Positions 1 through 35,772 of a stretch of 35,772 nt of DNA are shown here, piece after piece. Source of the DNA: Prevotella sp. (GTDB lineage Bacteria > Bacteroidota > Bacteroidia > Bacteroidales > Bacteroidaceae); contig JAFPVW010000171.1 of NCBI GenBank assembly GCA_017395215.1, positions 1 through 35,772 of the forward strand, in the 5' to 3' direction. The notes below the pieces were generated by a model that worked only from the letters and a program-made list of their open reading frames with translations, did not search any database and was not told the DNA's origin. The stretch's first letter is position 1, and each line of letters starts with the position of its first letter. A program made the position numbers and the translations under genes.

Positions 1-12
1 CTCTCTTGAGAG

Positions 13-95
13 TGGGTGGAGATGGATTCGAACCACCGAAGGTAAAAACCAGCAGATTTACAGTCTGCCCCATTTGGCCACTCTGGTATCCACCC
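13..95 (-). tRNA. tRNA-Tyr (anticodon GTA)
   Basis: Read on the minus strand, the acceptor arms GGGTGGA (89-95) and TCCACCC (14-20) pair, with discriminator A at 13. The anticodon loop CTGTAAA carries GTA for tyrosine, and the T-loop GGTTCGAATCC is intact. At 83 nt with a long variable arm it is a class II tRNA, as expected for bacterial tRNA-Tyr. CCA is not encoded. It lies 62 nt downstream of tRNA-Thr and is probably on the same transcript. Confidence 0.96.
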
Positions 96-157
96 AATAT
101 TTGGCGTTCTGCTATTAGGCTACTTGCCGTCAGCGTTCTGCCTGTTCTCTTTCTTCG

Positions 158-231
158 AGCCTCTTGTCGGATTCGAACCAACGACCCCGAGATTACAAAT
201 CACGTGCTCTGGCCAACTGAGCTAAAGAGGC
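158..231 (-). tRNA. tRNA-Thr (anticodon TGT)
   Basis: On the minus strand the acceptor stem GCCTCTT (225-231) pairs with AAGAGGC (159-165). The anticodon stem-loop GATTTGTAATC shows TGT for threonine, and the T-arm GGTTCGAATCC is complete. It is 74 nt long, with discriminator T and no encoded CCA. It is the first tRNA of a Thr-Tyr pair. In related Bacteroidales this pair lies between hpf and tuf; tuf would be beyond position 1. Confidence 0.96.
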
Positions 232-285
232 TTCTCAAAGCAGCCGTTCTCTGTTTCAGATTTACGACCTGTCGGAAAACGGCTG

Positions 286-315
286 CAAAGTTACGACTTA
301 TTTTTTAATTACCAA
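286..315 (-). promoter_or_regulatory. Promoter for the tRNA-Thr/tRNA-Tyr pair
   Basis: The minus strand has TAACTTTG (286-293), matching the Bacteroidetes -7 box TAnnTTTG. TTG (313-315) lies 19 nt upstream as the -33 box. Transcription should start near 281, about 50 nt before tRNA-Thr. The -33 box sits inside an 8-bp palindrome, TACCAAAA/TTTTGGTA (310-327), just after the hpf stop. Confidence 0.6.
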
Positions 316-333
316 AATTTTTTGGTACTTTTT

Positions 334-633
334 TTAGCGATTTCTCAATTTTTCCTTGAAGTTCTGCAGTTGTGCCCTCATGGAGTCGACGCAAAGGTCT
401 ACACTCTCCTCAAAAGTGTCGCTCGTCTTCTCAACGAACAGAGTGGTTCCAGGGACGGCCACAGACAAGCTTGCTTCCTTGTTCTGGGCGGTAGCGGGCT
501 TCACAACTTTCAATTGCACCTCTACTTTCTGTATGTCTTCAAATGATTTTTCCAACTTGGCGACCTTCTTCTCGATGAACGCCTGTAGCTTCTCGGTGGC
601 GTCGAAGTGAATCGACTGAACTTTAATTTCCAT
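334..633 (-). CDS. hpf: Ribosome hibernation promoting factor (HPF/RaiA family)
   Basis: This 99-residue protein is the short form of the HPF/RaiA (S30AE) family. These proteins bind the 30S decoding centre in slow growth and help inactivate or dimerise ribosomes. The start MEIKVQSIHFDATEKLQAFI and the following basic helix (residues 15-35, with the KKVAKLEKSF pattern) are typical, as is the beta-alpha-beta-beta-beta-alpha layout. No long C-terminal dimerisation domain is present. It is the third gene of rpsU - xer - hpf, a conserved Bacteroidales order. It has a perfect Shine-Dalgarno sequence, which its neighbours lack. The identification is firm; regulation is inferred. Confidence 0.93.
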   Translation of the reverse strand: MEIKVQSIHFDATEKLQAFIEKKVAKLEKSFEDIQKVEVQLKVVKPATAQNKEASLSVAVPGTTLFVEKTSDTFEESVDLCVDSMRAQLQNFKEKLRNR

Positions 634-637
634 AGTT

Positions 638-644
638 ACCTCCT
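638..644 (-). promoter_or_regulatory. Strong Shine-Dalgarno site of hpf
   Basis: The minus strand reads AGGAGGTAACTATG. AGGAGGT therefore lies 4 nt from the hpf start codon and is fully complementary to the 16S rRNA 3' end. The other main starts inspected here (rpsU, the NRPS, both lipoproteins, MoxR) have only A-rich leaders, and xer has at most a weak AAGGT. Confidence 0.85.
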
Positions 645-669
645 ATTTTTTAATAGTTTATAAATAAGG

Positions 670-1551
670 TTATGCCCTTGGGTGGGCTTCATTGTAAACT
701 CGCTTTAACTGTTCGAACGTAGTGTGTGTATAAATTTCTGTTGTATTCAGGCTTTCGTGCCCCAGCAGTTTCTTCACACTTTCAAGTCCGGCGCCGTTGT
801 TCAGCATGGCTGTCGCAAAGCTGTGCCTCAGCACGTGAGGCGAACGTTTCTTCAGCGTAGTGACTTCCGAGAGATGCTTCTTGACCAGGTACTGCACCTG
901 GCATCTGCTCATCCGTTCGCCCTTGTCGGTCAGGAACAGAGCCGACGAACGGCCTCCTACCTCGTGGTCACGCAGCGTCATATAGTCGCTCAGTGCCTGT
1001 GCCAACTCGTCACCGAAAGGGACGATGCGCTGCTTGTCGCGCTTGCCTGTGACTTTCAGCTGCATAGCGGCGAAGTCAACATCTTCGTTGTTCAAGCCAA
1101 CCAGTTCTGCCAAACGGATTCCTGTCTCATAGAATAATAATAAAATGGTACGCGCGCGTACATTATTATATTGTTCCCCCTGCAGCGCTTCATCAAAGAG
1201 CTGATCCATCTCGGCCTCGCGCACAAACTGTGGCAACGGTTTCGATTTCTTGGGTCCCGATATACTGCGGGCAGGGTCTTTTGCGACAAGATTACGTGAT
1301 AAGGCGAAACGATAGAACGTCCTTATGGCACTCAGTCCGCGGTTCACGGTGGCAGGCTTCTTGCCCGCGTCCATCCGGTATTCCATCCAGCCTCTGATCA
1401 CGTCGGCATCAGCAGTCTGCAACGTAAGACAATCGCCCAATCCCTGAATATACGTTTCGAAATCGCGTAGATTCTCTTCGTACCACCGCACTGTCAGCGG
1501 ACTTCTGTTCCGCTCGTAGCGCAGGTAATTCAGAAACTGGTCGACCATCAT
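670..1551 (-). CDS. xerC: Tyrosine recombinase XerC/XerD family
   Basis: A 293-residue site-specific recombinase of the usual Xer length. The N-terminal SAM-like core-binding domain covers about residues 1-90 (VDQFLNYLRYERNRSPLTV). The catalytic domain carries the tyrosine-recombinase residues: Arg in ETGIRLAELVGL, His and Arg in HVLRHSFATAML, His in LLGHESL, and the nucleophile Tyr in TTEIYTHT. Xer proteins resolve chromosome dimers at dif. The place between rpsU and hpf is typical for the housekeeping copy in Bacteroidales, so this is unlikely to be a phage integrase. The start is the first of two adjacent ATGs. XerC versus XerD cannot be decided from the sequence alone. Confidence 0.88.
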   Translation of the reverse strand: MMVDQFLNYLRYERNRSPLTVRWYEENLRDFETYIQGLGDCLTLQTADADVIRGWMEYRMDAGKKPATVNRGLSAIRTFYRFALSRNLVAKDPARSISGPKKSKPLPQFVREAEMDQLFDEALQGEQYNNVRARTILLLFYETGIRLAELVGLNNEDVDFAAMQLKVTGKRDKQRIVPFGDELAQALSDYMTLRDHEVGGRSSALFLTDKGERMSRCQVQYLVKKHLSEVTTLKKRSPHVLRHSFATAMLNNGAGLESVKKLLGHESLNTTEIYTHTTFEQLKRVYNEAHPRA

Positions 1552-1693
1552 AAACGTTACCTTTCAACTTTGGATAAATCGTTCACGTTCGGCCATTTAT
1601 GAAGCACGCTTCATCACGGCTCTCACTTACTCACGATTTTCGGCAACGAATTTACGGAAAAAAATTCGAACCACCAAATTTTTTAGGATTTTT

Positions 1694-1885
1694 TTATTCC
1701 TCAGTGGCGCGGAGCTGCTGTACGTAAATGGCGTGCTCCATCTTCAGGCGCTTCAGAACAGACGGTTTGTCGAACTGCTGACGACGACGCAGCTCTTTCA
1801 CGACACCTGTCTTTTCATACTTTCTCTTGAACTTCTTGAGGGCCTTCTCGATGTTCTCGCCTTCTTTTACCGGTACAATAATCAT
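1694..1885 (-). CDS. rpsU: 30S ribosomal protein bS21
   Basis: The 63-residue protein has the bS21 signature: MIIVPVKEGENIEKALKKFK, then KTGVVKELRRRQQFDKPSV and a basic C-terminal helix. In Bacteroidetes, bS21 helps cover the anti-Shine-Dalgarno end of 16S rRNA, which explains weak use of SD sequences in this phylum. The leader of about 60 nt has no visible SD. A Bacteroidetes promoter lies just upstream. A weak AT-rich hairpin lies in the 142 nt before xer (about 1657-1690 on the minus strand). It could partly separate rpsU from xer-hpf, but it is too weak to call a terminator. Confidence 0.96.
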   Translation of the reverse strand: MIIVPVKEGENIEKALKKFKRKYEKTGVVKELRRRQQFDKPSVLKRLKMEHAIYVQQLRATEE

Positions 1886-1953
1886 TTTGCTTTGCTTTAA
1901 ATTTTTAATTGTTAAACTTAGTGCTTCGGGCCAGGGGCCACGAAAAGCGGGTG

Positions 1954-1984
1954 CAAAGTTACAACTTTTTTACTTAACAGCCAA
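1954..1984 (-). promoter_or_regulatory. Promoter of rpsU
   Basis: The minus strand has -7 box TAACTTTG (1954-1961) and -33 TTG (1982-1984), separated by 20 nt. The start site would be near 1949, giving a leader of about 63 nt. Confidence 0.6.
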
Positions 1985-1985
1985 G

Positions 1986-2797
1986 TTTTTAGCTAATTTT
2001 TTCAAACCATAGCCCATAAATTACCACATTCCTCCGTAATGTCATAGCCTTTTAGAGCTTAACCATATAGCCAGAAGAGTACAGGCGCGTTTACTGGCGG
2101 GTAAGCACCCTCAACCCGCCGGGTTAGTCGTGCTAACTGGCCTAGTTGATCGAGCGTATCCATCTGACCTCCTTTTCCCGTCATTTTTCGTTTTCTTGCG
2201 ACACCTCCCGTCAGATGCCCGAAACATCGATGTACAAAGGGTTTCGCGCTTCTCAGACCTCCCCTGACACCTCCCGTCACACCTCCCTTCTGACCTCCCG
2301 TCACACCTCCTGCCAAACACAAAGCGGCGCCTCACAATTATGAAGTGCCGCCTCAGTTCACTAACGCCGGGTTGAAGCACTCAACTGGGCGACTAAGATT
2401 GACGGAGGGGTATTTAACGGGACCTCAACGGGAGGTGTCTCGCTGACACCTCCCGTCCCGAAACCCTTTGTACATCGGCATTTCCGAAGAAAACGGGAGG
2501 TTGGGATGTTAAAATGCGAGTGCCGCAGAAAAAAACAAGTTCGCCAAATTCCGCTCTATGCTAGAGGAAATGTCAGTAGCTTTCTTGTAGTCACTGCAAA
2601 AAAATTGTGACTTGAATATGATTATCTCACTTCAAGTGAAAAGCAGGAGCAAAACCAGCGCTTGCCCCTGCCTAGTTTCAGAAATAATCAGAGAACCCCA
2701 CGATTCCTTTGTTCGGGAAAGAATCAATTACCGGTTACTTTGATTAATACAGAGTTCCTGATTCTCTTTCATGTCCCCGCGATTCGTTTATCTCTTT
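1986..2797. other. Intergenic region with a repeat island
   Basis: No credible gene is visible in these 812 nt. Short open frames are translations of repeats. The middle part holds the repeat island described at 2160-2510. The distal part (2510-2797) is AT-richer, with an imperfect palindrome around 2726-2746 (AATCAA...ACCGGT...TTGATT) that may help end transcription of the dockerin gene. Evidence for a strong terminator is lacking. Confidence 0.6.
2160..2510. repeat. Repeat island: 19-bp inverted repeat with iterated TGACGGGAGG units
   Basis: A perfect 19-bp inverted repeat lies at 2228-2246 and 2459-2477 (core GATGTACAAAGGGTTTCG). Around and between the arms are many copies of ACCTCCCGTCA or its complement (2203-2213, 2269-2308, 2430-2456, 2494-2501). 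Several units are spaced so that TGTGACGGGAGG repeats in tandem. Its size and arrangement resemble a non-autonomous mobile element or an RNA-forming repeat. No transposase is present. Confidence 0.7.
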
Positions 2798-3895
2798 TTA
2801 ATCGCCCCAAGTTAATGTATATGTACATTCTGAAGTAGAATCAATCCACATCGCTTCAAATCCTTCTGGTACACCAATATCCCCATAATTAAATGCTTGG
2901 ACTTCTTCAGAGTGTGAAAGTGAACTAATTGCAGATATTGGACGTCCCCATGCTGCTGGGTAAATCCAAACAGTAAATATCTCACCATCTTTATCTATTG
3001 TATTAGGAACAGTAATAGAAGATGGCTTGGTTGCTACATATTCATTCAAATCAGAAAGAGCAAAACTTTCTTTAGATGTTGCACCTAAGAAATAATTATT
3101 CTGTTGTACTGTAGTTTGATCTTCAACTGGAGTCCAAGATTCAATGGTACCTAATGACGAAGCACCAGAACATACATATACATATACTAATTTATTAGTT
3201 GGATTTATAATTCCTAATTCTGAAGCATCAAATTCACTGAAATTAAATCCTGCTGGATCTTTTATAGTTGGTAAGCCCCATTCTTTAGGAACAATTACAA
3301 CATTATAGCCGCGTCTAAAGCTAAATTCTGTTGGTTTACCTGACATATTATTAGTTAAACTGTTAATGTATGATTGACTTTGTATTTGATCTTCAGTAGC
3401 TTGGCCAAAATAAAAATCATAAGTTGAAGCTTTAAGCGTTATCGTAGCTGCGTCATTCCAAGCCTGTGTCTTGTAAATGGCATAGCCAGAGATGGTTACA
3501 TCGTCAACGTCATCTGAAAAAGAGACGGAATTGCCGTTTCCGTCCTCAATTATCACGTTTTCCCCCTTCATCCAGCCGGCGGGGCACAACATATAGAGCG
3601 TTTCGCCGGCGGCGACGGAAGCCGTCGCCCCAGAGGCTTCGCTTATGGACATATATGAGGCGACAACGCCGGGAAGCGTTTGGTAATTTTCCGCTGTTGG
3701 CTGTGTCGTGCCGAGGTAGAAGTATCCAGCTTCACCCTTCATAACGATGTCAACAACGGCAGTGATGTCGGCCACGTCCACCCTGCCGTCACCGTTCATG
3801 TCGCCTTTCAACGCCCCATTGTTACCACTCTGTGCGAATGCACTTGCGCTACCCAACAGCACCGCTGCCAATAGCATAAGAATTTTCTGTTTCAT
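2798..3895 (-). CDS. Secreted protein with one dockerin-like repeat and three beta-type repeats
   Basis: I start this at the ATG at 3895 (365 aa) because it begins a clear signal peptide, MKQKILMLLAAVLLGSASAFA, cut after AFAQ. An upstream in-frame ATG would bury the signal. Residues 30-52 form one dockerin type I/EF-hand-like repeat (GDMNGDGRVDVADITAVV). Three divergent repeats of about 100 aa follow. Each begins with a (Y)FYLG/FYFG/YFLG strand and has a conserved W(G) turn: CPAGWMKG, VPKEWGLP, YPAAWGRP. Such proteins are common in Prevotella-type genomes, but their role is not known to me. Position 2798 to about 3460 is clearly AT-richer than the 5' part, suggesting a mosaic gene. No good -7 box is seen upstream. 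Confidence 0.78.
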   Translation of the reverse strand: MKQKILMLLAAVLLGSASAFAQSGNNGALKGDMNGDGRVDVADITAVVDIVMKGEAGYFYLGTTQPTAENYQTLPGVVASYMSISEASGATASVAAGETLYMLCPAGWMKGENVIIEDGNGNSVSFSDDVDDVTISGYAIYKTQAWNDAATITLKASTYDFYFGQATEDQIQSQSYINSLTNNMSGKPTEFSFRRGYNVVIVPKEWGLPTIKDPAGFNFSEFDASELGIINPTNKLVYVYVCSGASSLGTIESWTPVEDQTTVQQNNYFLGATSKESFALSDLNEYVATKPSSITVPNTIDKDGEIFTVWIYPAAWGRPISAISSLSHSEEVQAFNYGDIGVPEGFEAMWIDSTSECTYTLTWGD

Positions 3896-4063
3896 ACGAT
3901 TATTTGTTCTTTGGTTTGTTATTATCTTTATGAACCGTTTGTTTGGAAAAGACACAAAAAGAAAACGTGGACTGAAAAGAACAAGATTCAAGCGGACGCT
4001 TCTTGTCTATATGTCTTTATTGTCCTCTGTCTATGTCATAGGCAATGGGGTGTTTGTTACTAT

Positions 4064-4213
4064 TTATTCGTCACTTAAGTATAGTTCTGCCACCGTGATT
4101 TCTGACAGGTAGCAGTTGTTGATGCCGACAAGCCTGATTTTGCGGTTCATCTCAAATTTACCACGCATACAGAATACACAAATGTTTGTGTCAAGCAGGT
4201 ATTTCTTTACCAT
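4064..4213 (-). pseudogene. Truncated VapC-type PIN-domain toxin
   Basis: Forty-nine codons from the ATG at 4213 read MVKKYLLDTNICVFCMRG, the N-terminal strand and first acidic residue (Asp8) of VapC PIN ribonucleases. SEITVAELYLSDE follows and then a TAA stop. The second conserved acidic residue (Glu43, in TVAELY) is present. Intact VapC proteins are about 130 aa, and the later two acidic residues are missing. The sequence after the stop shows no PIN continuation and runs into the dockerin gene's upstream region, so the 3' part seems deleted or replaced. The start lies 9 nt after the antitoxin stop, the normal antitoxin-toxin layout. It is very likely inactive as a nuclease. Confidence 0.8.
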
Positions 4214-4222
4214 AGGTCGCGT

Positions 4223-4486
4223 TTATTCATCCATTGAAACCAATTCGCGCTCGTAGTCAGCCTTGCGACTTTCCATAATTGCACGCTCAATCTTTTCGCC
4301 GTCAGGGGTATCTGCCCAGATACCGAAAAGAGAATCGAGCTTCTTCAGTTTCTGCTCTTCTGCTGAAGGAGCAGCAGGAGCGACAGATGTCTCAATGAGT
4401 TTTTCACCTAGCCAACGTCGATTGCTGGCCGTAAGCGACAACCCTTGTAGGTAGCTCCACAGATTGTTGAGTGATACTGCATTCAT
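4223..4486 (-). CDS. Antitoxin-like small protein upstream of a PIN toxin remnant
   Basis: This 87-residue protein starts at the ATG at 4486 (MNAVSLNNLWSYLQGLSLTA). A longer frame from 4525 adds residues that overlap the promoter. The helical N-terminus (NNLWSYLQGLSLTASNRRWL) and charged C-terminus (SRKADYERELVSMDE) resemble the small acidic antitoxins that precede VapC genes in Bacteroidales. The N-terminus would bind DNA or form a dimer, and the C-terminus would bind the toxin. Its own Bacteroidetes promoter lies about 30 nt upstream. The toxin partner is truncated, so the gene may persist as an orphan antitoxin that neutralises related toxins. Function is inferred from context. Confidence 0.72.
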   Translation of the reverse strand: MNAVSLNNLWSYLQGLSLTASNRRWLGEKLIETSVAPAAPSAEEQKLKKLDSLFGIWADTPDGEKIERAIMESRKADYERELVSMDE

Positions 4487-4512
4487 ATACCATTCTTTTA
4501 TTATTTCGGCTG

Positions 4513-4542
4513 CAAATATAAGCAAAAAAGATGAAAGGACAA
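4513..4542 (-). promoter_or_regulatory. Promoter of the antitoxin gene
   Basis: The minus strand has -7 box TATATTTG (4513-4520) and TTG at 4540-4542, 19 nt apart. The start site would be about 4508, leaving a leader of roughly 20 nt before the ATG at 4486. This placement supports that ATG over the upstream one. Confidence 0.6.
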
Positions 4543-4598
4543 AACTTTAGGATGCTTTTTTGCAGACATGAATTTTCGTGCCGACGTTTTCCCACCTA

Positions 4599-5924
4599 TC
4601 AGAATGCTCTCACGGCGAGGTAGCGGTTGATGACATCGACCGTCAGTTCCAGTGGCGAGGTGAGCAGCGAGAGGATGCCGTACTGACGGAGAGTGGCACT
4701 GACAAACTGCTTTTCAGCGACGAACTTCTCGGCAACCTCGTGCTGACAACGCTGTTCGGCAGTTGCTGCGGGCGAATCGACAAACTGCTGCAGCTCGACG
4801 TCGTCGAAGAAGACGACGAGCAGACGGTGGCGGCGGGCTATCTGCTGGAGGAACGGCAGCTGACGCTGCAGGGAAACAAGCCCCATAAAATTGGTAAAGA
4901 GTATCAGCAGGGAGTGCTTGCTGATGTGCCGTCCGATACCAACCGACAGGGCAGAGAAGTCGGTCTCCTCGAAGTTGGTCTGCTCGGCGTAGAGCGTCTC
5001 CATTAGTTTGTTGATATGGCCGGGTCGTCGGTCGGCGGCCACGAAGGTTTCAAGGTTATCGTTGAAGGTGATGAGTCCGGCACGGTCCTCCTTGCGCATG
5101 GCTACATAGCTGAGTGCCAAGGAGGCGTTGATGGCATAGTCGAGGAGGGTCATGCCCTCAAAAGCCTGCTGCATGACGCGGCCCTTGTCGACAATGCAAA
5201 ACACCTGCTGCGACCGCTCGTCCTGATAGACGTTCACCATCGGACGGCTGAGACGCGCGGTGGCCCGCCAGTTAACGGTGCGATAATCGTCGCCACGCAG
5301 GTAGTCACGAATATGTTCGAACTCGGTGTTATGGCCGATGCGGCGTATGCGCTTGATGCCTGGCTGCTGCAGATTCTGACTGATGGCCATCAGCTCATAC
5401 TGGTGCAGTTTCTGGAATGAAGGGTAGACGCAGACGTCGCAGGGCGAGGCACAGCGGTAGCGGCGCTCAACGAGGCCGAGGTGCGTGGAGGCGAAGGCAA
5501 GGACGTGGCCGAAGCTGTAGACACCACGGCGGGTAGGGCGAAGTGAGTAAGCGAGGTGGGCAGCGGCACCGCCGCTGCAAAGCAAACGCGAGGGCGAAGA
5601 GGCGGAGAACAAGCTGCTGAAGTCGCGCTGCTGGAACTGGAAGGGCAGCTCATCGATTACCTCGATGCGGACGGGGAAGGGGTAGGTGCTCTCAACGCTG
5701 ATGGTGACGGGGTTGTCATCGCCGTTGCTGAAGCGGGTGCTGAGTCTGCGCTCGGCAGTGATGGCACGGCGGTGCCAGAGCAGGGCGACGTCGGCGAGAG
5801 TGGCTATGAGCAGCAGCAAAGTGAGCAGCCGTCCCACCGTAAACAGCGGGGCATAAGCATAACCGAGGCCGGTGACGAGGGCGACGGCAAGCAGCAGGAG
5901 GTAGAAGCGGCGACGCAGGTACAT
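4599..5924 (-). CDS. DUF58 domain protein, last gene of the MoxR/SpoIIM-type operon
   Basis: This is 441 aa from the ATG at 5924 (MYLRRRFYLLLLAVALVTGL). A TTG at 5969 would add 15 residues. Two N-terminal membrane segments (about residues 6-24 and 29-50) precede a periplasmic or cytosolic beta region. The DUF58 core contains EFEHIRDYLRGDDYRTVNW and the VWA-like part IVDKGR...LITFND. DUF58 proteins pair with MoxR ATPases and are thought to take part in assembly or activation of envelope complexes. The MoxR gene ends 45 nt upstream and is surely cotranscribed. No BatA/BatB VWA genes follow, unlike the Bat operon, so this is the other MoxR subgroup. Family assignment is firm; the role is unknown. 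Confidence 0.88.
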   Translation of the reverse strand: MYLRRRFYLLLLAVALVTGLGYAYAPLFTVGRLLTLLLLIATLADVALLWHRRAITAERRLSTRFSNGDDNPVTISVESTYPFPVRIEVIDELPFQFQQRDFSSLFSASSPSRLLCSGGAAAHLAYSLRPTRRGVYSFGHVLAFASTHLGLVERRYRCASPCDVCVYPSFQKLHQYELMAISQNLQQPGIKRIRRIGHNTEFEHIRDYLRGDDYRTVNWRATARLSRPMVNVYQDERSQQVFCIVDKGRVMQQAFEGMTLLDYAINASLALSYVAMRKEDRAGLITFNDNLETFVAADRRPGHINKLMETLYAEQTNFEETDFSALSVGIGRHISKHSLLILFTNFMGLVSLQRQLPFLQQIARRHRLLVVFFDDVELQQFVDSPAATAEQRCQHEVAEKFVAEKQFVSATLRQYGILSLLTSPLELTVDVINRYLAVRAF

Positions 5925-5969
5925 TGGCAGTCTTTCTATGCTGCAACACTGTTGCAGCAAAGGGAACAA

Positions 5970-6938
5970 TTACTTGGGAACCTCCACTTTATCGAGCAAA
6001 CGGAGAGCGACCTTCTGAGGCGTATAGCCCTCCATCTCGGCCTCGGCGGTGAGTACGAGGCGGTGCTGAAGCACAGCGGGCACCACCTGCTTCACGTCGT
6101 CGGGCGTCAGGTAGTCGCGGCCCTGCAGCAGGGCGTAGGCCTTGGCCGACTGCAGAATGGCCACCGACGCACGAGGCGAGGCACCGAGATAGACGACACG
6201 GCTCTTACGCGTCTGCTGGACGATGTCGACCACGTACTGCAGCAGCGACTGTTCGGCGTAGACCTCGCTGAGCAGGATGCGCAACTGCAGAACCTCTTCC
6301 TTGGTGATGACGGGCTGCACGCGGCTGAGGTCAGTGAACGTGGCGTTCTCATGATGACGCTGCAGGATGCGCAGCTCCTCCTCTGCCGACGGATAGTCCA
6401 TCGTGAGCTTCATCAAGAAGCGGTCGGTCTGCGCCTCGGGCAGTTTGTACGTACCCTCCTGCTCCACCGGGTTCTGCGTGGCCAGGATGGTGTAGAGCGG
6501 CGACATCGGGTGAGTGGTGCCGTCGATGGTGGCCTGCCGCTCCTCCATCACCTCAAAGAGGGCGGCCTGCGTCTTGGCAGGGGCACGGTTCACCTCATCG
6601 ACCAGCACGAGGTCGGCAAAGACCGGACCGGCGTGGAACTGGAACTCCTGCGTCTTCATGTTAAAAACACTGGTGCCGAGCACGTCGCTGGGCATCAGGT
6701 CGGGCGTGAACTGCACGCGGCTGAACTTGGCGTCGATGAGACGGGCCACGAGCTTGGCCAGCAGCGTCTTGGCTACGCCAGGCACACCTTCTATCAGCAC
6801 GTGACCACCGGCAAGGATGGCCGTCAGCAGCAGTTCGACGTTCTGGTCCTGTCCGACGATGACCTCGCCGATGGCCTGGCGCAGCATCTGTACCTTCTCG
6901 GCGAAGGCCGTCAGGTCTAAGCTTTTTCTTTCTTCCAT
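5970..6938 (-). CDS. MoxR-type AAA+ ATPase
   Basis: A 322-residue MoxR/RavA-like ATPase, the usual family length. It has Walker A GVPGVAKT (about residues 55-62), Walker B LVLVDEVNR with the MoxR-specific ENRAPAKTQ-like follow-up, sensor 1 ATQNPVEQEGTY, arginine region AQTDRF, and sensor 2 GASPRAS. The C-terminal lid (YLTPDDVKQVVPAVLQHRL) is intact. MoxR ATPases act as chaperone-like motors for partner proteins, commonly DUF58 or VWA proteins. The start overlaps the DUF4350 gene by 22 nt and DUF58 follows directly, so translation is probably coupled. All catalytic motifs are present. Confidence 0.94.
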   Translation of the reverse strand: MEERKSLDLTAFAEKVQMLRQAIGEVIVGQDQNVELLLTAILAGGHVLIEGVPGVAKTLLAKLVARLIDAKFSRVQFTPDLMPSDVLGTSVFNMKTQEFQFHAGPVFADLVLVDEVNRAPAKTQAALFEVMEERQATIDGTTHPMSPLYTILATQNPVEQEGTYKLPEAQTDRFLMKLTMDYPSAEEELRILQRHHENATFTDLSRVQPVITKEEVLQLRILLSEVYAEQSLLQYVVDIVQQTRKSRVVYLGASPRASVAILQSAKAYALLQGRDYLTPDDVKQVVPAVLQHRLVLTAEAEMEGYTPQKVALRLLDKVEVPK

Positions 6939-7972
6939 ATACTCTTATTTTTTTGTTTCATGTATTGTAGGGTGCCGATGTGGCGGATGAAGTCAAGCTG
7001 GTAGTTATGGGGCGGCTTTTCGACGGGGATGGCACGCTGACGGCGGCGGGCACTGAAGCCCATCAGCAGCACGACACCGAGCAGCACGAGGTAGAGCGCC
7101 CAGCGTAGGGGCGGACGCTTCAGCAGTTCGCGGAAGGGTGAACTTTCCGCCACGTCGTAGTTGGGCATGTAGGCCTCGGTGCGCACAACAGGCAAATCCT
7201 TCAAGCGGTTCAGCAGGCGATGAACGTAGGCGGGATTGTTGAGGATGCCGTAGTTGGTCAGCAGCAGCGGCGTGGTGACGAGGATCAACTCGCCACGACC
7301 AATGGGATAACTGAGGGCTACGACGTCGGCCACCTTGATTTTCGACGAATCTGCCTTCATATAAGGGCTGTCCTTGTCGATGTGCTCTTCCGCGAATTGC
7401 ATATCTTCCCAATTGTTAATCTTGGCCAATGGAACGGCTGGAATCGTGTCTAAGATAACAGAATTGATAAACTGAGGATTAACGCGGGTAATAGAGGGCT
7501 TATAAAGGGCTGAGTCGCCTACCCAGAATATGCTGTCGTGAGTGTTTATCTGCTCTAAGCTCTTCTGGAAATTGGAGGCAACGAAGTAATACTTCGTGTT
7601 ACAAAAGATGTTCAGCGTATCGCAGAGTTCATCAATGAAATACGAGTGTGCAAAAAGAATGCGGTTGCCTCGAGCGGCCAAAGCAAGGAGGGTGTCGATG
7701 TTTACATCCTGTCCCTGATAGCCGGTTTGAAGAATGATGATGGAACGGGGCGACGACTTCTCCAAAGCCAACTGCGACAGCGACTTACGGCAAACGGTGT
7801 AGTCGTGGGGCATCGTGGTGGCAAGCACGCTGTCGAAGACGTAGCAGCCAAAGGGCTGTCGGTCGGCATGGGCAAAGGTTGGTTCCCACACGAAGCGGCG
7901 CGGCATCTGGTACTCCAAGACGAGCATCAGCACGGTCAAGCCCACGATAAGCAACCAGAATTTACGATTCAC
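6917..7972 (-). CDS. DUF4350 domain membrane protein
   Basis: A 351-residue protein with an N-terminal membrane anchor (FWLLIVGLTVLMLVLEY, about 5-21) and a long extracytoplasmic domain of DUF4350 type. A second membrane helix lies near residues 290-307 (WALYLVLLGVVLLMGFSA), followed by a basic cytoplasmic tail. It overlaps MoxR by 22 nt and the DUF4129 gene by 11 nt. DUF4350 proteins occur in this operon between DUF4129 and MoxR. The domain resembles a glutamine-amidotransferase-like fold without obvious catalytic residues, so a structural or sensing role is more likely. The biochemical role is unknown. Confidence 0.82.
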   Translation of the reverse strand: MNRKFWLLIVGLTVLMLVLEYQMPRRFVWEPTFAHADRQPFGCYVFDSVLATTMPHDYTVCRKSLSQLALEKSSPRSIIILQTGYQGQDVNIDTLLALAARGNRILFAHSYFIDELCDTLNIFCNTKYYFVASNFQKSLEQINTHDSIFWVGDSALYKPSITRVNPQFINSVILDTIPAVPLAKINNWEDMQFAEEHIDKDSPYMKADSSKIKVADVVALSYPIGRGELILVTTPLLLTNYGILNNPAYVHRLLNRLKDLPVVRTEAYMPNYDVAESSPFRELLKRPPLRWALYLVLLGVVLLMGFSARRRQRAIPVEKPPHNYQLDFIRHIGTLQYMKQKNKSIWKKEKA

Positions 7973-8609
7973 GGATCACCTCCTTTCCTAATTGTTCCAC
8001 TTCATCGTAGAGCGGACGGGTGGCGGGAAAGTTGCCGTAGCGCACGCGCAGAAAATGAGCAGTGAGAGTGCGGAAGGCGGCAGGGGCAGCCGCTGTGGGG
8101 ACAGTGGCACCGCCGCTGCGCAGCGAACAGGCGGCTGAGAACTCGCGGACGTACTGCGTTGGGGTTTTGAAGGGCTGCCAGTCGATGAGGCTGGCGTCGG
8201 TGAGGGCTTTGAGGGTCTGGAGGTACCGCAGGCGGATGGCCTCGCGGAAGTTGCTGTTGGCCACAGCCTGGCAGATGGCGGTATCGAAATCGACGCCGTA
8301 GATGGAGTCCTCGGCATCACCATCAGTAGTCTCTCCCTGTTCCTGCCGCCGGAAGATGCCGCTGTTTTGGCGCCACAGATACCACCCAATGAAGCCCAGC
8401 ACGCCGACGGCGAGGATGGCAAGCACCCACTGGACGACGGTGCTGTTGACAGCATCTCCGAAGATGTCGTTCAGGAACTCCCTGACCTGCATCATCAGCC
8501 ACTCAGTGAAAGTCATTCCTCCTCCGACTATCTCACGATTGTAGTCGAAGTCCTGCTGAGCCTGCCACTGGGCTATCTGCGCGCTGTCTATGACGAGGGT
8601 ATCGGGCAA
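7962..8609 (-). CDS. DUF4129 domain membrane protein, N-terminus doubtful
   Basis: The 215-residue frame begins at a TTG (8609). One membrane helix lies near residues 62-80 (VVQWVLAILAVGVLGFIGWYL), followed by the DUF4129 region (DTAICQAVANSNFREAIRLRYLQTLKALTDASLI, RPLYDEVEQLGKEV at the end). Family members normally start with a signal or membrane segment before the (Q)DTL motif. Here PDTLVIDSAQIAQW directly follows a heptamer repeat with no ATG or GTG in the open frame upstream. The signal region may have been lost to the repeat, or a TTG start is used. It overlaps DUF4350 by 11 nt. Confidence 0.75.
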   Translation of the reverse strand: MPDTLVIDSAQIAQWQAQQDFDYNREIVGGGMTFTEWLMMQVREFLNDIFGDAVNSTVVQWVLAILAVGVLGFIGWYLWRQNSGIFRRQEQGETTDGDAEDSIYGVDFDTAICQAVANSNFREAIRLRYLQTLKALTDASLIDWQPFKTPTQYVREFSAACSLRSGGATVPTAAAPAAFRTLTAHFLRVRYGNFPATRPLYDEVEQLGKEVIRES

Positions 8610-8610
8610 G

Positions 8611-8645
8611 GTGAAGGGTGAAGAGTGAAGAGTGAAGGGTGAGAG
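8611..8645 (-). repeat. Heptamer tandem repeat (CACTCTT/CACCCTT)
   Basis: The minus strand runs CACCCTT, CACTCTT, CACTCTT, CACCCTT after CTCTCAC: about five 7-bp units filling the gap between two operon genes. It abuts the doubtful start of the DUF4129 gene. Related 7-mers occur at 21091, 29394 and about 31208. Confidence 0.8.
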
Positions 8646-8646
8646 G

Positions 8647-9579
8647 TTAGAGAGTCTCGAAGTTTTCTATATCCTGGTCAACGCCGACGCCATCGACCTT
8701 ATCGCAGGCATGGCCGTACTGATAGGCGATGCCAATACACATCAATGCCATTATGCAACTGCCGGCGAAGCTGGACACCACACCCAGCAGATACTGAATG
8801 GCCGTATAGCCGAACGACGAGACAAAGCCCGAGGTGTTGCCCTGGGTGGCAAGGAGATTTTTCGCCATTACCATGATGTACCACGGTGTGGAAATCAAGC
8901 CCGAGATGATGGAGGAGATGATGTAGAGCACAATCATGACGCCAACGATGCCGGCCCACGTCTTCCAGCCCAAGCGCACCGACTTGGCGTAAGCGCTGAC
9001 GATGCCAGTATCCTCGAACAGGTAGATGGGATAGACCAACACGAAGAGTGGCAGCACCACAACGGCTATGATGATGACCGGCAAGATGAAGTAAGGACTG
9101 GCGGCTATCAGCAGTGCCATCAGCAGGACGATGACTACAAAAATAGCAATACTCGTGACCAGCAGTACCAGCTGGCGTAAGCACTTCTGAACCACGCCAG
9201 GCCGGAGTTCGTCGAAAGTGACACCCTTCAGCCGCTCCGACCGCTGCTCGTAGAGCTGCATCATCGTATAGGACACGGCATAGACCAAGATGATGGCTAC
9301 GAACTGCACCAACATATACAGGCCCATCGACGAGAGCCACTGCAGCATATCGGCAAAGTTCCGGCCTCCGCCACTTGTAATAGCGGTGATGGACTCCATA
9401 TAGCCCGTCATAAAGTTGTTCATACAGAACGTCTGCACGATTGCAACGGGCAGGACTAAGTAAGTGATGTACTTCAACAGCGTGCGAAAGTTCTCGCCGA
9501 CGAAGTCGAACGTGTCAGACAACTTGTCGCCAAACGTTCTCTTACGATAGAGTTTAATCAATGGTTTTTCTGAGCTCAT
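8647..9579 (-). CDS. Polytopic membrane protein of the SpoIIM-DUF4129 operon
   Basis: A 310-residue membrane protein with a short cytoplasmic start (MSSEKPLIKLYRKRTFGDKL) and about six hydrophobic segments near residues 32-52, 82-108, 138-163, 166-188, 215-240 and 265-292. Overall it resembles the membrane domain seen in glycerophosphodiester phosphodiesterase-like or DUF975-like proteins, but no catalytic motif is present. The start overlaps the SpoIIM stop by 4 nt (ATGA), which implies translational coupling. Proteins of this type recur at this position between SpoIIM and DUF4129 in Bacteroidales. The function is not known to me. Confidence 0.75.
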   Translation of the reverse strand: MSSEKPLIKLYRKRTFGDKLSDTFDFVGENFRTLLKYITYLVLPVAIVQTFCMNNFMTGYMESITAITSGGGRNFADMLQWLSSMGLYMLVQFVAIILVYAVSYTMMQLYEQRSERLKGVTFDELRPGVVQKCLRQLVLLVTSIAIFVVIVLLMALLIAASPYFILPVIIIAVVVLPLFVLVYPIYLFEDTGIVSAYAKSVRLGWKTWAGIVGVMIVLYIISSIISGLISTPWYIMVMAKNLLATQGNTSGFVSSFGYTAIQYLLGVVSSFAGSCIMALMCIGIAYQYGHACDKVDGVGVDQDIENFETL

Positions 9580-10523
9580 GGTTTTTTCTTTTTAGGTAAT
9601 ACAATATAATAATAGATAACAAATGCCAAAGAACAGAGGATGATGCTCAGCCGCAGCAGGTCGGGCCACTCGGTGTGGCGCGTGAAGAAGCCCTCGATAA
9701 AACCCGCCACGACGAACAACGGCACCGCACCCACCACGATGCGCAGACCGCGACGCGCCCCACGCCGGAACGACACAAGCCGGGGATAGGTGCCGGGAAA
9801 GAGCCAGCCGTTGCCCATCGCAATGCCTGCAGCTCCGGCCACGATAATGGCCGAGATCTCGAGCGTGCCATGCAGCCAAACAGCCAACGCCGACTGCCAC
9901 AGCAGGCCGTGCTGGGCGAAGAACGTCTGGAACGAGCCGAGCATGACACCATTCTGAAACAGAATGAACCCCGTGCCGATGCTGGTGAACACGCCCAGGA
10001 CGAAGGTGACGAACGACACCTTGACATTGTTGAGCGTAATCATACTGAACATATCGCTCTCAGGGTCGCCGTTGTAAACGGCCATCGGCTTGCCGTTGGC
10101 GATGTTCTGCAGCGTCATGTCCACATAGTTGTCGCCAAGAATGATGCGGCAGAACTCCGGATCGAACAACTGCGACAGCATGCCCACCAAGGCACTGGCC
10201 AGGAAGATAATGAACGAAGTCAGCAACTCGCGCCGCGCCTCCCACATCGTGCGCGGCACTTCGTCGGTCCAGAACGTCACGAGCCGCGACCAGCGGTAGC
10301 GTTGCGAGCGGTAAATCTCGTTGTGAAGGGCCGAGGCGAGGTTGTTCAGGTAGCGCGTAATCTTCGACTCCGGGTAGTGTGTCTGCGCAAAGGCCAGGTC
10401 GCTGGTCACGTCGATGTAGGTGTCGGCCAGTTGGGTGGCCTCGGTCTCACCGACCGCATCCACTACCAGCTCAGCACTGCGCCACTTCTCGATGTTCTGC
10501 CTGATGAACGTGACTTCCTTCAT
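9576..10523 (-). CDS. SpoIIM family (stage II sporulation M-like) membrane protein
   Basis: This is 315 aa from the ATG at 10523 (MKEVTFIRQNIEKWRSAE). The frame stays open upstream, but that part overlaps the promoter and the divergent gene. The long N-terminal helical region (1-100) is followed by membrane segments and the SpoIIM block: NNVKVSFVTFVLGVFTSIGTG and WLHGTLEISAIIVAGAAG with the conserved HG-LE pattern. In non-sporulating Bacteroidetes this family accompanies RDD and MoxR/DUF58 genes and is not about sporulation. The leader is only a few nucleotides if the visible promoter is used. It is the first gene of the operon ending with DUF58. Confidence 0.88.
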   Translation of the reverse strand: MKEVTFIRQNIEKWRSAELVVDAVGETEATQLADTYIDVTSDLAFAQTHYPESKITRYLNNLASALHNEIYRSQRYRWSRLVTFWTDEVPRTMWEARRELLTSFIIFLASALVGMLSQLFDPEFCRIILGDNYVDMTLQNIANGKPMAVYNGDPESDMFSMITLNNVKVSFVTFVLGVFTSIGTGFILFQNGVMLGSFQTFFAQHGLLWQSALAVWLHGTLEISAIIVAGAAGIAMGNGWLFPGTYPRLVSFRRGARRGLRIVVGAVPLFVVAGFIEGFFTRHTEWPDLLRLSIILCSLAFVIYYYIVLPKKKKP

Positions 10524-10532
10524 AATTCTGTG

Positions 10533-10591
10533 CAAAGGTACGAAATAATTTATAATTACAATTGATAATTGATAATAATTTCGTACCTTTG
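10533..10591. promoter_or_regulatory. Palindromic divergent promoter region (SpoIIM operon and RDD gene)
   Basis: A perfect 14-bp inverted repeat at 10533-10546 and 10578-10591 contains a TACCTTTG -7 box in each direction. The plus-strand box is at 10584-10591 with TTG at 10562-10564 (19 nt). The minus-strand box is at 10533-10540 with TTG at 10559-10561 (18 nt). ATG follows each -7 box after 8 or 9 nt, so both mRNAs would be nearly leaderless. The AT-rich centre consists of AATTGATAATTG-type repeats. Confidence 0.65.
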
Positions 10592-10599
10592 CCGACGAA

Positions 10600-11310
10600 A
10601 TGGCAGAAAAGAGCATCGTTACCGGACAATATGTACGCCTGCGCCAGACACCGGCCAGCGTCGGCGAGCGCATGGTGGCACAGGTCATCGACTGGGTGGT
10701 GCAGATAGCCTACTTCTTTCTGTGGGTGCTTTTCATCCGCCTTACCGGCATTAAGTTCGGCCCTACGGCCATCATCACCCTCGTCGTTCTGCCAATCCTG
10801 TTTTACTGTCCGCTGTGTGAGATGCTCAGTGGAGGCCAGACCATCGGCAAGAAACTTATCATGCTGCGCGTCATCATGGCCGACGGCACCCTACCCTCGC
10901 CCGCTGCCTACCTGCTGCGGTGGCTGCTGATGATTGCCGACGGCCCGCTGTTAGGCTACGTCGGCGTGCTGGTGATGATTCTGAACCGCAACAACCAGCG
11001 GCTTGGCGATATGGCGGCGGGCACGCTGGTTGTCAAGTTGCACAGCTATTCCAAGATTCAGGTCAGCCTCGACGAGTACGATTACCTGACCAAAGGCTAC
11101 CATCCCTCCTACCCTCAGGCCGCCGACCTCTCGTTAGAGCAGGTCGACATCATCCGTCGCGCCATCGACAGCGAACAGCCCGAGCGCATCAGCCAGCTGT
11201 CGCAGAAGGTGCAGCAGCTTCTGGGTGTCAGTCGGCGCGAGTCGGGCGATGAGTTCTTCCTGCGCCGTATCGTGCGCGACTATCAGTACTACGCCTTGGA
11301 GGAAATATAA
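10600..11310 (+). CDS. RDD family membrane protein
   Basis: A 236-residue protein of the RDD family. The family motif sits near residues 25-30 (GERMVAQVIDWVVQIAYFF), followed by three hydrophobic segments (about 29-50, 58-80 and 105-130), the conserved GQTIGKKLIMLRV turn (about 84-96), and NNQRLGDMAAGTLVV. A soluble helical tail of about 80 aa follows. RDD genes are commonly divergent from SpoIIM genes in Bacteroidales, so a shared membrane complex is likely. It ends 3 nt before the convergent aminopeptidase stop. Its last 60 codons reappear at 34560-34741. Confidence 0.9.
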   Translation: MAEKSIVTGQYVRLRQTPASVGERMVAQVIDWVVQIAYFFLWVLFIRLTGIKFGPTAIITLVVLPILFYCPLCEMLSGGQTIGKKLIMLRVIMADGTLPSPAAYLLRWLLMIADGPLLGYVGVLVMILNRNNQRLGDMAAGTLVVKLHSYSKIQVSLDEYDYLTKGYHPSYPQAADLSLEQVDIIRRAIDSEQPERISQLSQKVQQLLGVSRRESGDEFFLRRIVRDYQYYALEEI

Positions 11311-12341
11311 TCTTCAGATAGCTTCACAAGCCTCGCGCAACCACTTCACCTCATCACTGTCAAGATGCGGCGACAGCCGCTCGTAGACCGTCCGGTGGTA
11401 GTCGTCCAGCCAGTCGGCTTCCTCCTGCGTCAGCAGTTCGCGCATGATGGGACGCTTGTCGATGGGACAGAGCGTCAGCGGATCAAACTGCAGGAACTTG
11501 CCGAACTCCGTTTCCTTGTAGGCCGTTATGAGCAGCGTGTTCTCCGTGCGTGCGCCGCAGCGCCCGGCCAGGTAGATGCCCGGCTCGTCGGTGATGGTCA
11601 TGCCCTCGACAAGCGGGGCGGGCTTCCACTCCATGCGGAACTGGTGAGGCCCCTCGTGTACGCTGAGATAGGTGCCTACGCCGTGACCCGTGCCGTGCAG
11701 GTAGTTCAGACCCTCGCGCCACATGGCCTCGCGGGCCAGGATGTCGATCTGCGTACCGCTGGCCCCACTGGGGAATTTGCACAGCTCTATCTGGATGTGG
11801 CCCTTCAATACCAGCGTATAGATGCGCCGCTCCTCGTCGGTCAGTGGACCGAGGGCTATGGTGCGGGTGATGTCGGTGGTGCCGTCGAGATACTGTGCGC
11901 CGCTGTCGAGCAGCAGCAGGCCGCGCGGCTCAAGCTGGGCGTCGGTCTCGGGCGTCGCCTCGTAGTGGACGATGGCGGCGTGGGGGCCGTAGCCCGCTAT
12001 CGTGTCGAACGACAGGTCGCGATAGAGTGGCTGCTCGGCGCGCAGGGCCGTCAGTTTCTGGTCGATGGACATCTCGGTCTTAGGCTCCGGACTCTCGTCG
12101 AGCCACTTCAAGAACTTAACCATGGCGATGCCGTCTTTCAGCATCGCCGACTTAAAACCCGCTATCTCGGTGGCGTTTTTGACGGTCTTCATCCGCTTCA
12201 CGGGCGACTCTTCCTCCACCTTCTCGCGGGTGACAGCTTGATAGAGTGCATAGTTCACCTCGTCGGGGTCGAGCAGGATGTTATACTCGAAGTAGTCCTT
12301 CAAGCCACGGACGACATTCTCATAGTCGTCGACCTTGATAC
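11129..12341. repeat. Segmental duplication, copy 1
   Basis: This stretch matches 34560-35772 base for base without net gaps (constant offset of 23,431). It covers the RDD 3' end and the aminopeptidase 3' part. Scattered substitutions show it is not an exact copy; by reading, the encoded aminopeptidase parts differ at about 15 of 329 residues. Confidence 0.9.
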
Positions 12342-13095
12342 CCTCCTGCCGCAGGTAGGCCGACACCTCGGGCGTCAGCTTCACCTTATCTATATATAGG
12401 GTGACATCCTTCGTCGAGATGAGTAGATAGCTGACGAAGACGGGGTTGCAGTGGACGTCAGTCCCGCGCAGGTTCAGCGTCCAGGCGATGTCGTCGAGTG
12501 CCGACATCAGCATACCGTCGGCGTGCTTCTCGCGCAGGGCCTGGCGGATGCGCGAGAGCTTGCTGCCCGTCGTCTCGCCGGCATATTCCAGCGGGTAGAT
12601 TTCCACGGGGCGGTCGGGTATGGCGGGACGGTTGCGCCATATCTGGCGCAGGGGGTCGAGGTTGGTGCGCAGCGTCAGGCCACCCTCCTTCCTGAGGTCA
12701 GCTATCAGTTCTTTCACGCTGTTGGCCGACGAGCACCAGCCGTCGATGCCGACCTCGGTGAATGGACAATTGGTAATTGACAATTGAGAATTAATCCACT
12801 GGGCGATGGTGGGCGTGCCCTCAATCTTGAGCTTCATCAGCTGGAACTCCGTACCTCTGAGTTGCTCCTCGGCGGCCAGGAAGTAGCGCGAGTCGGTCCA
12901 CAGGGCGGCGCTGTCAAGCGTGACGACGGCCGTTCCGGCAGAGCCGTCGAAGCCGGAAATAAACTCACGACCCTTCCAGTGGTCGGGCACGTATTCGCCC
13001 TGATGGGGGTCGGTACTGGGGAAGATAAAAGCGGCCAGTCGTTCGCGCCGCATCACCTCGCGGAGGTCTTCTAATCGTTGTTTGATGTTGTTCAT
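11314..13095 (-). CDS. X-Pro aminopeptidase (peptidase family M24B)
   Basis: This is 593 aa from the ATG at 13095 (MNNIKQRLEDLREVMRRERL); an ATG two codons earlier is also possible. The length fits the three-domain aminopeptidase P type: two creatinase-like N-terminal domains (about 1-300) and a C-terminal M24 pita-bread domain. Metal ligands are visible: the two Asp in LLLDSGAQYLDGTTDIT, His in GTGHGVG, Glu in TDEPGIY, and Glu in ENTLL. It removes N-terminal residues before proline in the cytosol. It is the last gene of the NRPS run, 31 nt after the activase. An AATTG tract (12766-12794) is translated inside the N-terminal half. It may be a housekeeping enzyme rather than part of the biosynthesis. 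Confidence 0.93.
   Translation of the reverse strand: MNNIKQRLEDLREVMRRERLAAFIFPSTDPHQGEYVPDHWKGREFISGFDGSAGTAVVTLDSAALWTDSRYFLAAEEQLRGTEFQLMKLKIEGTPTIAQWINSQLSITNCPFTEVGIDGWCSSANSVKELIADLRKEGGLTLRTNLDPLRQIWRNRPAIPDRPVEIYPLEYAGETTGSKLSRIRQALREKHADGMLMSALDDIAWTLNLRGTDVHCNPVFVSYLLISTKDVTLYIDKVKLTPEVSAYLRQEGIKVDDYENVVRGLKDYFEYNILLDPDEVNYALYQAVTREKVEEESPVKRMKTVKNATEIAGFKSAMLKDGIAMVKFLKWLDESPEPKTEMSIDQKLTALRAEQPLYRDLSFDTIAGYGPHAAIVHYEATPETDAQLEPRGLLLLDSGAQYLDGTTDITRTIALGPLTDEERRIYTLVLKGHIQIELCKFPSGASGTQIDILAREAMWREGLNYLHGTGHGVGTYLSVHEGPHQFRMEWKPAPLVEGMTITDEPGIYLAGRCGARTENTLLITAYKETEFGKFLQFDPLTLCPIDKRPIMRELLTQEEADWLDDYHRTVYERLSPHLDSDEVKWLREACEAI
12766..12794. repeat. AATTG-type tract inside the aminopeptidase gene
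   Basis: The 29 nt repeat ACAATTG/GTAATTG/ACAATTG/AGAATTA-like units and are read in frame as roughly INSQLSITNC in the aminopeptidase. Similar units form the RDD/SpoIIM promoter centre (10549-10580) and the MATE start (15411-15436). Confidence 0.7.
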
Positions 13096-13126
13096 AGTCA
13101 TTGGTTTATTATATTGACAATAGTTG

Positions 13127-14056
13127 CTATCCGCCGACGACAGTCCTGAGTCCGAAGGCCTCAAACTGCTGGCGACAGCGCTGCAGGGTGGCCTCGGTCG
13201 GCGTAGCCATCGGAATGGCCTGCGGGTTATACTGGCTTCCCATGCGGAGGTGTTTGTCCTTGCCGACGTCATGGTAGGGCAGCAGGTGGAGAGACCCGCC
13301 CCCGACCCCTCCCTGTGAGGGAGGGGAGTGAAGAGACTGGAGGAAGCGGGCGGTGGCCTCGATGTTCTCCTCGTCGGCATTGACGCCCTCGATGAGGGGT
13401 ATGCGTATCCAGAAGGGCACGCCGAGGCGGGCCACGAGGCGGATGTTGCTGAGTATCAAGTCGTTCGATACGCCCGTATAGCGGCGGTGCTGCTCAGCGT
13501 CCATCAGTTTAAGGTCAACGAGCAGCAGCTCACACTCGCCGGCCACGGTCTCGACGACGTCAGCCTGGGCGTAGAGGGTGGTGTCAACCGTGCGGTGCAG
13601 GCCCCGCCGCCCCAGCTCGCGCAGAATCTCCAACGCCGACTGAGGGTGCATCAGCGGTTCACCGCCGCAGAGGGTGACGCCGCCGCCACTGTCGGTCATT
13701 ACGGCGCGCTCCTTCTCGACCTCGGCCATCAGTTCGTCGAGCGTATAACGGCGGCCGCAGACCTCCAAGGCCCTGGTGGGGCACTCGTCGGCGCAGCGGC
13801 CGCAGACCGTACAGCGGCCGGCGTCGCTGACGATGCCGTCGGGCGTCAGCCGCAGGGCCTGCTCAGGGCACACGGCGACGCACGTCTGGCAACCGATACA
13901 CTTCGACCGCTTATAGAGCAGTTGCGGCTGTGGACTCCAACCTTCGGGGTTATGACACCAGACGCAACGGAGCGGGCACCCCTTCATGAAGAGTGTCGTG
14001 CGGATGCCCGGTCCGTCGTTGATGGCATAGCGCTTGATGTCAAAGATGTAGTCCAT
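13127..14056 (-). CDS. Glycyl-radical-enzyme activating enzyme (radical SAM)
   Basis: A 309-residue PFL-activase-like radical SAM protein. The SAM cluster motif is CPLRCVWC (about residues 27-34), after the family start IFDIKRYAINDGPGIRT. Two ferredoxin-type 4Fe-4S clusters are inserted at about 53-95 (CIGCQTCVAVCP, CTVCGRCADECP). GGGVTLCGGEPL and VDLKLMD follow. Such enzymes install the glycyl radical in a partner, but no glycyl radical enzyme gene lies in this window. The two-ferredoxin type occurs more with non-PFL partners. Near residues 248-259 (SPPSQGGVGGGS) a GC-rich palindrome is translated just before the conserved LLPYHDVG. Its start is 21 nt after the MATE stop. Activity despite the insertion is uncertain. 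Confidence 0.9.
   Translation of the reverse strand: MDYIFDIKRYAINDGPGIRTTLFMKGCPLRCVWCHNPEGWSPQPQLLYKRSKCIGCQTCVAVCPEQALRLTPDGIVSDAGRCTVCGRCADECPTRALEVCGRRYTLDELMAEVEKERAVMTDSGGGVTLCGGEPLMHPQSALEILRELGRRGLHRTVDTTLYAQADVVETVAGECELLLVDLKLMDAEQHRRYTGVSNDLILSNIRLVARLGVPFWIRIPLIEGVNADEENIEATARFLQSLHSPPSQGGVGGGSLHLLPYHDVGKDKHLRMGSQYNPQAIPMATPTEATLQRCRQQFEAFGLRTVVGG
13295..13328. repeat. GC-rich palindromic element inside the activase gene
   Basis: This is a 34-nt hairpin of the type CCCGCCCCCGACCCCTCCC-loop-GGGAGGGGAG. It matches the left arm at 14712-14743 with two or three differences. Here it is a single copy, adding about 11 codons without breaking the frame. Confidence 0.8.
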
Positions 14057-14077
14057 AGTTGGTTTACTTCGAATAGT

Positions 14078-15424
14078 TCACTGGTTATTGAGCGTGAAAG
14101 AGAGATGGTGCCACCGATGCAGCACGTAGATGATGGCGGCTTCGGCAACATAGGCTATCAGGTAGCTGTACCACAAGAGGTGTGGGGCATACCTGGACAC
14201 GACCCATAAGACGGGGATGACCGCCAGCGAAAGGGCAAAGGAGATGAACAGTGCCATGTGGTGATGGCCATAGAGCTTATAGACAATCATGAGCACGTAG
14301 ATGTAGCAAAAGGGAATGAAACTGAGAGCAAAGATGCGCAGGGCGTCGTCGGTCTCGGCGATATAGTCGGGATGGTCGGCGCCAAAGAGTGCTGCGATGG
14401 CCTCAGGGTCTATCCACACGAACAGGCAGGTGACGGCCATGGCTACGGTAATGAAGCGCAGCGACTTACGCAGCACGAGGCGCAGGCTATCGGTATCGCG
14501 GCGCCCAACCTGTATGGCGCCCAACGACTGTAGTGTCTGACACGTGCCTGAGAGGAAGAGATTGTAGACCTGCAGCAGGTTCATGCAGACGGCAAAGGCG
14601 AAGATGCCTGCCTGTCCCAGGGTGGAGAGTACGATCCTGTTGGCCGAAAACAGCAACAGCGTCAGGCTGATGGAGGCGACGGCGAGTGGTGCGCCCTGGG
14701 AGAGAATACGGCCCACCCCCGACCCCTCCCCAAGGGAGGGGAGACAAAAACGTAGCCTCGCAAGACTCCCCTCCCTTGGGGAGGGGCTGGGGGTAGGCAT
14801 CCAATGCGTGAGCAGGATGGCGATGCCTACGAGGTGGCCCACGACGGTGGCTGCCGACGAACCTGTGATGCCCCACCCGAACCACTGTATGAATACAATG
14901 TCGAGGCAGAGGTTCAGTACATTGTCAATGATGACCGCCAGGGAAACCAGCCGGGGCTGACCGTCGACACCCACCATCGTGGAAAGGCCCCACATGAGGA
15001 TGAAGGCCGGATTGCCGAGCAGCAACACCTGCGCATAGTCGCGCGCCAAGGGGAGAATCTGCTCATTGCTGCACAGCAGGCGGGTGGTGCCGTCGATGAA
15101 GAAGACGCCGGCAAAGAGCGCCAGCAGCAGACCGAGACCTACGCTGAACGTGAGTGACAGCGTGAAGTAGCGGCGCGCCAGGGGGATATCCTTCTGTCCC
15201 AGAGCATAGGCCACCAGCATCCCTGCACCCGCGTTGATAAGCAGGTGCAGGGTAAAGATAAACTGGTTGATGGGCTTCGACAGGTTGATGGCGCTGACAC
15301 CGTCGGCACTGATGAGGTTGCCTACGATGATACCGTCGACCACGTTGCCCAGGCAGCCGGAGAGGGCCACAAGGACGTAGGCCCAAAGGTAGTTGTAGAA
15401 CTGTTTATTTAATTCAGAATTCAT
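14078..15424 (-). CDS. MATE family efflux transporter
   Basis: A 448-residue multidrug/oligosaccharidyl-lipid/MATE-type exporter with about 12 membrane segments in two halves. Typical positions are GNVVDGIIVGNLI (about 24-36) and INLSKPINQFIF. The second half starts near GAPLAVASISLTLLLFS. MATE pumps use sodium or proton gradients to expel organic compounds. It starts 9 nt after the NRPS stop, so it is the best candidate exporter for the NRPS product. The central inter-half loop holds an in-frame GC-rich palindrome (14712-14797) translated as PSPSPREGS...LPSLGEGSGVG. The start codon itself lies in an AATTATG repeat. Substrate is inferred from context only. Confidence 0.9.
   Translation of the reverse strand: MNSELNKQFYNYLWAYVLVALSGCLGNVVDGIIVGNLISADGVSAINLSKPINQFIFTLHLLINAGAGMLVAYALGQKDIPLARRYFTLSLTFSVGLGLLLALFAGVFFIDGTTRLLCSNEQILPLARDYAQVLLLGNPAFILMWGLSTMVGVDGQPRLVSLAVIIDNVLNLCLDIVFIQWFGWGITGSSAATVVGHLVGIAILLTHWMPTPSPSPREGSLARLRFCLPSLGEGSGVGRILSQGAPLAVASISLTLLLFSANRIVLSTLGQAGIFAFAVCMNLLQVYNLFLSGTCQTLQSLGAIQVGRRDTDSLRLVLRKSLRFITVAMAVTCLFVWIDPEAIAALFGADHPDYIAETDDALRIFALSFIPFCYIYVLMIVYKLYGHHHMALFISFALSLAVIPVLWVVSRYAPHLLWYSYLIAYVAEAAIIYVLHRWHHLSFTLNNQ
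14712..14797. repeat. 32-bp inverted repeat element inside the MATE gene
   Basis: The left arm (14712-14743) and right arm (14766-14797) are complementary over 32 bp with a few mismatches. Each arm contains the palindrome CCCTCCCTTGGGGAGGGG or its variant. The 22-nt loop carries ordinary sequence. The whole unit is translated in the loop between the two halves of the pump. Confidence 0.85.
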
Positions 15425-15436
15425 AATTCATAATTA
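15411..15436. repeat. AATTATG repeat spanning the NRPS stop and MATE start
   Basis: On the minus strand TAATTATGAATTATGAATTCTGAATT covers the NRPS stop codon, the MATE ATG and its first codons (MNSELN). The MATE start is therefore built from repeat sequence. Confidence 0.65.
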
Positions 15437-18400
15437 CTCCTCAAAGAATCCGAATCCGCCTAAGGCCGTGAGCATGCGCTCCACATAGTCCCACGACGTG
15501 GGGCTCCAGCTGAAGCCGAGACGATAGAGCACCTGCGTGGTGTAGTCGTTGTCGCGCGCCACGTCGCTGGTCTTCTGTCCGTGGGCCATGTCCTGATAAG
15601 CCAGCAGCGAGGCCAGTTGCCGTGCCTTCTGCGGGTCGTTCTTGGCCTGGTCCATGGCTTCGGCAAAGTCCTCCTGCTCCACGAAGCGTATGCCGTCGCC
15701 GACAGCCGTCAGTCCCATGAGCACATCGCCGAGGAACTGTCCGTGGATGTTGTAGGGATGGAAGACGGTGCAATCGCGCGGCGTAGTGGCCAGCAGGACG
15801 ATGGCACGACTCACCTCGTTGATAGGCGAGAATTCCACGCGCTTGTTGCGCATGGCGTAGGGGCAGCAGCCCAGCATATTGTAGACCTTGATGCGCCCCA
15901 TGAACGAGTTAGTCGAGAAGTTGGCCTGGAACTCGCCGTCGGTCGAGCGTGCCGCCAGGTTGCCTACACGCATGATTTTGGCACTCAGTCCGTGCAGGGC
16001 CACGGCATCGAGGATGAGGCGCTCGGCCATGAACTTTGAATAGATATACTTGTTGCCGAGATACTGGCCCATATAGAGGCGCTGCTCAGTGAAAATCTCG
16101 CCCCCGTTTGCTCCCGATTCTACCCATAGGCCACGGGTGCTGGCGGTAGAGACATGCACCAGCTTGGCGCCCGTCTGTATACAGAAATCCACACAACGCT
16201 GCGCTCCGCCGATGTTCACGTCTTCTATCTCGGTGCCTTCGGCGAAGTGCTTTACGATTGCGGCACAGTTGAAGACTGTATCGATGGTGGTGGCGACACT
16301 GTCACCACAAACGGAACGAAGATCGCTGGTAACGTCGCCGAGGACGACATGGAGACGATGGCCAAACAGCTGCTTAAAGGACTCTGAGAAGTAGTAGAAG
16401 AGAAGGGTGCGCAGTCGCCGCTCGGCAGCCTCCTGCGTCTTGCCGCGCACCAGACAGTAAATGTTCTCGGCTTCAGAGTGGATGAGCTCGTACAGGATGT
16501 GGATGCCCAGATAGCCCGTGGCACCCGTGAGCAGCACATTGCCCAGTGGCTGGCGCTCGCCGTGGCGGAAGGTGTCGATGGTGTTGAGCTGCAGCTGGTT
16601 GTCGATGGCGGTGTAGTCAAAAGCGGCGACGGGATCATCAGACGGCGCAGCGGCGGTTTCGCCGGTAATCAGCGTGGCCAGCAGGCGTGGCGTGGGGTTG
16701 GCAAACACATCGCCATAGGCCACGTGGAGTCCGGCCTTGTCGGCCTCGATGATGACGCGTGTGACGACGAGCGACGTGCCGCCGAGCTCAAAGAAGTTGT
16801 CAGTAGCCCCCACCCTGTCCATCTGCAGGATGTTGGCAAAGATGTCGCAGAGGGTGCGCTCGGTGTCATTGGCCGGGGCTACGTATGCCGAGCTGACGGC
16901 CAGCTGCGGCTCGGGCAGGGCCTTCACGTCGGTCTTGCCGTTGGGTGTCATCGGCATCTCCTTCAGCTGCAGATAAGCCGTGGGCACCATATACTGCGTC
17001 AGGCTCTTCGAAATCTCAGCCTTCAGGTCGGCGGGGGCAATCTCGCGGTCAGCGGTGTAGTAGGCACAAAGGTGCTCCTTGCCGCCTATCTGGTGTATCA
17101 TGATGACCACCTTCTTCATGCCCTCCACCCTGAGCATGACGTTCTCAATCTCGCCCAGCTCGATGCGCAGGCCGCGGAGCTTTATCTGATGGTCGGTACG
17201 CCCGAGGATGAGCACATTGCCGTCGGACAGCCACTTGGCGTAGTCGCCTGACTTATAGATGCGCATACCGTGGTAGTCGACGAAGCGCTCGCGGGTCATG
17301 TCGTCGAGGTTGTTATAGCCGCGGGCCACGCCACGTCCGCCGATGTAGAGCTCGCCGACGACACCGGCCGGGAGTTCGTTGCCGTCGCTGTCGACGATGA
17401 ACTCCACGACGTTCAGCTGGGGCTTACCCACGGTGACGATGTCCGCATGAGTGAGCTCGGCGTTGTTCGAGGCGACGGTAATCTCCGTCGGACCGTAGCA
17501 GTTGAAGATGCGCGCTTTGGTGACGCTGCGCATCTTGGCCAGCAGCGACTCGCTGAACTTCTCGCCGCCGGCACGACAGATCTTGACCTGACTGATAGCC
17601 TGGCAGAAGTCGTCGCTGGTGAGCCAGGTCTGCCAGCGCGAAGGTGTGCCGCTGACCATATTGATGTGCTGCTCGTTGATGAGGTGTGCCAGGTCGAGCG
17701 GATTGTTAGCCTGCTCCTCGGTGGCGAGGATGAGCGTCTTGCCGTTGTAGTAGGCCATGCCGATGTCCTGCAAGGCAGCGTCGAAGGATATGGTGGTGAC
17801 GCTGAGTATGCGCGTGGCATCAGTGAGCACGGCGTTGGCAAAGACGTTGGCCGGATGGCCGTAAAGGTAGTTGCAGATACCCTCGTGACGCAGCATGACG
17901 CCCTTCGGGCGACCTGTGGAGCCGCTGGTATAAATAAGGTAGGCGAGGTCGTCGGGGGTGATGTTGGTTGCGACTGGGTCGCAACATACCGAATCGGAGA
18001 GTAGCGTCTCCACATCGACGGCCTTGTCAGCAGGGACGGCAGCGAGCCTGATTCCCGCTGGCGCGCCTACCCGTAGCCTTTCAGCAGTGGTGATGATGTA
18101 GCGGGCCTCGCTGTCCTCTAAGATCAGTTTCACGCGGTCGGCAGGATAGTCGGGGTCGCAGGGGATATAGGCGGCTCCGGCTTTCAGCACACCGAAGAGG
18201 GCGAGAATAAGGCGGCTGGTGCGCGGCAGCAACAGGGCTACGCGGTCGCCCTCGCCAACACCGCGCTGGCGCAGGCCGTTAGCAATGCGATTGGTCAGGA
18301 GGTCCATCTCCCGGTAGCTATAGGTGGCGTCGCAGGCCACCAGTGCCTCCTGCTCGGGCTGTGTCTGTGCGAAGTGGGCGATACAGTCGTGGAAGAAGCG

Positions 18401-20959
18401 GAAAGGCGCTTCGCCCGTGGCAGTCTGCCGCAGACCGCCCAGCTGCGCCTCCTGGTTCTTGCTGACGATGGAGAGGTGGCGCACCTTAGAGGCGGGCTGC
18501 GCCATCATGTGGTCTGCCACGGCGGCGATGCTCTCGGCCAGGGCCTCGCCTAAGGCCGGCGAATAGAGGGCATCGTCGTACTGCACGACCACACCGCGCG
18601 TCTCTATCTTGATGTTGATCTTAAACTTCGGGACGTTGAGTTCCAGCAGTTCCTGGCCGACGATCTGACCGCCGACCTTGTATTCCGACAGCACGCCCAC
18701 CTGATAGGCGTAGGCGATGGCAGGCCGGAAACCATAGTCGGAGGCGATGCGTGCAAAGGGATAGTCCTCGTGGCGCAGCGTCTGGTCGAAGGTGTCGCTG
18801 GTCTGTTTCAGGAACTCGCCGACGCTGACGTCGTCGATATTGAGACCGAGGGCGAGGGTATTGACAAACATACCCACCGTGTCGGCAATCTTCAGGTTCG
18901 AGCGTCCACTGCTCACGGTGCTGAGGTAGACCTCGCGGTTGTTGGTATAGCGCGAGACGACGTAGGCCGTGGCAGCAAGGAAGAGGTGAGCCGGTGTGAT
19001 ATTCTGCTGGCGGCAGAAGTCGGCAGCCTTCTCAGCGTCGAAGGGACAGACAGCCTCGCCGATGAAGCCCTGGCTGTCGGTCTTGGGCAAGTCGGCGGGA
19101 ATCTCGCTGGCCCCCTCGCAGGTCTGCAGTTTCTCAGCGAAGAACTGCTGCGAGGCCCGGAAGGCTTCCGTGTCTTCGGCCTTCTGCTGGTCGGCCACGA
19201 AGTCGAGGTAGGTGTAGGTCTCGCTCTCGATGGCAGAACCGTCGAGCGCGCTGCAGAGCTGGCGGATGAACAGGTCGGCAGAGCCACCGTCGAAGAGCAG
19301 GTGGTGGACGTCCATCAGCAGTGCCACGCCCTCACCCGTCTTCACCACCTCGAAGCGGTAGAGGGGCGCCTTTTGCAGGTTGAAGGGCTGCACGAACTCA
19401 TTCTTATACGCCGACAACTGCTCGGTGCTCATCTCGCTGACGGGTATCTCTACGGGTACGGCGCCCTCTGTGGTCTGCATAATCGTATCGCCGCTGGCGG
19501 TGAAGTGCACATGCAACTCAGGATGGCTCTCGACGACCCGTTTCACGGCATCAACCAGGCTACCGGCCTCGGTCGATGCAGGGAAGGTGAGCATATACGG
19601 GATGTTATAAATAGTAGAGGTGGGATTCTTCAGACACTCGAAGTAGACGCCCGTCTGGGCGTAGGAGAGGGCAGCCCCCCCTACGGCCCCCGAGGGGGCT
19701 TCTTTTGTTTTGCTGTTAAGGGAAGTGCCTATGGGGTCCCCCTCGGGGGACGAAAGGGGGGCTTTCATCATCTCATTGAGAATCTCATTCTCTATGCTCT
19801 GTATGGAACCGCTTTTCACCAAGGCCCTCGAATCGAGCGTCACGCCGAAGCGCTTGTTGACCTGTACGGCGAGCTTGATAGCCGAGATAGACGTCAGGCC
19901 GACGTAGCCGAGGACGGTGGTAATGCCAAAGTCGGTGCTGTTGACGATAGCCGAGATCATGTCCTTCAGTTCCTGCTCGAGGACGTTCAGCGGAGCGCTC
20001 TCAGCATCCTGCGCCACTGTCGCAGCACGCATGACGGGCTTCGGCAAGGCGCGCTTGTTCACCTTCTGGTTCTGGTTCAGCGGAATGGCGTCTATCTGCA
20101 TCGTGGCGGCGGGCACCATGTAGGGGGGCTTCTGGTCGAGGATGAAGTTGTTGAGTGCCTCGATGTCAATCGGTTCATCGCCGACGATGTAGGCCGCAAT
20201 GAACTTGCCATTGCCTCCCTGCTCGTCAAAAGCCTGGACGGTGGCGTCCTTGATGCCGGGGAACTCACGGATGACGGCCTCAACCTCCTTCAGTTCGATG
20301 CGGAAGCCGCGTATCTTCACCTGTCCGTCGCGGCGGCCCACAAACTGGATATTGCCGTCGGGCAGGTAGCGCACGATGTCGCCCGTGCGATAAACTCTAT
20401 AATATCTAGAGTCTCTAGAATCTCTAGAATTTCTAGAGACGAACGGATTGTCGATATACACCTCGGCAGTCTTCTCCGGACGGTTCAGGTAGCCGCGGCT
20501 CACCTGCGGTCCGCTCACCCACAGCTCACCGGCAGCGCCGACGGGCAGTCGGTGCCCCTGGCCATCGACGATATAGAGGCGCATGTTGTCGAGCGGCCGG
20601 CCGATGGGGATGTCCTTCAGCTTCTTCTCTACCTGGTAGGTGGTGGTGAAGATGGTACACTCCGTGGGACCATAGACGTTGTAGAACTTGTAGCCCGTCG
20701 GCGGAGTGATGCTGGCCAACTTCTCGCCGCCGGTAGAGAGGTACAGCAACGAGTGGTTCTCAATGTTCGAGGCGAACTGGAATCCCACCTGTGTCGTCAT
20801 GAACGAATGGGTGATGTGCTCACGCTCGAAGTACTCGTTCAGCGCTATGAGGTCCAGACGGATTTCCTCGGCGATGATGTGGACAGTGGCGCCGCAGGTC
20901 AGGGCGGGATACATGTCCATCATGCAGGCGTCGAAGCCGTAGCTGGCGTAGGCCGCCAC
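15434..20959 (-). CDS. NRPS, 3' part: end of A1, then T1-C2-A2-T2-reductase (out of frame with its 5' part)
   Basis: The frame gives 1,841 aa from a GTG at 20959, which is inside an A domain (AAYASYGFDACMMDMYP), so it is not a natural start. Homology extends up to about 21090. Domains: rest of A1 (1-310; YGPTE 96-100, RTGD 191-194); T1 (325-395; Ser357 in GLTSIS); C2 (430-830; HHLLFDG 552-558); A2 (850-1350; YTSGSTGRPKG 1010-1020, YGPTE 1155-1159, Lys1342 in NGK); T2 (1360-1430; GGTS, Ser1396); R (1470-1841; NAD(P) motif GATGYLG 1479-1485, YIYSK 1638-1642). By hand alignment the A2 pocket reads about D-A-Q-S-C-A-C-V-A-K and A1 about D-A-M-F-L-T-V-I-F-K; neither gives a safe substrate. A terminal R domain releases the peptide as an aldehyde or alcohol. 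The MATE gene follows 9 nt later. Confidence 0.9.
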   Translation of the reverse strand: MAAYASYGFDACMMDMYPALTCGATVHIIAEEIRLDLIALNEYFEREHITHSFMTTQVGFQFASNIENHSLLYLSTGGEKLASITPPTGYKFYNVYGPTECTIFTTTYQVEKKLKDIPIGRPLDNMRLYIVDGQGHRLPVGAAGELWVSGPQVSRGYLNRPEKTAEVYIDNPFVSRNSRDSRDSRYYRVYRTGDIVRYLPDGNIQFVGRRDGQVKIRGFRIELKEVEAVIREFPGIKDATVQAFDEQGGNGKFIAAYIVGDEPIDIEALNNFILDQKPPYMVPAATMQIDAIPLNQNQKVNKRALPKPVMRAATVAQDAESAPLNVLEQELKDMISAIVNSTDFGITTVLGYVGLTSISAIKLAVQVNKRFGVTLDSRALVKSGSIQSIENEILNEMMKAPLSSPEGDPIGTSLNSKTKEAPSGAVGGAALSYAQTGVYFECLKNPTSTIYNIPYMLTFPASTEAGSLVDAVKRVVESHPELHVHFTASGDTIMQTTEGAVPVEIPVSEMSTEQLSAYKNEFVQPFNLQKAPLYRFEVVKTGEGVALLMDVHHLLFDGGSADLFIRQLCSALDGSAIESETYTYLDFVADQQKAEDTEAFRASQQFFAEKLQTCEGASEIPADLPKTDSQGFIGEAVCPFDAEKAADFCRQQNITPAHLFLAATAYVVSRYTNNREVYLSTVSSGRSNLKIADTVGMFVNTLALGLNIDDVSVGEFLKQTSDTFDQTLRHEDYPFARIASDYGFRPAIAYAYQVGVLSEYKVGGQIVGQELLELNVPKFKINIKIETRGVVVQYDDALYSPALGEALAESIAAVADHMMAQPASKVRHLSIVSKNQEAQLGGLRQTATGEAPFRFFHDCIAHFAQTQPEQEALVACDATYSYREMDLLTNRIANGLRQRGVGEGDRVALLLPRTSRLILALFGVLKAGAAYIPCDPDYPADRVKLILEDSEARYIITTAERLRVGAPAGIRLAAVPADKAVDVETLLSDSVCCDPVATNITPDDLAYLIYTSGSTGRPKGVMLRHEGICNYLYGHPANVFANAVLTDATRILSVTTISFDAALQDIGMAYYNGKTLILATEEQANNPLDLAHLINEQHINMVSGTPSRWQTWLTSDDFCQAISQVKICRAGGEKFSESLLAKMRSVTKARIFNCYGPTEITVASNNAELTHADIVTVGKPQLNVVEFIVDSDGNELPAGVVGELYIGGRGVARGYNNLDDMTRERFVDYHGMRIYKSGDYAKWLSDGNVLILGRTDHQIKLRGLRIELGEIENVMLRVEGMKKVVIMIHQIGGKEHLCAYYTADREIAPADLKAEISKSLTQYMVPTAYLQLKEMPMTPNGKTDVKALPEPQLAVSSAYVAPANDTERTLCDIFANILQMDRVGATDNFFELGGTSLVVTRVIIEADKAGLHVAYGDVFANPTPRLLATLITGETAAAPSDDPVAAFDYTAIDNQLQLNTIDTFRHGERQPLGNVLLTGATGYLGIHILYELIHSEAENIYCLVRGKTQEAAERRLRTLLFYYFSESFKQLFGHRLHVVLGDVTSDLRSVCGDSVATTIDTVFNCAAIVKHFAEGTEIEDVNIGGAQRCVDFCIQTGAKLVHVSTASTRGLWVESGANGGEIFTEQRLYMGQYLGNKYIYSKFMAERLILDAVALHGLSAKIMRVGNLAARSTDGEFQANFSTNSFMGRIKVYNMLGCCPYAMRNKRVEFSPINEVSRAIVLLATTPRDCTVFHPYNIHGQFLGDVLMGLTAVGDGIRFVEQEDFAEAMDQAKNDPQKARQLASLLAYQDMAHGQKTSDVARDNDYTTQVLYRLGFSWSPTSWDYVERMLTALGGFGFFEE
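19672..19765. repeat. GC-rich inverted repeat in the T1-C2 linker of the NRPS
   Basis: AGCCCCCCCTACGGCCCCCG-type sequence at about 19672-19699 and its near complement at about 19737-19765 flank some 38 nt. The unit is translated in frame as about PLSSPEGDPIG...APSGAVGGA between T1 and the C2 domain. Confidence 0.75.
20405..20437. repeat. 9-bp TCTAGA repeat inside the A1 domain
   Basis: TCTAGA occurs at 20405, 20414, 20423 and 20432, exactly 9 bp apart. It is translated as SRNSRDSRDSR in A1 just before the RTGD motif. Gain or loss of units would keep the frame. Confidence 0.9.
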
Positions 20960-21027
20960 GTTGTGCTCTGGTTTCAGGCCATAGAAGCGCTGATACCAGT
21001 GGCAGAAGGTGACGAGGTTGCCGTGTG

Positions 21028-22800
21028 TCAGCTGGCAACCCTTGGGGATGCCCGTAGATCCGCTGGTATAAAGGAGGATGAAGAGACTTTGAGGTGAGAG
21101 GTGAGAGGTGAGAGATTACCTTGCAAGCCCTTCAAATCTTTCGTCAGCAGCACCTCGCCATGATATTCGTCTACAAGGTCGCGCAGCACTTCGTCAGCAA
21201 TGAGGAGTTTGGCATTGGCGTCCTGCATCATGAAGTTCAGACGCTCCTTCGGATAGCTGGGGTCAAGGGGCTGATAGGCGCAACCGGTCTTCAGCACGCC
21301 CAGCGAAGCGATTGCCATCCACTCGCAGCGGGGGATGAGCACCGACACCACATCCTCCAGACCCAGGCCCATTGAGGCAATATAGCCGGCTATGCAGTCG
21401 CTCATCTCGTCGACCTCGGCGTAGGTGTAACGCTTGTCCTTATAGACAACGGCAACGTTATCGGGCGTGGCCTTAGCCTGACGGCGGAACAGCGAGACGA
21501 TGGTCTGCGTATTGTCGTACTCGACATCGGTGTGGTTGAAACCGTCGAGGGTGGCTATCTGCGCGTCGGTGGCGATACTGATGTCACGCAGATACTCATG
21601 GCTGAGGAAGCCCTCTACCACGGCCTCATAGCTCTCCAGATACTGGCTGATGAGAGCCTCGCTGTAGGCATCGGCGCTGTACTCTGCCTCAATGGCGTAG
21701 CGGCCGTCGCGCTGGTAGGCCTTCAGATAGACGGGCACCTCGCGCGTATTGTTGTTCAGGCGCTGGGCTGTCATCGGCTTGCCGCACAGTTCAAGGCTGT
21801 CGAAGAGCGTCCCGTGCCAGGCAAAGAGCGTAGCGGTCTGCAGTCCGAGGTCGGTCACGACGTCGGCGTAGCTGTAGGCATCATGCTGCCGCTGAGCCGT
21901 CATCTGGTCCTGTCCGGCCTTGAGGAAGTCGAGCACGGTCGTATCGTTGCTGAACTTGGCATACACGGGTAGCGTCTTCACCAACATGGCGACGGAATGG
22001 GCCAAGCGCTTGTCGGCACGGCCGTTGTGGATGGTATTGAACAGCGCCTCGTGCTCGTTGTTGAACTTGGCGAGCAGGTAGCTATAGGCTGCGGTGAAGA
22101 AGGTACTCTTGTAGATGGCGTGAGCGCGGCAGAAGTCCTCGACCCGGGCCGTGGCCGTGCCGAGCGTCCGCGTCATCAGTTCCTCCTGCGGTTCCCCTCC
22201 CTCCTGGTCGGGCAGCAGCGGACTGTAGCAGTCGCCGCAGTCGAAGTTCTGGGCATACCACTGCTTGGCCTCATCGAAGGCTGGCGACCGACGCGCCTCA
22301 GCCTCCGCCCTGGCGACATCGCCAAGGGTCAGTTCCTCTGGCTGCAGCGGGCTGCCGGCATAAGCCTTTTCGATGTCGGCCAAGAGCACCTTGCGCGAAG
22401 TGCCGTCGCTGATGATATGGTGAATGTCCTGCAGCAGGTAGTAGTGGTCAGCATCGTGCAGCAGGTGGATGCGGAACAGCCGGTCGCCGCTGATGGCGAA
22501 GGGCTGCACGAACTGTGCCTTCACGGCCTCGATGTCGGCCGTTTCCTCCACGCTGAGCGTAAACGTCTCACCGTCGTCGACGGTCTGCATGGGTTCGCCG
22601 TCGTCGCTCAGTGTGATGCGGGTGAAGAGCGTCGGGTGGGCCTTCACGGCCGTCTCTACTGCACGACGCAGCTGCTCGCCGTCGAGGGCGCCGTCCATTA
22701 TATATAAATAAGGTATATTATAGCACGGCTCACCGTCGTGTGCCATACACTCAGCATAGATGCCGTACTGTGTCTTGCTTAAAGGTGCTTGTGTGGTCAT
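21028..22800 (-). CDS. NRPS, 5' part: C1 and N-terminal third of A1 (frame broken by heptamer repeat)
   Basis: The 590-codon frame starts at the ATG at 22800 (MTTQAPLSKTQYGIYAEC), 23 nt after the barrel gene. Residues 1-415 form a condensation domain with the active motif HHIISDG (127-133). Residues 432-560 begin an adenylation domain: LFRRQAKATPDNVAVVYKDK, then LKTGCAYQPLDPSYPKERL (A2 motif, 503-521). From about residue 563 the reading goes wrong (NLSPLTSHLKVSSSS). The A3 motif LLYTSGSTGIPKG is encoded at 21045-21085 in another frame. In that frame TAA at 21116-21118 lies just upstream, so the shift must fall within about 30 nt that consist of CTCTCAC repeats. Starting with a C domain suggests an N-acylated first residue. 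As given, the product would end inside A1. Confidence 0.88.
   Translation of the reverse strand: MTTQAPLSKTQYGIYAECMAHDGEPCYNIPYLYIMDGALDGEQLRRAVETAVKAHPTLFTRITLSDDGEPMQTVDDGETFTLSVEETADIEAVKAQFVQPFAISGDRLFRIHLLHDADHYYLLQDIHHIISDGTSRKVLLADIEKAYAGSPLQPEELTLGDVARAEAEARRSPAFDEAKQWYAQNFDCGDCYSPLLPDQEGGEPQEELMTRTLGTATARVEDFCRAHAIYKSTFFTAAYSYLLAKFNNEHEALFNTIHNGRADKRLAHSVAMLVKTLPVYAKFSNDTTVLDFLKAGQDQMTAQRQHDAYSYADVVTDLGLQTATLFAWHGTLFDSLELCGKPMTAQRLNNNTREVPVYLKAYQRDGRYAIEAEYSADAYSEALISQYLESYEAVVEGFLSHEYLRDISIATDAQIATLDGFNHTDVEYDNTQTIVSLFRRQAKATPDNVAVVYKDKRYTYAEVDEMSDCIAGYIASMGLGLEDVVSVLIPRCEWMAIASLGVLKTGCAYQPLDPSYPKERLNFMMQDANAKLLIADEVLRDLVDEYHGEVLLTKDLKGLQGNLSPLTSHLKVSSSSFIPADLRASPRVAS
21091..21114 (-). 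repeat. Heptamer tandem repeat (CTCTCAC x3 + CTC) at the NRPS frame break
   Basis: Three perfect 7-bp units plus 3 nt. A change of one unit shifts the frame by one. One extra unit (four) or two fewer (one) would join the two NRPS frames; the present three do not. Confidence 0.95.
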
Positions 22801-22823
22801 AAGTTTTTGTTTTTATTGTTGAT

Positions 22824-24125
22824 TTACCATTTTGCGGAAAAGAGGCGGGGCATGATGTTCACCGAGAGCCAGGCCCAGCGCAGACTGCCGTCGCCGCTGG
22901 CACGCTTCAGGCGCTCCATCGTTTCCGTACCCGTCATGTAGGAGTAGCCTGCCGACACCCGCACGTCCTTGAACACGGAATAGGCAGCCTCCAGCTCGAC
23001 CTCATGGCCGAGTGTGCGGTTGAGGCCTTCAAGGTGGGTGCCCGTAGCGAGGTAATGGTAGGTTGCCTTGAAACTCAGGCGCTTCAGCGGACTGTAGGTG
23101 CCGCCGATGTAGGCATTCTGCAGACCCGGCGTAAAGCCGTTGACATAGGTGCTGAGATAGAAGAAGTCCATGGCGCCATAGAACTTATGGTGGGAGCCGT
23201 AGACCGGGTTGAAACCCTTGTTCACCTCATGGCGCGGCATGCCCAGGCCGCCCTTGTTCACCACGGCCACATAGTCGTCGCCGCTCAGATAGTCGAAGCC
23301 TGCCCTTGCGCTCCAGTGGTCGTTGGGCGTCCACTCCGCCTTGACGGCCGCCATCCACGCCTGGAGCTTCGCATTGTTTTCATCGTGGCCGGCCTGACGG
23401 TAGTAGGAGCCCTCGAGGGAGAAGTTGCGCGGGGCGTACTTCGCGTAGGCACCCCAGACGAGCTGCCACTCGGTGTGGGCGGCATTTTCCAATACCCCAT
23501 CTTTCTCACCGGCCTGCATGCCGATGTTCATCATGAGCAGCGAGAAGCCCAGCGGCACCTTGGGAACATCGTAGTGGTACCACACGGTGTGCATAGTCTT
23601 GTAGGGTCGGCTGCCGCCTGAATAGTAGGAGCCCGGCGAGCCGAGGGCACGCATATTTTGGTTATAGGCCAGAAGGGCATGCACCTTGTGGCCGTGGCCC
23701 TCATAGCCCAGGCGCAGGGCGTCGTGGGTCATGGAGGCCATCACCCAGTCGTCGGAGCCTACGATACGCTCGTCGTCGTACTTCAGCGCCAGACGGCCCA
23801 GCTGGGCGAACAGCCCGTTCGGGGCCGTCACCTTGCCCCAGGCTTCATAGACGCTGGTGCTGGCAGAGCCTTCGTGCCCCCAGGTGCCCACATGCTGGAT
23901 GCTGGCCTTGGCCTCCAGCCAGTCTCGCCGGTAGCCAAGGCTGAGGCGCTCGCGGTCGAGGATGAATGCCGACCTGTCGGCAGACGCCGGGTCATCAGCG
24001 TCTGACGTCATGCCGCCATTACGAATCTCGCCTCGCGAGAGCAACTGCAAGTCGGCCGTGAAGAGTGTGTCCTGCGCCAGCCCTTGCAGCGGCAGCAGTG
24101 CGAGCAGTGCCAGCAATTGTTTCAT
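22824..24125 (-). CDS. Outer-membrane beta-barrel protein (alginate-export/porin-like)
   Basis: A 433-residue protein with signal peptide MKQLLALLALLPLQGLA (cleavage near QGLA-QD). Alternating amphipathic strands follow, such as LSLGYRRDWLEAKASIQHVG, FAQLGRLALKYDDERIVGSDDW, and the C-terminal WAWLSVNIMPRLFSAKW. The overall look matches alginate-export or porin-like barrels of Bacteroidetes. It overlaps the upstream STAS gene by 4 nt and precedes the NRPS by 23 nt, so it belongs to the same transcript. A role in passing the NRPS product or a signal across the outer membrane is possible, but only by context. Confidence 0.8.
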   Translation of the reverse strand: MKQLLALLALLPLQGLAQDTLFTADLQLLSRGEIRNGGMTSDADDPASADRSAFILDRERLSLGYRRDWLEAKASIQHVGTWGHEGSASTSVYEAWGKVTAPNGLFAQLGRLALKYDDERIVGSDDWVMASMTHDALRLGYEGHGHKVHALLAYNQNMRALGSPGSYYSGGSRPYKTMHTVWYHYDVPKVPLGFSLLMMNIGMQAGEKDGVLENAAHTEWQLVWGAYAKYAPRNFSLEGSYYRQAGHDENNAKLQAWMAAVKAEWTPNDHWSARAGFDYLSGDDYVAVVNKGGLGMPRHEVNKGFNPVYGSHHKFYGAMDFFYLSTYVNGFTPGLQNAYIGGTYSPLKRLSFKATYHYLATGTHLEGLNRTLGHEVELEAAYSVFKDVRVSAGYSYMTGTETMERLKRASGDGSLRWAWLSVNIMPRLFSAKW

Positions 24126-24424
24126 GAGAATTCAAACAGGTTAATAAATCCGGTCAGCTTGAAGACATTCTTGATGTCGTCGTTCATGCCGCTGATGATG
24201 ACGCGACTGCCGCCGCTCTTGGCACCCTTCAAGATACTGATGAGGATGCGCAGTCCGCTCGAGGCGATGTATTCCAGCTGCGTGCAGTCGATGGTCACGT
24301 CCTTGCCGTTGGCCGTAAAGAGGGGCTGCAGCGTCTTCTCAACGTCGGCGGCAGCGGCCGTGTCAAGTTCTCCTTCAAGGGTTACGAGGAACTTGTCCTC
24401 CAGTTCTTCAATCGTTGCGTTCAT
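24122..24424 (-). CDS. STAS domain anti-anti-sigma-type protein (copy B)
   Basis: A 100-residue single STAS domain. The phosphorylatable region is IDCTQLEYIASSGLRILISI (about 46-65), with Ser in ASSGLR as the expected switch residue of SpoIIAA/RsbV proteins. The dephosphorylated form would bind an anti-sigma-type ATPase and release the true target. It lies 27 nt after the PP2C-ATPase fusion, the natural enzyme pair, and overlaps the barrel gene by 4 nt. It is similar to copy A (29056-29364): both have CTQL(E/D)YI(A/S)SSGLRI. Confidence 0.93.
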   Translation of the reverse strand: MNATIEELEDKFLVTLEGELDTAAAADVEKTLQPLFTANGKDVTIDCTQLEYIASSGLRILISILKGAKSGGSRVIISGMNDDIKNVFKLTGFINLFEFS

Positions 24425-24451
24425 AATCTTTTTTGGTTTTTATGTTTATCT

Positions 24452-26659
24452 TTATATTCTTTTCATGAGGGTGAGCGTGTTGCGCCCGTCTATGCGCTCG
24501 TAGTTGATGAAGTCCATCAGCTCGCGCGTCAGCAGTATGCCCAGTCCGCCCACGGGCCGCTCCTCGGCCGAGAGCGTCGTGTCGGCACCGGCAGCCTCGG
24601 TGGGGTTGAAGGCGATGCCCGTGTCGGTGATGACAAACTTGAGGCGGCTGCCGTCGAAGGTGGCGCGCACGGTGACGTCGCCCCGCTGTCCGGCCGGATA
24701 GGCATACTCCATCACGTTGACCACAGCCTCCTCGACCGCCAGTCTGAGTTTCGGGGCAAGGGGCTTGCCAATGCCGAGGCGCGCGGTGACGTCCTTAAAG
24801 AAGGTGCCGAGCCGGGCCACCTCCTTCACGTCGTTGCTGAGCGTGATCTGTTCGTCGAGGGTCAGCACATTCTCCGACGGCGTGAAGCGGACGGCGAGCA
24901 GCGTCAGGTCGTCGCTCTGCTCCGTCTCGCCGGCAAACTGCCCGACCTCGGCGACAACCTTGTCGACAATCTCCTCTGGGGTGGCATCGGCACACTGGCC
25001 CAGCAGCGCTTCGATGTGCCCGAGGCCGAAAAAGTCGCGACTGGCATTGCGGGCCTCTGTCAATCCGTCGGTATAGAGGAAGATGGTCGAGCCGGGCTGC
25101 ATCGTCACCGTCTGCATCTGGAACTTGAAGTCATCGAACAGGCCGATGGGGATGTTGGGCGTGCAGTCGAGCTTCGTGAGCTTGTCGCCAGCCATCAGGT
25201 AGGGCACCTCATGACCGGCATTGCAGTAGTGCAGACGCCCCGTAGGCAGGTCGAGCACGCCGATGAACAGCGTCACGAAGATGTTCGAGGGGTTTTTGCG
25301 GCAGGCCGTCTGGTTCATGTGCTCCATGATGCGGGCGGGGTCGTTCTCGCGCGAGCCGATGTTGAAGAAGAGGGTCTGCGTGACGGCCATGATGAGAGCC
25401 GCCGGGACGCCCTTCCCGCTGACGTCGCCGATGCAAAAGAAGAGCTTGCCGTTGCGGATAAACACGTTGTAGAGGTCGCCGCCCACGGCCTTGGCCGGTA
25501 TCAGCCGGCCTACCACCCCCACCTCGCCGACGTCCTTGAGCGTCGGTTCGGCCTCAGGCAGCAGCGCCTGCTGTATGCCGTTGGCAATGCTGAGCTCGGC
25601 GTCGATGCGCTTCTGTTCCTCCACCTTCTCCTCCAGCAGCCGGTTGGTGTTCTTCACCGTCTTCTCCTGGCGGGCGAAACGCCACACCACATAGAGCAGG
25701 ACGGCAAAGGCGGCGAGCATCAGCACGAGCAACCAGAGGCGCAGGTGCGCCAGCGGAGCGTAGACCTCGTCGTCGTAGCACACCACGGCAATCGTCCAGT
25801 GGGGCGTACCGCGCATTTTGGCGTAGAACACCGTGCCGGCGCGCTCCTTTGAGTCAAAGTTGACCACCGTGCTCCGTCCGCTGTTGCTCTTGTGACGGGC
25901 CACGGTGCTGTCGGTGATGAGGCTGTAGATGTGCTGCTGCATGTCGTTGCTGATGAGCGTCGTGTCGGGGTGGATGACGAGATCGTTGGACTCGGTGAGC
26001 ACGAGGATGAACGACGAGGGGTAGATGTGGCGGTTGTTGATGGTGTCAGAGAGCCACTTCACGTCAACATCGACGCCGGCGAAGCCCGCCTTCCGGCCGG
26101 CACGGTCGCGCATGGGCAGGAAATAGCTGGTGACCAGCGCATGGGCGCCGTCCTTGTCGTAGTAGGGACCTACCCAGCTGCCCCCGTCAGACGAGATGGC
26201 CTTTTCGTAGAAGTCGTACTTCGTGTAGTCGTGGCTCTCGCTGGCTATCTGCGACGTCACCACCTCGCCCGAAGGCAACCGACGGGCATAGACCTCGAAG
26301 AGGCGTCCCTTCTCGGGATAGTAGTAGTAGGGCACGAACCCCACGGCGGCACCCGTCAGATGGGAATTCAGCTTGACGAATCTGTCCATCGTGATGAAGG
26401 CAGAGTCGGGCTGGTCGATGTGAGCCTCCACCTTCCACATACAGTTGTGCAACAGGTCCTGCGCGTCGTTGAGGTTGCTCTTGATGAGTATGGCCTTCAG
26501 GGTCAGCTCGCTCTCGGCGCGCTTCTCCAGCTGGCCCTCCATGTACTGACGCGTCAGCAGGTACTGCACGCCTGAGATGCCCTCAATCAGCAGTGCCGCG
26601 AGGATGACGACGAACAGTCCTCGCCACTTCGGAACCGTTATGTTGAATTTCGGAGTCAT
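24452..26659 (-). CDS. Sensor protein: Cache-like domain, PP2C (SpoIIE) phosphatase and anti-sigma-type ATPase in one chain
   Basis: 735 aa. A membrane helix at about 13-33 is followed by an extracytoplasmic Cache/PAS-like ligand domain (40-300), a second helix (306-328) and a helical linker (329-360). The PP2C/SpoIIE phosphatase spans 380-592, with metal Asp in GGDLYN (394-399), GDVSGKGVPAAL (411-422), LYTDGLTEA (528-536) and SDDLTLLAV (582-590). A GHKL ATPase of RsbW type fills 605-735: N-box EEAVVNVMEYAYP (643-655), DTGIAFNP (679-686), GGLGILL. It can therefore both phosphorylate and dephosphorylate STAS proteins, probably in response to an external signal. It is the second sensor in the operon, 11 nt after the first. 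The ligand is unknown. Confidence 0.92.
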   Translation of the reverse strand: MTPKFNITVPKWRGLFVVILAALLIEGISGVQYLLTRQYMEGQLEKRAESELTLKAILIKSNLNDAQDLLHNCMWKVEAHIDQPDSAFITMDRFVKLNSHLTGAAVGFVPYYYYPEKGRLFEVYARRLPSGEVVTSQIASESHDYTKYDFYEKAISSDGGSWVGPYYDKDGAHALVTSYFLPMRDRAGRKAGFAGVDVDVKWLSDTINNRHIYPSSFILVLTESNDLVIHPDTTLISNDMQQHIYSLITDSTVARHKSNSGRSTVVNFDSKERAGTVFYAKMRGTPHWTIAVVCYDDEVYAPLAHLRLWLLVLMLAAFAVLLYVVWRFARQEKTVKNTNRLLEEKVEEQKRIDAELSIANGIQQALLPEAEPTLKDVGEVGVVGRLIPAKAVGGDLYNVFIRNGKLFFCIGDVSGKGVPAALIMAVTQTLFFNIGSRENDPARIMEHMNQTACRKNPSNIFVTLFIGVLDLPTGRLHYCNAGHEVPYLMAGDKLTKLDCTPNIPIGLFDDFKFQMQTVTMQPGSTIFLYTDGLTEARNASRDFFGLGHIEALLGQCADATPEEIVDKVVAEVGQFAGETEQSDDLTLLAVRFTPSENVLTLDEQITLSNDVKEVARLGTFFKDVTARLGIGKPLAPKLRLAVEEAVVNVMEYAYPAGQRGDVTVRATFDGSRLKFVITDTGIAFNPTEAAGADTTLSAEERPVGGLGILLTRELMDFINYERIDGRNTLTLMKRI

Positions 26660-26670
26660 GGCTGTCGGTC

Positions 26671-28449
26671 TTAATGTGTTGGTCTGTAACTGATGGCCAG
26701 CAGCGTCAGGTCATCGCTCTGCTCGGTGTGGCCGGCGTATTGCTTCACCTCGCTGACGATGGTGTCGACCATCGTCTTGGGGGGCATGTTGTTCAGGCGG
26801 GCTATCAGCTGCATGGCGCGCTGGCGCCCGAACAGCTTGTGCTGGGCGTTGAGGGCCTCGGTCAGTCCGTCGGTGTAGAGACAGATGGTGTCGCCCGCCT
26901 CAATCGTCGTCTGCTGCATCTCGTACTCGAAGTCGTCGAGCACGCCGATAGCCATGTTGGGCATGGCGTCGAGCGGCTTTCCGGCGAGCAGCGGCCGCTC
27001 GTGCCCGGCATTGCAGTAGCTGAGTTGCCCCGTCTTGATGTCGAGCACGCCGATGAACAGCGTGACGAAGATTTCCGTCGGGTTGTTACGGCAGGCCGTG
27101 ACGTTCAGGCGCTCCATGATGCGGGCGGGGTTGCTCTCCTGCGAGGCGACATTATGGAACAGGGTCTGGATGACGGCCATGATGAGTGCCGCCGGGACGC
27201 CCTTGCCGCTGACGTCGCCGATACAGAAGAACAGCTTGTCGTCGCGCATGAAGACATTGTACAGGTCGCCGCCCACCTCGCGGGCGGGAATCAGGCGCCC
27301 CTCGACCTCGACCTCGCCGACGCCCCTGAGCGACGGTTCGTCGAGGGGCAGCAGGGCCTGCTGTATGCCGTTGGCAATCTGCAGCTCGCGCTCGGTGCGC
27401 TGCTGCTGCATCAGGGATTCCTGTAATTTCCGGCCGTTGCGGGCAAAGAGCGTGATGATCAGCCCCAGCACCAGCAGACCGACCAGCGTCGCCCAGAAGA
27501 TGTTACGCTGCATCGTTTCCAGGGCGCCGTAGGCCTCGTTGTCGTGTACGACGGTCACCATCATCCACTTCGGCTGGTGTTTCTTCCGGGCAAAGTACAC
27601 ATGGGCCGGCTGGCCGTTCTGCTCGTCGTAGAACTTGAAGCTGTGTACGTGGCCGCCCGACTCCTCCTCTTTCTCTACCGCCGGGTCGTTGATCATGGCG
27701 GCTATCTTCTTGGCCTGAGCCTTGGAGCAGATGCTGTCGGCAGGCGCCGACACCACGACGCCCTCTTCCGTCAGCACAAGGGTGTAGCTCGACGGGTGGA
27801 GCCGTATCCCGGTCAGCGTATTGCTGATCCAGCCCGTCGTGACGTCGATGCCGAGCACGGCCACCGTCTCGCCGCTGGCGTCGCGCAGGGGCAGCGAGTA
27901 GGTCACCACCTCGCTGGCGCCACCTATCTCGTCCATGTAGGGCAGACTCCATTTCAGGGTGTCGCCGTTGATGGCCTGCTTATAGAACTCCATCTGCAAA
28001 TAGTCGTGAGAGGCCGACCCTATCTGGTCGACGACGACGGAGTCGCCCTGCCAGTGACCGTAAGGCTCAAACCAGCGGCCCTTGTCAGGATAGTAGTTTT
28101 CGCGGAAGGCCACGGCGGCTCCCTGCAGCTTGAGATTGCCATGCTTCACCAGGTCGCCGACCATCCGCGCCATATATTCCGGGTTGTCCAGGCGCTGCTG
28201 GGCGTGCCATATCTGGTTGGTGGCCTGGCCCACGATGGCATTCAGATTGCCGTCCAGACGCATGGCCGACGAGCGCAGCATGATGAGCACCTGCTTCTCG
28301 AGGTTGCTCTCCAGCACGTTACGTGTGTAGTAGTACTGTAGGGCGGCAATGGCCTCGAGCAGCACGGCAGCCAGGATGACAAAAGCCAACCCTGTACGTC
28401 TACCGTTCTTGGTAAACTGTCGTCTGACGTCTTGTTGCTCTTCTTGCAT
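26671..28449 (-). CDS. Sensor PP2C (SpoIIE-type) phosphatase with Cache-like domain
   Basis: 592 aa built like its neighbour but without the C-terminal ATPase. A membrane helix lies at about 15-37 (TGLAFVILAAVLLEAIAALQY), then an extracytoplasmic Cache-like region (45-310, YYPDKGRWFEPYGHW, YKQAINGDTLKWS), a second helix at about 315-340, a linker, and the PP2C domain from about 380. Phosphatase motifs: GGDLYNVF, GDVSGKGVPAAL, LYTDGLTEA, SDDLTLLAISY. It should dephosphorylate a STAS protein when its ligand domain is engaged. The strong similarity to the next gene points to tandem duplication followed by fusion or loss of the ATPase. It is 21 nt after the AraC-type gene. Confidence 0.92.
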   Translation of the reverse strand: MQEEQQDVRRQFTKNGRRTGLAFVILAAVLLEAIAALQYYYTRNVLESNLEKQVLIMLRSSAMRLDGNLNAIVGQATNQIWHAQQRLDNPEYMARMVGDLVKHGNLKLQGAAVAFRENYYPDKGRWFEPYGHWQGDSVVVDQIGSASHDYLQMEFYKQAINGDTLKWSLPYMDEIGGASEVVTYSLPLRDASGETVAVLGIDVTTGWISNTLTGIRLHPSSYTLVLTEEGVVVSAPADSICSKAQAKKIAAMINDPAVEKEEESGGHVHSFKFYDEQNGQPAHVYFARKKHQPKWMMVTVVHDNEAYGALETMQRNIFWATLVGLLVLGLIITLFARNGRKLQESLMQQQRTERELQIANGIQQALLPLDEPSLRGVGEVEVEGRLIPAREVGGDLYNVFMRDDKLFFCIGDVSGKGVPAALIMAVIQTLFHNVASQESNPARIMERLNVTACRNNPTEIFVTLFIGVLDIKTGQLSYCNAGHERPLLAGKPLDAMPNMAIGVLDDFEYEMQQTTIEAGDTICLYTDGLTEALNAQHKLFGRQRAMQLIARLNNMPPKTMVDTIVSEVKQYAGHTEQSDDLTLLAISYRPTH

Positions 28450-28470
28450 AAGTCTGAATAGTCTGTGTCA

Positions 28471-29031
28471 CTACAAATCGCGCGTCAGCATGAGGCGGTA
28501 GTCCACCGGGGTCATGCCGATGGCATCCTGGATGCGCCGCTGCAGCGTGCGGACGTTCGAGAAGCCGGCCTCCTCGGCCACCACGGCAATCGTATAGTTG
28601 GGCTGCTCGCGGAGCAGGCGCAGCGCTTCGAGCACGCGGAGGTTGTCGATGTAGGCCTCGGGCGTGCGGTGTATGGTCTGGTGGCGGAAGAGCAGGTTCA
28701 GGCGGTTCTGGCTGACGCCCAGCAGCTCGGCCAGGTCGCGGGTCTCGAAGTCGGGGCGCAGGTGGGGCCGGTCCTTCTCCAGGCGCATCTCGATGAGCGC
28801 CATCAGCTGTCCGTCGTCGCGCAGGTCGGCATTGCGCTGCCGCTCAATGTTGCCGTTCATGATCTCGCGCGCCGCCTGTGTACGCCGGCGCAGCTCGACG
28901 TCGAACTCCAGCCGCTCTGACAGGTCGAGGTTGCGGCTCACCAGCCTCACCAACTCGTCCTTCAGCTGCTCCACCTCTGCCTTCAGCGAGGCGTTCTCCT
29001 CCTTTAGTCGTCTGACTTCCGCTTCGTCCAT
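28471..29031 (-). CDS. Coiled-coil AraC-type transcriptional regulator
   Basis: 186 aa. The N-terminal heptad-rich coiled coil (about 1-50, MDEAEVRRLKEENASLKAEV) and a short linker lead to an AraC-type double helix-turn-helix at about 95-183. Signs are LAELLGVSQNRLNLLFRHQ (first HTH) and TIAVVAEEAGFSNVRTLQRR (second HTH), ending in GMTPVDYR. It has no ligand-binding AraC N-domain or receiver domain. It sits inside the partner-switching block, between STAS and phosphatase genes, so it may be the output that the switch holds or frees through the coiled coil. That link is inference. Confidence 0.88.
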   Translation of the reverse strand: MDEAEVRRLKEENASLKAEVEQLKDELVRLVSRNLDLSERLEFDVELRRRTQAAREIMNGNIERQRNADLRDDGQLMALIEMRLEKDRPHLRPDFETRDLAELLGVSQNRLNLLFRHQTIHRTPEAYIDNLRVLEALRLLREQPNYTIAVVAEEAGFSNVRTLQRRIQDAIGMTPVDYRLMLTRDL

Positions 29032-29055
29032 TCTTTTCTCTGCTTTTTTACGTAT

Positions 29056-29364
29056 TTACTTTTCCAACACGAACAGCGGCATAAACCCGCTCAGCTCGAA
29101 GACCTCCTTCAGGTCGTCCTTCAGGCCCTTCAGCACGGCCTTGCGACCGTTGCTGCGGGTGTGCTTGTAGATTCTGAGCATGATGCGCAGTCCGCTACTT
29201 GAGATATAGTCAAGCTGCGTACAGTCAACGACGACGTCGCAATCGGTACGTTCAAATACCGGTTCCAAGTCGCGCTCGGCCCGCATGCTGGCCACATTGT
29301 CGAAATCGCCGCTGAGGGCGACTATGAGCCTTCCTTCTTGTTCGTTAATCGTAACCTTCAACAT
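29056..29364 (-). CDS. STAS domain anti-anti-sigma-type protein (copy A)
   Basis: A 102-residue single STAS domain with the switch region CTQLDYISSSGLRIMLRIY (about 48-66); the Ser before Gly-Leu-Arg is the expected phosphorylation site. It is similar in length and motif to the STAS at 24122-24424. Between the ATPase gene (68 nt upstream, with heptamer repeats) and the AraC-type gene (24 nt downstream) it completes a classic ATPase-STAS-phosphatase set. Confidence 0.93.
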   Translation of the reverse strand: MLKVTINEQEGRLIVALSGDFDNVASMRAERDLEPVFERTDCDVVVDCTQLDYISSSGLRIMLRIYKHTRSNGRKAVLKGLKDDLKEVFELSGFMPLFVLEK

Positions 29365-29393
29365 GATATCTTGTTTTAACCTTTAATTCATTT

Positions 29394-29439
29394 CTCTCAC
29401 CTCTCACCTCTCACCTCTAAGCCTCTAAGCCTCTAAGCC
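29394..29439 (+). repeat. Heptamer/octamer tandem repeats between ATPase and STAS genes
   Basis: CTCTCAC x3 (29394-29414) is followed by CTCTAAG-type units of 7-8 bp up to 29439. The ATPase stop codon and last Ala codon lie in the last unit. The CTCTCAC unit is the same as in the NRPS, in opposite orientation. Confidence 0.85.
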
Positions 29440-29828
29440 ATTTTCTCTATCCTGAGGACGTTGTGCCCGTCGAGGCGCTGATAGCTCAGCCTGTCGGTCA
29501 TCTGGTGCAGCAGGATGATGCCCAGCCCGCCGGGAGGCCGCTCGTCGGCCGGCACCGTCAGGTCGGTCGGCGAATCCTGCGTCGGGTCGAAGGGCTGACC
29601 GTCGTCGTCGATGGTCAGCACCAGCCGCCCGGCATCCGTCGCCGCCCGCAGGGTAATGACAGTGGCCTGTCCGTAGTTGATGACATTGGCCACGGCCTCC
29701 TCGACGGCCAGCCGGAGGCGTTTTGCCTCCCTGCCGACAATCCCTGCCTTCTCAGCCGTCTGGGCCACAAAAGGCTGCAGGCGCTCGATGTCGTCCATCG
29801 TGGGTTTCAGTTCCAAGAGGTTCTGCAT
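29433..29828 (-). CDS. Anti-sigma-type ATPase (RsbW/SpoIIAB-like GHKL)
   Basis: This is 131 aa from the ATG at 29828 (MQNLLELKPTMDDIERLQ), which fits the promoter at 29852-29882. Longer frames would begin upstream of it. The ATPase motifs are N-box RLAVEEAVANVINYG, G1 DDDGQPFDP and G2 RPPGGLGIILLHQ. These kinases phosphorylate STAS partners and hold sigma factors or other targets. It is the first gene of the signalling-NRPS run. No sigma factor gene is near, so the target is unknown. Confidence 0.9.
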   Translation of the reverse strand: MQNLLELKPTMDDIERLQPFVAQTAEKAGIVGREAKRLRLAVEEAVANVINYGQATVITLRAATDAGRLVLTIDDDGQPFDPTQDSPTDLTVPADERPPGGLGIILLHQMTDRLSYQRLDGHNVLRIEKMA

Positions 29829-29851
29829 ACTGTCAATGCTGTTATTGGGTA

Positions 29852-29882
29852 CAAAGTTACGAATAATTAACGAAAGTTCCAA
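29852..29882 (-). promoter_or_regulatory. Promoter of the signalling-NRPS operon
   Basis: The minus strand has -7 box TAACTTTG (29852-29859) and TTG (29880-29882) 20 nt apart, in the 78-nt gap after the C11 peptidase gene. It would give a leader of about 20 nt. Gaps downstream are at most 68 nt for 18.5 kb. Confidence 0.6.
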
Positions 29883-29906
29883 AACTTCTTCTCTTTTTTT
29901 ACACAT

Positions 29907-31181
29907 TTACCAGCCGACGGCCGTGTGCCACTGCAATTGGTGGATGTCCTGGTTGTACTTGGCGTAGTATTTGCCATACTGTCCGGTGGGGTCCTGGGGC
30001 ACGAACATGCTCACGCCGTGGTACTTCTCGGGGGTCATTTCGAAGTCGCTGTAGACGTAGCGCCAGGTCATCATCGTTCTCCACCGCGTGGCGAAGCGCT
30101 TCTCGACGACGGCACTGTCGAGGGCCTGCCGCCACTGCCGGTATTCGGCCTCGGGCAACTGCGAGCGAAGGAAGTCGCCGGCGTCGTAGAAGATGTTGTA
30201 CTCCTGGCGGTGCGAGATGTTCTTGTTGCTGTAGTTGTAGTGGATGAGGCCTTTCGTGTCAGCATAGCCGTTGCCGATCTTGGCCTGCACGGCGTCGAGG
30301 GCGGCGCGGGTGGCACTGGCCAGACGCTCCATCTCGCTCGTCTTGACCACTGAGAGGGGCAGACAGCCTTCCTCGGCGGCATGATACTTGTCGATGATCG
30401 AGGTGCTGAACGTGGTCTTCTCGAACAGGGCCGGCACGACCTCGTTGTAGGGTGCGCCACCAGCGGGTATCTCGGCCGGCGAACCGATGATGTAGTCGGC
30501 CGAGCGGCGCAGCTCGTACATCGTCTCTAAGCACATGAAGTTGCAGCAGTCGGCAAAGATGAACGTCAGGTGGGGGCCCTGCTCCAGCACGCGGGCCAGC
30601 GTGGGCACGTTCATCCACTTGGCACTGCCATAGATGTAGTTGCCTGAGTCGTGGCCGAAGCCGCGCGAGACGGGACGGTTGGGCTCTTCCTCGATGAGCC
30701 AGCCCGAGGAGTGGCCGCCCAGCACGAGGCCGTACTCACGGGCGGGATAGTGGTCGTAGGCGTAGCGCATCACCGGTTCCATCATGGCGGGGTCGCAGGC
30801 GTAGTTGCCGTTGACGCGGATGCCCAGGTCGTCGACCGACACGGAGTCCTTCACCTCGCCGTTCTCGATACGTGCCAGCCAGGGCGTGCGGCCCGACTGC
30901 ATGGTGCGCACGAAGAGCAGCAGCGTGCCGCCGGCCATGTGCTTCGAGCCCTCCTTGATCTGGCTGACGTTCTTCTCAAGGTCGCCCGAGAGGTTGTTGT
31001 GGCCGGCCAGATAGACCAGCACGGTGCGGTCGGACTGGCTCTTCATGGCCCGCTTGGCATTATGCGTGCTCTGCATGTCGTCCAGGGCGTCGTCGTCGGA
31101 TGAACAAGCTGTAAAGGTTGTCATTGCTGCGGTAAGGATGCTCATGAGCACCAGCTTCACCAGGTTCTTCTTTGTCGTCAT
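29907..31181 (-). CDS. Clostripain-type cysteine peptidase (family C11), lipoprotein
   Basis: 424 aa with a lipoprotein signal (MTTKKNLVKLVLMSILTAAM; lipobox TTFTAC with Cys26). The C11 catalytic His is in VLGGHSSGW (about residues 156-164), and Cys is in FADCCNFMCLETMYEL (about 210-225). C11 enzymes cleave after basic residues and often self-process. This one is probably attached to the outer membrane or periplasmic side. The gene has its own promoter with the GCGACA-box array shared with the next gene. It lies directly upstream of the signalling-NRPS run in the same direction. Confidence 0.9.
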   Translation of the reverse strand: MTTKKNLVKLVLMSILTAAMTTFTACSSDDDALDDMQSTHNAKRAMKSQSDRTVLVYLAGHNNLSGDLEKNVSQIKEGSKHMAGGTLLLFVRTMQSGRTPWLARIENGEVKDSVSVDDLGIRVNGNYACDPAMMEPVMRYAYDHYPAREYGLVLGGHSSGWLIEEEPNRPVSRGFGHDSGNYIYGSAKWMNVPTLARVLEQGPHLTFIFADCCNFMCLETMYELRRSADYIIGSPAEIPAGGAPYNEVVPALFEKTTFSTSIIDKYHAAEEGCLPLSVVKTSEMERLASATRAALDAVQAKIGNGYADTKGLIHYNYSNKNISHRQEYNIFYDAGDFLRSQLPEAEYRQWRQALDSAVVEKRFATRWRTMMTWRYVYSDFEMTPEKYHGVSMFVPQDPTGQYGKYYAKYNQDIHQLQWHTAVGW

Positions 31182-31249
31182 AACTGTTTTCTGTTTTTTA
31201 TTGTTTTACTTTTCACTTTTCACTATTCACTTTTCCCTTTTCTATGGTG

Positions 31250-31280
31250 CAAAGTTACTACAGTTTCGGCCTCGCGCCAA
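31250..31280 (-). promoter_or_regulatory. Promoter of the C11 peptidase gene
   Basis: The minus strand has TAACTTTG (31250-31257) and TTG (31278-31280), 20 nt apart. The start site would be about 31245, with a 63-nt leader. Confidence 0.65.
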
Positions 31281-31301
31281 CTTTCAGCGCGCTTTTCGCC
31301 A

Positions 31302-31366
31302 CGAGTCGTTGCGACAACAGGCCGTAAGGGCGACAAAGCCCGGCTGCCGCCCCGATATCTGTCGCA
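31302..31366 (-). promoter_or_regulatory. Putative operator array of GCGACA boxes, copy 1
   Basis: The 17-mer CGAGTCGTTGCGACAAC (31302-31318) starts 44 nt upstream of the -7 box. A second CGACAA follows 29 nt on (31331) and TGTCGCA 29 nt after that (31360). The same three boxes stand before the next gene at nearly the same distances. The core GTCG-TTG-CGAC is itself palindromic. Confidence 0.65.
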
Positions 31367-31383
31367 GCCGTGGGGGCGGAAGC

Positions 31384-31413
31384 AAAAAAAAAGCTTCCCG
31401 GCGGGGGAAGCTT
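31384..31413 (-). terminator. Rho-independent terminator of the lipoprotein gene
   Basis: On the minus strand a 9-bp stem (AAGCTTCCC, loop CCGCC, GGGAAGCTT; 31391-31413) is followed by seven T. It is 45 nt after the stop at 31459. An opposite-strand T-rich run also exists, so it may work in both directions. Confidence 0.88.
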
Positions 31414-31458
31414 TTTCTTTGTGTGTGGGGGGCCGACGGTGGTCTGCCCGTTGCTGTA

Positions 31459-33783
31459 TTACAGGTTGAACTTGACTCTGGCATCGTGGAGTCCCAGGTC
31501 ATAGCGGTCGGCCAGCAGGATTGCCAGTTCGCGCTTGTAGGCGTTCTCCCACTTATACGAGGGTGAATCGGCGGTGAAGTTAGCCAGATGGGCCATCATC
31601 AGTGCGCGGTAGGCAGCCAGTTCAACCAGGGAGCGGTCATTGGGGTCGGAGGCATGCTTCTTGCCGAGGTCTATCATGCTATTGACGATCGACATGGGAT
31701 ACATATCGCGGAACCAACCAGTGTTCTCGTAGTAGATCTTGGGCCACATCAGCATATAGTTGGCCAGTATCTTAAGGTGATCCGTGGTGTTCTGCGGCTG
31801 GCAACCGTTCTTCTTGACGAAGGTCTGGTAAATCAGGTCCATGTCAATGGGCTTGCGCATGCCTTGGTAGTCGAGTCTGAATGCCTGGAAGGTCTGGTTC
31901 GTCATCAGCGTCTTTACCAGGTCTTCCCAGTTGCTTTTGTTGAGCTTGGCCCTGTGCTCGGCCTTCAGCTGCTTTTCGTAGTAGTTGTCCACGGCATAGA
32001 ACACGTCGCGTATCATCTCCGTTGTGTCGGTGCGGGTCTCAAGGTTGGGCACCTCCTGCTTCACGCGGCGGTAGATGTCGTCCTCAGCCTGTTGGCGGTT
32101 GTAGCCGCGCAGGTCCATCAGCGTGTTCACTACTCGCTCGTATCCTGTGAGCGACAGCGAGTCGGTGTAAATCTTTTTCAGCAGGGCCTTGTAGCCTTCC
32201 TCCTTCTGCTTCTTTTCCTTGGCCTTGGGGCTCTCGTGCAGTTCATAATCCTTCAGGGCATCCTTCAGGTTCCAGTTGAACTTCCAGAGAATCCACTCAG
32301 TGTCGGTACCGGGAAGGAGGGGGAATACCAGCTGCTTGTCGGCCAGCTCATAGCCCAGCACCTCAAGCTTGGCGCCGATGACGGCGTTGATGGTGAGGCC
32401 AATCTTGCCCTTGGCACTGATGTCCTCCTGGGCAGGCGAGAAGTTACCGTCGAGTTGGGCACCCAGACGCGGGCCTACGCCGAGCTTCGGTCCGGCCAGT
32501 CCGTAGATCTTCAGGTCGCACACCAGGTAGAGTCCGATGCCGGCTTCGGCGTGCAGCTCAATGTGGGGGGGAATGAAGTCAAGGTCGTTAGCCTCTTCGT
32601 TGAAGTCGGTCAGGGGGTAGAAGCCGCGGCCGTCAGCCCAGCCGAAACCGGCCTTGAAGGTGTTGGCATACTCATATTTCAGGGTGGTCTCTACCGTACC
32701 GCTTACCTTAGCGTCGAGCTGCACGTCGAGGTGGGGGTCAGTAACGATGGCGACGGGCACCGGGCCAATCCAGAAGGTGAAGGTGTAGCCGCGGAACTTG
32801 AAGAGCTCCTTGCGGAACTTGTCCTTATCGAGCTCCCACTCCTTGGTGAAGCCCAGGGATACGCCTGCCTCGAAACCGAAGTTACCGTCGAGTCCGGCCT
32901 CAAACTTCTCCAGATAGGGGCTGGGGAAACACCACTTCCACTTCACGCCACCGTCGATGGTCAGGAAGTAGTTGATTCCGAAGTCGATCTTACCCCTGAA
33001 GGCGGCATAGACGCTGTCCTTGCTGCCCTTGCCCACGGCGAGGTTGAACTTCTTCTCCACTTCATCCTCGAAGGCGATGATGCGGTTGTGGCAGCCCCAG
33101 CGGGTGTTACCGTCGGCTATCTCGTCGGCGGTCATGTACATAAACTCGCCTTTCTCGGCAGCGCGGGTCTGGGCGGCACTGGGCTTGTCCTCCTCGGTGC
33201 TGTACTCCGTGTCGTAGCCGTAGGGGTCGGTCATGTGGACGTAGGCGGGGTGGATCGTCTCGTTGTCGTCGATGTACTTGGCTGCGTACTCGGGAATGTT
33301 GTCGCCGGCGGCGCGTGTCTTCACGGCGCCAGCGTCCTTGTTGACGTAGATGTCGGTCATCAGGTTCAACTTCTTGTTGCCCACGATTTCGGCAACCGTG
33401 GCCGGTACGACGTCAACGATGTAGCGGTCGCCAACCAGCTGCTCGCTTGTGGCCTTGCGGATGTAAGGCAGGCCCTCTACCTTGTGCCAGATGCCCATCG
33501 GGTGGTTCACAAACGTCTTGATGCCCATCTTGTCGGCGTAGGCCTTGCTGATGCTCAGCTGTGTGGTGTCGGCGTTGAGGATGACCACGTCGTCGGCGTT
33601 ATCGAAATTTTGGAAGGTCAGACCGTAAGCCTCGAGCAGGGCAGTGTCTGCGCCCTCGGGGATGTCCTGGTTGTCGTTGGGGTTGTCAATCTCGTCAGTG
33701 CAAGATGCGAAACCGAATGCGATGATACCTGCGGTAAGCGTGCTCATGAGCACCTTCTTTACCAAAACTGAAATTTTCTTCAT
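31459..33783 (-). CDS. Large lipoprotein of unknown function
   Basis: 774 aa with a lipoprotein signal (MKKISVLVKKVLMSTLTAGI; lipobox FASC, Cys28). Its pattern is close to the signal of the C11 peptidase (VLM-S-LTA), suggesting a shared origin of the 5' parts. An acidic linker follows. Residues about 230-480 are rich in beta-strand-like stretches with aromatic residues (FDLSIYFLTIDGGVKW-like; many GxG turns), and a helical, basic part fills about 500-774. I recognise no catalytic motif or family. Its long leader (about 185 nt), strong promoter and operator array suggest controlled expression, and it ends at a good terminator. No enzyme function can be given. Confidence 0.85.
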   Translation of the reverse strand: MKKISVLVKKVLMSTLTAGIIAFGFASCTDEIDNPNDNQDIPEGADTALLEAYGLTFQNFDNADDVVILNADTTQLSISKAYADKMGIKTFVNHPMGIWHKVEGLPYIRKATSEQLVGDRYIVDVVPATVAEIVGNKKLNLMTDIYVNKDAGAVKTRAAGDNIPEYAAKYIDDNETIHPAYVHMTDPYGYDTEYSTEEDKPSAAQTRAAEKGEFMYMTADEIADGNTRWGCHNRIIAFEDEVEKKFNLAVGKGSKDSVYAAFRGKIDFGINYFLTIDGGVKWKWCFPSPYLEKFEAGLDGNFGFEAGVSLGFTKEWELDKDKFRKELFKFRGYTFTFWIGPVPVAIVTDPHLDVQLDAKVSGTVETTLKYEYANTFKAGFGWADGRGFYPLTDFNEEANDLDFIPPHIELHAEAGIGLYLVCDLKIYGLAGPKLGVGPRLGAQLDGNFSPAQEDISAKGKIGLTINAVIGAKLEVLGYELADKQLVFPLLPGTDTEWILWKFNWNLKDALKDYELHESPKAKEKKQKEEGYKALLKKIYTDSLSLTGYERVVNTLMDLRGYNRQQAEDDIYRRVKQEVPNLETRTDTTEMIRDVFYAVDNYYEKQLKAEHRAKLNKSNWEDLVKTLMTNQTFQAFRLDYQGMRKPIDMDLIYQTFVKKNGCQPQNTTDHLKILANYMLMWPKIYYENTGWFRDMYPMSIVNSMIDLGKKHASDPNDRSLVELAAYRALMMAHLANFTADSPSYKWENAYKRELAILLADRYDLGLHDARVKFNL

Positions 33784-33972
33784 AATTGTTTTTGTTTTTT
33801 TGATTATTATTTATTTTATTATTTTTTATTCGCGTTTGGGGTTGTCCTTTTTTTGGTCAGTAAGGACAGTGACTGAAATGGTGTAAGCATCTGATTGATG
33901 CTGAGTTATAACCTTCTTATATTTTGTTCGTCTCAGTAAGTCAAGGATCGCTGTTTTGTCTGATTGACGATG

Positions 33973-34003
33973 CAAAGGTACGGCGGTTTTTGCCACCTTC
34001 CAA
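33973..34003 (-). promoter_or_regulatory. Promoter of the large lipoprotein gene
   Basis: The minus strand has TACCTTTG (33973-33980) and TTG (34001-34003), 20 nt apart, with the same geometry as the C11 promoter. The leader is about 185 nt. Confidence 0.65.
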
Positions 34004-34024
34004 GAATTATTTTCTTTTTTGCTC

Positions 34025-34090
34025 CGAGTCGTTGCGACAACCGCCCAATACCGCGACAAGGTAGGACCACCCCCCCAGAAAAGTGTCGCA
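34025..34090 (-). promoter_or_regulatory. Putative operator array of GCGACA boxes, copy 2
   Basis: The same 17-mer CGAGTCGTTGCGACAAC (34025-34041) lies 44 nt upstream of the -7 box. CGACAA is at 34054 (offset 29) and TGTCGCA at 34084 (offset 59, against 58 in copy 1). Between the boxes the two regions differ. Confidence 0.65.
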
Positions 34091-34165
34091 ATGAGGCAAA
34101 AAAAAGGCCAAAATAAGCACAAAAAGGCGGAAGAGGCCCGTTACGCGCGCGCACAAAAATAAAAA

Positions 34166-34500
34166 AGTATCCGTCACATCAGTCACTCCTTTATATCCCA
34201 TTGACAATCATGTGATTACGGGGTGACGGATGACGGTGACGGATGACGGATGCAGAGTGTCCGGCGGCAGCACGGCGCGTAGATGTTGCGCTGACTATAA
34301 ACGGCCTGAAGATTCACTGGCGGTGAATTATTGTTCACTGGCGGTGAATTTCTGCCAGCCTTGAGTGGCCGGACGACAGGCCGACGCAGCGGGAGCCACC
34401 AGCCGAGAAAACGGCATCCGTCATCCGTCACCACCATCCGTAACCCCGTAATCAACTCATTACGAGGCAGTTAGACAGAAAGTGACGGAATGACGGATGT
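34166..34500. repeat. Repeat island: 40-bp inverted repeat with TGACGGATG units
   Basis: Arms 34214-34253 and 34414-34453 are complementary at 37 of 40 positions and consist of TGACGGATGACGG-type units. Extra units lie outside (34166-34189 and 34481-34500). The 160-nt centre carries two copies of the palindrome TTCACTGGCGGTGAATT (about 34313 and 34335). It resembles the island at 2160-2510 in build and in the TGACGG core. Confidence 0.75.
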
Positions 34501-34559
34501 GAAATTCAATTTCAGTTTGTCAAACTCCTAAATATCAGCGTTCTCGGTCCGGGCGATGA

Positions 34560-34741
34560 TCTCGTTAGAGCAGGTCGACATCATCCGTCGTGCCATCGAC
34601 AGCGAACAGCCCGAGCGCATCAACCGGTTGTCGCAGAAGGTGCAGCAGCTTCTGGGTGTCAGTCGGCGCGAGTCGGGCGATGAGTTCTTCCTGCGCCGTA
34701 TCGTGCGCGACTATCAGTACTACGCTTTGGAGGAAATATAA
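34560..34741 (+). pseudogene. Fragment of RDD gene (3' end, duplicated)
   Basis: About 60 codons match the last 60 codons of the RDD gene (SLEQVDIIRRAIDSEQPERI... to the stop), with two residue changes (NRLSQKV for SQLSQKV). There is no membrane part and no start or promoter. It is a left-over of a segmental duplication beginning at 34560. Confidence 0.9.
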
Positions 34742-34744
34742 TCT

Positions 34745-35772
34745 TCAGATTGCTTCACAAGCCTCGCGCAACCACTCCACCTCATCACTGTCAAGATGCG
34801 GCGACAGCCGCTCGTAAACCGTCTGGTGGTACTGGTTCAACCAGTCGATTTCCTCCTGCGTCATCTGCTCACGGATGATGGGGCGTTTGTCGATGGGACA
34901 GAGCGTCAGCGGCTCAAACTGCAGGAAACGTCCGAACTCCGTCTCTTTGTAGGCCGTGATGAGCAGCGTGTTCTCCGTGCGGGCACCGCAGCGGCCGGCG
35001 AGATAGATGCCCGGCTCGTCGGTGATGGTCATGCCCTCAACGAGCGGGGCGGGCTTCCACTCCATGCGGAACTGGTGAGGCCCTTCGTGGACGTTCAGGT
35101 AAGTACCCACGCCATGACCCGTGCCGTGGAGGTAGTTCAGACCCTCGCGCCACATGGCCTCGCGGGCCAGGATGTCAATCTGCGTACCGCTGGCCCCGCT
35201 GGGGAATTTGCACAGTTCTATCTGGATGTGCCCTTTCAGCACCAGCGTATAGATCAGCTTCTCCTCGTCGGTCAGCGGTCCGAGGGCAATGGTGCGAGTG
35301 ATGTCGGTGGTGCCGTCGAGATACTGTGCGCCGCTGTCGAGCAGCAGCAGTCCGCGAGGCTCCAGCTGGGCGTCGGTCTCGGGCGTCGCCTCGTAGTGGA
35401 CGATGGCGGCGTGGGGGCCGTAGCCCGCTATCGTGTCGAACGACAGGTCGCGATAGAGTGGCTGCTCGGCGCGCAGTGCCGTCAGCTTGCGGTCGATGGA
35501 CATCTCGGTCTTAGGCTCCGGACTCTCGTCGAGCCACTTCAAGAACTTAACCATGGCGATGCCGTCTTTCAGCATCGCCGACTTAAAACCCGCTATCTCA
35601 GTGGCGTTCTTGACAGTCTTCATCCGCTTCACGGGCGACTCTTCCTCCACCCGCTCGCGGGTGACAGCTTGATAGAGTGCATAGTTCACCTCGTCGGGGT
35701 CGAGCAGGATGTTATACTCGAAGTAGTCCTTCAAGCCACGGACGACATTCTCATAGTCGTCGACCTTGATAC
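34745..35772 (-). CDS. X-Pro aminopeptidase, second copy, partial (5' end outside window)
   Basis: The last 340 or so codons of a second M24B aminopeptidase, about 95% identical to the copy at 11314-13095 by reading. All metal ligands are present (LLLDSGAQYLDGTTDIT, GTGHGVG, TDEPGIY, ENTLL). Most differences cluster near the C-terminus (for example TQEEIDWLNQYHQT against TQEEADWLDDYHRT). The frame stays open to the window end, so the TTG at 35734 is not the start. Whether the full gene is intact cannot be seen. It converges on the RDD fragment with the same 3-nt gap as copy 1. Confidence 0.88.
   Translation of the reverse strand, partial: IKVDDYENVVRGLKDYFEYNILLDPDEVNYALYQAVTRERVEEESPVKRMKTVKNATEIAGFKSAMLKDGIAMVKFLKWLDESPEPKTEMSIDRKLTALRAEQPLYRDLSFDTIAGYGPHAAIVHYEATPETDAQLEPRGLLLLDSGAQYLDGTTDITRTIALGPLTDEEKLIYTLVLKGHIQIELCKFPSGASGTQIDILAREAMWREGLNYLHGTGHGVGTYLNVHEGPHQFRMEWKPAPLVEGMTITDEPGIYLAGRCGARTENTLLITAYKETEFGRFLQFEPLTLCPIDKRPIIREQMTQEEIDWLNQYHQTVYERLSPHLDSDEVEWLREACEAI

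Follow-up and report, generated by a model that had tools for sequence, protein, structure and literature searches.

We found that a gene for a two-module peptide synthetase (NRPS) in DNA from Prevotella sp. is split by a frame break that lies within a 7-bp tandem repeat, and that the affected stretch, a linker in the first adenylation domain (A1), carries many different 7-nt arrays in related genomes, most of them in frame. The DNA analysed, which we refer to as the window, is 35,772 nt in length (contig JAFPVW010000171.1, C122 in our numbering) and belongs to an assembly of 3.6 Mb in 211 contigs (GCA_017395215.1) that is 85% complete with 5.9% contamination. The explanation that we prefer, and which on balance we think probable, is that turnover of heptamers in a tolerant A1 loop gave a recent off allele of a constrained gene. 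This explanation overlaps, and is neutral between, two others that are weighed below, namely that the array is a contingency locus and that the gene has recently lost its function.

The synthetase is encoded on the minus strand from 22800 to 15434 and its domain-model matches read C-A-T-C-A-T-R, i.e., two modules followed by a terminal reductase (the models Condensation, AMP-binding, PP-binding and NAD_binding_4 matched in the order expected for a two-module synthetase with a reductase). The array in A1 comprises 24 bp, in which GAGGTGA (CTCTCAC when read on the minus strand, the coding one) is repeated 3.4 times without mismatch; its 7-nt unit, not a multiple of 3, lies within the NRPS reading frame. 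A first-pass annotation, made from the letters of the sequence and a list of open reading frames, had placed the break in this repeat, with a TAA just ahead of the 3' frame, and had predicted a joined gene of ~2,457 codons. All three claims were borne out: the 5' frame, which begins at 22800, reads straight through the array to its stop at 21028, the TAA is present on the minus strand, and in the relative G148 (the closest among the matches listed, 82% identical over 1 kb) the gene is a single open frame of 2,452 codons. No further stop was found in either NRPS piece by reading of the open frames. With two open pieces in the window and an unbroken gene in G148, the break is confined to the array. 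The features of the window are collected in Table 1.

Table 1. Coordinates of the synthetase, its repeat arrays and associated features in the window.
Feature	Positions	Strand	Remarks
Heptamer array (CTCTCAC)3.4, coding strand	21091..21114	-	A1 linker before A3 (P-loop) motif; linker 38 nt, out of frame
TAA closing the 3' frame upstream	21116..21118	-	Sequence and ORF reading
5' NRPS piece, 590 codons: Condensation and N-terminal part of A1	21028..22800	-	ORF, domain models
3' NRPS frame, 1893 codons: rest of A1, T1, C2, A2, T2, terminal reductase (NAD_binding_4)	15434..21115	-	ORF, domain models
9-nt tandem array (in-frame unit) in another A1 loop	20395..20437	-	Encodes SRNSRDSRDSR
7-nt array TAATTCA	15410..15435	-	Across NRPS stop codon and MATE gene start region
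MATE-family transporter, candidate exporter	14078..15424	-	Directly 3' of NRPS
CTCTCAC array running into 8-nt CCTCTAAG array	29394..29439	+	Holds stop of anti-sigma-type ATPase gene 29433-29906

The linker that holds the array directly precedes LFILLYTSGSTG, the P-loop region of the A domain. Among 20 aligned relatives the blocks on either side of the linker are conserved and the linker itself is not, and the best solved homologues are structures of linear gramicidin synthetase A; because of this alignment and homology we infer that the A1 linker is a surface loop. At 38 nt, the linker of the window is one unit below the 45-nt class described below, so the NRPS frame would be left before any adenylation and the predicted state of the gene is OFF. 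Judged by domain logic, a break at the linker loses the P-loop and all that lies downstream, and OFF should mean no product from this enzyme.

The named relatives of the NRPS (79 loci) come from MAGs of Bacteroidales, many labelled Prevotella and mostly from the rumen or other ruminant gut, and for this reason the source organism is probably a rumen Prevotella. Upstream of the NRPS are genes for a protein with a weak alginate-export match, two SpoIIE phosphatases and the anti-sigma-type ATPase. The top NCBIfam match of the 3' piece (P0002, the piece that was scanned) is the model for aureusimine synthetase AusA (NF047350), at 929.6 bits against an equivalog cut-off of 2500, and we rejected the identification of the NRPS as AusA on this score. 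AusA is an NRPS of the dipeptide-aldehyde/pyrazinone type. Like the synthetase of the window it has two modules and a terminal reductase, whereas the window NRPS has an extra N-terminal condensation domain; in its predicted architecture the latter resembles dipeptide-aldehyde synthetases such as AusA. The same genome has a second, paralogous synthetase that comprises C, A, T and R parts (L128, contig C120), the reductase domain of which contains an in-frame AACTCTC array (3289-3313). Note that a further locus of this genome (L004, contig C158) has near its middle an inverted pair of degenerate CTCTCAC-like arrays flanking a short spacer, and that L088 has a 14-nt-period array of CTCACCT-like units close to the place equivalent to window positions 20395-20437.

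Linkers of related A1 domains were taken from searches of 150, 398 and 399 genomes (overlapping draws, with at most 30 loci each), from the 79 named loci and from 60 additional regions drawn from the search hits. (The set omits 13 of the 122 listed places of one genome search and 17 of 48 of another, and the 150-genome search stands for the matches listed.) These sources gave 220 loci, six of them without a linker, and the merging of copies more than 97% alike on both sides left 184 distinct linkers. With an array defined by at least 11 of 14 matches at a lag of 7, 38 of the 184 linkers had 7-nt arrays; the same rule at lags of 5, 6, 8, 9, 10, 11 and 12 returned 1, 1, 7, 9, 0, 0 and 3 linkers, respectively. 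The units are diverse (CTCTCAC, CTCTCAA, CTCTTCA, TCAATTG, TCAATTA, CTCAAAC, CACCCAA, ACCAATG and others), and 35 of the 38 array-bearing linkers are in frame. A length of 66 nt is found in 21 of the 38 and a length of 45 nt in five; every 66-nt linker (n = 21) bears an array. On a tree of 102 A1 rows the array state, scored as an exact lag-7 run of at least 7, changes at least 14 times, with 48 of the 99 inner branches weakly supported (the row of L031, out of frame only through an alignment artefact caused by a downstream deletion, and the short second rows of L106 and L111 were excluded); these changes do not support a single founding insertion inherited by descent. Inside the NRPS sequence or up to 120 nt from it (110 loci, duplicates unmerged), period 7 accounted for 39 runs of at least 10 and period 14 for 25, as against 4, 6 and 6 runs at periods 8, 9 and 12, respectively. 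On these counts the idea that coding repeats follow a rule of in-frame units, as in Borgs, was discarded.

Three distinct linkers are out of frame: that of the window (38 nt), that of G316 (38 nt; L160) and that of G243 (59 nt; L165), and each is 7 nt below one of the common in-frame array lengths of 45 and 66 nt. Linkers out of frame made up 3 of 38 with arrays and 0 of 146 without (Fisher p 0.008); when the window, which was chosen for its break, was left out, the figures were 2 of 37 and 0 of 146 (p 0.04). Note that these p values are rough, since related linkers are not independent and the window was picked for its break, and that the in-frame count takes in the array-free L190 (length -3) and five other linkers longer than 80 nt. 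The linker of G243 has one unit fewer than that of L011, with flanks ~90% identical and a different unit. The linker of G316 is 7 nt shorter than that of its near relative L075; since the two linkers also differ ahead of the repeat units, the difference is a less clean case and not a clean unit deletion. The NRPS of G316, in an assembly that is 99% complete, is full length apart from the break and consists of two open pieces (643 and 1864 codons), and that of G243 is open to the end of its contig in an assembly that is 59% complete. A comparison of unit number among relatives, proposed as a check in the first-pass annotation, yielded 7-nt differences in length between species; among the linkers compared, no two near-identical loci were found to share an array yet differ in its number of units.

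In the 66-nt linkers, a class defined by length that contains 21 of the 38 arrays, mean identity between units is 0.841 within an array and 0.712 between loci at the same position (n = 21; none of 2000 permutations was as high). L018 and L175, the flanks of which are 98-99% identical, differ at 7 of 66 linker sites as against 11 of 800 flank sites (p 0.0002), and three of the seven linker differences are the same change in three adjacent units. Concerted change of this kind is what unit gain and loss under selection for length would give; recombination or conversion, instead of slippage, could also have homogenised the units. Over the 401 nt 3' of the linker L019 is 99% identical to L175, and the linkers of the two are unrelated. 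(L018, L019 and L175 are 98-99% identical in sequence after the linker, and the linker of L019 is unrelated to those of the other two.) This pattern suggests recombination with a breakpoint near the linker in these three loci. Some linker arrays are stable: L093 and L104 have one array in common despite 3-5% divergence of their flanks.

Outside the array the gene of the window looks constrained. When compared to G148, dN/dS was 0.229 before the array (556 codons) and 0.183 after it (1838 codons); for G316 against L075, dN/dS downstream of the break was 0.058 (985 codons). The first-pass annotation had named extra inactivating mutations elsewhere as the mark of a simple pseudogene, and we found none in the window gene; an old pseudogene was rejected on the dN/dS of 0.18-0.23 against G148 together with the lack of any other stop in the open frames. 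Pairwise dN/dS is compatible with a very recent relaxation of selection. We regard as a serious possibility, if somewhat short of a probable one, that the array is a frameshift hotspot and that the OFF allele, neutral or harmful, is becoming a pseudogene. Plain loss of this NRPS does occur among relatives, as breaks outside the linker attest: in ~546 kb of open sequence (139 linkers) there were frameshifts in A1 in L031 (a deletion near 2180) and L185 (near 1700), an in-frame nonsense codon in C2 in L075 (near 6290) and a short row in L201. (Four stops that lie ~2,480 nt downstream were assumed to be natural ends of one-module or A-first genes, and so were seven upstream frames of short length.) Broken copies of the NRPS occur without arrays, yet per base the linker is hit more often, in small numbers. 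The presence of the paralogous synthetase also argues for recent loss; what argues against it is that the only break is in the array and that the gene, 7 kb long, is otherwise open and has a dN/dS near 0.2.

Arrays of this kind are found well beyond the A1 linker. The window has several others, including a second CTCTCAC array at 29394-29418, and the arrays at 29394-29439 have a stretch of ~25 bp in common with the NRPS array, 8.3 kb away on the same contig. In 276,640 bases of the window genome there were nine period-7 runs of at least 12 matches versus 0.2 per shuffle (mean of five shuffles, within 50-bp blocks); the NRPS array has a run of 17. At a threshold of at least 10 matches, there were seven period-7 runs in intergenic sequence (24 kb) and seven in coding sequence (253 kb). 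Within coding sequence, periods 6, 9, 12 and 15 were about as common as 7; in the intergenic sequence period 7 led. G117 (400 kb) had five intergenic and three coding runs at this threshold, and E. coli K-12, of which 50 kb served as a small control, had no such runs at any period. Several period-7 arrays overlap stop codons.

The abundant heptamer differs from genome to genome. In exact 14-mer counts for 11 chosen genomes, CTCTTCA was found 203 times in G034 and not at all in G134 or G650, CTCAAAC 63 times in G134 and 0 or 1 times in the other ten, and CTCTCAC 79 times in G395 and not at all in three others. Ten of the 11 genomes had been picked because their linker unit was known, and among the five units searched the linker unit ranked first in four of the ten, second in three and third in three. 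The match between the linker unit and the dispersed heptamers of the same genome exceeded that of label permutation (p 0.0015; in-linker matches were subtracted by an eye count from the listed places, and the figure for G034 is an estimate). Linker units thus tend to match heptamers dispersed in the same genome, and do so weakly in the window genome, where the linker unit ranks third with 3 matches outside the linker. In that genome the CTCTCAC 14-mer has 10 matches at no more than one mismatch, five of them exact and four of these in the window; these low counts do not support a single abundant dispersed element as the source of the window array.

Heptamer arrays also reside within conserved proteins. 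Twenty regions of G034 and G134, picked for their arrays, held 26 arrays, 14 of which were inside mechanical ORFs of at least 100 codons. Twelve of the 14 were translated, giving LFTLHSS or PQTSNLK repeats (stop-free by construction of the ORFs), and all ten of those searched against Pfam matched a family. NCBIfam models for DnaG, FeoB and the glutamate synthase small subunit were matched above cut-off; the MiaB ORF, the gene of which runs off its contig, matched below the full-length cut-off, and the ORF of L266 may not be a gene. In G134, PQTSNLK-type peptides from in-frame CTCAAAC arrays were seen at L275, L276, L277, L279 and L281-L284, and the hosts of the arrays are glutamate synthase, GHL10, DnaG, MiaB, a glycosyltransferase, FeoB, an M20 peptidase and an AMP-binding/acyltransferase protein. 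The MiaB loop was obtained from six of eight loci (five of seven genomes): G395 and G000 are without extra residues, G109 has a shorter, different stretch and that of G136 is much longer (L291, in which MiaB has a long insert at the loop where G134 has its array). The FeoB loop was obtained from six of eight loci (six of seven genomes), four of them without the residues, and G109 has a shorter stretch. Note that a 7-nt unit free of stops gives one and the same cyclic heptapeptide whichever of the three frames is read, and that for each of the five units searched genome-wide every frame of the reverse strand contains a stop. G034 has, in addition, hairpins at L265 1023-1184 and L267 1394-1498, in which inverted CTCTTCA arrays form the outer arms and the core resembles TTTGCTACCGC or TTTGCTTCCGC; half-elements of these hairpins are present at L265 2689 and in L269.

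According to our preferred explanation, in which heptamer turnover gave the off allele, the array of the window would be of recent origin and would belong to a population of 7-nt tandem repeats that is scattered over these genomes. Different 7-nt arrays would arise repeatedly in the hypervariable loop between the N-terminal part of A1 and the P-loop, gain and loss of units would bring about fast turnover of the loop sequence, and selection would hold most arrays at lengths that keep the frame, 66 nt being the commonest and 45 nt the next. A change in unit number, presumably by slippage, would then have produced the OFF allele, which might revert. Reversible switching of the window array is plausible; the array has only 3.4 units.

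Unlikely, in our estimation, though it merits weighing, is the further explanation that the array is a contingency locus, with high-frequency switching of unit number in the population and an ON/OFF NRPS selected as bet-hedging. In its favour are the three out-of-frame alleles, which come from different genomes, all bear arrays and are all 7 nt from a common in-frame length, in genes that are otherwise open and constrained, and the concerted turnover of units in the 66-nt class. Against it are the number of arrays that are in frame, their shortness, and the occurrence of similar arrays in housekeeping genes, where switching makes no sense. Arrays of three to five units are short relative to known contingency loci. 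In-frame heptanucleotide arrays whose frameshift is a putative switch have been described in Haemophilus influenzae (in passages of PMC2651432), which again favours a contingency locus. The first-pass annotation had taken a unit length not divisible by 3 as the hallmark of slipped-strand switching and had proposed a phase-variable synthetase. This interpretation survives in part. The linkers out of frame are without exception array-bearing, G243 and G316 are out of frame at the same loop, and low dN/dS speaks against an old pseudogene; however, the arrays are mostly in frame with few units, and the 7-nt unit alone is not a sign of switching here, because 35 of the 38 loop arrays are in frame and similar arrays are intergenic or in housekeeping proteins.

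More speculatively, each genome might have a heptamer family of its own, which templated synthesis or gene conversion would copy both intergenically and in frame into the loops of conserved enzymes, with the A1 loop as a hotspot that makes a standing on/off switch for a secreted peptide; our confidence in this reading is low. Within it, 7-nt arrays would be unusually easy for proteins to absorb because 7 and 3 are coprime, so that a stop-free unit gives the same heptapeptide in every frame. Least likely of all is an error of assembly or consensus, with the true unit number in frame in the sampled cells: the window comes from a fragmented MAG with the repeat duplicated within the contig, each case rests on one assembly, in which strains may be mixed (85% complete with 5.9% contamination for the window, 59% complete for G243), but equal or longer arrays at the same place were assembled in frame in many genomes, there are three separate cases, one of them in a 99% complete assembly, and a 24-bp array fits well within one short read.

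Should the OFF alleles prove reversible, slippage in a repeat would be the means by which a rumen commensal turns a peptide pathway on and off. Switch or not, the A1 loop is a natural experiment, with 7-nt arrays that differ among dozens of species but occupy a single point of one enzyme, mostly at one length and with concerted change of units. The loop thereby makes testable the origin and spread of heptamer repeats, the mechanism of which has long been unsettled in bacteria. A heptamer in a reading frame is, in these genomes, weak evidence of phase variation.

Rickettsia palindromic elements are dispersed repeats inserted in frame in unrelated proteins; the repeats described here differ from them in being simple 7-nt arrays with no fixed palindrome, though G034 has hairpin-flanked arrays. 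The tandem repeats of Borgs, as portrayed in passages of PMC9879509, are likewise fast-evolving and add peptide to proteins, mostly disordered in Borgs, but their units in ORFs are divisible by three, whereas the repeats described here have a unit of 7 and stay in frame only in sum. Dispersed heptamers are on record in sections of two other articles, TAACTGA in Beggiatoaceae, Cyanobacteria and some Bacteroidetes (PMC4679880) and G-rich heptamers in Xanthomonas and Nostoc (PMC4692102). They resemble the heptamers of these genomes in having many copies per genome, mostly intergenic and some at stop codons, with an unexplained origin; here, in contrast, which unit is abundant depends on the genome, and conserved proteins too contain arrays in frame. 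A heptanucleotide excess, dispersed heptamers and heptanucleotide contingency loci in bacteria have thus been published already (PMC4679880, PMC4692102, PMC2651432 and PMC8262952, each in excerpt), and PMC8241843 (likewise in excerpt) gives a survey of NRPS clusters from the rumen, those of Prevotella among them. Our search of the open-access literature returned nothing joining Prevotella with heptamer repeats and, for NRPS with slipped-strand or phase-variable repeats, nothing beyond one paper on Propionibacterium acnes typing; PMC11388281 was set aside as a link between Prevotella and slipped-strand mispairing, as in its retrieved text the phrase stands only in the title of a reference on Gardnerella.

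Two close parallels are in H. influenzae. The heptanucleotides upstream of hmw1A and hmw2A (excerpts of PMC8262952) are, like ours, 7-nt tandem units, and unit number sets expression there; those repeats are in the promoter region, whereas the array of the window is in the reading frame. Excerpts of PMC2651432 report heptanucleotide units inside reading frames, those of hmw1A of strain PittAA and of an HI1369 homologue, with 8-14 units. The window array is like these in-frame loci in having a 7-nt coding unit whose frameshift is predicted to switch the gene, and unlike them in that their arrays of 8-14 units are in surface proteins, whereas here there are mostly 3-5 units in a peptide synthetase. 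Also unlike the H. influenzae loci, the arrays that we describe occupy one loop with many different units across species, mostly in frame.
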